From Granulicella paludicola (lineage in GTDB: Bacteria; Acidobacteriota; Terriglobia; Terriglobales; Acidobacteriaceae), in contig NZ_JAGSYC010000016.1 of NCBI RefSeq assembly GCF_025685545.1, positions 1 through 64,000 of the forward strand: a DNA stretch of 64,000 nt. The letters are read 5' to 3'. Under the pieces are notes generated by a model that was not told the origin of the DNA, ran no database searches, and was given only the letters and a program-made list of their open reading frames with translations. Shown piece after piece: positions 1 through 64,000 of this stretch. The translations under genes and the position numbers were made by a program. Positions within the stretch are counted from its first letter, which is position 1. Each line of letters opens with the position of its first letter.

Positions 1-51
1 GGGGTGTGGGGAGGCGGGAATCGCTACGCTCATCCCGCCTCCCCACACCCC
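1..51. repeat. Perfect 19-bp inverted repeat (GC-rich hairpin)
   Basis: Positions 1-19 and 33-51 are exact reverse complements around a 13-nt loop, giving a very stable GC-rich hairpin. There is no T-run on the visible side. It may be a terminator for a gene outside the window or a palindromic repeat unit. It starts at the first base, so the arms may extend further left. Confidence 0.6.
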
Positions 52-278
52 TAATGGCGGTTATCTGAACACAGAGATAGCTGCGCTACACTAACACGCA
101 AGATGGTTCAAAAGCTCGGGCAGGCCAGGCCCAAAGCCTTGTCACTGTCAATCAACCTCTTTCCGGATCGATGCCGATGTGATTGACGGGATTCTACTCT
201 CGTCAATTTTAGCTATAAGGCCTTGATTGTCGTCGTATAAAAGGGCTTTATTGTTGGCATCTGCGCGAGCGATAGCAT
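52..278. other. Intergenic region left of the integrase, nothing recognised
   Basis: I see no convincing reading frame or RNA gene here. The stretch from about 180 to 250 is less GC-rich than its surroundings. I found no copy of the tRNA-Gly 3' end that would mark an att site. Confidence 0.4.
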
Positions 279-1094
279 TCATTTCATAAGCATCCAGGTA
301 TCCGATAATTTGGAAACTTGCGAACGATGGCTTCCGATGGCCGCAACGAATGGCCGCATGTCATTGACCGGTGTCCCGCCGTAGATGTCCATCGTGGTCT
401 TGATGTCAGCGTGACGCATCATGTCCTTGAGTTGAGCCGGAGTTGCGGTGGTAGAGCCCTGCCATGACTTGTAGCTGTGGCGTAGGCTGTGCCAGCCGAT
501 CTTCGGCAGTCCTAGCAGAAGAGCCGTTGGCTTGATGTGCTTGTGGAGGATTGTGTCCCCGCGCATGGGTGTACCGGTTTTAGGTGAAGGGAAGCACCAC
601 TCGCTCGTGGAAGTCGTTTGATGAGCGAGAAGGGCTGTGACTACGGCACCTTCGATGGGTAGGATCGCACCGGAGGCGCTGGTCTTCACCTCTTTCAACT
701 CACCGTGGGTATATGCTCGCGTGATCGTCAACGTGCGACCCTTAAAGTCGAAGTCCTCCCACTTCAATGGTAAGACCTCCTCGACACGAAGGCCAAGGCT
801 TGCCGCTACCAGCACCATAAGAGAGTAAGGCTGCGGCAGTGCGGCGACCAGCTTATTGACCTGCGATATCGTAACGAGCACGATGGGCTTCTCCCGCTTC
901 GTCACGCCCTTCACCCTGATCAGTTTCATAGGGTTTTCTCTCATGGGTAGCAGCCGCCAGAACATCGCCCGGTCGATGTTCTGCTTCATAAGCCTTCGAG
1001 CCCGTCCTTTGGACGCCGCAGCCAAAGGCTTGCCATCCTTACCCGATGCCCTCTTTATCTTGCGGATACTTCCACGTTGATACTGCTCACTCAT
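279..1094 (-). pseudogene. Tyrosine recombinase/integrase with the core-binding region deleted
   Basis: Phage-type tyrosine integrase, 271 aa. The catalytic half looks complete: Arg103 in GLRVEE, His202 and Arg205 in WHSLRHSYKSW, His228 in MMRHAD and the nucleophile Tyr238 in DIYGG. The N-terminus begins like family members (MSEQYQRGSIRK) but at about residue 20 jumps straight into the region just before the catalytic domain (SKGRARRLMKQ). About 100 residues holding most of the SAM-like core-binding domain are missing, without a frameshift. AGGGAGAG precedes the ATG. It lies about 100 bp from tRNA-Gly, the usual setting for a tRNA-targeted element. It can probably still fold in part but is unlikely to recombine normally; pseudogene status is my inference. 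Confidence 0.75.
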
Positions 1095-1196
1095 GTTTGC
1101 TCTCCCTCTATGAATACGCCCTAAAAACAGTGATAAGCTGTTTCTGTGGGGTTTGCGGGGTTGAGCAAACCGCTAAGTTTTTGATTTCAAAGTTCT

Positions 1197-1271
1197 GCGG
1201 GAGTAGTTCAGTGGCAGAACGTCAGCTTCCCAAGCTGAATGTCGCCGGTTCGATCCCGGTCTCCCGCTCCA
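1197..1271 (+). tRNA. tRNA-Gly (anticodon CCC)
   Basis: Cloverleaf read directly: acceptor GCGGGAG (1197-1203) pairs with CTCCCGC (1261-1267), followed by T and an encoded CCA (1269-1271). The anticodon stem TCAGC/GCTGA encloses the loop TTCCCAA, so the anticodon is CCC. The T arm GCCGG-TTCGATC-CCGGT is canonical. The neighbouring degenerate integrase suggests the locus has served as an integration target. Confidence 0.95.
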
Positions 1272-1283
1272 GACTTTGGCTGC

Positions 1284-1327
1284 AAAGCACAATGGCCGCT
1301 CTCGATGAGAGCGGCCATTGTGCTTTT
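1284..1327. terminator. Bidirectional intrinsic terminator, 20-bp perfect stem
   Basis: Positions 1284-1303 and 1307-1326 are exact reverse complements with a 3-nt loop, followed by TTTT on the plus strand and, by symmetry, on the minus strand. It sits between the convergent tRNA-Gly and the S41 protease gene and can end both transcripts. Confidence 0.9.
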
Positions 1328-1341
1328 GTAACTTGCAGAGA

Positions 1342-2985
1342 CTATTTCTTGACCTCCGCGGTCTGTGTTTTCTGCTGTGATGGCAGCGTGTGGTTTTCAA
1401 GTGCCAAGGCTTCGGGCATGTACGTCAATGCCTTCTGCACCTGCGGATCCCACTCGGTGATGACCTGGTTGCCCAGCGTCTGGCCAAACTGCGACGTGAA
1501 CATCTCTTTCTTGATCATCGCCTTCGTCCAGTCGAGGTTCTCGGCGAACTCCTTGTCCGTGAACTCGATTTTCTTATCCTTCAGGAAGGCTTTGAACTCC
1601 TGCTGCATCGCATCGTCCACCGGCATGTCCTTGGTGATCGTGTGCGAGGAGAGGTAGTGCTTGGAGAAATCGAAGAACGCGTAGTGCTGCAGTGTCACAT
1701 CCTGGAAGTGATCGCTCTTCAGCTCAGGCAGCTTCTCATCGGGAGTGATGCCGCCGCCGCCGTATACTGTGCGACCGGAGTCGGTGGTCTTCACTTCCTT
1801 ATTCGTAGCATTTGCTGGAGCCGCATCGTTGCGCACATAGTAGTAGTCATACAGCGAAACACCGTCGTAATTACGTTGTATGAGGCGGCCCGAGGGTGTG
1901 TAGTAGTGGAAGGTCGTCAGCGCGAGACCGCTGTTTTCGCTGATCGGAAAAACCGTCTGCACGAGTCCCTTGCCGAAGGTCGTCTCGCCGACGATCAGAG
2001 CGCGGTCATGGTCCTGCAGCGCACCGGAGATGATCTCCGCTGCCGAAGCGGTATTGCGGTTCACCATGATCACGATCGGATACTTCGCATCCGAACCGCT
2101 CGGTGCGCGGTAGACCTGGTCAGGGAAGGCGCGTCCATGCTGCGAGACGACGACCTGCCCCTTCTGCATGAACTTGTCGCAGACGTTGACAGCCTCGTTC
2201 AGCAGGCCGCCGGGATTACCGCGGAGATCGATGATCAACCCGGTCAGGCTCGGCCCGAACTTGTCGAGCGCCTCCTGTACCTCGTGCGAGGTCGTCTCCA
2301 TCTCGTTCGTGATGTGTATGTAGCCGACGCCGGGCTTGATCATGAAGGCCACGTCAACCGAGTACTGCGGAATCTCATCGCGAACCAGGTCGAAGACCAG
2401 CGGCTTGGCGGAGCCTTCGCGGCCCATCGTCACGCTGACATGCGTTCCGCGGGGTCCCTTCAGCACGGTCGCGACTGCGAGCGAATCCATGCCCTTGGTG
2501 TCCTTGCCGTCGACGGAGAGAATGACGTCGCCCGGACGGATGCCTGCGCGGTAGGAGGGAGTTCCTTCCATCGGGGCCAGTACGACGATCTTGTCGCCCT
2601 GGGGCTGAATGCGCATGCCCACGCCAAAGTATTTGCCGCGCTGGTCTTCGCGCATCTGCGCATACGATTTCGGATCGTAGAAGTTCGAGTGAGGGTCCAG
2701 CACGTGCAACATGCCGGGGATCGCGCCGTCGTAGATGGCCTTGTCGACCTTGTCGCCGTCCAGTTTGTCCGCGTAGTTCTGCTCCACCAGCGCATACACG
2801 TCGGTGAACGACTTCATCGAATCACGCAGCGTCGACTCATCGGTCGCCGACTGGGCCGCCACCCGGCCGCCCAGCAGGGAGCCGGTCAGGCCGCAGGCTG
2901 CCAGGAAGAGCGTCGCTGAAAACAGCGCGCGGCGGGTGTTGGAGGAGGATTGCGTAGCCGGAGAGGAGGAGACAGGTGAGGCCAT
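1342..2985 (-). CDS. S41 family carboxy-terminal processing protease
   Basis: Periplasmic or membrane-anchored C-terminal processing protease of the CtpA/Prc type, which trims or degrades exported proteins from their C-termini. It has 547 aa. Residues about 18-45 form an uncleaved or cleavable signal segment. A PDZ domain covers roughly 115-205 and includes the GIRPGDVILSVDG loop. The S41 core follows, with the serine nucleophile at Ser314 (NTASAAE) and the general-base lysine at Lys339 (FGKGLVQ); the 25-residue spacing is the one seen in Tsp. A helical C-terminal extension of about 130 residues remains unassigned. Convergent to the tRNA and divergent from the SurA-like gene, so folding and proteolysis functions share an upstream region. 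Confidence 0.93.
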   Translation of the reverse strand: MASPVSSSPATQSSSNTRRALFSATLFLAACGLTGSLLGGRVAAQSATDESTLRDSMKSFTDVYALVEQNYADKLDGDKVDKAIYDGAIPGMLHVLDPHSNFYDPKSYAQMREDQRGKYFGVGMRIQPQGDKIVVLAPMEGTPSYRAGIRPGDVILSVDGKDTKGMDSLAVATVLKGPRGTHVSVTMGREGSAKPLVFDLVRDEIPQYSVDVAFMIKPGVGYIHITNEMETTSHEVQEALDKFGPSLTGLIIDLRGNPGGLLNEAVNVCDKFMQKGQVVVSQHGRAFPDQVYRAPSGSDAKYPIVIMVNRNTASAAEIISGALQDHDRALIVGETTFGKGLVQTVFPISENSGLALTTFHYYTPSGRLIQRNYDGVSLYDYYYVRNDAAPANATNKEVKTTDSGRTVYGGGGITPDEKLPELKSDHFQDVTLQHYAFFDFSKHYLSSHTITKDMPVDDAMQQEFKAFLKDKKIEFTDKEFAENLDWTKAMIKKEMFTSQFGQTLGNQVITEWDPQVQKALTYMPEALALENHTLPSQQKTQTAEVKK

Positions 2986-3276
2986 AGGATTCGGAGAACC
3001 TCTGAGCTTTCAACCGGGAGTAGGCAAGAATTTGCCCAAATCGCTCCCGTGAGCTGATTTGACGAAGTATACCATCGCAGGGTGAGCGACCGCTCCGGCC
3101 CAAACATCCGTGCTATCAGTCTCCAAACCCTGCTTCCCACACCCCACGATGATCCGTCTCACGGTTAGAATACTCATTAGTCAGCAAGTGGCTCCCTGAG
3201 CCGTGAGCCGGCGTACCTCTGCCCAGCAATCTCTGTAGCGCAAGGCCGTAAAGGCAGCAGAGCCATAAAGGATCGG
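2986..3276. promoter_or_regulatory. Divergent promoter region between the S41 protease and the SurA-like gene
   Basis: 291 bp without a supported gene. On the minus strand a TATACT hexamer lies at 3066-3071 and could be the -10 of the protease gene; no matching -35 is obvious. For the plus-strand gene I see only AAGGA, six bases before the ATG. Confidence 0.35.
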
Positions 3277-5373
3277 ATGACCGAGAAGCACACACGCACC
3301 AGCCTCACAGGCCCCCAGGCCTCGCAGACCCCGGCAGTCGCACTGCAAACACCCGGCCTCACCGCGCGTATGGTCGCTGTCACTGCGACGCTCGCTTCCA
3401 TGGCGATTCTGCTGCTTGTTCCTGCCACGGCAGGAGCGCAGACCCCGGCCCAGCCGCGTTATCCGGTTCCGGGCGCAGGCTTTCCCTCGGCTCCCCAGCT
3501 GCAACTGCCGCAGATGCCGCAGCGCCCGGCCATCACAGCCAATGGCACGGTCATCGAAGACGTCATCGCCCGCATCAACGACCAGATCATCACGCGCAGC
3601 GAATATGAGCGCGCCCGCCTGCAGATGCTGCAGGACGCCGAGCAGCAGAAGGCCGATGAGTCCGCACTGCAGGACCACCTGAAGGATCTGCTGCGCGACA
3701 TGATCGACTCCGACCTGCTCATCTCCAAGGGCAAAGAGCTCGGCATCAGCTGCGATGCGGAAACCGTCCGCCAGCTCGACGACATCCGCAAGCAGAACCA
3801 CCTGCCGGATATGGAAGCTCTCGAAAAGGCCGCGGCCCAGCAGGGGGTTTCTTTTGAAGACTTCAAGCAGAACATCCGCAACCAGTGCATCCGCCAATCC
3901 GTTGTGCGTGAAGAGGTAGGTCGCCGTCTGCAGCCCACGCATGCTCAGGAAGAGGCTTACTACCAGGCGCACGCCAAGGAGTTCGAGGTTCCGGAGCAGA
4001 TCCACCTCAGCGAAATTCTGATCCCCACGCCGGAGAACGCGACCGATGCACAGATCGCTCAGGCCCAAGCGAAGGCCGATGAGGTTGTCGCCAAGCTCAA
4101 GGCTGGCGCAAACTTCGCCGACCTCGCCAAGGTCTCTTCGGGTGGTCCCACGGCTTCGGCTGGTGGCGACCTCGGCGACTTCAAGCGCGGGGCTCTCGGC
4201 AGCCAGCTTCTTGAAGACGCGACCTTCCCGCTTGCAGTCGGAGCGAATACGGCCCCGATCCGTACCCGCCAGGGCTTTGTCGTCCTCAAGGTCGACGCGC
4301 ACCAGGCCGCAGGCGTTCCGCCCATGGCTCAAGTCGAAGACCAGCTGCAGCAGGCCATCTATATGGACCAGCTTCAGCCTGCGTTACGCGCGTATCTGAC
4401 TAAGGCCCGCGGTGAAGCCTACATGGAGATCGCTCCCGGCTTCGTCGATACGGGTTCGGCCACGAAGACCAACAATTCGAACTTCGCCTACACGGCTTAC
4501 TCCGCACCCGCTGTGAAGAAGAAGATCCAGAATAAGCAGCGTGCGGAGCAGGAGCGCGCAGCGAAGGCGCAGGCAGCTCTGGCAGCGGCTCGCGCTCGCG
4601 TTGCTGAAAAGCAGCAGGCCAAGGCTGAAGCCGACAAGGAGAAACTCTCCGGCGGCAAGCGTGATGTCTCCGGCAAGCAGCCGAAGCGGAAGCGAATTCC
4701 TCGCGAGAAGATTCGCTACGGTCAAGCTCCTCGGAACTCACTGCCGACGGCAACCACCGTTACGGCGACCGAAGCAGGCGCTCCGCTGGCTGGTCAAGCA
4801 GCGGGCGTAGCGATGGCTCCTACGGAGTCCATCACCTCGATCACCACCGGAACGGGTGCAGAGCCCGAGTCCACCAGCGATAACGCTGATGCGTTGGCTC
4901 CGGTCGAGGGCCAGACGAAGAAGACACGCTTCTCCGGTACGCAGACCAAGGCCGAAGTCGATCGCGCCAATGCCAAGCTCTCCAAGGCAGAGACGAAGGC
5001 GACCATTCGTCCCGTCGCTGCAACGCACGAGGCCACGGCAGACGAGAAGGCCCGCTCTGGCCCGCTAGGTCTGAACGGCGATCAGGTCAAGAAGGTCAAG
5101 AAGAAGAAGGTCAAAGACGCTCCGAAGTCCCGTCTGCAGGCGCAGCCCGAGAAGCCAGTAGAAAAGGCTGCTCCGATCGCGCCGACCGTCAACCCGCTCG
5201 TCACCGGCGGATCGACGACCTCGGCACCGAAGAAGGATGCGCCGAGCTCGGACAACACGACGCTGCCCTCTGCTGCCCCCACGGCTCCTGGCGCCTCACC
5301 TGCCGGGCAGCCGATTCCGGCAGCCACCTCGGCCGAACCCAACCAGCCCGCAACGACGCCGGCTCCCCACTAG
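3277..5373 (+). CDS. SurA-like parvulin peptidyl-prolyl isomerase with long Lys/Ala/Pro-rich tail
   Basis: Periplasmic folding factor, 698 aa. A hydrophobic signal segment lies at residues 33-54 and ends in TAGAQ, a plausible signal-peptidase site. A SurA N-terminal helical domain covers about 85-220, and one parvulin (PpiC-type) domain about 230-350, starting QIHLSEILIP and including GGDLGDFKRG. SurA of proteobacteria has two parvulin domains and about 430 residues; here only one is visible and the last 330 residues are a low-complexity, Lys/Ala/Thr/Pro-rich tail with no recognisable domain. The tail begins around VKKKIQNKQRAEQ. The ATG at 3277 is supported by AAGGA; an internal ATG at 3370 directly before the signal core is possible. 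Confidence 0.85.
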   Translation: MTEKHTRTSLTGPQASQTPAVALQTPGLTARMVAVTATLASMAILLLVPATAGAQTPAQPRYPVPGAGFPSAPQLQLPQMPQRPAITANGTVIEDVIARINDQIITRSEYERARLQMLQDAEQQKADESALQDHLKDLLRDMIDSDLLISKGKELGISCDAETVRQLDDIRKQNHLPDMEALEKAAAQQGVSFEDFKQNIRNQCIRQSVVREEVGRRLQPTHAQEEAYYQAHAKEFEVPEQIHLSEILIPTPENATDAQIAQAQAKADEVVAKLKAGANFADLAKVSSGGPTASAGGDLGDFKRGALGSQLLEDATFPLAVGANTAPIRTRQGFVVLKVDAHQAAGVPPMAQVEDQLQQAIYMDQLQPALRAYLTKARGEAYMEIAPGFVDTGSATKTNNSNFAYTAYSAPAVKKKIQNKQRAEQERAAKAQAALAAARARVAEKQQAKAEADKEKLSGGKRDVSGKQPKRKRIPREKIRYGQAPRNSLPTATTVTATEAGAPLAGQAAGVAMAPTESITSITTGTGAEPESTSDNADALAPVEGQTKKTRFSGTQTKAEVDRANAKLSKAETKATIRPVAATHEATADEKARSGPLGLNGDQVKKVKKKKVKDAPKSRLQAQPEKPVEKAAPIAPTVNPLVTGGSTTSAPKKDAPSSDNTTLPSAAPTAPGASPAGQPIPAATSAEPNQPATTPAPH

Positions 5374-5395
5374 AGCACGGGAAGGAACAAAGCAG

Positions 5396-5440
5396 GCAAA
5401 GAGGATAGAGCGAACCATGCTCTATCCTCTTTGCTTTGCC
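5396..5440 (+). terminator. Intrinsic terminator after the SurA-like gene
   Basis: Sixteen-bp perfect stem (5396-5411 with 5419-5434) and a 7-nt loop, 22 bp after the stop codon. The right arm runs into a T-rich stretch. It separates the SurA-like gene from the exoribonuclease gene that follows. Confidence 0.8.
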
Positions 5441-5484
5441 GTGTTGTTTCCGAGAATCCCGTCCATCCTCTAGACTTTGCACTA

Positions 5485-6567
5485 ATGAAAGATTTCTTCA
5501 TCGCCGACGCCGCCAGCTTCGAAGGTCAAAGCATCACGACCTTCTTTCTTTTGTCCTCCATCAGTTCGCGCGAGGGCAAAACCGGCAAGCCCTATCTTGC
5601 GCTCACACTTACCGATAAATCCGGTCAGATCGATGGCCGCATGTGGGACGACTTCGCTAAATTGATCGAGACCTGCACCGCAGGCTGCTATATCAAAGTC
5701 CAGGGCAAGCTCGACAGGTACAACAGCAAGCACCAGTTCATCGTCACGCAGATGCGTCCCGCGCTTGCCAATGAGATTGACACCGCCGATTTCGTCCCCA
5801 CCAGCATCTACGACATTCCTACGATGGCCGCCGAACTTCGCGGCTACGTCGCGGCCTTCAAGAACTTGCACTTGCAACGGCTGGTTCTCAGCTTTCTCGA
5901 TGACCCGAAGCTGGGCCCAGCGTTTCTCGAAGCCCCAGCCGCTAAGCGGCTTCATCATGCCTGGATCGGTGGTTTGCTCGAGCACGTCCTCTGCCTGGTC
6001 CGTGTACTGCTTTCCGTGGCTCCGTTTTATCCCGAAGCCGACCCGGACCTCCTCGTGGCCGGCGCCATCTTGCATGACATGGGTAAGGTGCGCGAACTTA
6101 GCTGGGGCTCCAGCTTCGATTACACCCTCGAAGGGCAGCTGATCGGCCACATCTCCATCGGTCAGGGACTGCTTTACGAGAAGATTGCGCAGCTCGACGC
6201 CGAAGCAGCCGCGAAACTTGCAGCAGAAGTTCCTGCCGATTCACCTCTTTTCGCCAGCACTGGAGTCGTGCCCGCAGGTGCAGACACCGAACCTTTTCCG
6301 CCGCGCCTTCGCCTGCTGCTTGAGCATATGATCCTCTCGCACCACGGCAAGCTGGAGTTCGGCAGCCCCAAGCTCCCGATGACCCCTGAGGCCATGCTAC
6401 TTTCCGCCATGGACGACCTCGAAGCCAAGTTCCAGACCCTGCGTAACGAGTTTGCTGCGTCAAAAGCCGCCAATCGCTCGTCCGCAGACGTTACTGAGTG
6501 GGTCCGCTCCATGGAGCGGCCTCTCTTCAACTCGCAGAACTGGCTCAAAGAAGAAGAGAAACCCTAG
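5485..6567 (+). CDS. YhaM-type 3'-5' exoribonuclease, OB-fold plus HD domain
   Basis: 360 aa, matching the architecture of YhaM/CBF1-like 3'-5' exoribonucleases. An OB-fold nucleic-acid-binding domain spans residues about 14-100 (DKSGQIDGRMWDD, IKVQGKLDRYN). An HD phosphohydrolase domain follows, with the histidine of EHVLCLV and the HD pair in GAILHDMGKVREL; a later HHGKLEFGS supplies another metal-binding histidine. The protein is cytoplasmic. I chose the ATG at 5485 because the sequence starting MKDFFIADA fits the family N-terminus; a longer frame upstream would run through the terminator. TAGACT at 5471 could be a -10 very close to the ATG. Confidence 0.88.
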   Translation: MKDFFIADAASFEGQSITTFFLLSSISSREGKTGKPYLALTLTDKSGQIDGRMWDDFAKLIETCTAGCYIKVQGKLDRYNSKHQFIVTQMRPALANEIDTADFVPTSIYDIPTMAAELRGYVAAFKNLHLQRLVLSFLDDPKLGPAFLEAPAAKRLHHAWIGGLLEHVLCLVRVLLSVAPFYPEADPDLLVAGAILHDMGKVRELSWGSSFDYTLEGQLIGHISIGQGLLYEKIAQLDAEAAAKLAAEVPADSPLFASTGVVPAGADTEPFPPRLRLLLEHMILSHHGKLEFGSPKLPMTPEAMLLSAMDDLEAKFQTLRNEFAASKAANRSSADVTEWVRSMERPLFNSQNWLKEEEKP

Positions 6568-6638
6568 TCGGATCAGATCGGTTGCAAAGAAAATTGGCGC
6601 GACACCACGGTCCTTGCATCTAAGAACCGTAGTCAGTC

Positions 6639-8159
6639 ATGCCTTCGTATAAACCCCAGCAGTTGCCGCCCACCGCTTCTCGCCCGCCGTCTTCGGAGGC
6701 AATCCCTGTTGGGTTCGATCCGCGCGATCGTGTTGCCGACTCGATTCCAGCGTATATCTCCTATATCGATGATCAGCTTCGCTACATCTATATCAATCGC
6801 CCCTACGAAGTAACCTTCAACCTCCCGCATGATCGCATCGTTGGTCGTCCCGTAGCCGAAGTCGTAGGACCAGAGGCCTTTCGTACGATCGGACCGAATC
6901 TTCTTGCCGCTCTAGCGGGTGAGACTCGTCGTCTCGAGCCACGCGTTGGCCCTCCTGAGGATGAGCGCATTCTCAGCGTCGACCATATTCCTGACCGCGA
7001 CGCTTCGGGACGAGTTCGCGGCGTTATCGTCTACGGCCATGACATCACCGAAATTCGCCGTGCCGAACAAGCGCTCCTGAAGAGTGAAGAGCATCTGCGC
7101 CTTGCCCTTGAAGCAACCCGAAGCGTCGGATTCTGGGACTGGGACGTCGTCAACGACCTTGTCTACGCAGGCGAACCCTTTGCACGGTTCTACGGTGTTG
7201 CTCCGGAGGTCGCGGAGAAGGGTCTTAAGGTCGGCGAGTTCATCCGCATGATCCACCCGGATGACGTCGAGCGCGTCGGCAACGAGATTCAGCGCACTCT
7301 TGCCGGCCATGCTGAGTTCAGCTCCGAATACCGAATCATGCAGCACGACGGCTACTTTGTCTGGGTGCTCGCCGTCGGTCGCTGTACCTATGACGAGCTT
7401 GGAAAACCGATCCGCTTTCCGGGGGTGACTGTCGACATCACCGATCGCAAGCGCCGCGAAGAGGCTTTGCTTCAGAGTGAGAAGCTTGCTGCCGTCGGTC
7501 GACTCGCTAACTCCATCGCGCACGAGATCAACAATCCTCTCGAAGCCGTTACGAACCTGATTTATCTCGCACGAGAGCACGCCGCGGTGCCCGTGGTGCA
7601 GCAATATCTTGAAGCTGCAGACGCGGAGCTGCGTCGCGTCTCCGCCATCGCCAACCAAACGCTGCGCTTCCATAAACAGTCATCGCAGCCGCAGGCCATC
7701 ACTGCGCGTGAGCTCTTCTCCACTGTGCTTGCGCTCTTCGAAGGCAGGCTTAGAAACTCCGGTATCGTTATCGAGACGAGCTACCGCGCCCAGCAGGCCA
7801 TCGTCTGCTTTGAAGGAGACGTGAGACAGGTGCTGAACAACCTCATGGGCAATGCCATCGACGCGATGGACTTCGGTGGCCATCTCATCATCCGCAGCCA
7901 TGACGCCGTTGACTGGGCCACCGACCGCAAGGGAATCGTGCTTACCATTGCAGACGATGGTTGCGGCATGTCGATGGAGGTCGTCCGAAATCTCTTCGAA
8001 CCCTTCTTCACCACGAAAGGTATTGAAGGAACTGGCCTCGGTATGTGGGTCAGCAAAGAGGTCGTAGATCGCCACAAAGGAACTTTGCGCGTTCGCAGCA
8101 GCCAACGTCCTGACTACTGCGGCTCCGTCTTCCGACTCTTTCTGCCGCACCAGGAATAG
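6639..8159 (+). CDS. Orphan soluble PAS-PAS sensor histidine kinase
   Basis: 506 aa, without a membrane segment, so a cytoplasmic sensor. A first PAS domain lies at about 25-145 and a second PAS with PAC-type ending at about 150-275 (FWDWDVV, GVTVDITDRKRREE). The transmitter has the H-box SIAHEINNPLEAV, an N-box GNAIDAM, G1 IADDGCGM and G2 GTGLGMWV. The histidine in AHEINNP is the expected phosphorylation site. No receiver domain is fused and no response regulator gene is adjacent, so its partner must lie elsewhere. The signal cannot be read from the sequence. Confidence 0.92.
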   Translation: MPSYKPQQLPPTASRPPSSEAIPVGFDPRDRVADSIPAYISYIDDQLRYIYINRPYEVTFNLPHDRIVGRPVAEVVGPEAFRTIGPNLLAALAGETRRLEPRVGPPEDERILSVDHIPDRDASGRVRGVIVYGHDITEIRRAEQALLKSEEHLRLALEATRSVGFWDWDVVNDLVYAGEPFARFYGVAPEVAEKGLKVGEFIRMIHPDDVERVGNEIQRTLAGHAEFSSEYRIMQHDGYFVWVLAVGRCTYDELGKPIRFPGVTVDITDRKRREEALLQSEKLAAVGRLANSIAHEINNPLEAVTNLIYLAREHAAVPVVQQYLEAADAELRRVSAIANQTLRFHKQSSQPQAITARELFSTVLALFEGRLRNSGIVIETSYRAQQAIVCFEGDVRQVLNNLMGNAIDAMDFGGHLIIRSHDAVDWATDRKGIVLTIADDGCGMSMEVVRNLFEPFFTTKGIEGTGLGMWVSKEVVDRHKGTLRVRSSQRPDYCGSVFRLFLPHQE

Positions 8160-8161
8160 GT

Positions 8162-9967
8162 CTATGTTTTGCACTCGTCCAGGCGGCGCGCCGCACTGAT
8201 GAGCGCAATATGCGTAAGCGCCTGCGGGAAGTTTCCGAGCGCACGTTGGAGTTTTGGGTCATACTCTTCTGGCAGAAGACCCAAATCGTTCTGCAAACCT
8301 AGAAGCCGCTCGAATAGTTTCTCCGCATCTTCGCGTCGGCCTATTTCTACGAGGCACTCCACCAGCCAGAAGGAACACGCCAGGAAGCATGAGTCCTGCG
8401 TCTTTTCCGTCACCGTCGAAAAGCGCATCACTAGCCCATCATTCATCAGCATCTTTTCGATCATCTCGATCGTTCCCACGATACGCGGGTCCTTGAACGG
8501 CAGAAATCCAAACATCGGCATCAGCAGGCACGACGCATCGACTGTGTCGGCTCCATAGCTCTGCACAAAGCAGTTCAACGACTGATCGAAGGCCTCCTCG
8601 CACACCTCTTTGAAGATCGCATCACGCACCTCGCGCCATGGCTGCGGATCTCCCGGCAGCCCTTGCTCTTCAATCGCCTTCGCCGTGCGATCCATACCCA
8701 CCCAGGCCATTACCTTGCTGTAGGTAAAGTCTTTCTCATCGTTGCGCTGCTCCCATATGTTGGAGCTCGGTTCCTGCCACACCTTAGCCAGGTGGCGCGC
8801 GAGCTCCAACCGCATGCGCTGCACATTCTCGTCGTCTTCGATGCCTGCACCCTTGATGCAATACAGTGCATCCGCGACCTCGCCAAACACATCCAGTTGG
8901 GCCTGCTCACTGGCCGCATTTCCTACGCGCACCGGCAGCGAATTCTCATAACCTGCAAGCCATGGCAGCTCGAACTCCGGCAGGTGCCGGTCTCCGCGGA
9001 TGCCGTACATAATCTGTAGCTGTTCCGGATCGCTGCCCACCGAGCGCAGCAGCCACTGCTGCCAGTTCTGCGCCTCGAAGTTATGGCCCATGGAGACCAG
9101 CGATTCCAGCGTGAGTGCCCCATCGCGCAGCCAGCAATAACGGTAGTCCCAGTTGCGGCCTGCTCCAATCACCTCTGGCAAAGAGGTTGTCACCGCCGCA
9201 ACGATTCCGCCGCTCGGGCGGTACGTCAGGGCCTTCAGGGTCATCAGCGACCGGTCCACGTCTTTCTTCCACTTGCCTTTATAGAGGCTCTTACTGTTCC
9301 ACCACGTCCAGAATTTCTCCGTCTCGTCGAACGCCCTGCGAATATCGATACGTTTCGGTTCCTCTTCTTCTACCGCGCAGTGCGTCAGTCCGAAACAATA
9401 TTGTTGTCCTGCGCTCACCGTGAACTTCGCAAAGGCGCTTTCATCGCGGCGCTCGATCGGCAACTCGACTCCGTCCGGCTGCTCGGTTCGCAAGTACATC
9501 TTTGCGGGTCCTGCGTAGGCGTACCAAGCTCCGCTTTCCGTCAGGCCCGTCCACGGCATCGTGCGTCCATAGTCGAATCGCGGTCGCAGCTCCATCTGCA
9601 TCTCCACGCTGCCTTCAAGACCTTTCACCATCCGCACCAGGTCGGAGTACTTCCTTGGCTGCGGCATCTCCTCGCTGTGCAGCTTGCCGATGGGCATAAA
9701 GTCGACCACCAGCACTACCCCCGTCGAAGTCTCAAACTTCGTCTCCAGGATCATGGTGCTGCCGAGATAGCTTCGGCTCACCTTGGGCTCTTTCTCTACT
9801 GGAGAAATCTGCCAGTGTCCGTTCTTCTCTGTGCCCAGCAGAGAAGAGAAACATGCCGGGGAGGAGAAGTCTGGCCAGCATAACCAGTCAATCGATCCGT
9901 CGTTCCCCACCAGCGCTGCTGTCTGGCAGTCGCCAATCATTCCGTAGTCTTCGATCTTCAATGCCAT
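8162..9967 (-). CDS. Glycoside hydrolase family 15 (glucoamylase/trehalase-like)
   Basis: 601 aa. The N-terminus reads KIEDYGMIGDCQTAALVG followed by SIDWLCWP, typical of the bacterial GH15 group that includes trehalases and glucodextranases. An N-terminal beta-sandwich precedes the (alpha/alpha)6 barrel that starts near RPSGGIVAAVTTSLPE and carries the NWDYRYCWLRD signature. There is no signal peptide, so it probably acts in the cytoplasm on trehalose or maltooligosaccharides; substrate is unresolved. The start at 9967 is preferred over the upstream codon at 10048, because the family N-terminus begins there. The gene converges on the histidine kinase, with stop codons 2 bp apart. Confidence 0.9.
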   Translation of the reverse strand: MALKIEDYGMIGDCQTAALVGNDGSIDWLCWPDFSSPACFSSLLGTEKNGHWQISPVEKEPKVSRSYLGSTMILETKFETSTGVVLVVDFMPIGKLHSEEMPQPRKYSDLVRMVKGLEGSVEMQMELRPRFDYGRTMPWTGLTESGAWYAYAGPAKMYLRTEQPDGVELPIERRDESAFAKFTVSAGQQYCFGLTHCAVEEEEPKRIDIRRAFDETEKFWTWWNSKSLYKGKWKKDVDRSLMTLKALTYRPSGGIVAAVTTSLPEVIGAGRNWDYRYCWLRDGALTLESLVSMGHNFEAQNWQQWLLRSVGSDPEQLQIMYGIRGDRHLPEFELPWLAGYENSLPVRVGNAASEQAQLDVFGEVADALYCIKGAGIEDDENVQRMRLELARHLAKVWQEPSSNIWEQRNDEKDFTYSKVMAWVGMDRTAKAIEEQGLPGDPQPWREVRDAIFKEVCEEAFDQSLNCFVQSYGADTVDASCLLMPMFGFLPFKDPRIVGTIEMIEKMLMNDGLVMRFSTVTEKTQDSCFLACSFWLVECLVEIGRREDAEKLFERLLGLQNDLGLLPEEYDPKLQRALGNFPQALTHIALISAARRLDECKT

Positions 9968-10083
9968 GGTCCTTTGGATGCCATTTCGCCGTTCGCTGTT
10001 CCTTCTGAAGCGCTTCTCCCCCGTAAACCTCGATAGCCCCGCTCCCATGTTTGCTTAGGAAATGCGGCCCCAAGATACCTCGA

Positions 10084-10089
10084 TATAAT
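10084..10089 (+). promoter_or_regulatory. Candidate -10 box for aroC
   Basis: A perfect TATAAT lies 9 bp before the aroC ATG, so the transcript would begin at or next to the start codon. I see no ribosome binding site between them and no clear -35. This fits a leaderless or near-leaderless message, but rests on one hexamer. Confidence 0.35.
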
Positions 10090-10097
10090 GGAAGTTC

Positions 10098-11273
10098 ATG
10101 CTTCGTTTCTCTACAGCCGGCGAAAGCCACGGCGAATCTCTCGTAGCCCTCGTAAGCGGCCTGCCCGCAGGCGTCCCCGTCGATCAGACCTTCCTCGACC
10201 ACGAACTCTGGCGTCGCCAGCAGGGCTATGGCCGAGGCGGCCGTATGCGCATCGAAAAGGACACCGCGCACATCCTCTCCGGCGTTCGCCACGGTAAGAC
10301 CATCGGCTCGCCGATTGCGATGACGCTCGCCAACCGCGACTGGAAGAACTGGGAAGAGATCCTGCCCGTCGAGTCCGGCGACCCTGAAAAGCATAAGGCT
10401 GTTGCCTCGCCACGTCCCGGCCACGCCGATCTCGCGGGCGCGCTGAAATACAATTTCCCCGATGCCCGATACATTCTCGAGCGCGCTTCCGCGCGTGAGT
10501 CTGCCGCTCGCGTAGCCTGCGGAGCGATTGCCAAGATGCTGCTGCGTTCGCTGGGCATCGAGGTCGCCAGCCACGTCACCTGCGTCGGCACCGCCGAGCT
10601 CTCCCGCGAGGTCACCTTCGCGGAGATCGCGGCCCTCGCCCAGCGTGAAGAAGTTTTGCTCGCGTGCGTCGATCCTGAATCGGAAGCCCGCATGAAGGCC
10701 GAGGTCGACATCGCCCTCCGCACCGGTGACACCATCGGCGGCGTCTTCGAGGTCGTCGTCCATAGCCTGCCTCCCGGCGTGGGTACGCACGTCAACTGGG
10801 ACGAGCGCCTCGATGGTCTCCTCGCACAGGCGGTCATGAGTCTCCAGGCCGTGAAGGCCGTCGAACTCGGCCGAGGTGTGACTGCGGCCCGCACTGCTGG
10901 CTCCAAGGTCCACGATGCGATTGCGTACGAAGGCACTGGTGAAGGCTTCACCAAATTCAGCCGCGAGGCCAACAATGCGGGCGGTCTCGAAGGCGGCATC
11001 TCGAATGGCGAAGACCTCGTCGTTCGTGGCTATTTGAAGCCCATCAGCACGCTGCGACGTCCGCTGGCTTCGGTTTCGTTTGAAACGCGAGAGGTCACCA
11101 AGGCAGCCTACGAGCGCTCCGATGTTTGCGTTGTACCGGCTGCGGGTGTGGCTGCGGAGGCAATGGTCGCCCTTACTGTGGCGCGGTGCGTCATCGAAAA
11201 ATTTGGCGGCGACAGCCTCCACGAGCTTGAGCGCAATTACAAGGGGTATTGCGAGCAGATAAAATCTTTCTAG
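10098..11273 (+). CDS. aroC: Chorismate synthase
   Basis: Final enzyme of the shikimate pathway: converts 5-enolpyruvylshikimate 3-phosphate to chorismate using reduced FMN. 391 aa, full length. Recognised by the N-terminal LRFSTAGESHGESLVA, the GYGRGGRMRIE segment, SARESAARVACG, and the C-terminal SDVCVVPAAGVAAEAMV. It begins a run of closely spaced plus-strand genes: def follows after 4 bp, then fmt and rsmB. The aroB gene of the same pathway is 6 kb away on the other strand. Confidence 0.97.
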   Translation: MLRFSTAGESHGESLVALVSGLPAGVPVDQTFLDHELWRRQQGYGRGGRMRIEKDTAHILSGVRHGKTIGSPIAMTLANRDWKNWEEILPVESGDPEKHKAVASPRPGHADLAGALKYNFPDARYILERASARESAARVACGAIAKMLLRSLGIEVASHVTCVGTAELSREVTFAEIAALAQREEVLLACVDPESEARMKAEVDIALRTGDTIGGVFEVVVHSLPPGVGTHVNWDERLDGLLAQAVMSLQAVKAVELGRGVTAARTAGSKVHDAIAYEGTGEGFTKFSREANNAGGLEGGISNGEDLVVRGYLKPISTLRRPLASVSFETREVTKAAYERSDVCVVPAAGVAAEAMVALTVARCVIEKFGGDSLHELERNYKGYCEQIKSF

Positions 11274-11277
11274 AACG

Positions 11278-11874
11278 ATGCCGACCGAAACCAAACCCGA
11301 TACCGTCGAACAGAAACGCGCCGCTCGTAAAAAGACCAGCGAGGCCGTCCGCAAGTCTGCGAAGAAGCTGCACGAGGTCGTGAAGTATCCCGACCCTGTC
11401 CTCGCCCGCGAAGGCGACACCGTTATGGAGTTCGGTCCTGAACTCGCTCAGTTCGTCGAAGAGATGTTCGACAGCATGTACGCCGCGCAGGGCATCGGTC
11501 TCGCCGCGCCGCAGATCGCGGTCTCCAAGCGCATCACCGTCATCGACACTTCCTTCAACGAGAACCCCGAAGATAAGATCGCCCTCATAAACCCCGTCAT
11601 CATCGAGCGCAAGGGCACCCTCTACGAAGAAGAAGGCTGTCTCTCGCTGCCTGATATCAACGAGAAGGTGAAACGCTCCGCCTGGGTCAAGGTTCGCGCT
11701 CAGGACGTCCACGGCGAGTTCTTCGAGGTCGAAGGCGAGGAGCTTCTCTCCCGCGCTCTGCAGCATGAGATCGATCACCTGCACGGCGTTCTCTTCATCG
11801 ACCACCTCAGCCGTCTGAAACGCGACCTCATCCTACGCCGCATCAAGAAGATGCAGAAGAACGGCGAGTGGTAG
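11278..11874 (+). CDS. def: Peptide deformylase
   Basis: Removes the formyl group from nascent N-terminal methionine. 198 aa with all three family motifs: GIGLAAPQI, EEGCLSLP (metal-ligand Cys) and QHEIDHLHG (HExxH metal ligands and catalytic Glu). It carries an extra Lys/Arg/Ala-rich N-terminal extension of about 35 residues before the usual start region (VVKYPDPVL), which could help ribosome contact or be a mis-assigned start. It follows aroC by 4 bp and precedes fmt, the enzyme that adds the formyl group. Confidence 0.96.
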   Translation: MPTETKPDTVEQKRAARKKTSEAVRKSAKKLHEVVKYPDPVLAREGDTVMEFGPELAQFVEEMFDSMYAAQGIGLAAPQIAVSKRITVIDTSFNENPEDKIALINPVIIERKGTLYEEEGCLSLPDINEKVKRSAWVKVRAQDVHGEFFEVEGEELLSRALQHEIDHLHGVLFIDHLSRLKRDLILRRIKKMQKNGEW

Positions 11875-11962
11875 CTCTTCTTCGTCGCGAAACGCGGCCC
11901 GCTTTGCGTCTGCGGCATTTGCGGTCGCCCTTGCTCCTCACTAACCACTTCTCACTGTCTTT

Positions 11963-12898
11963 ATGAAACTCGTCTTCTGCGGCACCCCGGACTTCGCCGT
12001 TCCATCCCTCCAGGCCGTCGTCGACGCTGGCCACGAGGTGGCGCTCGTGCTGACGCAGCCCGACCGACCCGCCGGCCGCAAGATGGAGCTCCAGGTTCCC
12101 GCAGTCAAACAGCTGGCGTTCTCACTGGGCATTCCCGTCGAGCAGCCCGCCAAGCTCAAGACTAACGCCGAACTCCGCGCCAAGCTGGAAGCGATCGCCC
12201 CTGACGCCATCATCGTCGTCGCCTATGGTCGCATCATCCCTGACTGGATGCTTGCTCTCCCGCGCTTCGGCAACATCAACGTCCACGGCTCGCTCCTGCC
12301 GAAGTATCGCGGAGCCGCCCCGATCCAATGGGCCGTCGCGAATGGCGAAACCGAAACCGGCATCACCACCATGCTGCTCAATGCCGGCCTCGACACCGGC
12401 GACACTCTGCTGATGCACAGCATTCCCGTAGGTCCGGACACAACATCCCCACAGCTTTATCCACAGCTTGCCCACATCGGTGCAAAGCTGTTGGTGGACA
12501 CCCTTGCAGGCCTCAGCGCAGGCACCCTCCACCCTACTCCGCAGGACCATGCCAAAGCCACTCTCGCCCCCATCCTTACTCGCGACGACGGCCGCCTGAG
12601 CCCTGCGGCAAACGGCGCACAGCAGGCCTATAACCGCTGGCGAGGCTTCCATCCGTGGCCGGGCTGCTGGGCCAGCCTGCGCGGCAAGCGCTTTCTTATC
12701 CATGCTTTGCGTCCGATAGTGGAAGGCCCGTCTCTAGCCCCCGGCCAGCTCGACATTTCCACAGGTTCGCTCCTCGTGGGCATGCAAAACGGCACAATCC
12801 TCAGCCTCGACGAAGTTCAGCTCGAAGGCAAACCCCGACTCTCCGGCGCCCAGTTCGCCCGCGACTATCAACTGAAATCCGGAGAGCGCCTTGACTAA
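11963..12898 (+). CDS. fmt: Methionyl-tRNA formyltransferase
   Basis: Formylates initiator Met-tRNA with 10-formyl-THF. 311 aa. The hydrolase-like catalytic domain has the FCGTPDFAVPSL start, the HGSLLPKYRGAAPIQWA catalytic region (Asn/His triad) and GDTETGIT-like sequence; a C-terminal tRNA-binding OB domain follows (about 205-305). No Shine-Dalgarno motif is obvious before the ATG. The stop overlaps the rsmB start by 8 nt, so the two are co-translated; the def-fmt-rsmB order is common across bacteria. Confidence 0.96.
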   Translation: MKLVFCGTPDFAVPSLQAVVDAGHEVALVLTQPDRPAGRKMELQVPAVKQLAFSLGIPVEQPAKLKTNAELRAKLEAIAPDAIIVVAYGRIIPDWMLALPRFGNINVHGSLLPKYRGAAPIQWAVANGETETGITTMLLNAGLDTGDTLLMHSIPVGPDTTSPQLYPQLAHIGAKLLVDTLAGLSAGTLHPTPQDHAKATLAPILTRDDGRLSPAANGAQQAYNRWRGFHPWPGCWASLRGKRFLIHALRPIVEGPSLAPGQLDISTGSLLVGMQNGTILSLDEVQLEGKPRLSGAQFARDYQLKSGERLD

Positions 12899-14162
12899 CC
12901 CGCAGAATCCCGACGCCGCGAAGAAATCCACCATCACTATCTCGCCGGCCCGTGCCGCTGCCTTCGAGATTCTCGAACGCGTCGCGCTCACGGATGCACA
13001 CTCCGACGACCTGCTTCACTCCTCGCGCCTCACCGACCTCTCGCAGGCCGACCGCAATCTGGCAACGACCCTCGTCCTCGGTGTCCTTCGCTGGCAGATC
13101 GCCCTAGACGCGCTCATCCAGCCGCTGCTCTCGCGCCCCGACATTGAGCTGCAGTCCGCCATCTCCACGGCGATCCGTCTCGGGGCCTTCCAACTCCGCT
13201 ACCTTGATCGCATCCCTGCGCACGCTGCCCTCAGCGAATCCGTTGAGCTTGTCCGGCATGCCGGCGCTCCGCACGCGTCAGGCATGGTCAATGCCATCCT
13301 TCGCAAGCTCACCCGCAGCGAACCACCCCGCATCCCGCTCGTAGAAACAACCAACGCTCTCGCCGTGCGCCTCTCGCACCCCACCTGGCTCGTCACCCGC
13401 TGGCAGAAGAACTATGGCCGCAACGCGGCTGTCGCCATCTGCGAGTACGACCAGCAGCCGCCCGAGCAGGGAGCTCTTTTCCCTCAGACCGAAGGCGAGA
13501 CAGAAAATCAGCTCCCGCGCATGGACGACGGTTCGCGCCTCGTAGCCGAACTCGCCGCCGCTTCCCACCCGGCCCCGCAGCGCATCTGGGACGCCTGCGC
13601 CGCTCCCGGTGGCAAGACGCTCATTCTCGCTCATCGTCATCCGCAGGCCGATCTGCTCGCCACCGACATCAGCCCCCGTCGCCTCCGAGCTCTCGAAGCT
13701 CGCCTCAAGCCGACGGCCCCGCAGGTTCGCACCGCCGTCGGCGACGCCGTGAACCTTCAGGCAGATGAAGCCGCCTTCGATCTGATCCTCTGCGACGTTC
13801 CCTGCAGCGGCACCGGCACCCTCGGCCGCAATCCCGAGCTAAAGCTGCGCCTGCAACCCGCCGATCTATCCCGACAGGCCGTTCGTCAGCGGGAGATCCT
13901 GCACACAGCTCTTTCGGGCCTCGCCCCTGGCGGACGGCTGCTGTATTCCACCTGTTCATTGGAGCCGGAAGAAAACGAACAGGTCATCGCCGCCGCTCTC
14001 GCCCGCGCGCCCAAGGGCATCCAGCAGGCTCCGCTTGACCCCATCCTCGCAAGCCTGAATCTCCCAGCGCAGAACCTTCTCCGAGACGGCTGCCTACGTA
14101 CCCTGCCCGGTAATGGCTTTCGAGGCGACGGCTTCTTCGCCGCCCTCTTCATCCGCGAATAA
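12891..14162 (+). CDS. rsmB: 16S rRNA m5C967 methyltransferase
   Basis: RsmB/Sun, 423 aa: methylates C967 of 16S rRNA with SAM. An NusB-like N-terminal helical domain (about 15-150) contains ADRNLATTLVLGVLRW. The Rossmann methyltransferase domain has the SAM motif AAPGGKT, the motif IV catalytic region DVPCSGTGTLGRNPE, and motif VI YSTCSLEPEENE with the nucleophilic Cys. Translation begins at a TTG that lies inside the end of fmt. Confidence 0.95.
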   Translation: MTNPQNPDAAKKSTITISPARAAAFEILERVALTDAHSDDLLHSSRLTDLSQADRNLATTLVLGVLRWQIALDALIQPLLSRPDIELQSAISTAIRLGAFQLRYLDRIPAHAALSESVELVRHAGAPHASGMVNAILRKLTRSEPPRIPLVETTNALAVRLSHPTWLVTRWQKNYGRNAAVAICEYDQQPPEQGALFPQTEGETENQLPRMDDGSRLVAELAAASHPAPQRIWDACAAPGGKTLILAHRHPQADLLATDISPRRLRALEARLKPTAPQVRTAVGDAVNLQADEAAFDLILCDVPCSGTGTLGRNPELKLRLQPADLSRQAVRQREILHTALSGLAPGGRLLYSTCSLEPEENEQVIAAALARAPKGIQQAPLDPILASLNLPAQNLLRDGCLRTLPGNGFRGDGFFAALFIRE

Positions 14163-14293
14163 ATCTGAATATTGTCATCCTGAGCGGAGCGAAGGACCTG
14201 CTCTTCGCCCCCAGTTCAGAGGTGTCATCTCGACCGGAGGCGGTTTCATCGCCGAACCGGAGATACCTGCTTCTCGCACTGTCCCATGCTGCT
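14163..14293. repeat. Dispersed palindromic repeat of the GTCATCCTGAGCGGAGC type
   Basis: The intergenic space between convergent rsmB and the PASTA gene holds a sequence starting at about 14173 that recurs, diverged and inverted, near 39156-39180. Such units are common in acidobacterial intergenic regions and here may also help separate the two convergent transcripts. Confidence 0.45.
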
Positions 14294-15196
14294 TTAAGGA
14301 ACCTGGAGACTAAGCGGCCCAGTTGGCACTACAGCCTTCTTCACTATCACCGCAGGTTTCACCGGCCCGGTCGTCCCGGTTTTCCCCGTGGCCCCGACAG
14401 CGCCACCCGGTTTGGCCACCACCGCAGGCGCCGACACTGTGGTTCCCCCCAGCGACACCCGCACCGAATCCCCCTTGCTCACCCGGAACCCTTCGCCGGG
14501 AGCCTGCGCCGTCACCACCGGTCCATCGCCCACGCCAGCTACCACCAGCCCCAACGCACTCGCAGCGCGAATCGCCCCAGCCGACGTCATCCCCAAAAAC
14601 GAAGGCAGTACAAACCCACCAGCCGCCGGTGTCTCAGCCGAGCTGAGCAGTAGGTTCACTCGTGGCTGATCCATACCTCCATTGGGCGGCGGCGTCTGCG
14701 CGAGCACCATATCGTCCGAGCCCGGCGCTTCGATATGCGCCAGCGTCCCCAGATCCAGCTCGTCGCGCCGCACATCCACCGCGGCGTCGCGCATCGTCTC
14801 ACCGACAACATCGGGAATCGTCACCTGCTGGGGCCCTAGGCTCTCCGTTACGCGCACCAGCCAGCCATGTCGCACCACGGTATCCGCCGCCGGAGCCTGT
14901 GACAGAATGCGTCCCGCCGGGATCGTCGTCGAGTAGTACTTGTTCTCGATCATCAGGTCGACGCCGCTTTCGAGCGCGCCCTGGCTTGCCTCCTGCACTG
15001 TCTTGCCCATCAGCTGCGGAACCGTCACCTCGCGCACATGCAGCGCAAAGCGCAGCGTGATGCCTGCGGCCACCAACATCACCGCCACCATCGCCAGCGC
15101 CGTCAGCAGCCACTCGCGATGCCGCCGAACCCACTGCACCGTGCGCAGTGGCAGCAACATCAATCCGAGCAGAAACTGCGCAAGCCTGTACATCAT
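14294..15196 (-). CDS. Membrane-anchored PASTA-domain protein without kinase
   Basis: 300 aa. A short cytoplasmic N-terminus (VRRHREW) is followed by one transmembrane helix at about 29-50, then PASTA-like repeats: VTVPQLMGKTVQEA, VTIPDVVGETMRDA and a third, less canonical FVLPSFLGMTSAGA unit. The last 50 residues are Ala/Val/Thr/Gly/Pro-rich. PASTA domains bind peptidoglycan fragments or act as spacers, usually on Ser/Thr kinases or penicillin-binding proteins; neither domain is present. The start overlaps the stop codon of the upstream CDF transporter gene, so they are probably co-translated. Confidence 0.85.
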   Translation of the reverse strand: MMYRLAQFLLGLMLLPLRTVQWVRRHREWLLTALAMVAVMLVAAGITLRFALHVREVTVPQLMGKTVQEASQGALESGVDLMIENKYYSTTIPAGRILSQAPAADTVVRHGWLVRVTESLGPQQVTIPDVVGETMRDAAVDVRRDELDLGTLAHIEAPGSDDMVLAQTPPPNGGMDQPRVNLLLSSAETPAAGGFVLPSFLGMTSAGAIRAASALGLVVAGVGDGPVVTAQAPGEGFRVSKGDSVRVSLGGTTVSAPAVVAKPGGAVGATGKTGTTGPVKPAVIVKKAVVPTGPLSLQVP

Positions 15197-16653
15197 CGTC
15201 GGTTGTCCGTAGCCGGCTCCGGATGGATCAGCACCCGCGACACCTGCGGGTGGTCCAGCCTGAACTCGCTCTCAAAGTTGGTGATGATCTCGTGCACGGC
15301 CTCCATCGGAAGCTCGTCTGGAAGCGTGCAATGGCAGTTTACCTGCACGCTGTTCGCCGCGCCGCCATGCCCGCGCGTTACGGTGATCTCATGCACATCC
15401 ATGATCTCTGGAAAGTGGCTGGCCGTCTGCTTCAGCTGCTGCTCAAGGTTCTTGCTCGCTTCCATCGAAGCTGCCGTAGCAATCGTTGCAGGCTCGCTTT
15501 CAATGTGCGTCAGCAGCGTCGCAATCCGAGGCACCTCCGCGCGAATCGCCGTCTCCAGCTGCGTCGCAATCTCATGCGCCTCACGCAGCGATAGCGTCTC
15601 CGGCACCTCAAGATGTTGTTCCACATGCAGTCCACCGTTGTACTCCTGCACGCTCACATCGTGGATCGCCAAATTCGAACGCGAGGCCACCGCCCGAATC
15701 CTGTCGAAGACGCTCTCGCCCAGCGTTGCCGTCGGCACCGTATGCACCACCACGTCAGCGCCTGGCAGCCGCTTCTGTACGGCTTCCGTCGCCGCAAACA
15801 CAATCTGCTCTGACCGCTGAAACGTCAGGCTGCGCGGCAGCTGCAGCGTGAGGTCCACAAACGTGTCCGGACCTGAACGCCGCACACGCATCCGCTCTAC
15901 GCCAAGCACACCTTCGGTCGCCGTTAGCTCCTGCTTTAGATCATTCTGGATCTGCGCACGCATCTCCGGCGGCGTCGCATCCAGCAGCGTATCCATCGTC
16001 CTTCGCCCCAGCTCCCAGGTCACGCGCAGAATGATAGCGGCCACCACCAGCGCCGCGACCGGATCGGCGTACTCCATCGCTGGAATATGGAACCTCTCTC
16101 CCACGAACGTCGCCAGCAATCCCACCAACACCGCAGCCGACGACCATATGTCCGTCCCGAAGTGCAGCGCGTCCGCTTCCAGCGCATCGCTGTTGTACTG
16201 CTTCGCTATCTTGTGCAAACCACGGGACCGCGAGAAGTCCACCGCAATCGACAGCAGCAGCACGAGAAAAGGCCATACCGACCACTTCAATTCGAGATGC
16301 TCATGATGCAGAATCCGCAGCACGGCCTCGCGCCCGATCCACACGCACGAACCGATCATCAATACCGCTTCAAATGCAGCCGAAAGGCTTTCCAGCTTGC
16401 CGTGGCCGTAATTATGCTCGCTATCCGGCGGCTTGTCGCTCACGCGGATCGCCATTAGCGTGACACCTGCCGCAATCAGATCGATGCCCGAGTGCGCCGC
16501 CTCGCTCAACATACCCAGCGAACCGGTCAGCACACCCGTCATCAGCTTTAGCAGCGTGATGCCGAACGCAGCTCCGAGCGAACTCATCGCCGCCGCCCGC
16601 TTCGCTGCTCCGCCGTGATCGGTTGTCATCAAGCCCGCCATCCGACTGAGCAT
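15193..16653 (-). CDS. Cation diffusion facilitator (CDF) family transporter
   Basis: 486 aa inner-membrane divalent metal/proton antiporter. The N-terminal six-helix domain (about 22-230) includes MLSEAAHSGIDLIAAG and the ENLYGHGKLE-like SEHNYGHGKLESLSAAFEA, with Asp/His pairs that bind the metal; helix V has DALHFGTDIWSS. The C-terminal domain is about 250 residues, much longer than the usual 90, and contains two ZT-dimer-like repeats (ERMRVRRSGPDTFVDLTL, then VNCHCTLPDELPMEAVHE). The metal (Zn, Co, Fe or Mn) cannot be told. The PASTA gene overlaps its end. Confidence 0.9.
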   Translation of the reverse strand: MLSRMAGLMTTDHGGAAKRAAAMSSLGAAFGITLLKLMTGVLTGSLGMLSEAAHSGIDLIAAGVTLMAIRVSDKPPDSEHNYGHGKLESLSAAFEAVLMIGSCVWIGREAVLRILHHEHLELKWSVWPFLVLLLSIAVDFSRSRGLHKIAKQYNSDALEADALHFGTDIWSSAAVLVGLLATFVGERFHIPAMEYADPVAALVVAAIILRVTWELGRRTMDTLLDATPPEMRAQIQNDLKQELTATEGVLGVERMRVRRSGPDTFVDLTLQLPRSLTFQRSEQIVFAATEAVQKRLPGADVVVHTVPTATLGESVFDRIRAVASRSNLAIHDVSVQEYNGGLHVEQHLEVPETLSLREAHEIATQLETAIRAEVPRIATLLTHIESEPATIATAASMEASKNLEQQLKQTASHFPEIMDVHEITVTRGHGGAANSVQVNCHCTLPDELPMEAVHEIITNFESEFRLDHPQVSRVLIHPEPATDNRR

Positions 16654-16746
16654 ATCAGCCGTGATCTTCTGTGGCTTTAGCCCACAGTTATATCTTTGTC
16701 GTTTCGAAGCGCACCGAAGGAATCTGTTTCCTGCAGTCCGTTGGGC

Positions 16747-17502
16747 CTACCGCTTCACTCCGCGATACAGTCCCGCCGCCTTCATAAAATACCCATCCCA
16801 CCGGGGCTCCACAAATCCCGCATCGCTCATCATCGGAAGCATCTGCGCCGCTCGCGGAAACCTCGCAATCGAAGCTGGCAAGTAGCTATACGCCGCACGC
16901 TGTCCCGAGATCACGCCACCAATCAGTGGCAGACCGTGGTGCAGATAGAGGTTATAGAAAGCGCCGCTCAGCCCATCCGGTTGGTTGCACTCCAGGATGC
17001 CGATCTGCCCGGCCGGCTTCAGCACCCGCGCAATCTCCTTCAAGCCGTCCGCGTAATTCGTCAGATTTCTGAACCCGAACGCCGCCGTCACCAGGTCGAA
17101 GCTCGCATCGGGGTAGGGAAGTCGCATCGCATCCCCCTCGACCCATTGCGCATTCGCCTCTGCATACTTCACACGAGCGCGACCTAGCATCTCCGCTGAA
17201 AAATCCAGACCGGTCACAGCCTCGCCCTGCACGGGACGCAGCTTCATCAGTGCCGCCGTCATATCGCCCGTGCCACAGCATAGATCGAGTATCTTCGCCT
17301 CGGGCTTTGCAAGTACGTCCTTGAAGCTGCTAGCCGTGCGCGACCACCATCGACGGTCCAGCCCCATCGACAATAGATGATTCAGCAGGTCATAGCTCGG
17401 CGCTATCGCATTGAACATGCCGCGAACGTTGGCTGCCGCAGCCGCCTCGGAAACCTCGTCAGCGGTGCGTGCACCGGTGGTGATGGGAGGAGTTTTCAAC
17501 AT
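16747..17502 (-). CDS. ubiE: Demethylmenaquinone methyltransferase (UbiE/MenG)
   Basis: SAM-dependent C-methyltransferase, last step of menaquinone synthesis. 251 aa. The start GMFNAIAPSYDLLNHLLSMGLDRRWW is the family signature; SAM motif I is ILDLCCGTGDMTAAL, and GFRNLTNYADGLKEIARVLKP-like sequence matches the UbiE signature 2. The start ATG shares one base with the aroB stop, so the two are translationally coupled. Menaquinone is the quinone expected in Acidobacteriota, so MenG is the likely role. Confidence 0.95.
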   Translation of the reverse strand: MLKTPPITTGARTADEVSEAAAAANVRGMFNAIAPSYDLLNHLLSMGLDRRWWSRTASSFKDVLAKPEAKILDLCCGTGDMTAALMKLRPVQGEAVTGLDFSAEMLGRARVKYAEANAQWVEGDAMRLPYPDASFDLVTAAFGFRNLTNYADGLKEIARVLKPAGQIGILECNQPDGLSGAFYNLYLHHGLPLIGGVISGQRAAYSYLPASIARFPRAAQMLPMMSDAGFVEPRWDGYFMKAAGLYRGVKR

Positions 17503-18626
17503 CAGGCTACGCCTTCTTTTGCAACCATCGCCATCATGCGTTGAGCTGTATACGTTAGTTCATCAACGGTCACATCTTTCACAACGACCGCGTCCCCAAT
17601 ACCTTTAGGCAGGATGAAGCTGCGCGCGCCGCTGCGGTTCTTCTTATCCTTGGCTGTCAGTGCGACGAGTTCCGCGGGGTCTGCCTCGAAACGTTTGAGC
17701 GGGCCGTACGTCTTGATGACGCGCTCCATGCGATCGTGCTCGGCTTCCGTCACCAGACCTCGGCGCTTGGCGATCGCCACGGCCGCGAGCATCCCCCAGG
17801 CAACAGCCTCACCATGCAGCAGAGTTTTGTATCCCGTCGCTGCTTCAATCGCGTGGCCCAGCGTGTGTCCCAGGTTCAGGATCATCCGCAGCCCGCCTTC
17901 GCGCTCATCTGCGTGCACGACATCGGCCTTCATCTGCACGCTGTCGGCAACAACCTTCGCCAGCGCAGCCTTCGCGCCTGCCAGCACTGCGTCACTCTGC
18001 GCATCCATCAAGTCGAACAGCGCACGGTCGCGAATGATGCCTGCCTTCACTGACTCCTGCAACCCTGCTCTCAGCTCCGCGGCAGGCAGTGTCTCCAACG
18101 TGTCGATGTCCGCAAATACAGCCAGCGGATGATAGAAAGCTCCAGCAAGGTTCTTCCCTGCGGCCAGGTTCACGCCGGTCTTGCCACCCACGCTGCTGTC
18201 CACCTGTGCCAGTAGCGTCGTCGGCACCTGCACGTAGCGAATCCCGCGCATATACGTCGCCGCAAGATACCCGGTCATGTCGCCGATCACTCCGCCGCCA
18301 AACGCAATCAGCACCGAGTCGCGATCTGCGCCGCCTTCTGCCAGCTCTTCAAGCAGTCGCTCGATAGTCGAGAGCCGCTTATGCTGCTCCCCTGCAGGAA
18401 CACTCAACACGGTCGGAGCGACAGGCAGACCGCTCGTGAGCTGCTGTCCCCAGATCCTCCAGATCTCGGGCGACGTCACCACGAAGACCTTCTGCCTGCC
18501 AGCCTTAAGGCCGCCGCCCAGCAGCGCGTCTACGCGCGCGCCTACCTGCGCCACCAGGCCTGTGCCGATCTCGACGAAGTAGTTCGCCGTCGGCGTGGTT
18601 ACTGCAATCTTTTTTGTCTCGCTCAT
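17502..18626 (-). CDS. aroB: 3-dehydroquinate synthase
   Basis: Second step of the shikimate pathway: converts DAHP to 3-dehydroquinate with NAD and Zn. 374 aa. NAD-binding and active-site segments are visible: VPAGEQHKRLSTIERLLEEL, FGGGVIGDMTGYLAATYMRGI, PTTLLAQVDSSVGGKTGVN, and the metal-binding LNLGHTLGHAIEAATGY and LLHGEAVAWGM. GAAGAGG is directly upstream of the ATG. It leads the aroB-ubiE pair; terC ends 5 bp upstream. Confidence 0.97.
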   Translation of the reverse strand: MSETKKIAVTTPTANYFVEIGTGLVAQVGARVDALLGGGLKAGRQKVFVVTSPEIWRIWGQQLTSGLPVAPTVLSVPAGEQHKRLSTIERLLEELAEGGADRDSVLIAFGGGVIGDMTGYLAATYMRGIRYVQVPTTLLAQVDSSVGGKTGVNLAAGKNLAGAFYHPLAVFADIDTLETLPAAELRAGLQESVKAGIIRDRALFDLMDAQSDAVLAGAKAALAKVVADSVQMKADVVHADEREGGLRMILNLGHTLGHAIEAATGYKTLLHGEAVAWGMLAAVAIAKRRGLVTEAEHDRMERVIKTYGPLKRFEADPAELVALTAKDKKNRSGARSFILPKGIGDAVVVKDVTVDELTYTAQRMMAMVAKEGVA

Positions 18627-18631
18627 CCTCT

Positions 18632-19543
18632 TCAGGATACCGCGCTATCGCCCCCCCGCGCTGCTACCAGTGACGCAACAATCGTCACCCCAAGCACGCC
18701 AGCAATCACCGCTAGCGATACCCCCGGGCCAATCTCAATCCAGTCCTGCGCCAGCATCTTCGCGGCCGCAAACAGCAGCACCACGCCCATGCCATAGTGC
18801 AGAAACTTCAGCTTTGATAGCGCCAGCGCCAGCAGCACGTACAAGCTGCGTAGGCTCATCACTGCCATGATGTTCGAGGTATACGCGAGGAACGGGACGC
18901 GGGTAATACTCAGCACCGCTGGTATCGAATCGAGTGCAAACACCACATCCGTCAGTTCCACAGCGATCAGCGCCAGCAGCAGCATGGTCGCCATCTTTTG
19001 ACCCTCCTCGATCACAAAGAAGTGATCGGTGGTCATGCTGATAGGCCGCCACTTTGTTAGCCACCCAATCCACGCCGGCGTCTCCTCTTCGCTGTCATGC
19101 GAAGGGATCATCATCCGTATCGCCGCATAGCCTAGGATCGCGGCAAATACATACTCGATCCAGTGAAAGCGTGCCAGCAGACCTACGCCGGCAGCGATAA
19201 ATAACCCTCGCATGACCATCGCGCCGGTCACGCCCCAGAACAGAACCTTCGGCTGCCGATTCTCCGGAACGCGAAACAGCCGGAACAACAGCAGAAACAC
19301 AAACAGGTTGTCGATCGAGAGGGACTGCTCCAGCACATACGAAGCCAGGTATTGTGTGGCTCCATTTGAACCGTACGGCCTCACCAGCAACCCAGCGAGC
19401 CCCACCGCAACCAGCGCCCATAAGGAGACAGCCCAGATCGCCTTACGCCGCGTATCCCGCACCAGCCGCGACAATCCGAACTCCAGCGCGAGCAGAACCG
19501 CCAGCGCCACATGAAACCAGATCCAGTACGAGAGTGGAGTCAC
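18632..19543 (-). CDS. TerC/Alx family integral membrane protein
   Basis: 303 aa with about eight or nine transmembrane helices. The two family hallmarks are present: SLSIDNLFVFLLLF and DVVFALDSIPAVL, each with an acidic residue inside the membrane. Members (Alx, MeeF, MeeY) have been linked to manganese export and metal loading of exported proteins; the original tellurite link is indirect. It stands between a secreted M28 enzyme and aroB on the same strand. Confidence 0.92.
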   Translation of the reverse strand: MTPLSYWIWFHVALAVLLALEFGLSRLVRDTRRKAIWAVSLWALVAVGLAGLLVRPYGSNGATQYLASYVLEQSLSIDNLFVFLLLFRLFRVPENRQPKVLFWGVTGAMVMRGLFIAAGVGLLARFHWIEYVFAAILGYAAIRMMIPSHDSEEETPAWIGWLTKWRPISMTTDHFFVIEEGQKMATMLLLALIAVELTDVVFALDSIPAVLSITRVPFLAYTSNIMAVMSLRSLYVLLALALSKLKFLHYGMGVVLLFAAAKMLAQDWIEIGPGVSLAVIAGVLGVTIVASLVAARGGDSAVS

Positions 19544-19564
19544 TCTATCGAGCTCCTCTCGTCC

Positions 19565-20509
19565 TCAGTGCGTGTTGACCAGCTTCACCAGATCCAGAAA
19601 CAAATCTGCCGAGACCTGCAGGCTCTGCGCGCTCAGCTTGTCCATCGTGTCCTGCACGGTGTGGTGGTACGCCTCAGGATTGCTCGGCGTCCCATACTCG
19701 TAGTCGATGACATCGAGCACCGGCACGCCACGCTGCTTGAACGGCAGATGATCGTCCTCAATCGCCTGCCCCTGCGAGGAGATGTAGTTCGAGTGGCCAG
19801 TGTCCTTCGCGGCCTTCGTCAACAAATCTTCCAGCCACGGCGTCGAGTTGTTCTCGCGGTCGATTTTCATCTGCTTCCAGCCGATCATGTCCGCCAGAAT
19901 GAACGCTTTGATCTTCGGGAGCGTGCCATCGCCGCTCCACTTCGCTGCCAGATGCCGTGTGCCGTATAGCGAATCCGAAGCGCTCCAGTTCGCAATCGCC
20001 TCTTCGCCGTCAGTAAACACCAGCCACACGGAGTACCCCGTCGGCGGATGTTCGCGATAATACTGTCCCAGCGCGATCAGCAGAGCGCTGGTGCACGCGC
20101 CATCGTTGGCGCCCACAAAGTTGATGTCTTTCAACGGAAAGTTCGTCTCGTAGTGGCTCGCGAGCACGATCACGCCGTCCTTCTTCGCCGGTCCTGCACT
20201 CGGAAACTTCACGATCAGGTTCCGCATGGTGAACGGCCCTGCCGGTGTGCTGCGCGCCACAAACTCGTCGACGACAAAGTTCCCCTTTGCCGCTTCTGGT
20301 TTGAAGTGGTCCTTGATGAACTTCTCCGCGGCCATGTGTCCTTCGGAGCCCACATATCGCTTCGGTGCTGCGTCCACATACTCCTGCGTCAGCTTCAACA
20401 CCGCTTGCCCGGAGATGCCATTGCTCCTCGCCTGCGCCCCGCAAACTCCGGTCGTCGAAACCGCTGCCAGCACCCATGTCGCTACACCAAACGCACCAAA
20501 CCTCATCAA
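19565..20509 (-). CDS. Secreted M28 family enzyme, glutaminyl-peptide cyclotransferase-like
   Basis: 314 aa with a signal peptide (about 1-25, ending CGAQA). Zn ligands of the M28 fold are visible: SHYETNF, GANDGACTSALL, FTDGEEA, LADMIG and YHHTVQDTMD. The stretch WSASDSLYGTRHLAAKW strongly resembles glutaminyl cyclases, which convert N-terminal Gln to pyroglutamate on exported proteins, rather than broad aminopeptidases. Expected in the periplasm. tatC lies directly upstream on the same strand, 13 bp away, which may be an operon. Confidence 0.85.
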   Translation of the reverse strand: MMRFGAFGVATWVLAAVSTTGVCGAQARSNGISGQAVLKLTQEYVDAAPKRYVGSEGHMAAEKFIKDHFKPEAAKGNFVVDEFVARSTPAGPFTMRNLIVKFPSAGPAKKDGVIVLASHYETNFPLKDINFVGANDGACTSALLIALGQYYREHPPTGYSVWLVFTDGEEAIANWSASDSLYGTRHLAAKWSGDGTLPKIKAFILADMIGWKQMKIDRENNSTPWLEDLLTKAAKDTGHSNYISSQGQAIEDDHLPFKQRGVPVLDVIDYEYGTPSNPEAYHHTVQDTMDKLSAQSLQVSADLFLDLVKLVNTH

Positions 20510-20522
20510 GCCCCCTCAGTTG

Positions 20523-21311
20523 TTAAGCAGCCTTCGCTTTATTGCGGTTGCGTCGATCTGGATGCACAAAGAACGCCACGCCCACACCCACGAAGTACAG
20601 CACCAGCATCGGCGATGCGAAGACGCACATGCCGATCGGGCTCGGGTCCGGGCAAAGAATCGCGGCCAGCAGAAAGATCGCCAGCACTGCGTAGCGAAAA
20701 TGCTTGAGCAAAAACTTTGCATCGACGATACCGAACAGCGCCAGGAAGAAGATCACCACCGGCAATTCGAACGTCACACCCAGCCCGAGAATTACCGCCA
20801 GAAAGAAGCCGGTGTAATCGTCGATCGTAATCATGTGCGTGAAGTTCTTGCCGATGTCCTGCACCAGAAACTTCATCGCTCCCGGCAGCACATACCTGTA
20901 CCCAAACCAAGCGCCGCTTAGGAACAGCACCACCGTCGTGCCCATAAACGGGAACACATACTTCTTCTCGTGCGAGTACATGCCCGGCGAGATAAACAGC
21001 CACACCTGGTACAGAATGAAGGGGCTCGCAATGATCGCGCCGCATACTGCCGACGTTTTGATCAGGAAGTTCATCGCATCCGTCGGATGCGTCATCGTCA
21101 TCTTCAGCCCGATGTCCACCAGTGGCTTCTGGATCGCGTACAGCAGTTTCACGTGGAACGCGTACGCCACGATCATGCCTGCAAACAGGTAGCCCACACT
21201 CCAGAACAGCCGCTTGCGCAGCTCCTCCAGGTGTTCCATCAAGCTCATGCCCGGCAGCTCTGCCCGGTCCTGCACCGCATTTCGAGTGCGTTCCGCCAGC
21301 TCAGTCGCCAT
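20523..21311 (-). CDS. tatC: Sec-independent protein translocase TatC
   Basis: 262 aa polytopic core of the twin-arginine translocase, the receptor for RR signal peptides. Signature MSLMEHLEELRKRLFWS at residues about 24-40, including the conserved Glu in the N-terminal region, and six predicted helices. A conserved LFISPGMYSHEKKYVFPF segment covers the first periplasmic loop. Its start lies inside the end of the tatA/B gene (11-nt overlap). Confidence 0.97.
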   Translation of the reverse strand: MATELAERTRNAVQDRAELPGMSLMEHLEELRKRLFWSVGYLFAGMIVAYAFHVKLLYAIQKPLVDIGLKMTMTHPTDAMNFLIKTSAVCGAIIASPFILYQVWLFISPGMYSHEKKYVFPFMGTTVVLFLSGAWFGYRYVLPGAMKFLVQDIGKNFTHMITIDDYTGFFLAVILGLGVTFELPVVIFFLALFGIVDAKFLLKHFRYAVLAIFLLAAILCPDPSPIGMCVFASPMLVLYFVGVGVAFFVHPDRRNRNKAKAA

Positions 21312-21822
21312 GGGTCGTCTCCGCAGTCTCCGCCATCAGCGGCTCTTCTTTTTTCTCGGCCGCAGGAATCGAATCCAGCAGCCCGCCTAGCGCCCCGCCA
21401 CCGGAAGCTCCACGGCTTCGTGCCGCAGGCAGGCCCGTTGACGGAGGCATAATTTTCAGCTCGCCAGCCTCGGCAATGGGTAGCGGAGCCACGTGTTCCA
21501 CCGTCGTCTCCAGGACCTCCACCGGAGCAGGTTCTTCGGAAGCTACTCCCGTGCTCGTCGCGGCAGGCTCTTCTACCGTTGGCGGTATCTCCAAAGCAGG
21601 AGCCGCTGGGGCTGCCGCCTCCATCGCCTCGATCTTCTTCAGCCGGTCGGCCTGCTCGCTCTGTCGCAGCTCGTCTTCCATCTGCATTTTGAACTCGTTG
21701 GAGGCACGCCGAAACTCTCCCACCCACTTGCCCAGCTCGCGCGCCAGCACCGGCAGCTTCTTCGGGCCGAACAGCAGCAGCGCCAGAACGAACAAAAACA
21801 CACTGTCTTGAAAACTGGGCAT
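21301..21822 (-). CDS. Sec-independent translocase protein TatA/TatB
   Basis: 173 aa. One N-terminal transmembrane helix (about 5-20) is followed by the FGPKKLPVLARELGKWVGEFRRA amphipathic helix (shown here as FGPKKLP at 19-25), the TatA/B signature. The remaining 100 residues are Ala/Pro/Glu-rich and probably disordered. Length is nearer to TatB than TatA, but only one such gene is present with tatC, so it could serve both roles. CAGGA before the ATG supports the start. Confidence 0.9.
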   Translation of the reverse strand: MPSFQDSVFLFVLALLLFGPKKLPVLARELGKWVGEFRRASNEFKMQMEDELRQSEQADRLKKIEAMEAAAPAAPALEIPPTVEEPAATSTGVASEEPAPVEVLETTVEHVAPLPIAEAGELKIMPPSTGLPAARSRGASGGGALGGLLDSIPAAEKKEEPLMAETAETTHGD

Positions 21823-22109
21823 AGTTCCTGTCTATAGTTCCTTATCCAAGGTACGAGTCTCACTGGACTTCGGTTTTCTTCCGGTCTCTATCTAACACTA
21901 GATGATAAGGCCTCGCCCGCCGCGCCGCATCCTGTTCCAACGATTCAACTTTTGTCGGCTAACCCGTGCCCTCGTTCCTGCGTCTACCCAGCAAAGCAGC
22001 CTAGCAGGTATTCGAAGCTTCCCCCTTCGCCAACTCTGCGAAAATATTAGAGGACAGCACCAGCCGAAGGCCTTGACGCATCGGTATGGCCCTGGAGATA
22101 TCGAAAGCT
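21823..22109. promoter_or_regulatory. Divergent upstream region of tatAC and the propeller lipoprotein
   Basis: About 287 bp. On the minus strand a TATAGA hexamer stands close to the tatA/B start and may be its -10. I see no further motif, repeat or RNA. Confidence 0.3.
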
Positions 22110-23345
22110 ATGCCGTTCCACCTCATTCGCACCCGAGCCACCCTTACCTCCTGCGCTTCATGGCTGCTTGTCGCCGCCCTTGCCGCTGGTACCATCGCCA
22201 TCTTCGCCACCACAGGCTGCGGAAACTTCTTTGTCCCGCCCACCACCAGCACGGGAACCACCGGCAGTACCGGTACAACGGGCACCACCGGTACGACTGG
22301 CACCACCACCAACGATTACGCCTTTTTCACCAATAGCTCGGGTGGAAGCACCCTTCTCAATGGCTATACGGTCTCCAGCGGAAGCCTGACCGCCACTACC
22401 AGCTCACCCTACTCGCTCGGCATCGTGCCGCAGGCCATGGCCATCAACCCGGCCAACACCTTCCTGTATATCGCCAGCGATCCCTCGCTTAGCACAGGCT
22501 CCATCTACGGCTTCTCTCTCAGCACCACCGGCACCCCCAGCATCCTCAACAGTGGAGCAGCGCTGGCCGTCGAGAACTCCGCCGCCATCACGATCTCGGC
22601 CGATGGCAAGTACCTCTTTTCGCTCAACTCGCTCAGCCAGACGCTTGAGCAGTACAGCATTAACACCTCCACAGGCTTCCTCACCTCCGTCGGCAACTAC
22701 CCCATCTACCAAGCCTCCGATGGCGGCGCGATCGTACCGTCGACCCTGCGTTTTGCTCCCAGCGGAGACTTTCTAGTCGCTACGCTAGGCACCGGGGGAG
22801 CGAACTCCTATGGCTACAGCACCTCCACTGGGGCTCTGACCTTCGCCACGGTCATCAACCCTGGCAGCACCTCGGTAGGCATCTACGACGTCGCCATCGA
22901 TACCAACAACTACGTCTACACCGCAGGATCCAACTCCACGGCTTCGCCCGGCCTCAAGGTTTTCTCCGGCAATGCTTCCGGCGTTCTCACTCTTGTCGGC
23001 TCCTACAACACCGGAACCAGCGGCAACGCGGCGCACTCTGTTGTGGTCAATTCAGCGGCCACCTACGTTTACACCGGCAACTTCACCGACGGCACCATCT
23101 CTGCCTACGCCATCGGCTCAGGAGGTGCGCTCACCGCAGTCAGTGGGTCGCCCTTTAATGCTCCCGCGGGAGTGATGGCACTTGCTCGCGACAACAGCGG
23201 CAGCTATATCCTGGCCGAAGGTTACAGCTCGAGCTCGGGTATCGAGGCCTACTCCATCGGTTCGGGGGGCGCCCTGACAACCACCGCTACAGCCGCCAGC
23301 GGCACCAGCAGCATTTACCCCGTGAACATAGTGGCTTCTCATTAG
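22110..23345 (+). CDS. Beta-propeller (lactonase-like) lipoprotein
   Basis: 411 aa. A hydrophobic segment (about 18-36) ends in TTGCGNFF, a good lipobox with Cys as the lipid anchor. A Thr/Gly linker (repeats of GTTGT) follows. The rest consists of repeated 45-60-residue units with SSGSLTATTSSPYSLG and GSGGALTAVSGSPFNAP-type sequence, the pattern of seven-bladed YncE/6-phosphogluconolactonase-like propellers common in Acidobacteria. No catalytic function is shown; ligand binding or adhesion is as likely. The start at 22110 is preferred to 22086 because it sits nearer the signal segment; neither has a strong ribosome site. Confidence 0.75.
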   Translation: MPFHLIRTRATLTSCASWLLVAALAAGTIAIFATTGCGNFFVPPTTSTGTTGSTGTTGTTGTTGTTTNDYAFFTNSSGGSTLLNGYTVSSGSLTATTSSPYSLGIVPQAMAINPANTFLYIASDPSLSTGSIYGFSLSTTGTPSILNSGAALAVENSAAITISADGKYLFSLNSLSQTLEQYSINTSTGFLTSVGNYPIYQASDGGAIVPSTLRFAPSGDFLVATLGTGGANSYGYSTSTGALTFATVINPGSTSVGIYDVAIDTNNYVYTAGSNSTASPGLKVFSGNASGVLTLVGSYNTGTSGNAAHSVVVNSAATYVYTGNFTDGTISAYAIGSGGALTAVSGSPFNAPAGVMALARDNSGSYILAEGYSSSSGIEAYSIGSGGALTTTATAASGTSSIYPVNIVASH

Positions 23346-23418
23346 CCAGTTGCAGGCCCGTAACTCGCAAACTGCTATTCTGAGGCTGTGACTGCCAGAG
23401 CGGTCAAAGGAGTTTTGT

Positions 23419-23643
23419 ATGTCAGAAGAACCGGTACGGATTACAGTGAAGCCGAATGGCCCGCTGCGCGTGGAAGGCCACATCGTGTTGAAGGACGCCG
23501 ATGGCAACGAGTGGGACCTGACAGGGAAGCCGGCGATCAGCCTTTGCCGCTGCGGGCTCAGTGCGAAGCGTCCGTTCTGCGACGGAGCTCATGGACGCGA
23601 AGGCTGGCTCTGTAACACCAGCCCCGCGGGAAACCTCACCTAA
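23419..23643 (+). CDS. CDGSH iron-sulfur domain protein
   Basis: 74 aa. The motif CRCGLSAKRPFCDGAH matches the CDGSH-type [2Fe-2S] signature C-x-C-x(2)-[ST]-x(3)-P-x-C-D-G-x-H exactly, giving three Cys and one His ligand. The N-terminal half (EPVRITVKPNGPLRVEG) is the usual beta-strand lead-in. It is a small cytoplasmic redox or Fe-S protein of unknown partner. An intrinsic terminator follows within 20 bp, so it is transcribed alone. Confidence 0.9.
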   Translation: MSEEPVRITVKPNGPLRVEGHIVLKDADGNEWDLTGKPAISLCRCGLSAKRPFCDGAHGREGWLCNTSPAGNLT

Positions 23644-23661
23644 AACTCAGTCACGCGAGAG

Positions 23662-23700
23662 AAACGCCTCCAAACCGTCGGTTTGGAGGCGTTTGTTTTT
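23662..23700 (+). terminator. Intrinsic terminator after the CDGSH gene
   Basis: Fifteen-bp perfect stem (23662-23676 with 23680-23694), a 3-nt loop and GTTTTT after it. Confidence 0.9.
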
Positions 23701-23791
23701 GTTGGATGGCTTGGCGAGGAAGCCCTGTCTCTGAAGGGAATACGATAAGTTGCATAGAAAGCAGTTATAGCTAGCAGCAGAAGGAGTGTGA

Positions 23792-25681
23792 ATGCGCGGT
23801 TGGTCTTTGGCAGCGGGTTTGATTCTGGCGGTGGGGGCGGGTGGGCCAGTGGTGGCCCAGCAGGGGCGGATGGCGGATGCGCTAAAGGATTATCACGGGC
23901 CGGAGTATGAGCGGACCGAGGTGATGATTCCGGTGCGCGATGGCGTGACGCTGCACACGGTGATCCTGCGGCCGGTGGGGAGCGACAAGTCCGGACCGGC
24001 ACTGCCCTTCCTGATGACGCGGACTCCGTATGGAGTGAACGGGGCGTCGCCGATCTCGGTGAAGCTGGGGAAGAAGGAGCTTGCGGAGAGCGGCTACATC
24101 TATGTGGAACAGGACATCCGCGGACGGTATACGTCGGGCGGGCAGTTTGTGATGAACCGGCCAATCGTGGACCACAAGACGAAGAACGATGTGGACGAGA
24201 CGACGGACACGCGCGACACGATCGACTGGCTGCTGAAGAATGTGCCGAATAACAACGGTCGCGTCGGGGTGCTGGGCGTGAGCTATCCCGGGTTCCTGGC
24301 GATGATGGCGGGGATTGACGCGCATCCGGCGGTGAAGGCGATCAGCCCGCAGGCCCCGATGACGGACATCTGGCTGGGCGACGACTTCTTCCACAACGGA
24401 GCGTTCCGCGAGACGTACGGCTTTGACTATGTGCAGCAGCTGGAGGCGCAGAAGACAGATGTGCGTGCGGACTCGAAGGAGGACCAGTATGAGTTCTTCC
24501 TGAACCATGTGAACTTCGAGGGAGCGGCCACGGCGGCGGGCATGACGCAGCTGCCGACGGCGAAGGTGTTCCTGTCGCAGCCGAGCTATGTGAAGTTCTG
24601 GCAGGACATGGCGGTGGAGACGCACCTGCACAAGCCTGAGGTCCCGACGCTGGAGGTGGGCGGCTACTGGGACCAGGAGGATATGTGGGGAACGCAGGCG
24701 GAGTACGCCGCGCTGCGACCGAACGAGCCGAAGGCGGAAGAAGGCTCGGTGAAGGGCGCGCACAAGGTCTACATGGTGCTGGGACCGTGGAACCACGGTG
24801 GCTGGTCGCGTGGGCCTGGGGACGAACTGGGCGGGAAGTTCGGCACGGTACAGTTCGGCGGCGAGAAGACCGGCGACTATTATCGGTCGAGGATCGAGGC
24901 ACCGTTCTTCGAGTTCTACCTGAAGGACAAGCCGGGTTTCGACCTGGCGGATACGGCGAGCTTCCGCACCGGCGAGAACAAGTGGCACCGGTATGCGGTA
25001 TGGCCTCCGAAGGACGGGTTCAAGCACGAGAGCCTGTACCTGGATGCGAACGGCACGTTGAGCCTGGAGAAGCCGAAGACCGAAGCGGAGACGGCGACGT
25101 ATGTGGCCGATCCGGCGAACCCGGTGCCGTATCGTCATCGGCCGGTGCAGTCGACGTATGGCGATGGATCGACGTGGCGGACGTGGCTGGTAGAGGACCA
25201 GAGTTTCGTAAGCGGTCGCAAGGACCTCGCAAACTTCTCGACGCCGGTGCTGGACAAGCCGATCACGGTGACGGGCGACGTGGTGGCGGACCTGATGGCT
25301 TCGACGACAGGCACCGACAGTGACTGGATTGTGAAGCTGGTGGATGTGTATCCGGCGGCGGACGGAAAGCCGAGCTATGAGCTGATGGTGGCAGAGGAGA
25401 TCCTGCGCGGACGGTACCGCAAGAGCTTTACGAATCCTGAGCCGGTGAAGCCGGGTGAGGTGGCCGAGTACAAGTGGAGCCTGCATGGCGTGGACCACAC
25501 GTTTCTGCCGGGACACAAGGTGATGGTGGAGGTGCAGTCGAGCTGGTTCCCGCTGTACGACCGGAATCCGCAGACGTATGTGGACAACATCATGAAGGCT
25601 CCGAAGGAGGCGTACAAGGCGGAGACGGTCACGATCTTTGGGGGAAGCCGGGTGGATTTGCCGGTGGAGGACAGGGAATAG
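23792..25681 (+). CDS. Secreted CocE/NonD family hydrolase (S15-like)
   Basis: 629 aa with a signal peptide (about 1-22, GPVVAQQ). An alpha/beta-hydrolase domain has the nucleophile elbow GVSYPG and the oxyanion-side TRTPYG; the C-terminal jelly-roll is the X-Pro dipeptidyl-peptidase C-domain (about 390-620, VTGDVVADLMASTTGTDSDW). Enzymes of this type hydrolyse esters or N-terminal acyl-peptide bonds; the substrate is unknown. AGGAG lies 6-10 bp before the ATG. The stop codon falls inside the first copy of a 16-bp tandem repeat. Third codon positions are dominated by G, unlike the C-dominated genes to the left. Confidence 0.88.
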   Translation: MRGWSLAAGLILAVGAGGPVVAQQGRMADALKDYHGPEYERTEVMIPVRDGVTLHTVILRPVGSDKSGPALPFLMTRTPYGVNGASPISVKLGKKELAESGYIYVEQDIRGRYTSGGQFVMNRPIVDHKTKNDVDETTDTRDTIDWLLKNVPNNNGRVGVLGVSYPGFLAMMAGIDAHPAVKAISPQAPMTDIWLGDDFFHNGAFRETYGFDYVQQLEAQKTDVRADSKEDQYEFFLNHVNFEGAATAAGMTQLPTAKVFLSQPSYVKFWQDMAVETHLHKPEVPTLEVGGYWDQEDMWGTQAEYAALRPNEPKAEEGSVKGAHKVYMVLGPWNHGGWSRGPGDELGGKFGTVQFGGEKTGDYYRSRIEAPFFEFYLKDKPGFDLADTASFRTGENKWHRYAVWPPKDGFKHESLYLDANGTLSLEKPKTEAETATYVADPANPVPYRHRPVQSTYGDGSTWRTWLVEDQSFVSGRKDLANFSTPVLDKPITVTGDVVADLMASTTGTDSDWIVKLVDVYPAADGKPSYELMVAEEILRGRYRKSFTNPEPVKPGEVAEYKWSLHGVDHTFLPGHKVMVEVQSSWFPLYDRNPQTYVDNIMKAPKEAYKAETVTIFGGSRVDLPVEDRE

Positions 25682-25703
25682 GGAGTACAGGGAATAGGGA
25701 GTA
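25672..25703 (+). repeat. Two exact tandem copies of a 16-bp repeat
   Basis: The unit CAGGGAATAGGGAGTA occurs at 25672-25687 and 25688-25703, and a third exact copy at 30392-30407, each at the 3' end of a long gene. A dispersed repeat family; function unknown. Confidence 0.8.
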
Positions 25704-26054
25704 GGGAAGAGAAAGGCGGTCTTTGTGGCTGGGAGGTTTCCGGTGGCGAGGGCCGCTTTTGTTTGTGGGGGATAGATTCCGCGAACCCACTTCCGAAAGT
25801 CCGGACTTGTGGCACCCGGTTCTCAGAGGTTCTGACATGGGGCACCCGGAGGCGGGATGGCGGCGTATGGATAAGGCCTTGATTTTCATCGCTTAGCGAT
25901 GGATGCGATTTCATCAAGGAATTGGAGTTGCAATAGAAACTTTTGGTTGAGTTGTTCGTATTCTTGGTAGACCGCCCAGAGATTGTTGCCGAAGTTCGTG
26001 AGTCCTCCAACGGCGCACAGGGTGAATGGAAAGATACGAGAGAGTGTGAGAACG
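25704..26054. other. Intergenic region with a short direct repeat
   Basis: About 350 bp between the CocE-like gene and the DUF5666-like gene. It contains GGCACCCGG twice (near 25810 and 25841) and no supported coding frame; open frames here lack ribosome sites and family resemblance. A promoter for the downstream gene probably lies near its right end but I cannot place it. Confidence 0.35.
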
Positions 26055-27185
26055 ATGGGAACAGTGTGGATGCGGACGACGGCGATGGCAGTGGTGGCAG
26101 CAGTAGCGGTGGCGGCTCCGGTATACCTGGTTGCGCAGGCTGCTCCTCATGCATCGGGCACGGTGAAGGCTGCGACGGGCACGGGACTCACGCTGACGTC
26201 GGCTGCGGGTCAGGACTACACGGTCACGATCTCGGGCGATACGAAGGTGCTGGTGGTGGCTCCAGGAGCGGCTCCGAAGGATGCGACGCCAGGAACGGCT
26301 GCGGATGTGGCGATGGGCGATAAGGCGATCGTGATCGGCACGGCGGGCGATGCGGGTACGGACCTGAAGGCGACGAAGGTGTACCTGATGAAGTCGGCTG
26401 CGATTGCGCAGAGCCATGCGGCGAGTGAAGCGGCGTGGGCGCAGGGTTTGGGCGGCATTGTGAAGAGTGTGGATGTGGCCGGGAACAAGGTGGTGCTGTC
26501 GAGCGGCATGAAGACGATCACGGTGGTGACGACGCCGTCGACGATCGTGCGTCACTATGCGGGCGACTCGGTGAACTTTGCCGATGCGAAGACGGCGCAG
26601 CTTGCGGATGTGAAGCCGGGTGATCAGCTGCGCGTGCGTGGCACCAAGGCGATGGACGGGCTGACGATCACGGCGGACGAGATGGTGGCGGGAACGTTCC
26701 ATAACTTCTCGGGGCTGATCACGGCGGTCGATGCGTCGGCGGGCACGGTCTCTTTGAAGGATCTGGCAACGAAAAAGATGGTGACGGTTTCGATTACGCC
26801 GAGCAGCAACGTGAAGCGGATCTCCACGCAGATGGCGACGATGATTGCTGCGCGGATGAAGGCTCCGGCTGGAGGTGGCGCTCCCGCAGGTGGCGGCGCT
26901 CCGGGTGCAGGTGGAGCAGAGGGTGGCCAGCGCGCTCGTGGCGGCGCGGCGGACCTGTCGCAGATGCTGGGACGGCTACCGGCGGAGACTGTGGCGGGTC
27001 TGAAGACGGGCGAGGCTGTGATGATCGTGGCGAGCGCGGGTACGGACGGTGCGAAGAACTCTGTGGTGACGCTAGTGGTCGGTGTCGAGCCGTTGCTGAC
27101 GGCATCGCCTAGCGGCGAGATGACGCTGTCGCCGTGGAGCATTGGCGGCGGTATGGAAGGCGGCGAAGGTGGCGGCGGCCGGTAG
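26055..27185 (+). CDS. Secreted DUF5666-like protein
   Basis: 376 aa with a signal peptide (about 1-28, PVYLVAQAAP). Three or more repeats of a small beta-barrel-like unit read G-x-VKS-x-(10)-V-x-(8)-V-x-(12)-L-x-x-VKPGDQLRVRG, the DUF5666 pattern; the second repeat is at about 128-205 and the third at about 206-270. A Gly/Ala-rich stretch (about 276-300) separates the last part. Function is unknown; in Acidobacteria such proteins accompany TonB receptors. Start chosen at 26055 because it lies directly before the signal peptide; an ATG five codons on is also possible. Confidence 0.7.
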   Translation: MGTVWMRTTAMAVVAAVAVAAPVYLVAQAAPHASGTVKAATGTGLTLTSAAGQDYTVTISGDTKVLVVAPGAAPKDATPGTAADVAMGDKAIVIGTAGDAGTDLKATKVYLMKSAAIAQSHAASEAAWAQGLGGIVKSVDVAGNKVVLSSGMKTITVVTTPSTIVRHYAGDSVNFADAKTAQLADVKPGDQLRVRGTKAMDGLTITADEMVAGTFHNFSGLITAVDASAGTVSLKDLATKKMVTVSITPSSNVKRISTQMATMIAARMKAPAGGGAPAGGGAPGAGGAEGGQRARGGAADLSQMLGRLPAETVAGLKTGEAVMIVASAGTDGAKNSVVTLVVGVEPLLTASPSGEMTLSPWSIGGGMEGGEGGGGR

Positions 27186-27332
27186 GTCGCAGCGATCTTT
27201 CTGGCTTCAGGTTGATTTGAGATTGAGTTTGTAGAGTGTGAAGACCTCGCTGCACGTTCTGTGAAGAGCTACGTGAGAGGCCGAGGGGAAGTTCTGCACT
27301 GAACGAGATACGGATTTGTACGAGGAGATGGA

Positions 27333-30300
27333 ATGCTTTTGCGCAAGCAGATGATGAGTGGATGGGTGTTCGCGACGGCGGCTTCGATGCTGTTGATGCA
27401 GCATGGGGCGTCGGCACAGACGGCAGCACCTGCGACGGTAGCAACGCAGGCACCGGCAGCTGCAGCGGCAGGAGTGACGCGGGTGCATGGCACCGTGGTC
27501 GATCCTGACGGCGAACTGATCCCGGGCGCGAAGGTGACGCTGACTCCGACGAAGGGCTCGGCGGCGAAGGAAGTGACCTCGGGCAGCGATGGCACGTACA
27601 GCATGCCGGTAGCTCCGGGTACGTACACGCTGGTGGTGACGATGCCGGGGTTTGCGACGTACTCGGCACTGAACGTGAAGGTGCTGGGCGTGGCGGCACA
27701 GACGTTCGATGTAAAGATGCAGGTGGGCACGGACGTGACGATCAACGTGGACGACACGGCTGCGCAGCTGAGTGTGGACCCGGATAACAATGCGAGTGCG
27801 ACGGTGCTGACAGGCGCTGCGCTGGATGCGCTGTCGGATGATCCGGACGATCTGCAGAGCGAGCTGGAAGCGCTGGCGGGACCGGCGGCGGGACCGAACG
27901 GAGCGCAGTTTTATATCGATGGCTTTACGGGTGGGCAGCTGCCGCCGAAGCAGTCGATCCGCGAGATTCGTATCAACCAGAATCCGTTCTCGGCGCAGTA
28001 TGACAAGCCGGGCTTTGGACGCGTGGAGATCTTTACGAAGCCGGGTTCGGACCAGTACCACGGCAGCGCGCAGTTCAATATCAACGATAAGGTGTTCAAC
28101 ACGGGCAGCCCGATCGTGCAGTCAAACGTGCCGCAACCGAACTATTACACGGTCCTGCTGAACGGACAGATAAGTGGGCCACTGACCAAGACGTCGTCGT
28201 TCACCTTCGGCGGCCAGTACCGCAACATTCACAACAACACGATCATCGATCCGCAGTCGTTGTATCAGCTGATCAGCAGCCCGGGCGTGGCGTGTGCGCC
28301 GGGTGGTTCGGCCGCGACCTGCCAGGTGTTGACGAGCTTCCCGAATTTTGTGGCGTCTGTTTCTACGCCGCAGACCCGCTATGACCTCAGCCCCCGCGTC
28401 GACTTTGCAATCGGAACGAAGAACACGGTGACGGCGCGGTACCGCTATGTTCAGGCGACTTCGAACAACCAGGGCATCGGCGGAAACGCCCTGGCAGCGA
28501 ATGCTTACACCGGAACGAGCGGCCAGCAGGAGGTGCAGTTGAGCCTGAATACGACGGTGTCGCAGAAGGTGATCAACGAGATTCACTTCGAGTGGGAACA
28601 GAGCACTTCGAGCGATACGCCGTTGAATACGACACCGCAGCTGTCGGTTTCGGGTGGGTTCACCACGGGCGGCGATTCGACGACGGGCAACACGAGCGAC
28701 ACGCAGAATCACTTCGAGTATCAGGATTACACCTCGATCGCGCTGGCGCACAACTTCATCCGCATGGGCGGGCGCGTGCGCACGACGAGCGACACGAACA
28801 CGACGAACGCGAACTCGAACGGCAGCTTTGCATTCCTTAGCAACAGCACATCGACGGCGCTGCAGAACTACATCAACGGCACGCCGAGCCAGTTCAGCAT
28901 TGTGACCTACGCGCACCCGACGGTGCAGGCGACGACGGTGGATGCCGGCTTGTATGCAGAGGATGACTGGAAGCCGCGACCGAACCTGACGATAAGCTAC
29001 GGCATGCGTTACGAGCTGCAGAACTTTATCAGCGATAAGTCGGATTTTGCTCCGCGTGTTGCCGTGGCGTATGGCGTGGGCAAGAAGAAGAGCGGTGGAC
29101 CCCTAGTGGTTGCTCGTGCGGGTTATGGTCTGTTCTACGATCGCCTGACATTGGCGAGCCAGTTGAATACTGTGCAGGAAAACGGAGTGAACCAGATTCC
29201 GTCGACGGTGACGAACCCAGTGCTATCGGCGACCTGCTCGGCGACGGTGGCAGGGAACCAGACGGGTTGCGGAGCGAGCGCGACGACTGGCCATGTGCAG
29301 ACGCAAGCTGTGCAGACGCAGGCTGACTTTGGTCGCGGCTACCGCTCGCCGTACCAGGAGCAGGTGAACCTGGGTGCGGATATTTCGCCGTTCAAGAATG
29401 CGACGGTATCGTTCAACTACCAGCATGTGGTGGGTATCCATCAGCTGGTGAACGCGAACCTGAATGCGCAGGCAGATTCCATCAATCCCAGCGCGCCGAT
29501 CAACAACACCTACCTGACGGAGGGCTACTTCCGGCAGAACCAGTTCATTACGAACTTCAACTATCGTGGATCGGCGAGGTGGTCGCTTTCGAGCTTCTAC
29601 GTGATCAACTTCGATACGAAGTCGGACACGGCGGGTGTGAGCAGTTCGGTAACGGACCCGTACAACATTGCGACGGATTACGGCCGTGCGAGCTTCGATA
29701 TAAAGAATCAGCTCTTCCTGTTTGGAAGCTTCAACTTCCCGCACCTGATCACGGTTTCACCGCTGGTGTCGGCGCGTTCGGGGCAGCCGGTAAACATTAC
29801 GACGGGTTCGGATAACTTTGGCTACCTTACGAACAACACTCGCCCGATCTTTGCGACGACTGGAACCGCAGGAGCGAAGACGTTCGGAGGTTGCGGCACG
29901 TTTGTCGATCCGGGCGACGCTCCGGGTGTCCACTACACGCAGATTCCCACGAATTATTGCACGGGCCCTGCGGCCTTTACAGCGAACTTCCGCATCAGCA
30001 AGACGATCGGCTTCGGCAAAAAGGCCGGGGCTCCTGCGAACCGCAACCAGGGCGGTGGCGATGGCGGACCTCCGCAGGGCGGCGGCAATCGCGGCGGCGG
30101 CGGTGGTGGACCTCGTGGCGGCGGCGGTGGTGGCGGCTTCGGCGGCGGCCCCGGTGGCGGCGGCGGTCGTGGCGGTGGAGCGACCAGCGGCAAGAAATAC
30201 AACGTGGTGTTCGCTGCGCAGTTCCAGAACATCTTCAACGTTGCCGACCGCGCGACACCGAATGGCACGTTGAGCTCGCCGACGTTTGGCTCTCTCACGG

Positions 30301-30374
30301 CGCTTGCTGGCCAGCAGTTCACGTCGAACGATGCAGTACGGCGTGTGCAGCTTTCGGCCTCGTTCAACTTTTAG
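27333..30374 (+). CDS. TonB-dependent outer-membrane receptor with carboxypeptidase-regulatory domain
   Basis: 1013 aa. A signal peptide (about 1-29, QHGASAQ) precedes a carboxypeptidase-regulatory-like domain (about 49-130: VHGTVVDPDGELIPGAKV), then a plug region (about 140-240, QFYIDGF, IREIRINQNPFSAQYDKPGFG) and a barrel ending in the aromatic VQLSASFNF. This is the Oar-type layout used in Acidobacteria for uptake of oligosaccharides or peptides. Residues about 900-955 form an extreme Gly/Arg/Pro-rich loop. The preceding DUF5666-like gene is 147 bp upstream and may be partnered. Substrate not deducible. Confidence 0.88.
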   Translation: MLLRKQMMSGWVFATAASMLLMQHGASAQTAAPATVATQAPAAAAAGVTRVHGTVVDPDGELIPGAKVTLTPTKGSAAKEVTSGSDGTYSMPVAPGTYTLVVTMPGFATYSALNVKVLGVAAQTFDVKMQVGTDVTINVDDTAAQLSVDPDNNASATVLTGAALDALSDDPDDLQSELEALAGPAAGPNGAQFYIDGFTGGQLPPKQSIREIRINQNPFSAQYDKPGFGRVEIFTKPGSDQYHGSAQFNINDKVFNTGSPIVQSNVPQPNYYTVLLNGQISGPLTKTSSFTFGGQYRNIHNNTIIDPQSLYQLISSPGVACAPGGSAATCQVLTSFPNFVASVSTPQTRYDLSPRVDFAIGTKNTVTARYRYVQATSNNQGIGGNALAANAYTGTSGQQEVQLSLNTTVSQKVINEIHFEWEQSTSSDTPLNTTPQLSVSGGFTTGGDSTTGNTSDTQNHFEYQDYTSIALAHNFIRMGGRVRTTSDTNTTNANSNGSFAFLSNSTSTALQNYINGTPSQFSIVTYAHPTVQATTVDAGLYAEDDWKPRPNLTISYGMRYELQNFISDKSDFAPRVAVAYGVGKKKSGGPLVVARAGYGLFYDRLTLASQLNTVQENGVNQIPSTVTNPVLSATCSATVAGNQTGCGASATTGHVQTQAVQTQADFGRGYRSPYQEQVNLGADISPFKNATVSFNYQHVVGIHQLVNANLNAQADSINPSAPINNTYLTEGYFRQNQFITNFNYRGSARWSLSSFYVINFDTKSDTAGVSSSVTDPYNIATDYGRASFDIKNQLFLFGSFNFPHLITVSPLVSARSGQPVNITTGSDNFGYLTNNTRPIFATTGTAGAKTFGGCGTFVDPGDAPGVHYTQIPTNYCTGPAAFTANFRISKTIGFGKKAGAPANRNQGGGDGGPPQGGGNRGGGGGGPRGGGGGGGFGGGPGGGGGRGGGATSGKKYNVVFAAQFQNIFNVADRATPNGTLSSPTFGSLTALAGQQFTSNDAVRRVQLSASFNF

Positions 30375-30391
30375 AGGCAGCGAGTAGGGAT

Positions 30392-30407
30392 CAGGGAATA
30401 GGGAGTA
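30392..30407 (+). repeat. Third copy of the 16-bp CAGGGAATAGGGAGTA repeat
   Basis: Exact copy of the unit repeated in tandem at 25672-25703, again just after the end of a coding region and just before a terminator. Confidence 0.8.
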
Positions 30408-30413
30408 AAAGGA

Positions 30414-30451
30414 CAAGAGGCGTGACCGCATTGGTCACGCCTCTTGTTTTT
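30414..30451 (+). terminator. Intrinsic terminator after the TonB receptor gene
   Basis: Stem of 14 bp (30414-30427 with 30433-30446), 5-nt loop, followed by TTTTT. Confidence 0.88.
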
Positions 30452-30480
30452 GGGTCTAATGGTAGGTGTAAAGGCGGGCT

Positions 30481-32280
30481 ATGAACGGACAGCAGGGTAA
30501 CAAGATGGCGGGGCGGGAACTGGATGCGAAGGGCGCAGTTGCGGGTGGAGTAAAGTCGCCGCTGCTGGGGAGTTTTGCGCGTACGACGCTGCTGGTGTTG
30601 CTGGTGCTGTTCGTGCTGGGTGCGGTAGTGGCGTGGCGGACGAGTGGAGCGATGGCGGACCTGCCGTTTCTGCAGCAGGGTAAGGGGCTGCAGACTCGGA
30701 AGACGCTGGTGGATGAGACGCCCTGGAAGACGGCGCAGGCACTGTCGGCGCAGGCTGTCTCGCAGGAGGAGCTGGCATTTGCACGGCAGGCGGAACACCT
30801 CGCGGATCACGAGGTGGATCAGGCGTTTGCGACGGCTCTACGTGAGGCGACGCTGAAGCAGAAGACGCTGAAGGGGGAGGCACTCGATCTGCAGCAGAAG
30901 GTGGCGCAACTGACGACTCTCGTGGCGCAGGACCAGGCGGCGCTTTTGACGGTTGCGAAGGGTGGCGAGGATGAGGATATTGCCAAGGCGCAGCTGGGGC
31001 TCGATCAGGACCAGCTAAGCGATGCGAAGGGCGATCTGGCGCGAGCGAGTGGCGATCAGCGCGATGCGATTCAGCAGGAGCTGACGCAGCGCGATGCCGA
31101 GGTGAAGAAGTTCGAGGCTTCGGGTGGAGTGGGCGAGGTGGCGGTGATTGCGGTGTCGAGATACCGCACGCTGGCCGGGTTGATCGGGGCATGGCAGCGG
31201 CAGGGCAAGCGGTACAAGCTGGTGCTCGAAGCGAAGGCGGCGGCACAGAGCGATGCGGCGAAGCTGACGGTGCAGCACAATGCGCTGGAGGCGGCGGCGG
31301 GCAAGGGAACGGGCGATGCACAGGGCGCGGACAAGCTGGCGGGGCTGAAGCGGCTCTCGCTGCAGCGGGAGCTGATGTCGATGTATGACGACCGCATTGC
31401 GACCGAAGGGCAGCTGGCGGATGTGTACGACCGTTGGGCGACGCAGATCCTGCTGCAGCATGCGATCGTGCGACATCTGCTGGTGGTGCAGACGATCTAT
31501 GTGTTGGTGATTCTGATGGTGGGGATCCTGTTGAGTGCAGTGGCGAGGCGGATTGCGGAGCGGGAGACGACTGACCGTCGCAGGGCGCGGACGTTGAGCT
31601 GGATCGCGCGGCTGACGGTGCAGGCATTGATGCTGGTGAGCATCCTGATGGTGGTGTTCGGATCGCCGGGGCAGCTTTCGACGGTGATTGGATTGGTGAC
31701 GGCAGGACTCACCGTGGCGTTGCAGGACTTCATCCTGGCGTTTGTGGGATGGTTTGTGCTGATGGGGCAGAGCGGCATCGGCGTAGGGGACGCGGTAGAG
31801 ATCGATGGCGTGCAGGGCGAGGTGGTCGAGATCGGTGTGTTCCGCACGACGCTGCTGGAGACGGGCAACTGGGCTTCGTCGGGACATCCGACAGGGCGGC
31901 GCGTGGCGTTCAACAACAAGTATGCGATCAGCGGGCGCTACTTCAACTTCACGACCTCGGGACAGTGGATGTGGGACGAGTTCACGCTGTCGGTGCCTGC
32001 GGGGCAGGATGTTGCGGCGACGATGAGCCGCGTGCAGAAGGTGATGACGACCGCGACCGAGAGCGATACGCGGACGGCCGAGGCCGAGTGGAAGCAGGCG
32101 ACGGGGCAGAGGGGTCTCAGCCAGTTTTCGGCGGAGCCTGCGGTGAATGTGCGGCCTGCGGGTGGCGGCGCGGAGCTGGTGGTGCGGTATGTGACGCGCG
32201 CGGCGGGGCGGTCGGAGCGGCGAAGCATGCTGCTGGAGACAGTGCTGGATTCGTTGCAGGTGCCGGAGCCAGCAAAGTAG
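30481..32280 (+). CDS. MscS-family mechanosensitive channel with coiled-coil N-domain
   Basis: 599 aa. A first transmembrane helix at about 36-58 is followed by a long helical, probably periplasmic, region (about 75-310) rich in Gln/Ala/Lys. Three further helices at about 340-362, 382-400 and 405-430 lead into the MscS pore helix (GLVTAGLTVALQDFILAF) and the beta domain (GDAVEIDGVQGEVVEIGVFRTTLLE). The pore/beta segment is diagnostic. The large N-domain resembles MscK/YbdG-type members more than the short MscS. It probably protects against hypo-osmotic shock at the inner membrane. Confidence 0.9.
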   Translation: MNGQQGNKMAGRELDAKGAVAGGVKSPLLGSFARTTLLVLLVLFVLGAVVAWRTSGAMADLPFLQQGKGLQTRKTLVDETPWKTAQALSAQAVSQEELAFARQAEHLADHEVDQAFATALREATLKQKTLKGEALDLQQKVAQLTTLVAQDQAALLTVAKGGEDEDIAKAQLGLDQDQLSDAKGDLARASGDQRDAIQQELTQRDAEVKKFEASGGVGEVAVIAVSRYRTLAGLIGAWQRQGKRYKLVLEAKAAAQSDAAKLTVQHNALEAAAGKGTGDAQGADKLAGLKRLSLQRELMSMYDDRIATEGQLADVYDRWATQILLQHAIVRHLLVVQTIYVLVILMVGILLSAVARRIAERETTDRRRARTLSWIARLTVQALMLVSILMVVFGSPGQLSTVIGLVTAGLTVALQDFILAFVGWFVLMGQSGIGVGDAVEIDGVQGEVVEIGVFRTTLLETGNWASSGHPTGRRVAFNNKYAISGRYFNFTTSGQWMWDEFTLSVPAGQDVAATMSRVQKVMTTATESDTRTAEAEWKQATGQRGLSQFSAEPAVNVRPAGGGAELVVRYVTRAAGRSERRSMLLETVLDSLQVPEPAK

Positions 32281-32283
32281 AGG

Positions 32284-32400
32284 CTAGAGCATTTTCCCTG
32301 TTACTGGGTTTCTAGAGAAAGCCGTGCAGTGGCGTTTTCATTGGGAGAAAACGCCCATAAGAGTGTTGGCCCGGCTATACTCACAGGGAAAATGCTCTAG
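32284..32400. repeat. 117-bp MITE-like element with 18-bp perfect terminal inverted repeats
   Basis: Positions 32284-32301 and 32383-32400 are exact reverse complements beginning and ending in CTAG. Inside is a second 9-bp hairpin (32331-32339 with 32347-32355). It encodes nothing. Its right end supplies the TAG stop codon of the aldehyde dehydrogenase gene (32397-32399). Small size, terminal repeats and internal symmetry suggest a miniature mobile element, although it may also act as terminator for the convergent genes. Confidence 0.7.
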
Positions 32401-33830
32401 TCGTTCTGCTCGATTTCGAAGAGGGTGCGCTGGGGCTTGTGGATGCCGCGGAGCTCGGCGACGACGACGGTCTTGGCATTGAGGAACTCGCGCATGCCCT
32501 GCGAAGAGAGTTCGCGGCCGTAGCCAGAGTTCTTGATGCCACCGAAGGGGAGTCGCGGATCGCTGGCGACCTGGGCGTTGAAGAAGATGCTGCCGCACTG
32601 GAGGTCGGAGGCAAAGCGCTGCTGCTCGGTGAGGTCGTTGGTCCAGACACTGGCACCGAGGCCGAAGGGTGTGTCGTTGGCGAGGGTGATGGCTTCTTCG
32701 ATGGAGGCGACGCGGAAGAGGAGTGCGAGTGGGCCGAAGGTTTCCTGCTTGGCGATGTCGCTGGTGAGTGGCACGTTGGCGATGACGGTGGGCTGGATGT
32801 AGTTGCCAGAGGCCAACGGGTCAGGGAGGTGCAGGCGCTTGCCGCCGGTGAGGAGTTCACCGCCTGCAGCGAGGGCGGCGTCGATCTGGGCGAGGAGGGT
32901 GTCGAGGATTTTGGGTGTGGCGAGTGGACCGATCTGCGTGGCGGCGACGGTAGGGTCGCCGACGCGCTGGGCCGCCATGGCTTCAACGAAGCGGCGTGTG
33001 AAGGGCTCGTAGACGCTGTCGTGGATAAGGAAGCGCTTGGCGGCGATGCAAGACTGGCCATTGTTCATGCAGCGGGCGCGAACGGCGGTGTCGACGGCGG
33101 CGATGACGTCGGCGGAACGCATGACGATAAAGGGATCGGAGCCGCCGAGTTCGAGGACGGTCTTCTTGAGGAACCAACCTGCTTGCGCGGCGACGGAGCG
33201 GCCTGCGGCTTCGGAGCCGGTAAGCGTAATGGCGGCGATGCGTTTGTCGGCGATGACGGTTTCGACCTGCTCGGTTTCGAGGAGCAGCGTCTGGAAGCTG
33301 CCACGGGGGAAGCCTGCGCGACGGATGAGGGTTTCGATGGCGAGCGCGCACTGCGGGACGTTGAGTGCGTGCTTGAGCAGGCTGACGTTGCCAGCCATGA
33401 GGGCAGGTGCGGCGAAGCGAAAGACCTGCCAGAGGGGGAAGTTCCACGGCATGATGGCGAGGACGATGCCGAGGGGATCGTAGCGGACGTAGGACTCTTC
33501 GTGCTCGGTTTTGACGTGCTCGGGGGCGAGGATGGCTGGGGCGTGCTCGGCATAGTAGCGGCAGCAGGCGGCGCACTTGGCGATCTCTTCGCGGGAGGCG
33601 GAGAGGGTCTTGCCCATCTCGGCGGTCATCGTAGCGGCGAGCTCTTCGGTCTCGGATTCGAGGAGGAGCGCTAGGCGACGCATCCAGAAGATGCGCTGGT
33701 CGAGACGGAGCTGCGGGTAGGTGCGGGCGGCGTCGGCAGCAAGGGTGAGGCGCTGGTCGAGTTGCTCGGGGGTGAGAGCTGCGAAGGTGCGAAGAAGCTG
33801 GCCGGTAGCGGGGTTGATCGACTGAATCAT
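32397..33830 (-). CDS. NAD(P)-dependent aldehyde dehydrogenase (succinate-semialdehyde type)
   Basis: 477 aa, full-length ALDH superfamily member. The catalytic Cys lies in NNGQSCIAAKR and the general-base Glu in LELGGSDPF; cofactor-binding PWNFPLWQ and TGSEAAGRSVA are present. The AMTAEMGKTLSASREEI-like N-domain and the PFGGIKNSGYGREL end place it with GabD/SSADH-like enzymes. It is the last gene of the ureide operon, 45 bp after the ureidoglycolate amidohydrolase gene. Its link to the pathway is only positional; the operon product is glyoxylate, for which this family is not the usual enzyme. Confidence 0.88.
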   Translation of the reverse strand: MIQSINPATGQLLRTFAALTPEQLDQRLTLAADAARTYPQLRLDQRIFWMRRLALLLESETEELAATMTAEMGKTLSASREEIAKCAACCRYYAEHAPAILAPEHVKTEHEESYVRYDPLGIVLAIMPWNFPLWQVFRFAAPALMAGNVSLLKHALNVPQCALAIETLIRRAGFPRGSFQTLLLETEQVETVIADKRIAAITLTGSEAAGRSVAAQAGWFLKKTVLELGGSDPFIVMRSADVIAAVDTAVRARCMNNGQSCIAAKRFLIHDSVYEPFTRRFVEAMAAQRVGDPTVAATQIGPLATPKILDTLLAQIDAALAAGGELLTGGKRLHLPDPLASGNYIQPTVIANVPLTSDIAKQETFGPLALLFRVASIEEAITLANDTPFGLGASVWTNDLTEQQRFASDLQCGSIFFNAQVASDPRLPFGGIKNSGYGRELSSQGMREFLNAKTVVVAELRGIHKPQRTLFEIEQND

Positions 33831-33875
33831 AGGAGGCAGAGAACAGGAGACAGTGAGCAGTGAGTTGGGTTGAGG

Positions 33876-35201
33876 CTATTCGTTCGCGAGCTGAGCGAGG
33901 GTGAGAGCGAGTATACGTGTACCAAGGGCGATGGATTCTGGTGTGGAGTACTCGTCGGGGCGATGGGAGACGCCGTTGCGGCAGGGGATGAAGAGCATGG
34001 CGATGGGAGCGAGGCGGGCCATGAAGGTGCTGTCGTGGTAGGCGCGCGAGACCATCTTGAGGTACGGGACGTGCTCGGAGTCGCAGATGGAGGCGAGGGT
34101 GTTGACGATGTGCTCGCCGCTGATGGCGGGCGTGTCGGCGTTGATGCGCTCTTCGGTGATGCGAACGCCGCGGCGGGACTGGAGGTCGGCGATGTCGGCG
34201 CGGACGGCGGACATGGTGTGCTCGCGGCGCTCGGGGTCGGTGTCGCGGATGTCGAGCATGAGGGTGACGCGCGAGGGGACGGAGTTCACGTTGCCGGGAT
34301 GCACTTGAACGGAGCCGACGGTGGCGACGGAGTCCACGCCGGAGAGGCCTTCTGCTTTGGCGGCAGCGTTGGCGGCGAGGGTGTGGCGTTCGATGGAGAG
34401 GATGAGTTCCGAGGCGGCGGTGAGAGCATCGCGGCGGTCGGGCATGAGCAGAGCGCCGGCGTGGCCGCCGAAGCCTTCGAGGGTGAAGCGATAGCTGGCG
34501 GGAGCGGCGATGTTGGTGACGATGCCGAGAGGGATTCCTGCGCGTTCGAGGAGGGGGCCTTGCTCAATGTGGAGCTCGACCCAGGCGTGGTAATAGCCGA
34601 TGGGGAGCGTGACCTCGGTGAGTGGGCCGGTGAAGCCTGCGGCGGTGCGAACGTCGTGCAGGGTGAGGCCGGTGGTGGCCGTGGGATCACTTTCAGGCAG
34701 GCGATCGGGCAGGGTGTCGGTGGTGGTGGGATCGAGGACGCCGCCGAGCAGGCGAGAGCCTAAACAGCCGATGCCGAAGCGGGTGGGCTCCTCGCTGGTG
34801 AGCATCAGGAGCTCAAGGGTACGCTTGGGCGTGAAGCCGGCCTGTTTGAGGGCGCGCATAGCTTCGAGGCCGCCGAGGACGCCGACGGTGCCGTCGTACA
34901 TGCCGGCGTGAGGGATGGCGTCGGTGTGGGAGCCGGTGCCGACCACGCCGAGGTCGGGGTCGGCACCCTGCCAGCGGATGTAGGTGTTGCCGACGGGATC
35001 GACGCGGGTGGTAAAGCCAGCTTCATGCGCGAGCTCGAGCAGCCAGGCGCGGGCTTCGAGATCGCGTGGGGTGAAGACGATGCGCGTGACGGCCTGCGTG
35101 GGCGCTGGGAGTAAGGTGTCCGTGGTGGGCGGGCAGTCGGTGAGCGTGGCGAGGTGATGGAGCTCGCTGAGGAGGCGGTCGGCGTTGATGATGAGGGTCA
35201 T
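33876..35201 (-). CDS. M20 family ureidoglycolate amidohydrolase
   Basis: 441 aa Zn/Mn amidohydrolase of the M20 N-carbamoyl group. Metal and active-site motifs: GTGSHTDAIPHAG, YDGTVGVLG, TSEEPTRFGIGCLGSRLLGG and ELHIEQGP. The segment TSEEPTRFGIGCLGSR closely matches what I remember of plant ureidoglycolate amidohydrolase, where the second M20 enzyme of this operon instead looks like allantoate amidohydrolase. It would release two ammonia and CO2 from ureidoglycolate and give glyoxylate. Assignment between the two M20 enzymes is inference from motifs and pathway logic. Confidence 0.75.
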   Translation of the reverse strand: MTLIINADRLLSELHHLATLTDCPPTTDTLLPAPTQAVTRIVFTPRDLEARAWLLELAHEAGFTTRVDPVGNTYIRWQGADPDLGVVGTGSHTDAIPHAGMYDGTVGVLGGLEAMRALKQAGFTPKRTLELLMLTSEEPTRFGIGCLGSRLLGGVLDPTTTDTLPDRLPESDPTATTGLTLHDVRTAAGFTGPLTEVTLPIGYYHAWVELHIEQGPLLERAGIPLGIVTNIAAPASYRFTLEGFGGHAGALLMPDRRDALTAASELILSIERHTLAANAAAKAEGLSGVDSVATVGSVQVHPGNVNSVPSRVTLMLDIRDTDPERREHTMSAVRADIADLQSRRGVRITEERINADTPAISGEHIVNTLASICDSEHVPYLKMVSRAYHDSTFMARLAPIAMLFIPCRNGVSHRPDEYSTPESIALGTRILALTLAQLANE

Positions 35202-35225
35202 GATGTTTGTGCCGGAGTGCGCAAG

Positions 35226-35259
35226 ATGCAGATTCCTCCGCTGCGCTGCGGAATGACAA
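35226..35259. repeat. 34-bp repeat copy 1 inside the ureide operon
   Basis: Exact 34-bp match to 39720-39753, with an internal CCGC/GCGG hairpin. Copies lie in the two largest gaps of the operon. Part of the same broad repeat family as at 14173. Confidence 0.85.
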
Positions 35260-35279
35260 GTGAAAAAGGACCGCGAGCG

Positions 35280-36026
35280 TTATAGAAGCGAGTAGCGATT
35301 GAAGTCTTTGTAAATGAGATATTTTGCGGGCTTCTTGCCGATGGCTCCGAACCACTGCGGACAGTAGGGCGCCATCCAGATGAAGTCGCCTGCGGTGGTG
35401 GGGTACCACTGGTCGCCGAGGCGGTAGATGCCGCCGCCTTCGAGCATGAGGAGGCCGTGCTCCATGTAGTGGACCTCGACCTGCGAGAGAGCCGCGCCGG
35501 GGGCGTAGGTCATGGTGTTGCAGGCGAAGTCGAAGGCCATGGAGGCGGGCAGCAAGGAGCGGACGATCAGGTCCGGGTCGCCGCCGAGTGGGGCGGCAGG
35601 CAGGTCCTGCTCGCGGCCGATGAGGAATTCGGGGTTGGGTTCGGATTCGAGGGGGAGGAATGGTTTGTCGATGACAGCGATGCGCGCGGCGGTGACGGCG
35701 GTGAGGGTGTGCGTGTGCTCGGAGGGGATGTAGGCGTAGCCGCCGGGAGCGAGTTTGTGCAGCTTGCGGCTGCCTTCGATCGACAGGGTCAGCTTGCCTT
35801 CGAGGACGTAGAGCAGGCGCTGCGTGGGGCCTTCGGTAAGCGTGCCGCCGGGTTCAAGCTCGACGGTCATCTGCGTGAAGGCGGCTCCTGCGGCGGGAGC
35901 TACGTGAACGATGGCGACGCCGTTGGTGAGGCCGGGGAGCGGCGTGCGGATGAAGGTATCCGGGGTGAGGAGAAAGTGGTCGCGCTTGATAGAACTGCGT
36001 GTCTGACCGAGGTTGTGCATAGGCAT
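35280..36026 (-). CDS. allE: (S)-ureidoglycine aminohydrolase (bicupin)
   Basis: 248 aa, two cupin domains (about 50-115 and 165-245). It hydrolyses ureidoglycine to ureidoglycolate and ammonia. Family traits are the start NLGQTRSSIKRDHFLLTPDTFI, PGGYAYIPSEHTHT in the first cupin, and the metal-binding second cupin with EVHYMEHGLLMLEGGGIYRLG and FIWMAPYCPQWFG. It falls between the two M20 amidohydrolases on the same strand, exactly where the pathway needs it. Confidence 0.93.
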   Translation of the reverse strand: MPMHNLGQTRSSIKRDHFLLTPDTFIRTPLPGLTNGVAIVHVAPAAGAAFTQMTVELEPGGTLTEGPTQRLLYVLEGKLTLSIEGSRKLHKLAPGGYAYIPSEHTHTLTAVTAARIAVIDKPFLPLESEPNPEFLIGREQDLPAAPLGGDPDLIVRSLLPASMAFDFACNTMTYAPGAALSQVEVHYMEHGLLMLEGGGIYRLGDQWYPTTAGDFIWMAPYCPQWFGAIGKKPAKYLIYKDFNRYSLL

Positions 36027-36062
36027 AGGCAGAGTGTAGAGGATAGACCGATCGTTGCGCGA

Positions 36063-36596
36063 TTATGCAGGAACGTAGGTCAACCGTATGATGCCCTCCG
36101 GCATGAGATCGCTGGCCGTAAGGCGGAGCGGAGGCCGGGGGCCTGCGAAGAAGGGCGCGCTACCGCCAAGTACGACGGGCCGGATGTAGAGCCGATACTC
36201 GTCAATGAGACCGGCATCGGTCAGGCTCTGCGCCAGATTGGGTCCGCCGGACAAAATTTCACCGGACAGTTCTTGCTTTAATTTGTCTACGGCTGGCGCA
36301 AAGTCATCCGCGATGAGCGTGGCGTTCGCGCCGACGGATTTTAGTGAACGTGAGACGACCCACTTCGGCTTGCTCCGCCACATAGCAGCGAATTCATGCT
36401 CGTTGATATCCCAGTCTGACTGGTCCTCCTCCCAGTAGCGCATGATCGTGTACATATTGGTGCCGTAGAGCAAGCCCGCCGAGCTACGCGTCCACTCGAG
36501 AAAGTGACGATACATTTCCGGTCCGGGCGGCCCGAGATTCACATGATCGACGTAGCCGTCGAGAGACTGGCTCAATCCGTAGACAAGTTTAGCCAT
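36063..36596 (-). CDS. RibD C-terminal/dihydrofolate-reductase-like protein
   Basis: 177 aa. Start MAKLVYGLSQSLDGYVDH, the LLYGTNMYTIMRYW segment and the ILSGGPNLAQSLTDAGLIDEYRLYI region identify the RibD_C/DHFR-like fold that binds NADPH. Members outside riboflavin synthesis are mostly uncharacterised reductases. I start at 36596 because AAGGAG lies 10 bp upstream; the alternative ATG at 36614 overlaps that site. It sits within the ureide operon, 36 bp before allE and 31 bp after the allantoate amidohydrolase gene, yet has no known role in that pathway. Confidence 0.82.
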   Translation of the reverse strand: MAKLVYGLSQSLDGYVDHVNLGPPGPEMYRHFLEWTRSSAGLLYGTNMYTIMRYWEEDQSDWDINEHEFAAMWRSKPKWVVSRSLKSVGANATLIADDFAPAVDKLKQELSGEILSGGPNLAQSLTDAGLIDEYRLYIRPVVLGGSAPFFAGPRPPLRLTASDLMPEGIIRLTYVPA

Positions 36597-36627
36597 GCTG
36601 CGAATCTCCTTCACTCTTTCGACAAAA

Positions 36628-37866
36628 TCATAGCTTGTGTGGGTGCAGATGAAGCAGCAGGTTTAGCAGCGTGGCGAGGGCGGCCTCGACGTCTTCTTCG
36701 CGGACGGTCTCGTGGGGGTGGTGGGAGAGACCGCCGGGGGAGTGGATGAAGAGCATGGTCGTGGGGACCGCCGAGGCGAGGATCATGGCGTCGTGGCCTG
36801 CGCCGGAGAACATCTGTTTGGCATCGTGGCCGGTGCGCTCGGCGGCGTTGTGCAGGGCCTGCGTGAGCGGGGCGTCCATGGGGACGGCCTTCTGCTCGGA
36901 CTTGAGTGAGGCTTTGACGGTGACGCCGCGTTGATGTGCTGCGGCTTCGGCCTTGGTGAGCAGGTGGGCGACGGCGGCGTGGCGGGACTCGTCCTTCGGG
37001 TGGCGGACGTCGAGCGTGGCGTGGACGGTGCCAGGGACGACGTTCATCGCTCCGGGAAGGACTTCGAGGCGTCCGACTGTGGCGACGAGCTGTTGATAGT
37101 TCGCGGCGTAGCGCTCAACTTCGACGACCCATTGCGCGGCGGCGGCGAGGGCGTCGCGGCGCAGAGGCATGGGGGTAGTGCCGGCGTGGTTGGCCTGGCC
37201 GGTGAAGGTGAGATGAAGGCGCGACTGGCCGACGATGGTTTCAACGACGGCGAGGGAGGCGTTGTCGGCTTCGAGGACGGGACCCTGCTCGATGTGGACC
37301 TCTATGGCGGCGAAGGTGTTGGCGGGCAGGGGGCAAGTGAGGGAAATGTTGGCGGGATCGAGACCGAAGCTGGTGATGGCTTCGGCGAGGGTGATACCCG
37401 CGGTGTCGGTGCGGGCGAGGTCTTCAGGAGTGAGCCTGCCGGTCGCGGCGAGTGAGGAGAGGAATGGAAAGGCGAAGCGGACGCCTTCTTCCTCGCTGAA
37501 GGCGATGAGTTCGATGTGGAAGGGGAGCGGGGTCTGGTGGAGTTCCTCGATGGCGGCGAGGGCGACGAGGATGCCGAGTGGGCCATCGAAGGCTCCGGCG
37601 TTGGGTACGGTGTCGATGTGCGAGAAGAGGACGAGGGTCGGGGCGTCTTCCTCCGCGCACCGACGCGTGGCGTGGAGGGAGCCGGTGTCGTCGGTGCGGG
37701 ATGCGAGGCCTGCCTGGCGGAACCACCAGTGCAGCAGGGTGTGGGCGTCACGCGTGGCGGGCGATAGGAAGAGGCGCGTGGTTTCGCCGGGGACATCGGT
37801 GATGCGCGCGAGTTCGCGGCAGCGGTCGATGATCTTTGCGGCGCGGGTTGGGGAGTCAGTTTGCAT
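36628..37866 (-). CDS. allC: Allantoate amidohydrolase (M20 family)
   Basis: 412 aa. Motifs of the M20 carbamoylase group: SHIDTVPNAGAFDGPLG, FSEEEGVRF, EVHIEQGPVLE, GQANHAGTTPMPLRRDA and the end SGAGHDAMILASAVPTTM with SPGGLSHHPHE. The last two match allantoate amidohydrolases. It hydrolyses allantoate to ureidoglycine, CO2 and ammonia. The ATG at 37866 lies one base from the uricase stop; a longer open frame continues upstream only inside uricase and is rejected. Confidence 0.85.
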   Translation of the reverse strand: MQTDSPTRAAKIIDRCRELARITDVPGETTRLFLSPATRDAHTLLHWWFRQAGLASRTDDTGSLHATRRCAEEDAPTLVLFSHIDTVPNAGAFDGPLGILVALAAIEELHQTPLPFHIELIAFSEEEGVRFAFPFLSSLAATGRLTPEDLARTDTAGITLAEAITSFGLDPANISLTCPLPANTFAAIEVHIEQGPVLEADNASLAVVETIVGQSRLHLTFTGQANHAGTTPMPLRRDALAAAAQWVVEVERYAANYQQLVATVGRLEVLPGAMNVVPGTVHATLDVRHPKDESRHAAVAHLLTKAEAAAHQRGVTVKASLKSEQKAVPMDAPLTQALHNAAERTGHDAKQMFSGAGHDAMILASAVPTTMLFIHSPGGLSHHPHETVREEDVEAALATLLNLLLHLHPHKL

Positions 37867-37867
37867 G

Positions 37868-38728
37868 CTAGGTGCGAACGATGGTGGCTTCGATGGTGCC
37901 ATGGGGTTCGTCGGTAGGGACGAAGATGTGGTTGGGGTTGTCGCGGTCGAAGCGCTTGAGGTCGATGAGCAGATTGTGCTTGTTGGGCATGAGCATGTAG
38001 ACGCTGTCGATGAGATCGGTGTGGGCGAGCGCGGTTTCGCCCATGGCGTAGAGGGTCTGCTGCACGGAGAGCGAATCGTGCTTGGCGAAGGTGGCGAGCA
38101 TGGCTTCGCGGAGATGCGTGCGGACCTTGTTGAAGTCGATGCCTGCTGCAATGCCCGAGGCGGTGTAGGTCCAGTCGGCTCTGACGACGGTGCCAAAGAG
38201 GCGGTCGGTGGTTTCCGGCAGCGTGGTGAGGGAGTCCTTGATGTAGCCGACGAAGCCGGACTGGGCTGTCTTGAGAACGAAGAGGCCATCGAGGCCGGAG
38301 ATGATCTGGAATGGGCCGTTTTGCTGGCGGGAGACGCGGGTGGTCTGCACTTCGTTGGAGCCGTGCATGAAGGCGGTGGGGTAGGGTTGGCCGTCGACGG
38401 TGAGGCGCTTCCAGAGGTGCGACTGCACGATGCATTCGGCTTCGGAGACCTGCGGGTTGCGCGTGAGGATGTAGTCGATGAGTTCCTGGGCGTAGCCTTC
38501 GATGCTGGTGGCCTTGCTTTCGTGCGCGACGAAGTAGACGGTGTTCTTCATCGTGTCGGTGGGTAGGATCTGGGAGTTATCGCCGAGGGTGTGGGCTGTT
38601 TCGAAGTCGCCAGAGAGCAGGAGCTGCACGGTCCACTCTTCGAGGTCGTGATGCTGCTCATGCTTGGTGAGGCGCATCACGCGGACGCGGGACTTTCCGT
38701 AACGGTTGGCAGCGAGCTTTGCAGGCAT
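37868..38728 (-). CDS. Urate oxidase (uricase)
   Basis: 286 aa cofactor-free uricase: oxidises urate to 5-hydroxyisourate with O2. Two T-fold halves are visible: LAANRYGKSRVRVMRL and HDLEEWTVQLLLSGDF at the start, the catalytic Lys/Thr pair region (YGKSRV; ILPTDTMKNTVYF), the hexamer motif around DRLFGTVVRADWTY, and the second T-fold IDSVYMLMPNKHNLLIDL. The ATG is directly adjacent to the hiuH stop, so the two are coupled. Confidence 0.96.
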   Translation of the reverse strand: MPAKLAANRYGKSRVRVMRLTKHEQHHDLEEWTVQLLLSGDFETAHTLGDNSQILPTDTMKNTVYFVAHESKATSIEGYAQELIDYILTRNPQVSEAECIVQSHLWKRLTVDGQPYPTAFMHGSNEVQTTRVSRQQNGPFQIISGLDGLFVLKTAQSGFVGYIKDSLTTLPETTDRLFGTVVRADWTYTASGIAAGIDFNKVRTHLREAMLATFAKHDSLSVQQTLYAMGETALAHTDLIDSVYMLMPNKHNLLIDLKRFDRDNPNHIFVPTDEPHGTIEATIVRT

Positions 38729-39064
38729 TTAGCTTCCTCGGTAGGTGGTGTAGCCGTTGGCCGTGAGCAGCAGGGGGACGTGATAGTGCTGGGCGGGATC
38801 GGTGACGGTGAAGGCGATCTCGACATAGGGGTAGAGGCCGGTGACATGCTGTGCAGCGTAGTAGCTGGCGGTGTCGAAGCGGATCTTGTAGGTGGCGGCT
38901 TCGAGGGGATGTTCGCCGAGCAGAGTTTTGCAGCGACCGTCGGTGTCGGTGGTGCCGGTGCCGAGAGGTTGCCAGGACTTTTCGTGAAGGATGGAGAGGC
39001 GTAGGGCTATGTCGGCTGCGGGACGACCGATGGCGGTGTCGAGGATGTGTGTGGAAAGTCCCAT
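38729..39064 (-). CDS. 5-Hydroxyisourate hydrolase (transthyretin-like)
   Basis: 111 aa, hydrolyses 5-hydroxyisourate to OHCU. Starts GLSTHILDTAIGRPAADIA, with the catalytic His in LSTHILD, Arg in ADIALRL-type strand, and ends with the diagnostic YHVPLLLTANGYTTYRGS. Directly upstream of uricase. Confidence 0.97.
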   Translation of the reverse strand: MGLSTHILDTAIGRPAADIALRLSILHEKSWQPLGTGTTDTDGRCKTLLGEHPLEAATYKIRFDTASYYAAQHVTGLYPYVEIAFTVTDPAQHYHVPLLLTANGYTTYRGS

Positions 39065-39190
39065 AAGAGCTTTATCTTATGCCGGGTGAGGTTCGGGGTT
39101 GAAATAGTTCGAACGGTGTTGGCGAGGTTGAGAGCTTCGGGGTTCTTCGACTGCGCGCTCTGCGCTCCGCTCAGAATGACGATGTATGGG
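39065..39190. repeat. Gap in the ureide operon with a diverged dispersed repeat
   Basis: 126 bp between uraD and hiuH. The stretch near 39156-39180 is a diverged, inverted copy of the GTCATCCTGAGCGGAGC-type unit at 14173. No gene or promoter is evident. Confidence 0.45.
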
Positions 39191-39700
39191 TCAGGTGGTG
39201 GAGGCGAGCCACTTTCGAAGACGGAGCTGGGTGATCTGGCGTTGCTGTTCGGCGGCTTCGCGGAGTTCAGTGGCGGGATCGTTGTGGAGGCGCTGGTGGA
39301 GGATGGCGAGCATCTCTGCTGCGGTTTTGCCGGTGGCGCAGACGATGAAGATGCGGCCAAACTTTTCGTCGTAGGCGCGATTGGCGGCGGCGAGCTGGAA
39401 CTGGATGTCGGCGGTGAGCTGCGCGGAGGATTGCTCGGTTGCAGACATTGCGAGGGACTCGGCGGTAGCTGACTTGGCTTTGTGTTCGCCGATGCGCGGG
39501 TGGGAGTCGAAGGCTTGTTGCCAGTCGGATGCGGAAAGCGATTGCCAGACGCGGTCGGCGGTGCAGGTGAGGTCGAAGGGGGTATCGAAGGGACGCAGGG
39601 CGGCCATGCCTTCTGCCCAGGCTTGCGAGCCATTGCAGGGGAGGATGGCTGCGGCGGCTTCAGCGGGAGGGAGTTGATTGAAGTGTTCGAGGGTGGTCAT
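39191..39700 (-). CDS. uraD: OHCU decarboxylase
   Basis: 169 aa, converts 2-oxo-4-hydroxy-4-carboxy-5-ureidoimidazoline to (S)-allantoin. Family signatures: a start region ending HFNQLPPAEAA, the HPRIGEHK motif with catalytic His, and the later SSAQLTADIQFQLAAANRAYDEKFGRIF with the GKTAAEMLAIL ending. Completes the uricase-HIU hydrolase-decarboxylase set. Confidence 0.95.
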   Translation of the reverse strand: MTTLEHFNQLPPAEAAAAILPCNGSQAWAEGMAALRPFDTPFDLTCTADRVWQSLSASDWQQAFDSHPRIGEHKAKSATAESLAMSATEQSSAQLTADIQFQLAAANRAYDEKFGRIFIVCATGKTAAEMLAILHQRLHNDPATELREAAEQQRQITQLRLRKWLASTT

Positions 39701-39719
39701 AGGGTGCTGGTGGTTCGGA

Positions 39720-39753
39720 ATGCAGATTCCTCCGCTGCGCTGCGGAATGACAA
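39720..39753. repeat. 34-bp repeat copy 2 inside the ureide operon
   Basis: Exact copy of 35226-35259, placed between uraD and allB. Confidence 0.85.
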
Positions 39754-39769
39754 AGATCGAGACTGGTTG

Positions 39770-41191
39770 TTATGAGAGACAGGATAGCAAGTACTCGCGG
39801 CCGCGGGGTGTGACGGCGAACACATCGATGTCTTCGGTTCGCGTGAAGACAGGTTCGCCGCGCAGCCAGGTGCCGCGCACGGAGCCGAGAAGTTGTTCGC
39901 CCATGTACGGCGAAAGCTTGTGGCGGTAGTGAAGGACATTGGGAGTGACGGTGAAGGTGGCGTCGGGGTCGAAGGCGACGAGGTTGGCGTACTTGCCGAC
40001 TTCAATGGAGCCGACCTTTGCGCTTATTCCTACAAGCGTGGCTGGGGCGGCAGAAAACCACTGGGCGAGTTGCGAGAGGGTGCAGCCACGGGAGATAGCC
40101 TCGGTCCAGAAAACTGGCAGTGCGGTGGAGAGCGAGGCGATGCCGCCCCAGGCTTCGTCGAAGCGGCCGGGTTCTTCGCCGAGCTGGGTTGCGGTGAGCC
40201 GCTTGAGTTCAGGCGGGCAGGGTGAGTGGTCGGTGGCGACGAGGTCGATGGTGCCAGCGATCAGTGCCTGCCAGAGGAGTTCGCGGTTGGATTCGCTGCG
40301 GATGGGGGGAGCGCACTTGTAGAGCACGCCGTTGTCGGGAATGGTTTCGGCGGCGAGGTGGAGATAGTGCGGGCAGGTTTCGACGGTGAGGGGCAGGCCT
40401 TCACGCTTGGCCGCGGCGATCATGGGCAGGGCCTGCGCGGTGGAGAGATGAACGATGTGCAGACGGAAGCGGTACTGGCGGCACAGGTCGATCAGCATGG
40501 CGATGGCATCGAGCTCAGCCTGATCGGGGCGTGAGGCGAGCCAGGTGTCATGACGACGCCAGTCTGCGCCGGTCGCATTGAGATGGCGGACGGCGGCTTC
40601 GATGGGTGGGTCGAGCTCGGCGTGGACGAGTAGAGGCAGGCCGGTCGCCGCGATGTGGGGCAGAGCGCGTTCGAGGTTGGCGCGGTCGATGGAGGTAAAG
40701 CCGTCGCAGCCGGGGTAGACGAGGAAGCTTTTGTAGCCGGGGACGCCGGCGCGGGCCAGGGGCTCGAGATGCTGCTGATTGCCGTCGACGCAGCCGCCCC
40801 AGAGAGCGTAGTCGATGAGAGCTTTGCCCGGGGCGGCCTCGCGCTTGATCTCGAGTGAGGAGACGCTGGTGGTTTCGGGCAGGCAGTTGAGCGGCATGTC
40901 GACGACGGTGGTGAAGCCTCCTGCGGCGGCGGCGCGGGTGGCGGTGACGAAGCCTTCCCATTCGGTGCGGCCCGGCTCGTTGATGTGGGTGTGGGCGTCG
41001 ATGAGGCCGGGGAGCAAGGCGAGGTTGCCGAGGTCTTCGGTGGGAAGGTGCGAGAAACGCGAGTCGGTGTGCGCGTTGGGATGCACGGCTGTGATGATCT
41101 CGTCTTCGATGACGATGGTGGCATCCAGTTCGCCTTGCGGGGTGATGACGCGGCGTGAGCGGATCGCGTGGAGCCGGGTAGCGTTAGCCAT
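39770..41191 (-). CDS. allB: Allantoinase
   Basis: 473 aa cyclic amidohydrolase, opens allantoin to allantoate. The first metal site is in LIDAHTHINEPGRTEWEG; the carbamylated lysine is probably in PGYKSFLVYPG; further ligands lie in LPLLVHAEL and FRLHIVHLSTA, and the Asp in DLVATDHSPC. The HxHxxEPG and ATDHSP signatures are typical. First gene of the minus-strand operon; divergent from the guanine deaminase gene, sharing 59 bp. Confidence 0.95.
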   Translation of the reverse strand: MANATRLHAIRSRRVITPQGELDATIVIEDEIITAVHPNAHTDSRFSHLPTEDLGNLALLPGLIDAHTHINEPGRTEWEGFVTATRAAAAGGFTTVVDMPLNCLPETTSVSSLEIKREAAPGKALIDYALWGGCVDGNQQHLEPLARAGVPGYKSFLVYPGCDGFTSIDRANLERALPHIAATGLPLLVHAELDPPIEAAVRHLNATGADWRRHDTWLASRPDQAELDAIAMLIDLCRQYRFRLHIVHLSTAQALPMIAAAKREGLPLTVETCPHYLHLAAETIPDNGVLYKCAPPIRSESNRELLWQALIAGTIDLVATDHSPCPPELKRLTATQLGEEPGRFDEAWGGIASLSTALPVFWTEAISRGCTLSQLAQWFSAAPATLVGISAKVGSIEVGKYANLVAFDPDATFTVTPNVLHYRHKLSPYMGEQLLGSVRGTWLRGEPVFTRTEDIDVFAVTPRGREYLLSCLS

Positions 41192-41250
41192 GAGGTGATT
41201 AGAGCAAGGAAACGGCGAATAGGAAACTTCGTCGGCGGTAGAATGGTTTT
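41192..41250. promoter_or_regulatory. Divergent promoter region, allB/guanine deaminase
   Basis: Only 59 bp must drive both transcripts. On the plus strand TAGAAT at 41239-41244 lies 6 bp before the ATG, which would make a leaderless message; no clear -35. I see no palindrome that would mark a purine-responsive operator. Confidence 0.35.
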
Positions 41251-41724
41251 ATGGCAGCGAACCCAGAGTTTATGAAGCAGGCGATTGCGCTTGCGACGGA
41301 GAACGTGACGAGTGGCCGCGGCGGGCCGTTTGGAGCAGTGGTTGTGCGCGATGGCAAGGTGATTGCGGCGGCGGCAAACCAGGTGACGGCCACACATGAT
41401 CCGACGGCGCACGCTGAGATTACGGCGATCCGTGCGGCCTGCAAGACACTTGAATCTTTCAGCCTCGAAGGGTGCGAGGTCTACACGAGCTGCGAACCTT
41501 GCCCGATGTGCCTGGCGGCGATCTACTGGGCTCGTTGTAAGGCGATCTATTACGGCTGCAATGCGAAGGACGCAGCGAAGGCTGGCTTCGACGATGCATT
41601 TCTCTATGACGAGATGAAGAAGCCGATGGAAGAGCGTTCGCTGCCGATAGAGAATGTGTGCGCCGAGGAGGCATGGGCGGCGTTTGCGGCGTGGATCGAT
41701 GCCACGCAGAAGGTTCCTTATTAG
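41251..41724 (+). CDS. guaD: Guanine deaminase (CDA fold)
   Basis: 157 aa, converts guanine to xanthine. Zn site: HAEITAIRAA with the catalytic Glu, and SCEPCPMCLAAIYWARC. The following YYGCNAKDAAKAGFDDAFLYDEM is the GuaD rather than the TadA or CMP-deaminase pattern. It feeds purines toward urate, but the xanthine dehydrogenase needed next is not in the window. Confidence 0.9.
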   Translation: MAANPEFMKQAIALATENVTSGRGGPFGAVVVRDGKVIAAAANQVTATHDPTAHAEITAIRAACKTLESFSLEGCEVYTSCEPCPMCLAAIYWARCKAIYYGCNAKDAAKAGFDDAFLYDEMKKPMEERSLPIENVCAEEAWAAFAAWIDATQKVPY

Positions 41725-41745
41725 GCAGTTGGTGGCGGTCACTCC

Positions 41746-41802
41746 GGGGCTGAAGCCCCTAAACATTTTTCAGGCGGAGGATGGAGCGACTGAAGTCGCT
41801 CC
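41746..41802. repeat. Pair of small hairpins with TGAA loops
   Basis: GGGGC-TGAA-GCCCC (41746-41759) and an 8-bp stem with the same TGAA loop (41783-41802). Both loops match. The first is followed by a T-run after CTAAACA, so it may end guaD transcription. Similar GGCTGAAGCC hairpins are common intergenic repeats in Acidobacteria. Confidence 0.6.
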
Positions 41803-41833
41803 CTAACAAAGCCGGGATGATTCGAGGATTTTT

Positions 41834-43117
41834 ATGGCAGAGGGTAAGACGCTACAAGTAGGGTTGCTTGGGTTTGGAACGGTGGGCGGTTCGTTTGCAG
41901 AGGTGCTGGCGGCAAGTCCCGATGCGGGCGTCGTGATTACGCGTGTGTTCAACCGTGATGTGGAGCGCAAGAAGAGCAGCCCGCGAGCGACGTTTGTCCC
42001 GGTGAGTGCTATGTGGACCGAGAACGTGAATGACGTGTTAACCGCGAGCGACGTTGATGTGGTGGTCGAGCTGATGGGCGGACTTGATCCGATCGAAGGC
42101 TGGCTGACTACCGCACTGAACGCAGGCAAGCATGTAGTGACGGCGAACAAGCAACTTATTGCGTATCGCGGAGCTTCGCTGTTTGCGCTGGCTGCGAGCA
42201 AGGGCGTGCAGCTGCTTTATGGTGCTGCTGTGGCTGGCGGCGTGCCCGTGATTCCAGGCATTGCGCAGGGGTTGAGCGGCGATGCGATCACGGCGATCAG
42301 CGGCATCGTGAATGGAACGTGCAACTTCATCCTGAGCTCGATGGAGAGCGGCGCAGATTATGGCGAGGTGTTGAAGAAGGCTCAGGACGCGGGTTATGCG
42401 GAGGCGAACCCGTCGGCGGATGTCGATGGCTTCGATGCGCGCGCGAAGCTGTGTGTGCTTGCGCGACTGGCGCTGCACGCTGAGATCGATCCGGAGAAGG
42501 TGCCGGCACAGACGATCTCGACGATCTCGGCTGTGGACTTTGCCTATGCGAAGGAACTGGGTTGCACGGTGCGGCAGGTGGCTACGGCAAAGCTTACTGG
42601 CGATGGTGTGAGCGCACGCGTGGGGCCGATGCTGGTTCCGAAGGAGTCGCCGATTGCGTGGTCGCACGGCACGCAGAACATGGTGGTGACGAGCGGCCGG
42701 TTCGGTGGCGATGTGGTGTTCAGCGGGCACGGAGCGGGTGGGCATCCTACGGCTGTCGCCGTGATGAGCGACGTGCGGGCGATCGCCGAGGGCAGCTCGC
42801 AGGTGCGGCTCGCGGCGAAGACGATGGCCGTATCCGGTGATGTGCAGGCGCCGTTTTATATTCGCTTTGTCGTGAATGATCAGCCGGGGATTGTGGCGGC
42901 GATTGCGGGAGCGCTGGCGAAGTTTGGGCTTAACATCGACTCGATTCTGCAGCACCACGGTCATGCCGCGGAGCGACTGCCATTTGTAGTGACGACGGAG
43001 CCGTGCAGCAGCTTGACGCTGGCAGAGGCGATGGCGGAGATGGCGAAGATGCCATTTATGGTCGAAACACCGCTGTGTCTGCAGATGCTTGTGGTGAGCG
43101 ACAAAGATACGGATTAA
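41834..43117 (+). CDS. hom: Homoserine dehydrogenase
   Basis: 427 aa, reduces aspartate semialdehyde to homoserine for Thr/Met synthesis. NAD(P)-binding GLLGFGTVGGSF, substrate region VTANKQLIA, GAAVAGGVPVIPGI and GIVNGTCNFILS, PSADVDGFDARAKL; a C-terminal ACT domain at about 345-425 (YIRFVVNDQPGIVAAIAGAL) suggests feedback control by threonine. Stand-alone, not fused to aspartokinase. GAGG lies 7 bp before the ATG. Confidence 0.96.
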   Translation: MAEGKTLQVGLLGFGTVGGSFAEVLAASPDAGVVITRVFNRDVERKKSSPRATFVPVSAMWTENVNDVLTASDVDVVVELMGGLDPIEGWLTTALNAGKHVVTANKQLIAYRGASLFALAASKGVQLLYGAAVAGGVPVIPGIAQGLSGDAITAISGIVNGTCNFILSSMESGADYGEVLKKAQDAGYAEANPSADVDGFDARAKLCVLARLALHAEIDPEKVPAQTISTISAVDFAYAKELGCTVRQVATAKLTGDGVSARVGPMLVPKESPIAWSHGTQNMVVTSGRFGGDVVFSGHGAGGHPTAVAVMSDVRAIAEGSSQVRLAAKTMAVSGDVQAPFYIRFVVNDQPGIVAAIAGALAKFGLNIDSILQHHGHAAERLPFVVTTEPCSSLTLAEAMAEMAKMPFMVETPLCLQMLVVSDKDTD

Positions 43118-43144
43118 TCTGAGGGAAGATCGGATGGAGAGAGC

Positions 43145-43170
43145 GGCGTGGGCAAGATGCCCGCGCCTTT
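43145..43170 (+). terminator. Probable terminator after hom
   Basis: Ten-bp GC-rich stem (43145-43154 with 43158-43167, one G-T pair), 3-nt loop, then TTT and a T-rich stretch. Confidence 0.6.
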
Positions 43171-43260
43171 CTTGCGTCTTTCATCTAACCAAAACGAAGA
43201 AGCCTGCATCCATCTACCTGACATAGTGAACACAATTCGTCACGAAAGACGGACTTACAA

Positions 43261-43404
43261 ATGCTTATCCTTCTGATTATTCTCATTCTGGTTTTTGGCT
43301 TTGGCGGATACCGCATGGGCCCCGGCCTCGGTTACTACGGCGGCGGCGGCCTCAGCCTCATTCTCATCATCGTCCTGGTTCTGCTACTGCTCAAAGTTAT
43401 TTAG
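43261..43404 (+). CDS. Small membrane protein of DUF3309 type
   Basis: 47 aa: a hydrophobic helix (LILLIILILVFGFG), a central Gly/Tyr-rich turn (MGPGLGYYGGGG) and a second helix (LSLILIIVLVLLLL). This two-helix hairpin with the GYYxxGGLG turn is the DUF3309 pattern, a family of unknown function widespread in soil bacteria and proteobacteria. It is too short for most gene-length cut-offs. An intrinsic terminator follows at 43426. Confidence 0.85.
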   Translation: MLILLIILILVFGFGGYRMGPGLGYYGGGGLSLILIIVLVLLLLKVI

Positions 43405-43425
43405 CAACTCTGCCGTTCTTGCACT

Positions 43426-43466
43426 GATGGCCACGAAACGAGTACGTTTCGTGGCCATCGGTCTTT
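43426..43466 (+). terminator. Terminator after the DUF3309 gene
   Basis: Fifteen-bp perfect stem (43426-43440 with 43445-43459), 4-nt loop, then GGTCTTTT. Confidence 0.88.
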
Positions 43467-43488
43467 TGTACTCGGAGCAATGAGACGG

Positions 43489-43887
43489 TTATGCCTGCGT
43501 AAGGGTGACGAAGAGTTCGGAGCGCAGTTTCCAGCCTGACGGCGTGCGGCGCCAAATGGCGGAGTAGGTCCCTGAGTAAGAGATGGTGCCATCGGGCAGT
43601 GTCGCCGTCCAGTGGCCTTGCTCCGAAGCGAGTGGATGTGAGCTCGAGACCTCAATAATGTCAGGTGTGCGGACGTAGCGGAGTCGGGACGGGTCTGCAA
43701 ATTGAGACCGATAGGCATCGAGGTAGGCATCTCTCGTCGGGATCAGCGTGCCATCTCCGACGATAACGACAAAGTCTGTATCGAGCGATTCCGCAACAAT
43801 GTTCGCGCTGCGTTCGGCGATGCCACGGTTCGAACGTTCACGAGCTGTACGGATAAGGGATTCAGAGGTCGGCAATGTAGGGCCCAA
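43489..43887 (-). CDS. SnoaL/NTF2-like protein (DUF4440 type)
   Basis: 132 aa. The pattern of an N-terminal helix pair, GDGTLIPTRDAYLDAY, then strands GHWTATLPDGTISYSGTYSAIWRRTPSGWKLRSELFVTL, is typical of the DUF4440/SnoaL-like cone-shaped fold. These are small soluble proteins, often enzymes or ligand binders with no conserved catalytic set. Downstream of the MoeB-rhodanese gene on the same strand, separated by 58 bp that hold an inverted repeat. Confidence 0.75.
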   Translation of the reverse strand: MGPTLPTSESLIRTARERSNRGIAERSANIVAESLDTDFVVIVGDGTLIPTRDAYLDAYRSQFADPSRLRYVRTPDIIEVSSSHPLASEQGHWTATLPDGTISYSGTYSAIWRRTPSGWKLRSELFVTLTQA

Positions 43888-43901
43888 TCTTCGATGAGAT
43901 G

Positions 43902-43943
43902 CCTAAACGCCGCCTGCTGGTTGCAGACGACGTTTAGGCGGCG
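43902..43943. repeat. Overlapping alternative inverted repeats
   Basis: CCTAAACG (43902-43909) pairs with CGTTTAGG (43931-43938), or CGCCGCCT (43908-43915) with AGGCGGCG (43936-43943); the two hairpins are mutually exclusive. Probably a terminator-like structure for the minus-strand gene that stops at 43946, although no T-run follows. Confidence 0.5.
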
Positions 43944-43945
43944 AA

Positions 43946-45169
43946 CTAATACTTCGGCAAGGACGTGTCGATCCGGTCTGCCCAAGCTGTAATGCCTCCG
44001 GCGAGGTTCTTTACGTTGGTAAAGCCTGCCGCCTTCAATGCGAGTGAGGCCTTCTGGCTGCGCGCTCCGGACTTGCACTGTAAAACGATCTCGGCATCTT
44101 TGGCGACAGGAATCTCGCTGATGCGCGCTTCGAGCGAGCCGAGCGGAATCTGCGGAACGCCGAGGTTGACGATGGCATACTCGTGCGGCTCGCGGACATC
44201 GAGCACGAAGGGTTGTGTGCCTGCGTCGCGGCGTGCCTTTAGCTCTTCGACTGACATCTGCGGGATGCCGTCGACGATGTTCGCTGAGGCGTCGACTTTA
44301 CCGTGACTGGAGACCTCGAGCGGGCCGACTGCGGCCGGAGGAGCGATGCCGCAGAACTGGTCGTAGTCGATGAGTTCCTTGATCTCGTGCGTGCCGCAGA
44401 CGGGGCAATCGGGGTTCTTACGCAGCTTGAGGGTGCGGAAGTTCATGCCGAGAGCGTCGACCAACAAGAGGCGACCGATCAACGGTTCTCCGATTCCCAA
44501 GATGAGCTTGATGACTTCGGTAGCCTGTATGACGCCGACGAGGCCGGGGAGGATGCCGAGGACGCCGCCTTCCGCACAGGAGGGGACGAGGCCCGGCGGC
44601 GGCGGTTCGGGGTAGAGGCAGCGATAGCAGGGACCTTCCTCGGTGGCGAAGACGCTGGCCTGACCTTCGAAGCGGAAGATGCTGCCGTAAGCGTTAGGCT
44701 TGCCGGTGAGTACGCAGGCGTCGTTGACGAGGTAACGAGTCTGGAAGTTGTCGGTGCCGTCGGCGATGACGTCGTATTCCTTAAAGATCTCAAGCGCGTT
44801 GGCTGAAGTGAGCATGGTGTTGTGCTTCACGACGTTCACGTTCTTGTTGAGGCCCTTGAGCATGATCTCTGCGGAATCGACCTTGAGCTTGCCCACGGTG
44901 GACTGCGAGTGGATGATCTGGCGCTGCAGGTTGGATTCATCGACGACATCGAAATCGACGAGACCGATGGTGCCGACGCCCGCTGCGGTGAGATACAGTG
45001 CGAGCGGAGCGCCCAGGCCTCCGGTCCCGACGCAAAGAACCTTGGCGGCCTTCAGCTTCTGCTGACCTTCCATGCCGACTTCGGGCAGGATGAGGTGGCG
45101 GGAGTAACGGGCAATCTCTTCGTTGGAGAGCGTGGGGAGGGCTGCGGGATGATCGAGAGTGGCTGGCAT
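43946..45169 (-). CDS. MoeB/MoeZ-type sulfur-carrier adenylyltransferase/sulfurtransferase with rhodanese domain
   Basis: 407 aa fusion. The ThiF/MoeB domain (about 14-270) has the ATP-binding VGTGGLGAPLALYL, the Arg finger RQIIHSQSTVGKLKV, DGTDNFQTRYL and two CxxC zinc pairs (CYRC, CPVC). The rhodanese domain (about 305-405) has the active-site loop CKSGAR with Cys365. Such MoeBR/MoeZ proteins adenylate the C-terminal Gly of a ubiquitin-like carrier and then transfer sulfur to make a thiocarboxylate. In actinobacteria MoeZ serves CysO and MoaD. A CysO-like carrier is encoded 2.3 kb away and CysM and Mec 7-8 kb away. Confidence 0.92.
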   Translation of the reverse strand: MPATLDHPAALPTLSNEEIARYSRHLILPEVGMEGQQKLKAAKVLCVGTGGLGAPLALYLTAAGVGTIGLVDFDVVDESNLQRQIIHSQSTVGKLKVDSAEIMLKGLNKNVNVVKHNTMLTSANALEIFKEYDVIADGTDNFQTRYLVNDACVLTGKPNAYGSIFRFEGQASVFATEEGPCYRCLYPEPPPPGLVPSCAEGGVLGILPGLVGVIQATEVIKLILGIGEPLIGRLLLVDALGMNFRTLKLRKNPDCPVCGTHEIKELIDYDQFCGIAPPAAVGPLEVSSHGKVDASANIVDGIPQMSVEELKARRDAGTQPFVLDVREPHEYAIVNLGVPQIPLGSLEARISEIPVAKDAEIVLQCKSGARSQKASLALKAAGFTNVKNLAGGITAWADRIDTSLPKY

Positions 45170-45276
45170 AAGTTATCTTTCAGTGTAACTTCCGGAGCCG
45201 GAAGGTTGGCGGATTTGCATCCGGACAGATTGGATGTTCCAGAGTGACTGGCGATGCGAGGGATGTCAGGTTTGAT

Positions 45277-46152
45277 TTAGTGAGATTCGAGCCAGACGAT
45301 GGTGTGTACCTGCTCCATGGGTATCTGCAACAGTGCCGGAGCTTTGGAGCTTCTTATAAGCAGATACGAGCTGGTGCGGTAATAGAGCGAGACGACATCG
45401 GAGGCCTGCGACTCTTCTCCAGCTATGTGCGTACCGCCCAGTAGCGGAGACAACGACGAGTCCTTGTAGTACAGCCGGACTTGCACCGGATGGCCGCCGC
45501 CGACGCTCTGCGGCACCAGCGGATACAGATATATAGCGTAGGAGAGCACGAGGGTGACGAATCCGGAATACACCGTCATCAAAACGAAGAGCGCGGTAAA
45601 CGATCTTCGCGATTTCGTCTGAACTCCTCGCCACTTCCAGAGACCCTGCCCGGCGACGCTTCCGAAAAGAATGGTGAAGAGACCACAGAGAAAGATGAGA
45701 TTGAGGCCCATCGTTGCGTGAAATCCCGCGGATCCGCTTGCGCGGAGAAACAGCAGAAGCTCTCCCCAGGTGGCGGCCACGGACAGACAGAAGCCGAATG
45801 CGGCGATGGCGATGGCGCGCTTGGGGTTCTTGAAGCCAGCCACCGCCTCTTTCGTGACCGAACCCGCCAGCCGCGGCCAGAGCCACAGCCCGGTGCAGAG
45901 CAGCAGCCATACAGGCAGGCCAGCCAGAATGTTCTGGAACTGAAAGGCATCGACGACTGGGCCGTTCAGCCGCGCTGTATGCACCAGGATCACGGTGAAG
46001 CCGATGGCGTAAGCTAGGCCCGCCAGCTTCACCCAGTCGGCGATCTGTGTCATCAGGGAGTGGGCCGTTACTGCTGGGGCCGCAGGTGCAGTGACAGGCA
46101 AGGTGGCTGGCGGAGCGCTCAAGGGATGTCTCCTGGGGCAGGGAATGGACAT
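45277..46152 (-). CDS. Integral membrane protein, unknown function
   Basis: About 291 aa from the ATG at 46152. A Pro/Ala-rich N-terminus of 30 residues is followed by four hydrophobic helices: about 38-58, 70-85, 112-132 and 140-160, and another near 185-205. The C-terminal 90 residues are soluble (YYRTSSYLLIRSSKAPALLQIPMEQVHTIVWLE in part). I do not recognise a family. Starts at 46209 (TTG), 46185 and 46053 are also possible; none has a clear ribosome site. Confidence 0.6.
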   Translation of the reverse strand: MSIPCPRRHPLSAPPATLPVTAPAAPAVTAHSLMTQIADWVKLAGLAYAIGFTVILVHTARLNGPVVDAFQFQNILAGLPVWLLLCTGLWLWPRLAGSVTKEAVAGFKNPKRAIAIAAFGFCLSVAATWGELLLFLRASGSAGFHATMGLNLIFLCGLFTILFGSVAGQGLWKWRGVQTKSRRSFTALFVLMTVYSGFVTLVLSYAIYLYPLVPQSVGGGHPVQVRLYYKDSSLSPLLGGTHIAGEESQASDVVSLYYRTSSYLLIRSSKAPALLQIPMEQVHTIVWLESH

Positions 46153-46267
46153 CGGGGGCCGGGGTGTCGTGTTCGTCGCCAGCATATCGGCTGAGCAGGG
46201 ACTGGGCAAGTGTTTTGGCTGGATGGTAGATTCTGACGGAGCCTAAATCGAGGTCCAGGAGAGTGCT

Positions 46268-47443
46268 TTGCGAGTTCATGTTCTTACGTTGGTTGCATTG
46301 GCGGGATGTATCTCCGCGGGTGGACAGATGGCTGCGCCACGGCCGCCGATGGGCTGGAACAGCTGGAACCATTTTGCCGAGCATGTGACGGATGCGGATG
46401 TACGGTCTGCTGCCGATGCGCTGGTGAGCACGGGCATGAAGGACGCCGGGTATATCTACGTGAATATGGATGACACCTGGCAGGGCAAGCGCGATTCGCA
46501 GGGAGTGCTGCATCCGAACGAGCGCTTTCCTGATATGAAGGCGCTGGGGGACTATGTTCACTCCAAGGGGCTGAAGTTCGGGATCTATTCGTCGCCGGGA
46601 GCGAAGACCTGCGGCGGCTATGCAGGGAGCCTGGGGCATGAGGAGCAGGACGCGAAGATGTATGCCGAGTGGGGCGTCGATTACTTGAAGTATGATTTGT
46701 GCTCGATGCAGGACCAGATGGCCGATCTGCGCGAGGCACATCCTGAGTCGCCGATGGCGGAGTACGAGATGATGATCGGCGCGTTCAAGAAGATGGGGGA
46801 CGCGTTGAAGGCCACGGGCAGGCCGATCGTCTATAGCCTTTGTCAGTATGGGATGGATGAGCCGTGGCGCTTCGGGCCGGGCGTGGGTGGCTCGATGTGG
46901 CGCACGACCGACGACATCAACGACACCTACCAGCGCATGATGACGATTGCGTATGGACAGGCGGGACTGGGCAAATATGCCGGGCCGGGGCATTGGAACG
47001 ACCCGGACATGCTGGAGGTCGGCAACGGTGGTATGAACGCGGATGAATACCGCACGCATATGAGCCTGTGGGCGGTGATGGGGGCTCCGCTGATTGCGGG
47101 GAATGATCTCAGCAAGATGTCGGATGTGACGAAGAGCATCCTGATGAACCGCGAGGTGATCGCGATCGATCAGGACGCGCTTGGCAAGGGCGGCGACCGC
47201 ACACTGCAACTCGGCGACTTCAGCGTGTGGGAGCGTCCGCTGAGCGGCAAGCGGCTGGCGATTGCGCTGGTGAACGTGTCGGTTTCGGGACGCGACATCC
47301 CGGTGAACCTGGCGCAGATCGGCGTACCGAAGGGCGCGAAGATCCACGACGTCTGGGGGAACAAAGAGCTTCGTCCCGTTCAAGGTGTGCTGAACGAGCG
47401 CTTCCCAGGACATGGGGTGATACTGCTGATTGTGTCGGAGTAG
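46268..47443 (+). CDS. Glycoside hydrolase family 27 alpha-galactosidase
   Basis: 391 aa secreted enzyme: signal peptide about 1-20, then the GH27 start PRPPMGWNSWNHF. The catalytic nucleophile Asp is in YLKYDLCS and the acid/base Asp in GHWNDPDMLEVGN. CGGYAGSLGHEEQDAKMYAEWGVD is also typical in part. A small C-terminal beta domain ends the protein. It releases alpha-galactose from oligosaccharides or galactomannans. Starts with TTG at 46268; AGGAGAG at 46257-46263 supports this. Confidence 0.93.
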   Translation: MRVHVLTLVALAGCISAGGQMAAPRPPMGWNSWNHFAEHVTDADVRSAADALVSTGMKDAGYIYVNMDDTWQGKRDSQGVLHPNERFPDMKALGDYVHSKGLKFGIYSSPGAKTCGGYAGSLGHEEQDAKMYAEWGVDYLKYDLCSMQDQMADLREAHPESPMAEYEMMIGAFKKMGDALKATGRPIVYSLCQYGMDEPWRFGPGVGGSMWRTTDDINDTYQRMMTIAYGQAGLGKYAGPGHWNDPDMLEVGNGGMNADEYRTHMSLWAVMGAPLIAGNDLSKMSDVTKSILMNREVIAIDQDALGKGGDRTLQLGDFSVWERPLSGKRLAIALVNVSVSGRDIPVNLAQIGVPKGAKIHDVWGNKELRPVQGVLNERFPGHGVILLIVSE

Positions 47444-47492
47444 AGATGCGGCTAAGAGGGTCGCCGCGGGTCGCATGGCGACCGCCTCTTGC

Positions 47493-47795
47493 CTAGAGGC
47501 AACAACAGGGACAACAGAAAGCGCTGCCGCCGGCGATAGAAGGGATGATGGTGAGTTCGTCGTTCGCGGTGGTCGCGGTTGCCTCGCCTGCGGGCAGGTA
47601 GCGGACGTCTTCGTCGTTCAGGTAGACGTTGACGAAGGAGCGCAGCTTGCCTTCCGGCGTGAAGAGATGCTGCTGCATGGCGGGGAATGCGGTGGTCAGC
47701 GCGGTCAGCGCGTCGGTAACGGTGGCGGCTTCGACCGAAACAGTGGCCTGCTTATCGGTAAAGGCGCGCAGCGGTGTGGGAATGTGAATCTGCAT
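47493..47795 (-). CDS. CysO/MoaD-like sulfur-carrier protein with Cys-rich C-terminal cap
   Basis: 100 aa, ubiquitin-like fold. Residues 50-65 (KLRSFVNVYLNDEDVR) closely resemble mycobacterial CysO, the carrier whose C-terminal thiocarboxylate gives sulfur to O-phosphoserine for cysteine. The functional end of the family is Gly-Gly; here Gly89-Gly90 is followed by ten extra residues, SAFCCPCCCL, five of them Cys. The frame was re-read from the DNA and the TAG at 47493 is clean. Activation must therefore need cleavage after Gly90, a job for a JAMM protease such as the one at 52073. The start at 47795 has GGAG upstream. Single gene, flanked by GH27 and a TonB receptor. Confidence 0.88.
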   Translation of the reverse strand: MQIHIPTPLRAFTDKQATVSVEAATVTDALTALTTAFPAMQQHLFTPEGKLRSFVNVYLNDEDVRYLPAGEATATTANDELTIIPSIAGGSAFCCPCCCL

Positions 47796-47850
47796 AGAAC
47801 TATTATCTCCGATCCAGAGCTTTGGATGAGCGGAGCCGCGTGGTTGACGC

Positions 47851-47880
47851 AAAATGGCCCGGCAAATGCCGGGCCATTTT
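47851..47880. terminator. Symmetric intrinsic terminator
   Basis: Fourteen-bp stem (47851-47864 with 47867-47880) beginning AAAA and ending TTTT, so it can act in either direction. It lies 24 bp after the TonB receptor gene that ends at 47905 on the minus strand. Confidence 0.85.
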
Positions 47881-47904
47881 GTAATGCGGGTTGGATGGAT
47901 TGAG

Positions 47905-50900
47905 TTAGAACTCCAGACGAAGAGACCCTTGCAGAACGCGGGCCGATTGGTCAGCGCCGTTAGGAGTTATGGTACCCGGAATGGCACCAAACTCCTGCGG
48001 ATTGGCCACCAGGCTCATGTTGTTCTGGAAGCTTGGTGGCGCGAAGTTGGGATGGTTGAGAGCGTTGAAGGCGTCCGCCCGGAACTTCAGGTTGAGCTTG
48101 TCTGGAACAACGGTGAAGGTTTTTCCAAGACCGAGGTCAAGAAGGAAGAACCCGGGACCACGGAGGTTATTGCGTGCTCCGAATTGGAAGCCTACAGGGG
48201 CGACATAGTCATTGAAGGCTTTGGAGCTGTCTTTGAACGCCGTGACCACGCCGCTTGATTGCTTCGTGACCTTGGCTTTCATATCGCCGATGTTGCCGAC
48301 GAGTATGGCGGGGTCTTCGTTGGAGTAGCTCATGAGGAAGGCCAGCGAGTTGGCCATATAAGGCAAACCGGTGTGCCAGGTGGGTACGCCGCTGATCTCC
48401 CAACCTCCGATAGCCTCGTTTGCCCACCACGGAATCTTGGCGGCAAAGTCGCGACCGCGACCGAAGGGCAGTTGGTAGAGGAATGTGCCATTGACGTAGT
48501 TGGTCACGTCAAAGTCAGAGTTCCCGCGGCAGATACGAGGGCGGAGGATATCGCAGAGGAAGCCGTATCCGCCGTAAGCGTAGGAGTTGGCTTTTTGCGA
48601 GACGTTGTCGATCGAATGGGACCAGGTGTAGTTGATATCGAACTGCAGTCCGTGACCGGCGTTCTTATGGATGGTGGTGAGCAGGCCATTGTAGTCGGAG
48701 AAGCCGCCGTCTGTGAAGAAGGTGTTCTCCGAGAACTGCGAAGCCATGCCGACGTTAGCGGGCAGCAGGCCGAACTGAGACATTAATTCGACGGTATCTG
48801 CGACGTCGCCACGTGCCGGGTAAGGCGCGAAGTTGGCCGCGATGTAACCGGTGTTCGTGACGCCGGTTCCGTTGGGATTGAGCACATTCTCGAAGAAAGG
48901 CTGTGCTGGAGCTGTGGTGGGGTCAGCGGTTGGGTGCTGGCGCAACCATGTAGTGAGGTTCGCCATGGCCTGGCTCAGCATCTGGCCGGAGGCCTTATCC
49001 GGGAAATCGATCAACTGCTCTGCATCCGCCTGACCCAGAAGGCGGCGTCCAAGGCGGTTGACGTAGCTCATCTTGAGGATGAAGCCGCCTTTGAACTGCT
49101 GCTCGATGCCGAAGTTGAACATCATGTTGTAGGGGGTTGGCAGGTTGCGGTCGACGGTAATGTTGAATGCGCCGCCTTGCGCGAGTCCGCAGGGGCCGCT
49201 CGCGCCGCCAGCGACACCGTTGCAGTTGGGGTCTCCAGGCCCAATGAACGGAGCGTAGGGCTTGGTGATGGCCGGCGCGGTGGGTCCTCCAGGGGCGGGA
49301 TTGGAGAGTGAAGTGAAGCGTGGATTGTTGAGCAGGGAGAGGTACGCGGAGGATTGCGTTGCCGTTCCCGGGAGACCGAAGTTGACCGAACCCGAGCTCT
49401 GGAACAGGTAGGAGTAGCTCGCCTGCTCCTGTAGCAGCGCGTTGATGATGGTTTCGTCGTAGACCAGACCGGCGCCGCCATTGATAACCAGCTTGCGGTC
49501 TGCGGTGGGCGTCCAGGCAAAGGCCACGCGGGGAGCGAAGTCCTTGTTGTCTGGGGCGTAGTAGTTCGGTCCGTTGTTCTTCTTTCCACCCAGAGCGTAG
49601 GTGATGTACGGGACAGGGGCCGTGCCGCCGGGCAGTGAGTTCGCACCTCCGACGCCAGCTGCGCTCTGTGCGATGCGGGCGTTCATGAAGTCCTTGAAGC
49701 TTTCGCTCTGGACAGACTCGATGCCATGGATCTCATAAGGCACCGTGAAGTTCTGGTAACGCAGGCCGTAGGTAAGGGTGAAGGTTGGTGTGACCTTCCA
49801 GGTGTCCGAAAAGTAGAACTCGGTGGTGTAGTACTTGAAGGTAGTCTGGAGACCGCTGCCCGCAGGTTGAACGGCGGCGGCGTTATTGTAGTTCCAGGTT
49901 TCACTGGCGCTGCCAAAGCGACCGAGCGCGTACACAAAGGCCGAGTCATAGATCGTGGCGCTGGTCTGAGTGACATCCAGATCGTTGGGGCGGAAGTTCC
50001 AGTTGCTGGAACCGTTCGCAGGCAGTCCCAGTACGCCACCACCGAGGCCGATGTTGGAGCCGGTGAAATCGCTAAGCGTGGTGTAGTGGGGGGACGGGTA
50101 CTTAAAGTCTCCACCAATCGAAAGAGTGTGCTTGCCTTTCTGCCAGGCGAAGTCATCACGAACGATGGGTATGGGGAAGTACTCCTTCGAGCCGCCTGGA
50201 TTGGCGTAGATGTTGTCCAGGAAGGTTCCACCGGTGGGGTCACCGTCATAGGAGAATTCATTCGGGCTGGTCGGCGCATAGGCGACGGTATTGCTGATAT
50301 TCGCCACCGTCGCACCCCAGATGAGCGAGTTCGACTTGTTCGAGCCAATGGCCCAGTTCCAACCGACGACCCAGGCATGGCTGGTGTCAAGTGCGGGATA
50401 CGTTTCAGGATCGTTCCCGAACTGGGGAAGGGCAGAAACATGATTGATCTTGTTGTAGGTGACGCGGCCGAAGAACGACTGCTTCGACGTCAGCTTCAGA
50501 TCCAACCGGCCTACATAGTTATTTTCCTTGTACGGTGTGGGGGAGTTGAAGCGGTAGCCAGCTGTATTCGCCAGATCGCCAACGGTCGTATCGTTTGGAG
50601 TGGGGTAGCGAGCGCCAGTGACGCTGAGCAGGGCCTGGTCGAAACCCTTATTCTGCGGGTCGAAGCCAGCCACCTGAGCGGCAGTGATGCTGTCTTTTGT
50701 GGCGCTGCTGATATTCGTGAAGTAGGTGATGTTTTGATTCTGGAAGGAGGTAGTGGGAACGGTGCGCACTGCCTGAGCTGCTACCGTATCGCGGCGGCCG
50801 TTATAGTCAAAAAAGAAGAAGAGCCGGTCTTTGCCGCTGAAGAGATGCGGGATGGTGACAGGACCGCCAAAGTTGCCGCCAAACTGGTTGCGGATGAGCG

Positions 50901-51726
50901 GCGAACGTCCGATGCCATCAAAGTTGTTGAACCACTCGTTGGCTTCGAGGTCGGTATCGCGGTGGTACTCGTTGATGTTGCCGTGGAACTTGTTGGTGCC
51001 GCTCTTGGTGACGAGGCTGAACTGGGCGCCACCGCCAGCGTTGTCACCCGAAGTCATACCGGCGACTGTGCCGCGAAATTCCTGCACAGAGTCGACCGGT
51101 GCATTGCCTGTGATGATGCCGAACGTACCGAATGCCTGATCTGTAACGTCTAGACCGTCTAGGGTGATGCCATTCTGATCGGTACGTCCGCCTGTCGCGT
51201 TACCATCCTGGGTCATGCCGGGCTCGGTAGTGAAGAGGGCAGCCGGTGAGTCGCGGAAGCTGACGGGCAGTTCATTGAGGTCCTGCACCTGGACGCTGTT
51301 GCCGATGGTGGCGTCCGTAGTGTTCAGGGTGACGTCCTGATTGGCGGCGGAGACTGAGACGGTGGTCTCGACCGAGCCGGCCGGTAGAGCCACATTCTGC
51401 GTACGGGTTGTGGAGACGTTCAGGTAAAGCCCCGTCAGCTCAACGGTGGTAAAGCCGGAGTGGCTGACCGTCTCCTTGTATCCAGGACCGGGCGCAACGT
51501 TCGTAAACGTATAAGAGCCGGAGCTGTTACTGACGGCCTTGTACACCTTGCCGGTTGCAGTGCTTGTCAGCACGACGTTGGCACCGCTGATGACGGCACC
51601 GGTGGAGTCAGTTACCGTTCCGGTCATTCCCGACGCTGATTCCTGAGCGGTAAGGATGGTGGGGGCGAACAGAAGGGTGGCAGATAAAGCTGCAGATACA
51701 CATGTGCCTACGAGTTTTCGTGTCAA
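47905..51726 (-). CDS. Oar-type TonB-dependent receptor
   Basis: 1273 aa. Signal peptide about 1-28 (ILTAQES), carboxypeptidase-regulatory domain about 32-115 (GTVTDSTGAVISGANVVL), plug about 120-240 (PVSFRDSPAALFTTEPG, GITLDGLDVTD) and a large barrel with the C-terminal strand QGSLRLEF. Typical of acidobacterial polymer-uptake receptors. The start is a TTG with AGGAG 7 bp upstream. The nearby alpha-galactosidase suggests, but does not prove, a carbohydrate substrate. Confidence 0.9.
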   Translation of the reverse strand: MTRKLVGTCVSAALSATLLFAPTILTAQESASGMTGTVTDSTGAVISGANVVLTSTATGKVYKAVSNSSGSYTFTNVAPGPGYKETVSHSGFTTVELTGLYLNVSTTRTQNVALPAGSVETTVSVSAANQDVTLNTTDATIGNSVQVQDLNELPVSFRDSPAALFTTEPGMTQDGNATGGRTDQNGITLDGLDVTDQAFGTFGIITGNAPVDSVQEFRGTVAGMTSGDNAGGGAQFSLVTKSGTNKFHGNINEYHRDTDLEANEWFNNFDGIGRSPLIRNQFGGNFGGPVTIPHLFSGKDRLFFFFDYNGRRDTVAAQAVRTVPTTSFQNQNITYFTNISSATKDSITAAQVAGFDPQNKGFDQALLSVTGARYPTPNDTTVGDLANTAGYRFNSPTPYKENNYVGRLDLKLTSKQSFFGRVTYNKINHVSALPQFGNDPETYPALDTSHAWVVGWNWAIGSNKSNSLIWGATVANISNTVAYAPTSPNEFSYDGDPTGGTFLDNIYANPGGSKEYFPIPIVRDDFAWQKGKHTLSIGGDFKYPSPHYTTLSDFTGSNIGLGGGVLGLPANGSSNWNFRPNDLDVTQTSATIYDSAFVYALGRFGSASETWNYNNAAAVQPAGSGLQTTFKYYTTEFYFSDTWKVTPTFTLTYGLRYQNFTVPYEIHGIESVQSESFKDFMNARIAQSAAGVGGANSLPGGTAPVPYITYALGGKKNNGPNYYAPDNKDFAPRVAFAWTPTADRKLVINGGAGLVYDETIINALLQEQASYSYLFQSSGSVNFGLPGTATQSSAYLSLLNNPRFTSLSNPAPGGPTAPAITKPYAPFIGPGDPNCNGVAGGASGPCGLAQGGAFNITVDRNLPTPYNMMFNFGIEQQFKGGFILKMSYVNRLGRRLLGQADAEQLIDFPDKASGQMLSQAMANLTTWLRQHPTADPTTAPAQPFFENVLNPNGTGVTNTGYIAANFAPYPARGDVADTVELMSQFGLLPANVGMASQFSENTFFTDGGFSDYNGLLTTIHKNAGHGLQFDINYTWSHSIDNVSQKANSYAYGGYGFLCDILRPRICRGNSDFDVTNYVNGTFLYQLPFGRGRDFAAKIPWWANEAIGGWEISGVPTWHTGLPYMANSLAFLMSYSNEDPAILVGNIGDMKAKVTKQSSGVVTAFKDSSKAFNDYVAPVGFQFGARNNLRGPGFFLLDLGLGKTFTVVPDKLNLKFRADAFNALNHPNFAPPSFQNNMSLVANPQEFGAIPGTITPNGADQSARVLQGSLRLEF

Positions 51727-52072
51727 CGAGAATCTCCTGGTTTGTGGATAAGTTATAGAAGCTTTAGTAATGGATACGTCGGTGTCCGACAGATGAAGAT
51801 TTGTAGTGGGGTGAGCAATTCACAGGCCAAAATAGCTCATGCCGCAGAATGAAAGGGTTACGCGATATGATTTTGCATTTCGCTATGCCTTTTTGCATTT
51901 TCTCTATGGAAAACAGAATAGTTTTTGCGCAAATGAGCGTGAATTCTTGTAGATTCTGCATAGAAAGCATAGAGCTGTCTTTGCCAGTCTCAAATAGTTG
52001 GCAAAGACAGCTCTATGTTTCGATCTGATTGGCGTACTCGTAGGGTGGGTACGCTATTACACAACTAGCTGT
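51727..52072. promoter_or_regulatory. Upstream region of the TonB receptor: direct repeats and AT-rich tract
   Basis: 346 bp, more AT-rich than anything nearby. Two direct repeats with a 20-bp period start TTTTGCATTT at 51871 and 51891, each continuing to CTATG; a TGTGGATAA (DnaA-box-like) is at 51743. The right part holds a strong hairpin described separately. The repeats could be regulator sites for the receptor gene. No coding frame is supported here. Confidence 0.5.
51968..52017. terminator. Perfect 19-bp inverted repeat, probable terminator of the mec operon
   Basis: 51968-51986 is the exact reverse complement of 51999-52017; loop of 12 nt. It lies 55 bp after the JAMM protease stop, on the side where the minus-strand transcript must end. 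The T-run is short. Confidence 0.65.
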
Positions 52073-52519
52073 TTAGGCGATCTCGAGGGCTTGGGTAGCG
52101 AAGGCCTTGTCCTCTTCGGTTGTGCCGGTCAGGAGGAAGCTGTTTGTAATCTGGGCGGTGCCTGTGGTTTTGTCGCCGTCGACCGAGGTGATGACGTAGG
52201 CGCAGCCGAACCAGTGGGCTTCGGCGAAGTCGGTGGGGGACCACTGCGCCGGGTGGTCGGGGTGCGAGTGGTAGAAGCCGACGATGTCGAGACCTAGCTT
52301 GCGGCCTTCGCGCTGCGCGGCGATCAATTCCTGCGGCGCAATGTGGTATCGGTTGTGTGCCGAGTCGGTGCGGGTGTTGCCTGCGCGCAGCAGGTGCGAG
52401 ACGGTGAGGTTTTGCTCGTCCGCGGTACCGAGCATGATGCCGCAGCACTCGTTGGGGTAGGTCTCCTCGCCGTGGGCGCGGAGCTGGTCGTAGAGGGCCT
52501 GGGTGATGGTGAGGGACAC
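52073..52519 (-). CDS. JAMM/Mpn+ metalloprotease (Mec type)
   Basis: 148 aa. The Zn site is complete: Glu24 in PNECCG, His84 and His86 in FYHSHPDHP, Ser94 and Asp97 in SPTD. In mycobacteria Mec cleaves the CysO-cysteine adduct to release cysteine; the same family trims capped sulfur carriers in other bacteria. Here it may do both, as the local CysO homologue is capped. It starts with GTG, overlapping the cysM stop by one base, with GGAGG at 52526-52530; the longer open frame upstream is inside cysM and is rejected. Confidence 0.9.
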   Translation of the reverse strand: MSLTITQALYDQLRAHGEETYPNECCGIMLGTADEQNLTVSHLLRAGNTRTDSAHNRYHIAPQELIAAQREGRKLGLDIVGFYHSHPDHPAQWSPTDFAEAHWFGCAYVITSVDGDKTTGTAQITNSFLLTGTTEEDKAFATQALEIA

Positions 52520-53526
52520 TAGCGGCCTCCGAGCTTCTGGTGCAGGGTGATGTCGGCGGCGATGGGGTCGGCCCAGAATCGTTCGCTGAGGTACTTGTCG
52601 GCGGAGTCGCAAAGGATGGTCACGACTGTTGCTTCGCGGCCTGCGGCTGCTTCGGCTTCGGCTACATCAAGCGCGGCAACTGCGGCGGCGGCGGCAGAGA
52701 CACCCACGAGGATGCCTTGGTTGCGGCCAAGCCACTTGGCCATGGCGTAAGCCCGCTCTGTGGCCATGTCTATGTTCCAGTCGGCGAGCTTGTCGTCGTA
52801 GATGGGAGGCACGATGGCCGTGGCCATATGCTTAAGTCCTTCGAGGCCGTTGAAGGGCGAGTCCGGCTGCATGGAGATGCACTTGATGTTCGGGTTGAGC
52901 TCGCGCAGGCGGCGCGTGGTGCCCATGAAGGTGCCGGAGGTGCCGAGGGCGGAGACGAAGTGCGTGACGGTGCCTTCGGTCTGCTGCCAGATCTCGTTGC
53001 CCGTGGTGTTGTAGTGGGCGCGCCAGTTGTTGTCGTTGCCGTACTGGTCGGCGTAGAAGAACTTCTCCGGGTGCTCGGCGGCGACCTGGCGGGCCATGCG
53101 GATCGCACCGTCAGAGCCGTCGGCGGGGTCCGTGAAGATCACTTCGGCACCGTAGGCCGAGAGGATGCGCTTGCGCTCGACCGAGACGTTTGAGGGCATG
53201 CAGAGCTGCACAGGGAAGCTAAGTGCCGCGCCGAGCATCGCGTAGGCGATACCGGTGTTGCCGGAGGTGGCGTCGAGCAGGGCCTTGCTGCCTTTGCCCG
53301 CGCTGCCGGGGCCGAGAGTGCCAGCGGCCATGGCGGACTTGACGATGTTGGAGGCCGCGCGGTCTTTCACGCTGCCTCCGGGGTTCATCCACTCGGCTTT
53401 GCCGTAGATCTTCACACCCGGCAGGTGGGCGGAGAGGCGTTCGAGGCGGACGAGAGGCGTGTTGCCGATGCGGTCGAGGAGGGTGGTTCCGAGCTGCAGT
53501 GTTGCTTGTGCTGTCACTGTGGTCAT
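52519..53526 (-). CDS. cysM: Cysteine synthase, CysM type (PLP-dependent)
   Basis: 335 aa. PLP lysine Lys54 in GGSVKDRAA, substrate-loop TSGNTG at 87-92, and the phosphate-binding SALGTSGTFMGTTRRLRE. Mycobacterial CysM uses O-phosphoserine and CysO-thiocarboxylate rather than O-acetylserine and sulfide. The overlap with the Mec-type protease gene argues that this enzyme also works with a protein-bound sulfur donor. A start at 53526 fits the family; upstream frame is not conserved-looking. Confidence 0.9.
   Translation of the reverse strand: MTTVTAQATLQLGTTLLDRIGNTPLVRLERLSAHLPGVKIYGKAEWMNPGGSVKDRAASNIVKSAMAAGTLGPGSAGKGSKALLDATSGNTGIAYAMLGAALSFPVQLCMPSNVSVERKRILSAYGAEVIFTDPADGSDGAIRMARQVAAEHPEKFFYADQYGNDNNWRAHYNTTGNEIWQQTEGTVTHFVSALGTSGTFMGTTRRLRELNPNIKCISMQPDSPFNGLEGLKHMATAIVPPIYDDKLADWNIDMATERAYAMAKWLGRNQGILVGVSAAAAAVAALDVAEAEAAAGREATVVTILCDSADKYLSERFWADPIAADITLHQKLGGR
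52526..52530 (-). promoter_or_regulatory. Shine-Dalgarno site that fixes the mec GTG start
   Basis: GGAGG on the minus strand ends six bases before the GTG at 52519, inside the last codons of cysM. Confidence 0.7.
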
Positions 53527-53551
53527 GGCTGGTTGGCTCTTGGCGGAATCA

Positions 53552-54016
53552 CTAGCTTTTAGCTGTGATGCCCATTTTTTCAAGGTGCTGCGAGAGGTGA
53601 TCGACGTAGTCCGTCGCGAGAGACTTGAGCGTGACCGGGTTTTCCGCACCGATTTTACAAGCGGTGTCGAGCTTGGACTCGGGTAGGTGCGCGATCACAT
53701 GGGCGAGCAGCTGGTTGTAGGAGTGCCAGAGAGAGGTGAGCATCTGCCACGAGGCGCTCTGAAAGTGCTGGGTGCGCACATTGCCGTTCTGATCGTAGCC
53801 GGGGAAGTTGAGCGACGGCTGAAGGGAGGCGCGCACAAAACGCTGATGGTTGTTGGAGGCCGAATCGATCAGGTGGCCAACCAGCTGCTTGCGAGACCAG
53901 CCACCGGAGAGCAGCGGCTGTGAGCTTTCGTGTTCATCGACCTGAGCGAATATGGGGCCGGCGGCGTCGATGAGGGTCAGGAGGCGATGGCTAAGTGCTT
54001 TCGTCTGGCTGCTCAT
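53552..54016 (-). CDS. DinB-like metal-dependent hydrolase/thiol transferase fold
   Basis: 154 aa, four-helix bundle of the DinB/YfiT type. Three metal-ligand histidines are visible: WSRKQLVGHLIDSA, a central HSYNQLLAH, and DHLSQHLEKMG near the end. Members include bacillithiol or mycothiol transferases, but most are uncharacterised. Its stop is 25 bp before cysM on the same strand, so it may head a DinB-cysM-mec transcript. Confidence 0.8.
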   Translation of the reverse strand: MSSQTKALSHRLLTLIDAAGPIFAQVDEHESSQPLLSGGWSRKQLVGHLIDSASNNHQRFVRASLQPSLNFPGYDQNGNVRTQHFQSASWQMLTSLWHSYNQLLAHVIAHLPESKLDTACKIGAENPVTLKSLATDYVDHLSQHLEKMGITAKS

Positions 54017-54158
54017 GGTGGAGGGTCCTCGCTAATGAGTTATAGGTCGATTGAAGCCGCACGGCGGTATGTGCGACAGTGGAGTTAGTTTAACCTGAGT
54101 GTACGGGGCAAATGCCCTGAAACGTTTTCCCCATGCGGGGCAGAGAGTTTGAGACAGT

Positions 54159-54578
54159 ATGACCAAGATCAGGAAGATTCCGACGTTCGATGAGGTACTG
54201 GCTGCGCTGGGCAGTGAAAGATTCGATGTCAGCCCTGCCACGGAAGGTGCAAACCGTTCTGCGGGTGCGTATCGAGTGAGCAAAGGCCAGTGCGCGGCAG
54301 AAATTGCTCCAAGCAAAGAGGCAGGCAAGCCGGCGCGGCTGATGTCTCAGGGCGGATGGCTGCTGGGGGGCGAGATCGCCCATGTGCTCGACCGCGGCTA
54401 CCAGAAGTTCCTGAAGACCAGCAAGCTGGAGATACCTGCCACGGCAGATCATCTTCGGGCGATCCACCAGTTCGACGAGGATTTGATGGCGGCTACGGGC
54501 GGACAGGTCCTGTACAACCAGGCGATGGGCACCACCAGCGATAGCTATCTCTATGACCGTGTGAAGGGCAGAGAGTAA
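54159..54578 (+). CDS. Conserved-looking hypothetical protein
   Basis: 139 aa, soluble, basic N-terminus (MTKIRKIPTFDEVLAALG), central GWLLGGEIAHVLDRGYQKFLKT and the Asp/Glu-rich IHQFDEDLM segment. No signal peptide or membrane helix. I do not recognise a family. Codon use matches its neighbours. It converges on rsmI, with stops 8 bp apart. Confidence 0.65.
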   Translation: MTKIRKIPTFDEVLAALGSERFDVSPATEGANRSAGAYRVSKGQCAAEIAPSKEAGKPARLMSQGGWLLGGEIAHVLDRGYQKFLKTSKLEIPATADHLRAIHQFDEDLMAATGGQVLYNQAMGTTSDSYLYDRVKGRE

Positions 54579-54585
54579 CTGCTCG

Positions 54586-55473
54586 CTATCGTCTGCGTAA
54601 ACTGCTGCGCTGGAACTCGCGATAGGCCTCGCTTTTGCCGATGCCGCGGTTCTTCGCAACCTGCTTGAGCGCATCTTTTTCGGAGAGATTTTGAGTTTTG
54701 ATCAGGGCCTGAACCTCGTCTGCGAGGCTCAGGCCCTTTTCGCTGGTCTCGGTGGTGAGGATGCCATCGATCAGGAGGACCATCTCGCCGCGGACGCTGG
54801 GGCGGGCAGATAAGGTGGCCAGGAGTTCGGCAGCGGTGCCGCGCAGGAACTCTTCATGAAGCTTCGTCAGTTCGCGCGCGAGAGTGATGCGCTGCAATGG
54901 GCCGAAGGTGGCGACGATGTCCTCGAGCGCTCCGAGGATGCGATGCGGCGTCTCGTAGAAGATGTGGGTCGCTTTCTCTTGTCGCGAGCGTAGGGCTTCG
55001 AGTGTGCTGCGGCGCTGGCCTTCTTTCGAGGGCAGGAAACCGTGGAAGGTGAAGCTTTCGGAGGGCAGGCCACTGGCGATCAGAGCGCTCAAGGCGGCGT
55101 TCGCGCCGGGGATGGGGTAGACCGTGATGCCGGCCGCGATAGCGTCGGTGGCGATGGTGGCGCCTGGATCAGCGATGCCTGGCATGCCCGCGTCAGAGAC
55201 GATGGCGATGCGGCCGCCTGTTCTGAGGGTCTCGATCAGCTCGCTGGAGCGGGACTGCTCGTTGTGCAGGTGGTAGCTGACGGTGGGTGTGCTGATGCCG
55301 AAGTGCGAGAGCAGCTTGGCGGTCTGGCGGGTGTCCTCGCAGGCGATCCGATCTACTGAGCGCAGCACTCGCAACGCGCGCAGGGTGATGTCCTCGAGGT
55401 TGCCGATGGGCGTGGCGACGAGGTAGAGGCCGGGGGCCAGCGGGATGTCAGGAGTGTCGTTCTCGGGCACCAT
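54586..55473 (-). CDS. rsmI: 16S rRNA 2'-O-ribose C1402 methyltransferase
   Basis: 295 aa tetrapyrrole-methylase-fold enzyme modifying C1402 of 16S rRNA. Signatures: LYLVATPIGNLEDITLRALRVL (split between residues 18-39), EDTRQTAKLLSHF, SDAGMPGIADPG, and FYETPHRI. A C-terminal helical HemN-like tail (KDALKQVAKNRGIGKSEAYREF in part) is usual in the family. Seven bp after the M50-like gene on the same strand. Confidence 0.95.
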   Translation of the reverse strand: MVPENDTPDIPLAPGLYLVATPIGNLEDITLRALRVLRSVDRIACEDTRQTAKLLSHFGISTPTVSYHLHNEQSRSSELIETLRTGGRIAIVSDAGMPGIADPGATIATDAIAAGITVYPIPGANAALSALIASGLPSESFTFHGFLPSKEGQRRSTLEALRSRQEKATHIFYETPHRILGALEDIVATFGPLQRITLARELTKLHEEFLRGTAAELLATLSARPSVRGEMVLLIDGILTTETSEKGLSLADEVQALIKTQNLSEKDALKQVAKNRGIGKSEAYREFQRSSLRRR

Positions 55474-55480
55474 AAGGAAC

Positions 55481-56605
55481 CTAGGACTGCTGTTGCGGCG
55501 GCGTCGGACGCAGGAGTTTTACCTGCTGCACGGCGCGGGGCAAAGATTGCGGCGTGATGATGCCGATCATGCGATCGTTTTCAATGACGGGGATGAACTC
55601 TGTGGAACCTGCAATCGAGGCGCGACGAAGAGCTTCGGTGAGCTTTTCATCCGGCGAGGTAAGAGCGAGGTTGCGGCTCATCGCGCCTTGCAGGTAACTG
55701 TCGCCGTCGACCAGCAGGCGCTCGGCGATCGTCTGGCGCGCGATGGAGCCGACCAGCCGGTTGCCGCGCACGACAGGGAAGATGTCATGCAGGCTGTGTA
55801 CGGCGTTGTCGAGCGCGTGACGCAGGGTGTCGGAGCTGGAGAGGAGGGTGTATTCCGTCAGCATCACCTCGCGCACCAGGATGGCGTCGTGGTCGTTACC
55901 TGTCTGCGCATGACGGGCGGTGACCTGCGTATAGAGCAGCACGAAGAGGCCGAGCACCGAGATCCAATAGATCACCGGAAAAGCGATGCCGAGGATCATC
56001 ATCGCCGCTGCGATGAGGTAGCCGGGGCTGATGGCCGGGCGCCTGCGGCCAACGGTCTTCTGGGCGGTCCCTTGCGCTGCATCGGATGAGCCCGACCGCA
56101 GAATGCGGCGGGTGGGCACGGATGGCAGAAGGCTGACAAACCCTAAAAGCAGCTGCGTCCAGAACGTGCTGCGCAGAATATGGTGCAGGTCGATCCATGG
56201 CTGCGCGAAGAATGTTACATGGGGATCGAAGGCGAGGCTGAAGACCAGGATGATGCCGCCCATGATGAAGTTGGCGACGGGACCGCTGATCGTCACCCAC
56301 CGCGTTCCGTTGCGTCCGGCGTTCAGCGTGGCGACGTCCCCTGAACTGAAGGCCATGACGCCGCCGATGGGCAGCAAGAAGACCGCGCGCAGGTGAAGAC
56401 CGTTATAGGCAGCGGCGGTGGCGCGGGCCACCTCGCGCACCAGGACGGCGAAGCAGAGAGCCAGCCAGAGAGCAAAGCCCCGGGTGAGGCCGTGTGTGAA
56501 GGCGACCGAGAGCGTCAGCGCGAGCACGAGCAGCAGAGGGAATGAGATATGCACTCGCACATCGACACCGAGAAAGCTGCCGATTGGCAGAGAAGAACGA
56601 AGCAT
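55481..56605 (-). CDS. M50 site-2-protease-like protein, zinc ligands lost, with tandem CBS domains
   Basis: 374 aa. The overall layout (membrane helices at about 18-40, 44-66, 75-90, 100-125, 150-165 and 188-215, then two CBS domains at about 230-350) is that of S2P proteases with CBS tails. The HExxH site reads REVAR (57-61), so both His are Arg while Glu is kept; the distal N-x-x-P-x-x-P-x-D-G motif reads SLLPSVPTRRILR (158-170), losing Asn and Asp. No zinc could be bound. It is probably a pseudoprotease that binds substrates or nucleotides. Start at 56605 chosen because the family begins RSSLPIGSFLGV. Confidence 0.82.
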   Translation of the reverse strand: MLRSSLPIGSFLGVDVRVHISFPLLLVLALTLSVAFTHGLTRGFALWLALCFAVLVREVARATAAAYNGLHLRAVFLLPIGGVMAFSSGDVATLNAGRNGTRWVTISGPVANFIMGGIILVFSLAFDPHVTFFAQPWIDLHHILRSTFWTQLLLGFVSLLPSVPTRRILRSGSSDAAQGTAQKTVGRRRPAISPGYLIAAAMMILGIAFPVIYWISVLGLFVLLYTQVTARHAQTGNDHDAILVREVMLTEYTLLSSSDTLRHALDNAVHSLHDIFPVVRGNRLVGSIARQTIAERLLVDGDSYLQGAMSRNLALTSPDEKLTEALRRASIAGSTEFIPVIENDRMIGIITPQSLPRAVQQVKLLRPTPPQQQS

Positions 56606-56667
56606 GTGGTTATTGTAGCGATGTAGAGAGCAAAGACCGGCATCGGAGGCTGATACCTTCAAGAGTG

Positions 56668-57231
56668 ATGAGAGTCATTGCGGGAGAGTTTCGGTCGCGC
56701 GTTTTGCAGGCCCCCAGGGGCATGTCCACGCGACCAACGAGCGATAAGCTGCGGGAGACGCTGTTCAACGTACTTGGACCGCGCGTGGAAGGCTCGCGCT
56801 TTGTGGATTTCTATGCGGGCTCGGGAGCTGTGGGAGTCGAGGCTCTAAGTCGCGGAGCGGAGTTCTGCTGGTTTGCAGAGAAGGCTCCGGCGGCACTGGC
56901 AGCCATCAAGGCGAATCTTCAGATGCTGAAGATATCCAGTGGATACGCTGTGGAGAACCGGGGCGTAAAGCGGCTGCTCGAGGAGCTGCTCACCAAGGGA
57001 ATGACGGCCCAGATCGTGTTCCTCGACCCTCCCTACGAAGAAGTCGAAGAGTATCGTCACACGCTGAGCACGCTGGGACGGAACGCCAGCATCCTGCTGG
57101 CAGATGACGCAGTCATCGTGGCTGAGCACGCGAAGAAGCAGCCGCTTGAGGCCAGATATGGCGCATTGGAGCGGTATCGTGTGCTTGAACAAGGCGATGC
57201 TGCTTTGAGCTTTTACTCCGTTGGAGAATAG
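56668..57231 (+). CDS. rsmD: 16S rRNA m2G966 methyltransferase
   Basis: 187 aa. Starts MRVIAGEFRSRVLQAPRG, then TRPTSDKLRETLFNVLG, SAM motif FVDFYAGSGAVGVEALSRGA and the catalytic NPPY-type motif FLDPPYEEVEE. Modifies G966 of 16S rRNA. The start at 56668 matches the family; the upstream open frame overlaps the divergent gene. Confidence 0.96.
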   Translation: MRVIAGEFRSRVLQAPRGMSTRPTSDKLRETLFNVLGPRVEGSRFVDFYAGSGAVGVEALSRGAEFCWFAEKAPAALAAIKANLQMLKISSGYAVENRGVKRLLEELLTKGMTAQIVFLDPPYEEVEEYRHTLSTLGRNASILLADDAVIVAEHAKKQPLEARYGALERYRVLEQGDAALSFYSVGE

Positions 57232-57240
57232 AGAAAGAAG

Positions 57241-57912
57241 CTAGGCCGGGTGAGCGGCCAGGAACTGCTTATAAAGGGTGTCGAGACCTTTCATGTATGC
57301 ATCGACGAGGATGAGTTGACCTTGCAGAACCTCGATTTTTTCTATGACAGCCTTCGCATCTTCCTTTGATGGCGGAGATCCGTCATCCGGGTCATTGACG
57401 AAGTGGCCAATGGCGACCATTGAGTCACGCCCTGCCTGCTCCTCGCTGGCAGTGAGGATAGACTGTTGCGCGTAGATGCCGGCGTAATCTCTGGCTAGAT
57501 CGTAAGGTATGTAGGAGAGCGCACCAGTGGATTGCGCGGTCTTCCAGCTTACGTCGTCGAAGGTGACGACGCGGAAGTCGACCTTCATGGTTTTGTCCGG
57601 GGGATTCTGGCCAGTCTTGGCAATGAATTGAAGAATACTCACGTCTTTCTTGAGCGTGGCCTGCCGCTTGTGCAGATCGTCCAGGACACCGTCTAGACCC
57701 TCGGCATTGCTCTTGATCTCTGCGTGGAGACCCGTCTCTGCGTCGTGAGCGAGGTGCCGATGGTGCTGCCATTCGACAATGCCTTCTAGCGAGAGCGCGA
57801 TCAACAGGCCGATGGTGATGGTGATGAGGTGAAGCAGAAAGTCGCGCCAGCCGTGTACAGGCTCGTGGGGTGGATGAACATCAAGCACCGGGGTCACCTC
57901 AGTGGGATTCAT
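57241..57912 (-). CDS. Single-pass membrane protein of unknown function
   Basis: 223 aa. Pro/His-rich cytoplasmic start, one transmembrane helix (about 27-44, LLHLITITIGLLIALSLEG), then a helical extracytoplasmic region (HHRHLAHDAETGLHAEI) and a folded C-terminal part. This layout, WRDF-helix-ALSLEG-W-x-H, resembles the DUF6090-like group from Bacteroidetes, but I cannot confirm that. Stands alone between rsmD (convergent) and another unknown gene. Confidence 0.65.
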   Translation of the reverse strand: MNPTEVTPVLDVHPPHEPVHGWRDFLLHLITITIGLLIALSLEGIVEWQHHRHLAHDAETGLHAEIKSNAEGLDGVLDDLHKRQATLKKDVSILQFIAKTGQNPPDKTMKVDFRVVTFDDVSWKTAQSTGALSYIPYDLARDYAGIYAQQSILTASEEQAGRDSMVAIGHFVNDPDDGSPPSKEDAKAVIEKIEVLQGQLILVDAYMKGLDTLYKQFLAAHPA

Positions 57913-57949
57913 TGTGGTCTAGCGTAGCAAAAGCGAGCGAGAAATAGGC

Positions 57950-58531
57950 TTAGACTACGTAGCCGCCACCTTCGTGTTTGCCGCTCTCGAGGTCGATGCT
58001 GAAGGGGACTTCTTTGTCGCTGGGCAGATTCCAGCCCGTGCCGTGGAGTCGCCCGTTCTTCACGCCAGAGATGGTGACGCCCTCCCACGTGAGCCGCTGG
58101 GTCTGCCAGCGGAGACCGTTGGCGCCGATCGCGGCGACGGTGTGGAAGCCGGCAAGGAAGAGCAGGCCGTTTGCGGGTGCTGCGTAGAGTTGAGTCACCG
58201 GCTGCAAAGGGACGTGGAGGCAGCGGCTTGGGTTCAAGGTATCTACCAGGTAGGCATAGCCACCGGCGAGTGCTAGTAGATCGTCTGGACGGGGGCAGGC
58301 GTAGACGCCGGAAGGCAGTGTGGTGTCTTTGAAGCCAAGCGCGCAGGTGGCGAGGAAGTTGGCGCCGATCATCGGCTTTACATCGAGTAGCAAAGCGCCG
58401 CGCTTCATGGCGTCCTCTTCGCCAGGGATGTGCATGGGGTAGGTGAACTGGCGGGCCGGCGCGATGAGCGGAGGTTTGCTGAGCGTGGTCGCTGTCCAGT
58501 TGTAGAGAAAGCCGTCTTGATTCGAGCCCAT
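57950..58531 (-). CDS. Hypothetical beta-rich protein
   Basis: 193 aa, no signal peptide or membrane helix. Alternating strand pattern with repeated LLFLAGFHTVAAIGANGLRW-like blades suggests a fragment of a beta-propeller or a small beta-barrel; I recognise no family. ATG at 58531 retained. It follows thiL by 38 bp on the same strand. Confidence 0.6.
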   Translation of the reverse strand: MGSNQDGFLYNWTATTLSKPPLIAPARQFTYPMHIPGEEDAMKRGALLLDVKPMIGANFLATCALGFKDTTLPSGVYACPRPDDLLALAGGYAYLVDTLNPSRCLHVPLQPVTQLYAAPANGLLFLAGFHTVAAIGANGLRWQTQRLTWEGVTISGVKNGRLHGTGWNLPSDKEVPFSIDLESGKHEGGGYVV

Positions 58532-58569
58532 GGTCCTGCCTTCAGCGGGTGGTGCGTTGGTGAGTTTGT

Positions 58570-59601
58570 TTACTTGAGGTGCTGCCAGCCTTGGGGAGCG
58601 AGCGCGGAGCGCCGTCCATCGGCTTCGACCAGCGTAACCTGTGGGGTGCCTTTTTTGACAGCTGCAAGGGTGCCGATTGGCGTGATGCGAACTCCCGCGA
58701 TGGAGCGAGGCATACGAGTGCCGGGGCGAGCCGTGAACAGTAATTCGTAGTCTTCGCCGCCGTGCAGCGCGTTATGCAGGGCTACGGTTTCGGGAAGAGC
58801 CTTCGTGAGCGGGTGCAGCGGGAGCCTCGCGGCGTTGAACTCTGCGGAGACGTTCGACTCATCGCAAAGGTGTGCCAAGTCTGTGGAGAGGCCGTCGGAG
58901 AGGTCGATGCAGGCGGAGGCAAGCCTTCGCCGCAGCAAGACCTGTCCGACGGCGAGCCGAGGTTGGGGAAACAGATGGGGATGATCGTCTGCGGCAGTCG
59001 CTTTACGAAATTTGCGTGGGTTGGCCGCAAGAATTGCCAGCTCGGTGGCCGCGCCGCCGAGAGACCCGGTCACATAGAGTATGTCGCCAGGGCAGGCTGT
59101 TGAGCGGCGCAGAGCCCGGCCTGCGGGAGCGGTGCCGAGCAACAGAATGTCGGCGAGGACGTGGTCGGAGGGAGATTCGGAGGTGTCGCCACCTGCAAGA
59201 GGGACGCGCTGGGTCTTCGCAAGTGCTAGGAGTCCATCGAGGAAGCCGTTGATCCAAATGGATTTGCTGGCAACGGAGCGCGGGAGTGCAAGTGAGAGGA
59301 AGGCCGCGAGCGGCTTGGCTCCCATCGAGGCCAGATCACTTAGGCCACGGGCGAGCGTTCGGTGGCCGACCGAAGCGGCGGGGTGCCAGTCGCGTCGAAA
59401 ATGCCGGCCTTCTAGCGAAAAGTCGGTTGTGACAATGATTTCGTGGCGCGCTGGCGGGGCCAGAATTGCGCAGTCGTCGCCAATCCCCAACCGTACAGAG
59501 GGGCTTTTTGCGCCGGATGCCCGTTGGCGAATGGCCGCAATCAGGGCCAGTTCGCCGAGAGGCTGCGGTTTCTTCGAGATGGGCGCGGGAGGGTTGGGCA
59601 C
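58570..59601 (-). CDS. thiL: Thiamine-monophosphate kinase
   Basis: 343 aa, phosphorylates TMP to TPP with ATP. Signatures: LGIGDDCAIL, TTDFSLEGRHF, GHRTLARGLSDLASMGAKP, GGDTSESP, SGSLGGAATEL-like VTGSLGGAA, and CIDLSDGLSTDLAHLC, ending HGGEDYELLFT. A cytoplasmic PurM-like ATPase. First gene of a short minus-strand run with the hypothetical gene after it. Confidence 0.95.
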   Translation of the reverse strand: MPNPPAPISKKPQPLGELALIAAIRQRASGAKSPSVRLGIGDDCAILAPPARHEIIVTTDFSLEGRHFRRDWHPAASVGHRTLARGLSDLASMGAKPLAAFLSLALPRSVASKSIWINGFLDGLLALAKTQRVPLAGGDTSESPSDHVLADILLLGTAPAGRALRRSTACPGDILYVTGSLGGAATELAILAANPRKFRKATAADDHPHLFPQPRLAVGQVLLRRRLASACIDLSDGLSTDLAHLCDESNVSAEFNAARLPLHPLTKALPETVALHNALHGGEDYELLFTARPGTRMPRSIAGVRITPIGTLAAVKKGTPQVTLVEADGRRSALAPQGWQHLK

Positions 59602-59676
59602 GGAATTCAGGATACCCCGGACAGGGGATAGGCCCGCGACACGGAAACTTGTACCGTTTAGACACGTCCATTAAGA

Positions 59677-59742
59677 TAAAGGCATCGGGTGACACAACCC
59701 GGGTCAAGCCCCGAAGCATCGCCAGCGGGGTTCCGTATGGCA
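59677..59742 (+). ncRNA. Candidate structured leader, GEMM-like
   Basis: The 265 bp before the M23 peptidase gene contain GGCATC, a GGGT/ACCC hairpin, GGGTCAAGCC and CCAGCGGGGTTCC in the order of the c-di-GMP-I (GEMM) riboswitch elements (GGCAAACC, P1b hairpin, GGGACGCAAAGCC, TAGCGGGGTTACC). The GAAA loop and the GC of ACGCAAAGCC are missing, so it may be a degenerate or unrelated structure. Low certainty. Confidence 0.25.
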
Positions 59743-59866
59743 AGTCTTCTGCAGACCGTGATCCCAGTCCGGTTGCAGTCCGAGCCCCTCGCAGTCAGGC
59801 GTCTTTGCGGCGGGTATCTACCTGGCAGCGTATATTGCCAGAACCCAGGCCAGAGGCATTTTTTTC

Positions 59867-60871
59867 GTGCGCAAACATTACATCGTTTACATCTCGCAGG
59901 CGAAGGACGGCTCGGCCGAGCGCGTCTCCATCCCGATGAAGTACGTGTACGTGTTCCTCGCTGCGGCGGTTACCGGCATGTTTACCATCGCAGGCATGGC
60001 CGGCTCGTATGCCCGCATGGCCGTAAAGGCTGAGGGCGTAAACAAGTTGAACGCTGAGCTTGCCGTCACCCGCAAGGACTACCAACACCTGGAGACTGTA
60101 GCCAAAGCCAAGGACGTGCAGGCCGCCAGTCTTGGCGCGCTCGCCAGCGAAGTTTCCGCCATCTATGGCCTGACGGCGGGCAAGCTTTCGCACGCTCGTC
60201 CATTTGGCAAGAAGCAGAGCTCTGCGGCAGCCGACGTTGCCAAGGCGACGCTGAAGGACGACTCGTCGACCTTCTCGGATGACAGCTACTACAAGTCGCT
60301 GGACACCTTCTACGCGCTGAAAACGACCGCCGCCAACAACACGCTGGCGATGTCGCTGGGAGGGCAGAGCACCAACTCCCCGCTGGGCGTACGAGGCGAG
60401 ATGGGCGACTTCGCTTCGGTCACGATGGGAGACTTCGGCCCGAATGTGCCGGATATGTGGCCGATCATGGGCCCAATCAACAGCGGCTTCGGCCAGCGTG
60501 AAGATCCAGTTCTCGGTAATGGGGAAGGCGAGTTCCATAAGGGCGTCGATATCGGCAGCCCAGACGGAACGCCGGTGCACGCTCCTGCCAGCGGTCGCGT
60601 GATCAAGGCCGGGATGGGCAACGGCTACGGACGTGAGATCGAGATCGATCACGGTAACGGCATTGTGACGGTGTACGGACATCTGCAGGGCTTCAATGTG
60701 ATCGAAGGGCAGAACGTGGCTAAGGGTGAGGTCATCGGCTACGTGGGGCATAGCGGTCGCGTGACCGGCTCGCACCTTCACTACGAGGTCCAGGTGCGAG
60801 GGACGGCTGTAAACCCGCACAAATATCTGCAGACCACGATGGCGCAGCTTGGCGGCGCGATCGGCAAGTAG
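59867..60871 (+). CDS. M23 family peptidoglycan endopeptidase
   Basis: 334 aa. An N-terminal membrane anchor (about 25-45, YVYVFLAAAVTGMFTIAG) and coiled-coil region (50-120) precede the LytM domain (about 215-325). Zn ligands: His and Asp in FHKGVDIGSP (His/Asp), and the HLHYEV and VTVYGHLQGF histidines, giving the complete H-x(3)-D and H-x-H set. The protein should be active on cell-wall cross-bridges or act in division. The start is a GTG at 59867, closely preceded by a T-run. A terminator follows at 60888. Confidence 0.92.
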   Translation: MRKHYIVYISQAKDGSAERVSIPMKYVYVFLAAAVTGMFTIAGMAGSYARMAVKAEGVNKLNAELAVTRKDYQHLETVAKAKDVQAASLGALASEVSAIYGLTAGKLSHARPFGKKQSSAAADVAKATLKDDSSTFSDDSYYKSLDTFYALKTTAANNTLAMSLGGQSTNSPLGVRGEMGDFASVTMGDFGPNVPDMWPIMGPINSGFGQREDPVLGNGEGEFHKGVDIGSPDGTPVHAPASGRVIKAGMGNGYGREIEIDHGNGIVTVYGHLQGFNVIEGQNVAKGEVIGYVGHSGRVTGSHLHYEVQVRGTAVNPHKYLQTTMAQLGGAIGK

Positions 60872-60887
60872 GACTTCGCGCAGGATT

Positions 60888-60925
60888 GAAAAGAGGCGGA
60901 CTAAGGCCTGCCTCTTTTCTTGCTT
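60888..60925 (+). terminator. Terminator after the M23 gene
   Basis: Ten-bp stem (60888-60897 with 60910-60919), 12-nt loop, with the T-run partly inside the stem, then TTGCTT. It lies only a few bases before the next promoter. Confidence 0.65.
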
Positions 60926-60952
60926 GATATGTATCACGGATTGCAATATAAT
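60924..60952 (+). promoter_or_regulatory. Near-consensus sigma-70-type promoter of the XRE-flotillin-PspA operon
   Basis: TTGATA (60924-60929), exactly 17 bp, then a perfect TATAAT (60947-60952). Transcription would begin near 60959. It is the best promoter in the window. Confidence 0.85.
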
Positions 60953-60970
60953 TATTGCAATCCGTGATAC
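60931..60970. promoter_or_regulatory. Perfect 17-bp-arm palindrome covering the -10: likely operator
   Basis: 60931-60947 is the exact reverse complement of 60954-60970 with a 6-bp centre. The palindrome spans the spacer, the whole TATAAT and the transcript start, so a protein bound here would block RNA polymerase. The first gene downstream encodes an XRE regulator, which makes autorepression the simplest reading. Confidence 0.8.
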
Positions 60971-61000
60971 AGAACGGTACGGCGTCTGAGGCGCCATCGA

Positions 61001-61555
61001 GTGAAGCTCGGCGATAAAATTCGGTATCTGCGCGAGGTCGAAGGCAGTCTGCGCGGCCTGGACAGGGCGATGACACAGGGCGAACTGGTCCGTGCGATCG
61101 CTGACGAGATGGAAGCACCCATCAGCCAGAGTTACCTATCGCAGATCGAAAGCGGCGCTCGCCCCCACCTGACAAACACCTCGCGGCTACTGCTTGCGAA
61201 GTTCTTCAAGGTACATCCCGGTTATCTGGTGGATGACCCTGAGGGCTACTTCCCGGAGCTCCAGAGCGACCTGCGCGGGCAAGAGGACAAGCTCGACCTG
61301 TGGCTGGTCGGTGGAGCGGAGCGGTTTCGCCGCGACCACGAACTGCGCAGGGCGTTGTTGGCGATCTCGCGGCATGAAGATTCTCGCGGCTGCCTGTTGC
61401 TGTTGGAAAGCGTGTTGGAGACGCCAAGATTGGCTGAGCGGCTGATGGATTTGCTGCGACCGTCTGCCGAGAGTTTGGTTGAGCCAACCCAAGTTTCAGA
61501 AATGAGACACAGGGCACCCAAAGTTGTGGCTGTAAAGAAAGGAGTGGTTCGATGA
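61001..61555 (+). CDS. XRE-family transcriptional regulator
   Basis: 184 aa. N-terminal helix-turn-helix (about 5-75): MKLGDKIRYLRE, MTQGELVRAIADEM and ISQSYLSQIESGARPHLTN, with the recognition helix in SYLSQIE. The C-terminal 100 residues are helical and basic (RFRRDHELRRALLAISRHED); they may oligomerise or sense. Begins with GTG 30 bp after the palindrome. Its stop overlaps the next gene (ATGA). It probably binds the operator and represses the membrane-stress operon. Confidence 0.9.
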   Translation: MKLGDKIRYLREVEGSLRGLDRAMTQGELVRAIADEMEAPISQSYLSQIESGARPHLTNTSRLLLAKFFKVHPGYLVDDPEGYFPELQSDLRGQEDKLDLWLVGGAERFRRDHELRRALLAISRHEDSRGCLLLLESVLETPRLAERLMDLLRPSAESLVEPTQVSEMRHRAPKVVAVKKGVVR

Positions 61556-62178
61556 ACGCGAGTCTATGGGATTGGAATGCAATCTACCTTACGTGTTTCG
61601 GTGTCGGTCTGGTGTTGAGTTTTGTAGCGTTCTTTGCGGGTGGACTGCATGTCGGTCACTTCCACTTCAGCGGTCATGCGTTGAAGGCGCATATGAAGGC
61701 CGGCAGCGCCTCGCCGTTCAACGGATTCACGCTGGTGGCGTTCCTGTGCTGGTTTGGCGGTGCCGGGTATCTGCTGCATCGCGGCAACGTGTTCGGGCTT
61801 GGACTGGTGCTGCTGTTCTCTTCACTGAGCGGCATCGCAGGAGCCTCGCTGGTGTTCTGGTTTCTGGCGTTTGTGCTGATGCCGGGGGAACGCACACTGG
61901 AGGCTGCGGACACGGAGATCGTCGGCGTAATCGGCACCCTGAGCTGCGCGATGCCGAAGCATGGCGTTGGCGAGTTGCTTTACTCGCAGAATGGAGCACG
62001 CAGAAGTGCTTCGGTACGCAGCGACGATGGTGAAGCGATCGAACGTGGCGCGGAGGTTGTTGTGATGCGCTACATGCGCGGTATTGCGTATGTGAAGCGC
62101 TGGGATGAGTTTGAGCATGGTTTGTTGGCCGATGGGCCGGATCATGCCGAAGACCTTGAGAGAGAAGGCAAGGGGTAA
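61552..62178 (+). CDS. NfeD-like membrane protein, partner of the flotillin
   Basis: 208 aa. Helices at about 13-33, 57-75, 80-100 and 100-118 are followed by a soluble OB-fold-like C-terminus (about 125-190: EIVGVIGTLSCAMPKHGVGELLYS), the arrangement of NfeD/YuaF proteins that pair with flotillins. GGAG lies 6 bp before the ATG, and the gene overlaps the XRE stop by 4 nt. Expected in the inner membrane. Confidence 0.8.
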   Translation: MNASLWDWNAIYLTCFGVGLVLSFVAFFAGGLHVGHFHFSGHALKAHMKAGSASPFNGFTLVAFLCWFGGAGYLLHRGNVFGLGLVLLFSSLSGIAGASLVFWFLAFVLMPGERTLEAADTEIVGVIGTLSCAMPKHGVGELLYSQNGARRSASVRSDDGEAIERGAEVVVMRYMRGIAYVKRWDEFEHGLLADGPDHAEDLEREGKG

Positions 62179-62306
62179 GAAGACCCGCTGCGTGAAACGA
62201 CGCGGCTGGAGTTGGAAAGCTGGACGGAAACCACGGGAGCGCCAAAAGAGCGCGGATGACGGTGCGGCCAGAGCTGGGATATTCAAACTTTCGAGAGGCA
62301 GGATTT

Positions 62307-63749
62307 ATGACGCACGAGATTCTTATCTACGTTGGGTTGGGTGTTATCGCAATCCTTTTTTTGTTCAGCGTAATGGCACGCATGTACAAGAAAGCTGGCC
62401 CTAATGAGGCGATTATTCGCTTCGGCTTTGGCGGCCCCAAGGTCATCATTGGCCACGGCGCGCTGATCTACCCGATGGTGCAGCACACGCGCACCCTCAG
62501 CCTGGAGCTGATGAGCTTCGATGTCGCTCCATCGCAGGATCTGTACACCAAGCAGGGTGTTGCCGTAACGGTCGAGGCTGTGGCTCAGATCAAGGTGCGC
62601 TCCGATATGGAGAGCATTATGACAGCGGCCGAGCAATTTCTGTCGAAGTCACCTGCGGAGCGCGATGGCTTGATTCGCCTGGTGATGGAAGGGCACCTGC
62701 GCGGCATCATCGGTCAGCTTACGGTCGAGCAGATCGTGAAGGAGCCGGAGATGGTCGGAGAGCGCATGCGCGCCACCTGTGCTGAGGACATGAGCAAGAT
62801 GGGTCTTGTCGTCGTGAGCTTCACGATCAAGGAGGTTCGCGACAAGAACGAGTACATCACGAACATGGGCCTGCCTGATATCGCACGCATCAAGCGCGAC
62901 GCCGAGATCGCAACGGCGGAGGCTGAGCGCGACACCGCGATTCGTCGTGCGATTGCTTTGCGTGAAGCTGCGGTAGCGAAGGCTGCTGCGGACCAGGAGC
63001 GTGTGCTCGCAGAGACGATGTCGCTGGGCAAGCAGGCCGAGGCGCAGCGTGACCTCGACGTGCAGAAGGCGCAATACACCGAGATAGCACAGCGTCAACA
63101 GGCGCAGGCGGATAAGGCCTACGAGATCCAGACGAACGTGATGCAGCAGAAGGTCATCGCAGAGCAGGTCCGCGTGCAGCAGATCGAGAAGGAAGCGCAG
63201 GTCAAGGTGCAGGAGGCCGAAATTCTGCGTAACGAAAAGGAGTTGATCGCAACTGTGCTGAAGAAGTCTGAGATTGAGGCGCAGCGCATTTCGAATATGG
63301 CGAACGCAGAGAAGGCCCGTACTGTGGCTGAAGCCGAAGGTAAGGCGCAGGCTATCCGCACACAGGGCGAGGCGGAGGCTTCGATCATCTTCCAGAAGGG
63401 CGAGGCTGAGGCGAAAGCGATGAACATCAAGGCCGAGGCGTACCAGGAATGGTCGCAGGCTGCGGTGGTCGATAAGCTGATCACGAACATGGCCGATGTG
63501 GTGCGCGCGATGTCGGAGCCGCTGAGCAAGGTCGATAAGATCACGATCGTATCGACGGGCGACGGTAAGAATGTTGGAGCTCACAAGCTCACCGGCGAGA
63601 TGACGGAGATTGCCGCGCAGGTGCCTGCGTTGTTCGAGGCGCTGAGCGGCATGAAGATGAGCGACCTGATGTCGAACGTGAAGCAGATGGCGATGCGCCC
63701 GAACGGCGATGGCGGTTCAGCTCCCACGATTGACGCGGGTAAGAAGTAA
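62307..63749 (+). CDS. Flotillin/SPFH-domain protein (YuaG/FloT-like)
   Basis: 480 aa. N-terminal membrane helix (about 5-25), SPFH domain about 28-190 (NEAIIRFGFGGPKV; VAVTVEAVAQIKV; EQIVKEPEMVGERMRATC), then a long Ala/Glu/Lys-rich coiled-coil with EA repeats (about 190-390) and a C-terminal oligomerisation part. Organises membrane microdomains. Start 62307 is chosen since the family begins just before the membrane helix; AGAGGCAGG upstream supports it. Confidence 0.93.
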   Translation: MTHEILIYVGLGVIAILFLFSVMARMYKKAGPNEAIIRFGFGGPKVIIGHGALIYPMVQHTRTLSLELMSFDVAPSQDLYTKQGVAVTVEAVAQIKVRSDMESIMTAAEQFLSKSPAERDGLIRLVMEGHLRGIIGQLTVEQIVKEPEMVGERMRATCAEDMSKMGLVVVSFTIKEVRDKNEYITNMGLPDIARIKRDAEIATAEAERDTAIRRAIALREAAVAKAAADQERVLAETMSLGKQAEAQRDLDVQKAQYTEIAQRQQAQADKAYEIQTNVMQQKVIAEQVRVQQIEKEAQVKVQEAEILRNEKELIATVLKKSEIEAQRISNMANAEKARTVAEAEGKAQAIRTQGEAEASIIFQKGEAEAKAMNIKAEAYQEWSQAAVVDKLITNMADVVRAMSEPLSKVDKITIVSTGDGKNVGAHKLTGEMTEIAAQVPALFEALSGMKMSDLMSNVKQMAMRPNGDGGSAPTIDAGKK

Positions 63750-63810
63750 TTGGGGCGGCATGGGAGGAGACTCTCGCGCCGCTGATTTTAGGTAGCGAAG
63801 GAGGTAGCAT

Positions 63811-64000
63811 ATGGCACTGATGGAGCGAGTAGCGATGCTGTTGCGGGCAAACGTGAACGACATGATCGACCGCGCGGAAGACCCCGAGAAGATGCTGAAG
63901 CAGCTGCTGCTGGATATGGAAAATCAGTTGCTCCAGGTGAAGACACAGGTGGCCATTGGTATTGCTGATCAGCATCTGCTGGAGAAGAGGCAGCAGGAGC
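63811..64000 (+). CDS. PspA/IM30 family membrane-stress protein, truncated by the window end
   Basis: The first 63 residues only: MALMERVAMLLRANVNDMID, then EDPEKMLKQLLLDMENQL and a continuing helix. This is the ESCRT-III-like PspA/Vipp1 start, with the amphipathic helix alpha-0 and the D-P-E-K-M turn. A strong AAGGAGGT lies 5 bp before the ATG. It binds and stabilises stressed membranes. Last visible gene of the XRE-NfeD-flotillin operon. Confidence 0.92.
   Translation, partial: MALMERVAMLLRANVNDMIDRAEDPEKMLKQLLLDMENQLLQVKTQVAIGIADQHLLEKRQQE

Follow-up and report, generated by a model that had tools for sequence, protein, structure and literature searches.

A capped sulfur carrier and its partner genes

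The window (the whole stretch of 64,000 nucleotides from Granulicella paludicola that was analyzed) encodes a small sulfur carrier in which Gly-Gly is followed by ten further residues, five of them cysteines, raising the question of what such a tail is for. The gene is read from the minus strand, the plus strand of the same interval not being the carrier gene. The features that bear on this question are the following:

47493 to 47795, minus strand: CysO-type carrier gene, 100 amino acids plus a TAG stop, with the C-terminal end IIPSIAGGSAFCCPCCCL
47526 to 47795, minus strand: beta-grasp, CysO-like sulfur carrier body, residues 1 to 90, ending in Gly-Gly (Pfam, profile, and fold comparison)
47496 to 47525, minus strand: Cys-rich tail SAFCCPCCCL, with the Cys codons TGT TGT (CCC) TGT TGT TGC
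47489 to 47502, minus strand: perfect inverted repeat TTGCCT-CT-AGGCAA (read directly and folded)
43946 to 45169, minus strand: MoeB (E1-like)-rhodanese fusion, 2.3 kb from cysO here and directly downstream of it in most relatives
46268 to 47443, plus strand: alpha-galactosidase-like gene, convergent to cysO and separating it from moeB, as also in the related genomes G007 and G013
47905 to 51726, minus strand: large outer-membrane beta-barrel gene separating the JAMM gene from cysO; absent between these two genes in G007
52073 to 52519, minus strand: JAMM metalloprotease (Prok-JAB) with a GTG start and the residues E24 and H84-x-H86-x10-D97; presumed remover of the tail
52519 to 53526, minus strand: CysM-like PLP-dependent cysteine synthase, the CysM-type partner gene

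The preliminary description of this DNA had called the protein a CysO-like carrier, capped beyond Gly-Gly, with MoeB-rhodanese, CysM, and JAMM partners nearby, and all of this was confirmed, the three partner genes lying on the minus strand. The carrier matches the Pfam ThiS family with 39.2 bits against a cut-off of 22.5 (1.1e-9), which places it among ThiS-family beta-grasp domains. A profile search of solved structures retrieved CysO of Mycobacterium tuberculosis (3dwg and 3dwm) and BexX/CysO of Amycolatopsis (4n6e), and 3dwg, 4n6e, and 3dwm were also the best Foldseek matches of the carrier model (3dwg, E 5e-9, TM 0.78/0.84). This AlphaFold model has a mean pLDDT of 92 to 97 for residues 1 to 80, taken in blocks of ten, and a pLDDT of <50 for residues 88 to 100. 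Gly-Gly (residues 89 and 90) is invariant across 27 aligned carrier homologues, though it is internal in the window protein, where residues 91 to 100 follow it (GG-SAFCCPCCCL; four TGT codons and one TGC). The closest relative found, in G007, has 91% identity to the carrier and the tail GG-ADCLCCCL; named matches include Granulicella sp. L46 (78%), Edaphobacter lichenicola, and Terriglobus roseus.

Capped carriers such as QbsE and HcyS likewise have residues after Gly-Gly and a JAMM partner. Their caps are short, whereas those of Terriglobia are either variable tails rich in Cys codons or, as described below, entire E1 fusions. In relatives of the window genome, the genes commonly follow the order cysM-JAMM-cysO-moeB on a single strand, and judged from these relatives, JAMM is a member of the same ancestral operon as the carrier. 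Its HxHx10D zinc motif, read directly, is intact in the window protein (P0004), and because a protease with this motif belongs to the ancestral carrier operon, we naturally infer from sequence that JAMM would trim the tail after Gly-Gly. The conserved operon itself is broken up in the window by the beta-barrel gene and the convergent alpha-galactosidase gene.

The carrier fold and sequence, CysM, JAMM, and the E1-rhodanese are shared with the protein-thiocarboxylate cysteine pathway of M. tuberculosis (CysO-CysM-Mec-MoeZ), as set out in the available text of PMC3227635. The M. tuberculosis carrier chain, however, stops at Gly-Gly (the profile runs to the last of its 93 residues), and the operon order seen here is a further difference. 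Four genes and the phylum are also shared with operon type 4c of Iyer et al. (2006; PMC1779556), which comprises a ThiS/MoaD carrier, E1-rhodanese, JAB, and a cysteine synthase and includes Solibacter usitatus. The release of fused carriers by JAB was already proposed there, and a Cys-rich tail does not appear in the available text of that paper.

Cys-rich tails recur across Terriglobia

A carrier homologue was found in 56 of 61 related genomes and in 271 of 299 genomes sampled from the class. From 291 loci with a carrier match, 234 distinct ones were kept, in which MoeB-rhodanese is fused or lies within 600 nt; the 57 rows left out comprise 31 without a MoeB-rhodanese match in the stretch (some of them paralogues), 5 with MoeB-rhodanese more than 600 nt away, 3 with unreadable tails, and 18 duplicates. 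The 234 loci consist of 207 non-fused homologues with tails of 0 to 50 residues (median of 5), 26 MoeB-rhodanese fusions, and L102, which has another long extension. In the 207, a set chosen on that basis, moeB-rhodanese lies no more than 600 nt 3' of cysO; they include L071, a fusion interrupted by a run of N, and 59 named loci, some labelled as other phyla. Family labels are restricted to the remaining genomes. The homologues are best-scoring matches and hence an uneven sample, in which genera g1 and g28 carry much weight.

Residues beyond Gly-Gly are present in 205 of the 207 homologues, and only L050 and L214 end exactly at Gly-Gly. This excludes stop-codon read-through or a sequencing error as the origin of the tail, the case in which homologues would have ended at Gly-Gly and the tail been found only here. 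Such a tail is not peculiar to the window protein, and Cys-rich tails recur in many Terriglobia genera: at least one Cys is found in 117 of the 207 tails, and at least two are found in 71. Cys makes up 17.3% of the 1,507 tail residues, against 2.8% in the three-frame translation of the following intergenic DNA; the second-largest excess is that of alanine (11.5 versus 8.7%). The carrier body is nearly devoid of Cys, with 3 Cys codons in 165 loci.

The cysteines are concentrated at the very end of the gene, with a peak at codons −2 to −4 relative to the stop, and in 18 of 59 genera the majority of loci have at least two Cys among the last six residues. A TAG stop closes 62 of the 117 tails with Cys, versus 22 of the 90 others. 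Among 23 loci of genus g1, at least two Cys are present in 19, one in two, and none in two; L052, whose tail also lacks Cys, was left out of this count. The typical g1 tail ends in CCR or CCCR behind a spacer of variable length, whereas family f5 has tails of the RCICS type, g28 has CCSCCPLL, TSCRL, and CCCCCCL, g21 has CCCC and CCS, and other tails hold a single C or a CICS pattern. What the alignment of homologues upheld is thus the tail and its Cys richness, but not a conserved number or spacing of cysteines. There are 0 to 6 per tail, variably spaced even within a genus, which differs from the fixed number and spacing of metallothionein-like proteins and is too variable for the defined metal or persulfide site that the preliminary description had considered.

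The alternative to a tail is a fusion. MoeB-rhodanese follows Gly-Gly in frame at 26 of the 234 loci, and fusions of this kind include L066, L088, L097 to L099, L103, and L335. Of 16 loci newly retrieved from further classes of the phylum, 14 show such a fusion and the other two carry short, Cys-free tails. This suggests an old carrier-E1 fusion, the splitting of which gave rise to tails, an order of events that we infer. In L037, L104, and L108, the tails took up a common intergenic repeat (translated ...VIPSGARDPGFCL and VVPSGTSDLGFCL).

Reading frame and codon choice of the tail cysteines

Cys codons account for 260 of 1,503 codons in the frame of the tails, versus 35 and 36 of 1,503 when the same DNA is read in its two alternative frames. 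The enrichment is confined to the reading frame and is therefore not accounted for by an RNA sequence or repeat as such.

The choice between the two Cys codons is also uneven, the tails favoring TGT, a codon that these genomes avoid. In 165 loci, the TGT:TGC ratio is 195:51 in the tails versus 16:107 in the 5' part of moeB (odds ratio of 25.6). In loci with Cys tails, the ratio is 53:897 in MoeB-rhodanese, 45:222 in JAMM, and 20:207 in CysM, and with one locus per genome it is 53:860, 43:219, and 19:204, respectively. Among 93 Cys-Cys pairs in tails, 73 are TGT-TGT and none is TGC-TGC; in the control, the JAMM gene's own Cys-Cys pair at the same loci (99 pairs), 4 are TGT-TGT and 68 are TGC-TGC. 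The remaining tail codons that end in C or T end in T in 33% of cases, a weaker bias than that of Cys. TGT is the majority in 17 of 25 genera with at least two Cys codons, and single-Cys tails frequently use TGC.

The window genome holds a paralogous CysO-like carrier (L034/L328; G000:C20:189573-189866) that ends in GG-SR and lies directly behind a threonine-synthase-like PLP gene. In relatives, its tails are short and at times begin with Cys (TGC); Cys occurs at 9 of 23 loci, with 12 TGC codons and 3 TGT. Since these tails show the ordinary use of TGC, the TGT pattern is a feature of cysO in the cysM-JAMM-moeB operon. In the window genome, ThiS (L331; G000:C19:865561-865758) ends in GGG-MV rather than in Gly-Gly.

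Selection therefore probably acts on the decoded UGU codon. A thiol role, a protease recognition signal, and a redox switch are all insensitive to which Cys codon is used, and TGT use against the operon's own codon habit is left unexplained by any of them. The redox block and the protease signal proposed in the preliminary description are not supported on this point, and its thiol-based readings as a whole are less likely than a codon-based one. Even without a mechanism, finding such a codon bias at the C-terminal end of a protein is unexpected and calls for an explanation.

RNA around the stop codon

In the window, the TAG stop (47493 to 47495) lies within and beside the loop of the inverted repeat, and folding predicts a second hairpin downstream of it. 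Hairpins also occupy this position in relatives. In all 17 sequences of family f5, the hairpin begins with the final base of TAG (mean z of −2.4). Its seven outer pairs are standard in 116 of 119 cells, versus 50 to 80 for shifted versions; one pair appears as U-G, C-G, and U-A, and the inner part is variable yet complementary. In g1, the 5' arm often consists of the Cys codons and the loop contains the stop (GTTGTCGC-stop-GCGAGAAC, with a loop of about 4 to 20 nt), and the hairpin at the stop of L170 reads TTGTTGTC-GTTA-GACAACAA. The hairpin z-scores of g1 and g31 rest on a set picked once the folds were known. Over all loci, the mean z for folding of the stop region is −0.88 with at least two Cys (71 loci), −0.52 with one (46 loci), and −0.09 with none (90 loci), a mild difference. 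An Rfam search of 12 loci with E values up to 1 returned no matching family and only 6 sub-threshold matches.

An excess of C over G in a bubble is the typical look of Rho sites. At loci with gaps of 60 to 600 nt, C minus G over the 60 nt past the stop is 0.128 with at least two Cys (n = 58) versus −0.028 with none (n = 19). The difference holds within family f1 (0.161 in 32 loci versus 0.00 in 9; p = 0.0002) and within f7 (0.083 in 6 versus −0.033 in 6; p = 0.006), and does not reach significance in f2 or f5, each of which has a single Cys-free locus. A bubble of the Rho-site type was also suggested for actinobacterial cys leaders in the available text of PMC1262725.

Other signals were sought in the gap between cysO and moeB. 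Sites resembling intrinsic terminators are rare there, in 3 of 56 gaps behind tails with at least two Cys, 0 of 26 with one, and 2 of 19 with none, and a ribosome positioned over the Cys codons leaves the accessibility predicted for the moeB start unchanged (0.50 to 0.53). Neither a general intrinsic terminator nor sequestration of the Shine-Dalgarno sequence is supported by these results.

The distance between cysO and moeB was also considered as a sign of regulation. The number of Cys correlates with the length of the gap over all loci (Spearman 0.56) and among genera (Fisher p = 0.0016, p-values other than those of within-family tests ignoring kinship). By family, the Spearman coefficient is 0.46 in f1, 0.63 in f7, −0.48 in f5, and 0.36 in f2 (not significant), and the association is gone once families are separated (CMH p = 0.77; 2,435 of 5,000 permutations). 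Cys-rich tails occur despite gaps of <60 nt in g4 (42 nt), g5 (57 nt), and g85 (22 to 37 nt), and g7, g10, g40, g41, and g42 have long gaps and no Cys. Spacing was accordingly abandoned as proof of regulation. Read-through of the stop codon into moeB was rejected as a general mechanism, since the gaps are distributed by length over all three frames, with an uninterrupted frame only in single cases, such as L024.

A possible cysteine sensor and its alternatives

Three features point to selection on decoded codons and not on thiols, and are best read as a cysteine-responsive, leader-peptide-like sensor: the enrichment of Cys in one frame only, the preference for TGT, and the hairpin and C-rich, G-poor stretch that follow many Cys tails. 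According to this proposal, the residues beyond Gly-Gly would be a disposable cap, cut off by the JAMM of the operon, and because JAMM would discard everything after Gly-Gly, the tail would be free to hold information in its codons. Across many Terriglobia, this information would be the in-frame UGU cluster just ahead of the cysO stop, acting as the Cys run does in a leader peptide. With charged tRNA-Cys in short supply, the ribosome would stall in the tail and mask the hairpin and the C-rich, G-poor, Rho-site-like RNA at and after the stop, so that the transcript would continue into the gene for MoeB-rhodanese, which loads sulfur onto the carrier. With ample Cys, the ribosome would depart and moeB would be cut off. 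The full mechanism, with the sensor upstream of moeB and moeB as its target, is put forward tentatively, as a plausible reading that falls somewhat short of an even chance.

In the window genome, the gene that follows cysO is the convergent alpha-galactosidase gene and not a regulated gene on the same strand. Since cysO and moeB are apart there, the element would be limited to acting on the end of the cysO transcript, or it would be a recent leftover. Tails are kept without an adjacent moeB, with 5 Cys in the window genome and 4 in G007; in G013, where an alpha-galactosidase gene also splits the pair, 1 Cys remains.

Actinobacteria have known or proposed leader peptides with Cys codons, according to the available text of PMC1262725 and PMC4633059, the former placing Cys-codon runs close to the stop codons of the leaders. 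As far as that text goes, the tails have in common with them an in-frame Cys run beside the stop, a position upstream of sulfur or cysteine genes, and the lack of an obvious terminator. The actinobacterial leaders, however, are short ORFs of their own that open the operon, whereas the run described here is the 3' end of a full-length, 90-residue carrier gene within an operon. The broader idea, that the 3' end of a structural gene serves as a Cys-codon leader for the next gene of its operon, with trimming freeing the codons and the splitting of the fusion perhaps having made room for them, is possible but still more tentative. If true, a sensor of the leader-peptide type would lie inside a real protein and be removed from it later, giving a new route to ribosome-mediated control within an operon in an abundant, little-studied soil phylum, and protease-capped, ubiquitin-like carriers would be able to use their cap for information. 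A literature search, mostly outside subscription journals, found no paper on Cys-rich tails of such carriers.

The cysteine residues themselves could matter instead, with a thiol-rich tail binding metal, carrying persulfide, or sensing oxidation and thereby gating processing by JAMM. The strict frame of the enrichment is what such a role would give, as is the retention of five Cys in the window genome after moeB had moved away. Yet Cys number and spacing vary even among members of one genus, and the TGT bias is not predicted, which leaves this reading unlikely. The persistence of tails where moeB is separated would also suit slow UGU codons that act with the stop hairpin to adjust the final stage of cysO translation or the mRNA 3' end, and with it the ratio of carrier to E1, with no sensing of Cys and no action on moeB. 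Hairpins on or directly after the stop agree with this, and the C-rich 3' stretch is also compatible with the formation of a transcript end. Slow codons of other amino acids would do as well, however, and only Cys is strongly enriched, so there is only a small chance that tuning of this kind is the explanation.

A neutral tail, in which TGT repeats came from slippage or were imposed by an RNA hairpin whose 5' arm they form, would account for the repeat-like runs of TGT TGT, for the Cys codons in the 5' arm in g1, and for the absorption of intergenic repeats by the tails of L037/L104 and L108. It is at odds with the strict frame dependence of the Cys codons and with the f5 RCICS tails, which are not repeats. 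CCR or CCC is moreover retained in species that lack the hairpin, with synonymous changes there (L018 and L065), and a by-product of this sort appears improbable. Least probable is that GG-Cys imitates the CysO-Cys intermediate that is hydrolyzed by JAMM (Mec), making the carrier a good substrate. Cys stands directly after Gly-Gly in 34 of the 207 tails, and the Cys of the paralogue tails (9 of 23 loci) is written in ordinary codons (TGC 12:TGT 3), as mimicry would allow; but A, S, T, and R are as frequent in that position, and long tails have their Cys near the stop and not near Gly-Gly.

Candidate stand-alone cysteine leaders elsewhere

Leaders with Cys runs were also sought outside cysO. 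Canestrari and others, cited in PMC13236596, reportedly described polycysteine short ORFs in 2020. In the window genome, 135 matches were obtained for a pattern of Cys runs preceding a stop, versus 211 for the reversed pattern; the four in-frame matches that were fetched terminate mere ORFs, with no recognizable sulfur gene nearby, and no other Cys leader emerged from them. Upstream of cysM, at least two Cys among the last six codons were found at 7 of 71 loci, versus 13 of 71 in antisense, and at least three were found at 2 versus 0. A Cys leader ahead of cysM was therefore rejected as a general arrangement. The motif LRCIC, searched for in 14 f5 genomes and the L091 genome, gave no convincing leader besides the cysO tails. 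L091 itself is a MAG labelled as Ignavibacteriae, outside the class, with the same operon. About 100 nt upstream of its cysM lies a short ORF (3395 to 3511, plus strand) that ends in MSLSLRCICCCCC (LRCICCCCC) and resembles the RCICS tails of f5. Judged by its sequence, this ORF is a candidate for a stand-alone cysteine leader peptide, which would make it a natural parallel of the classic kind.
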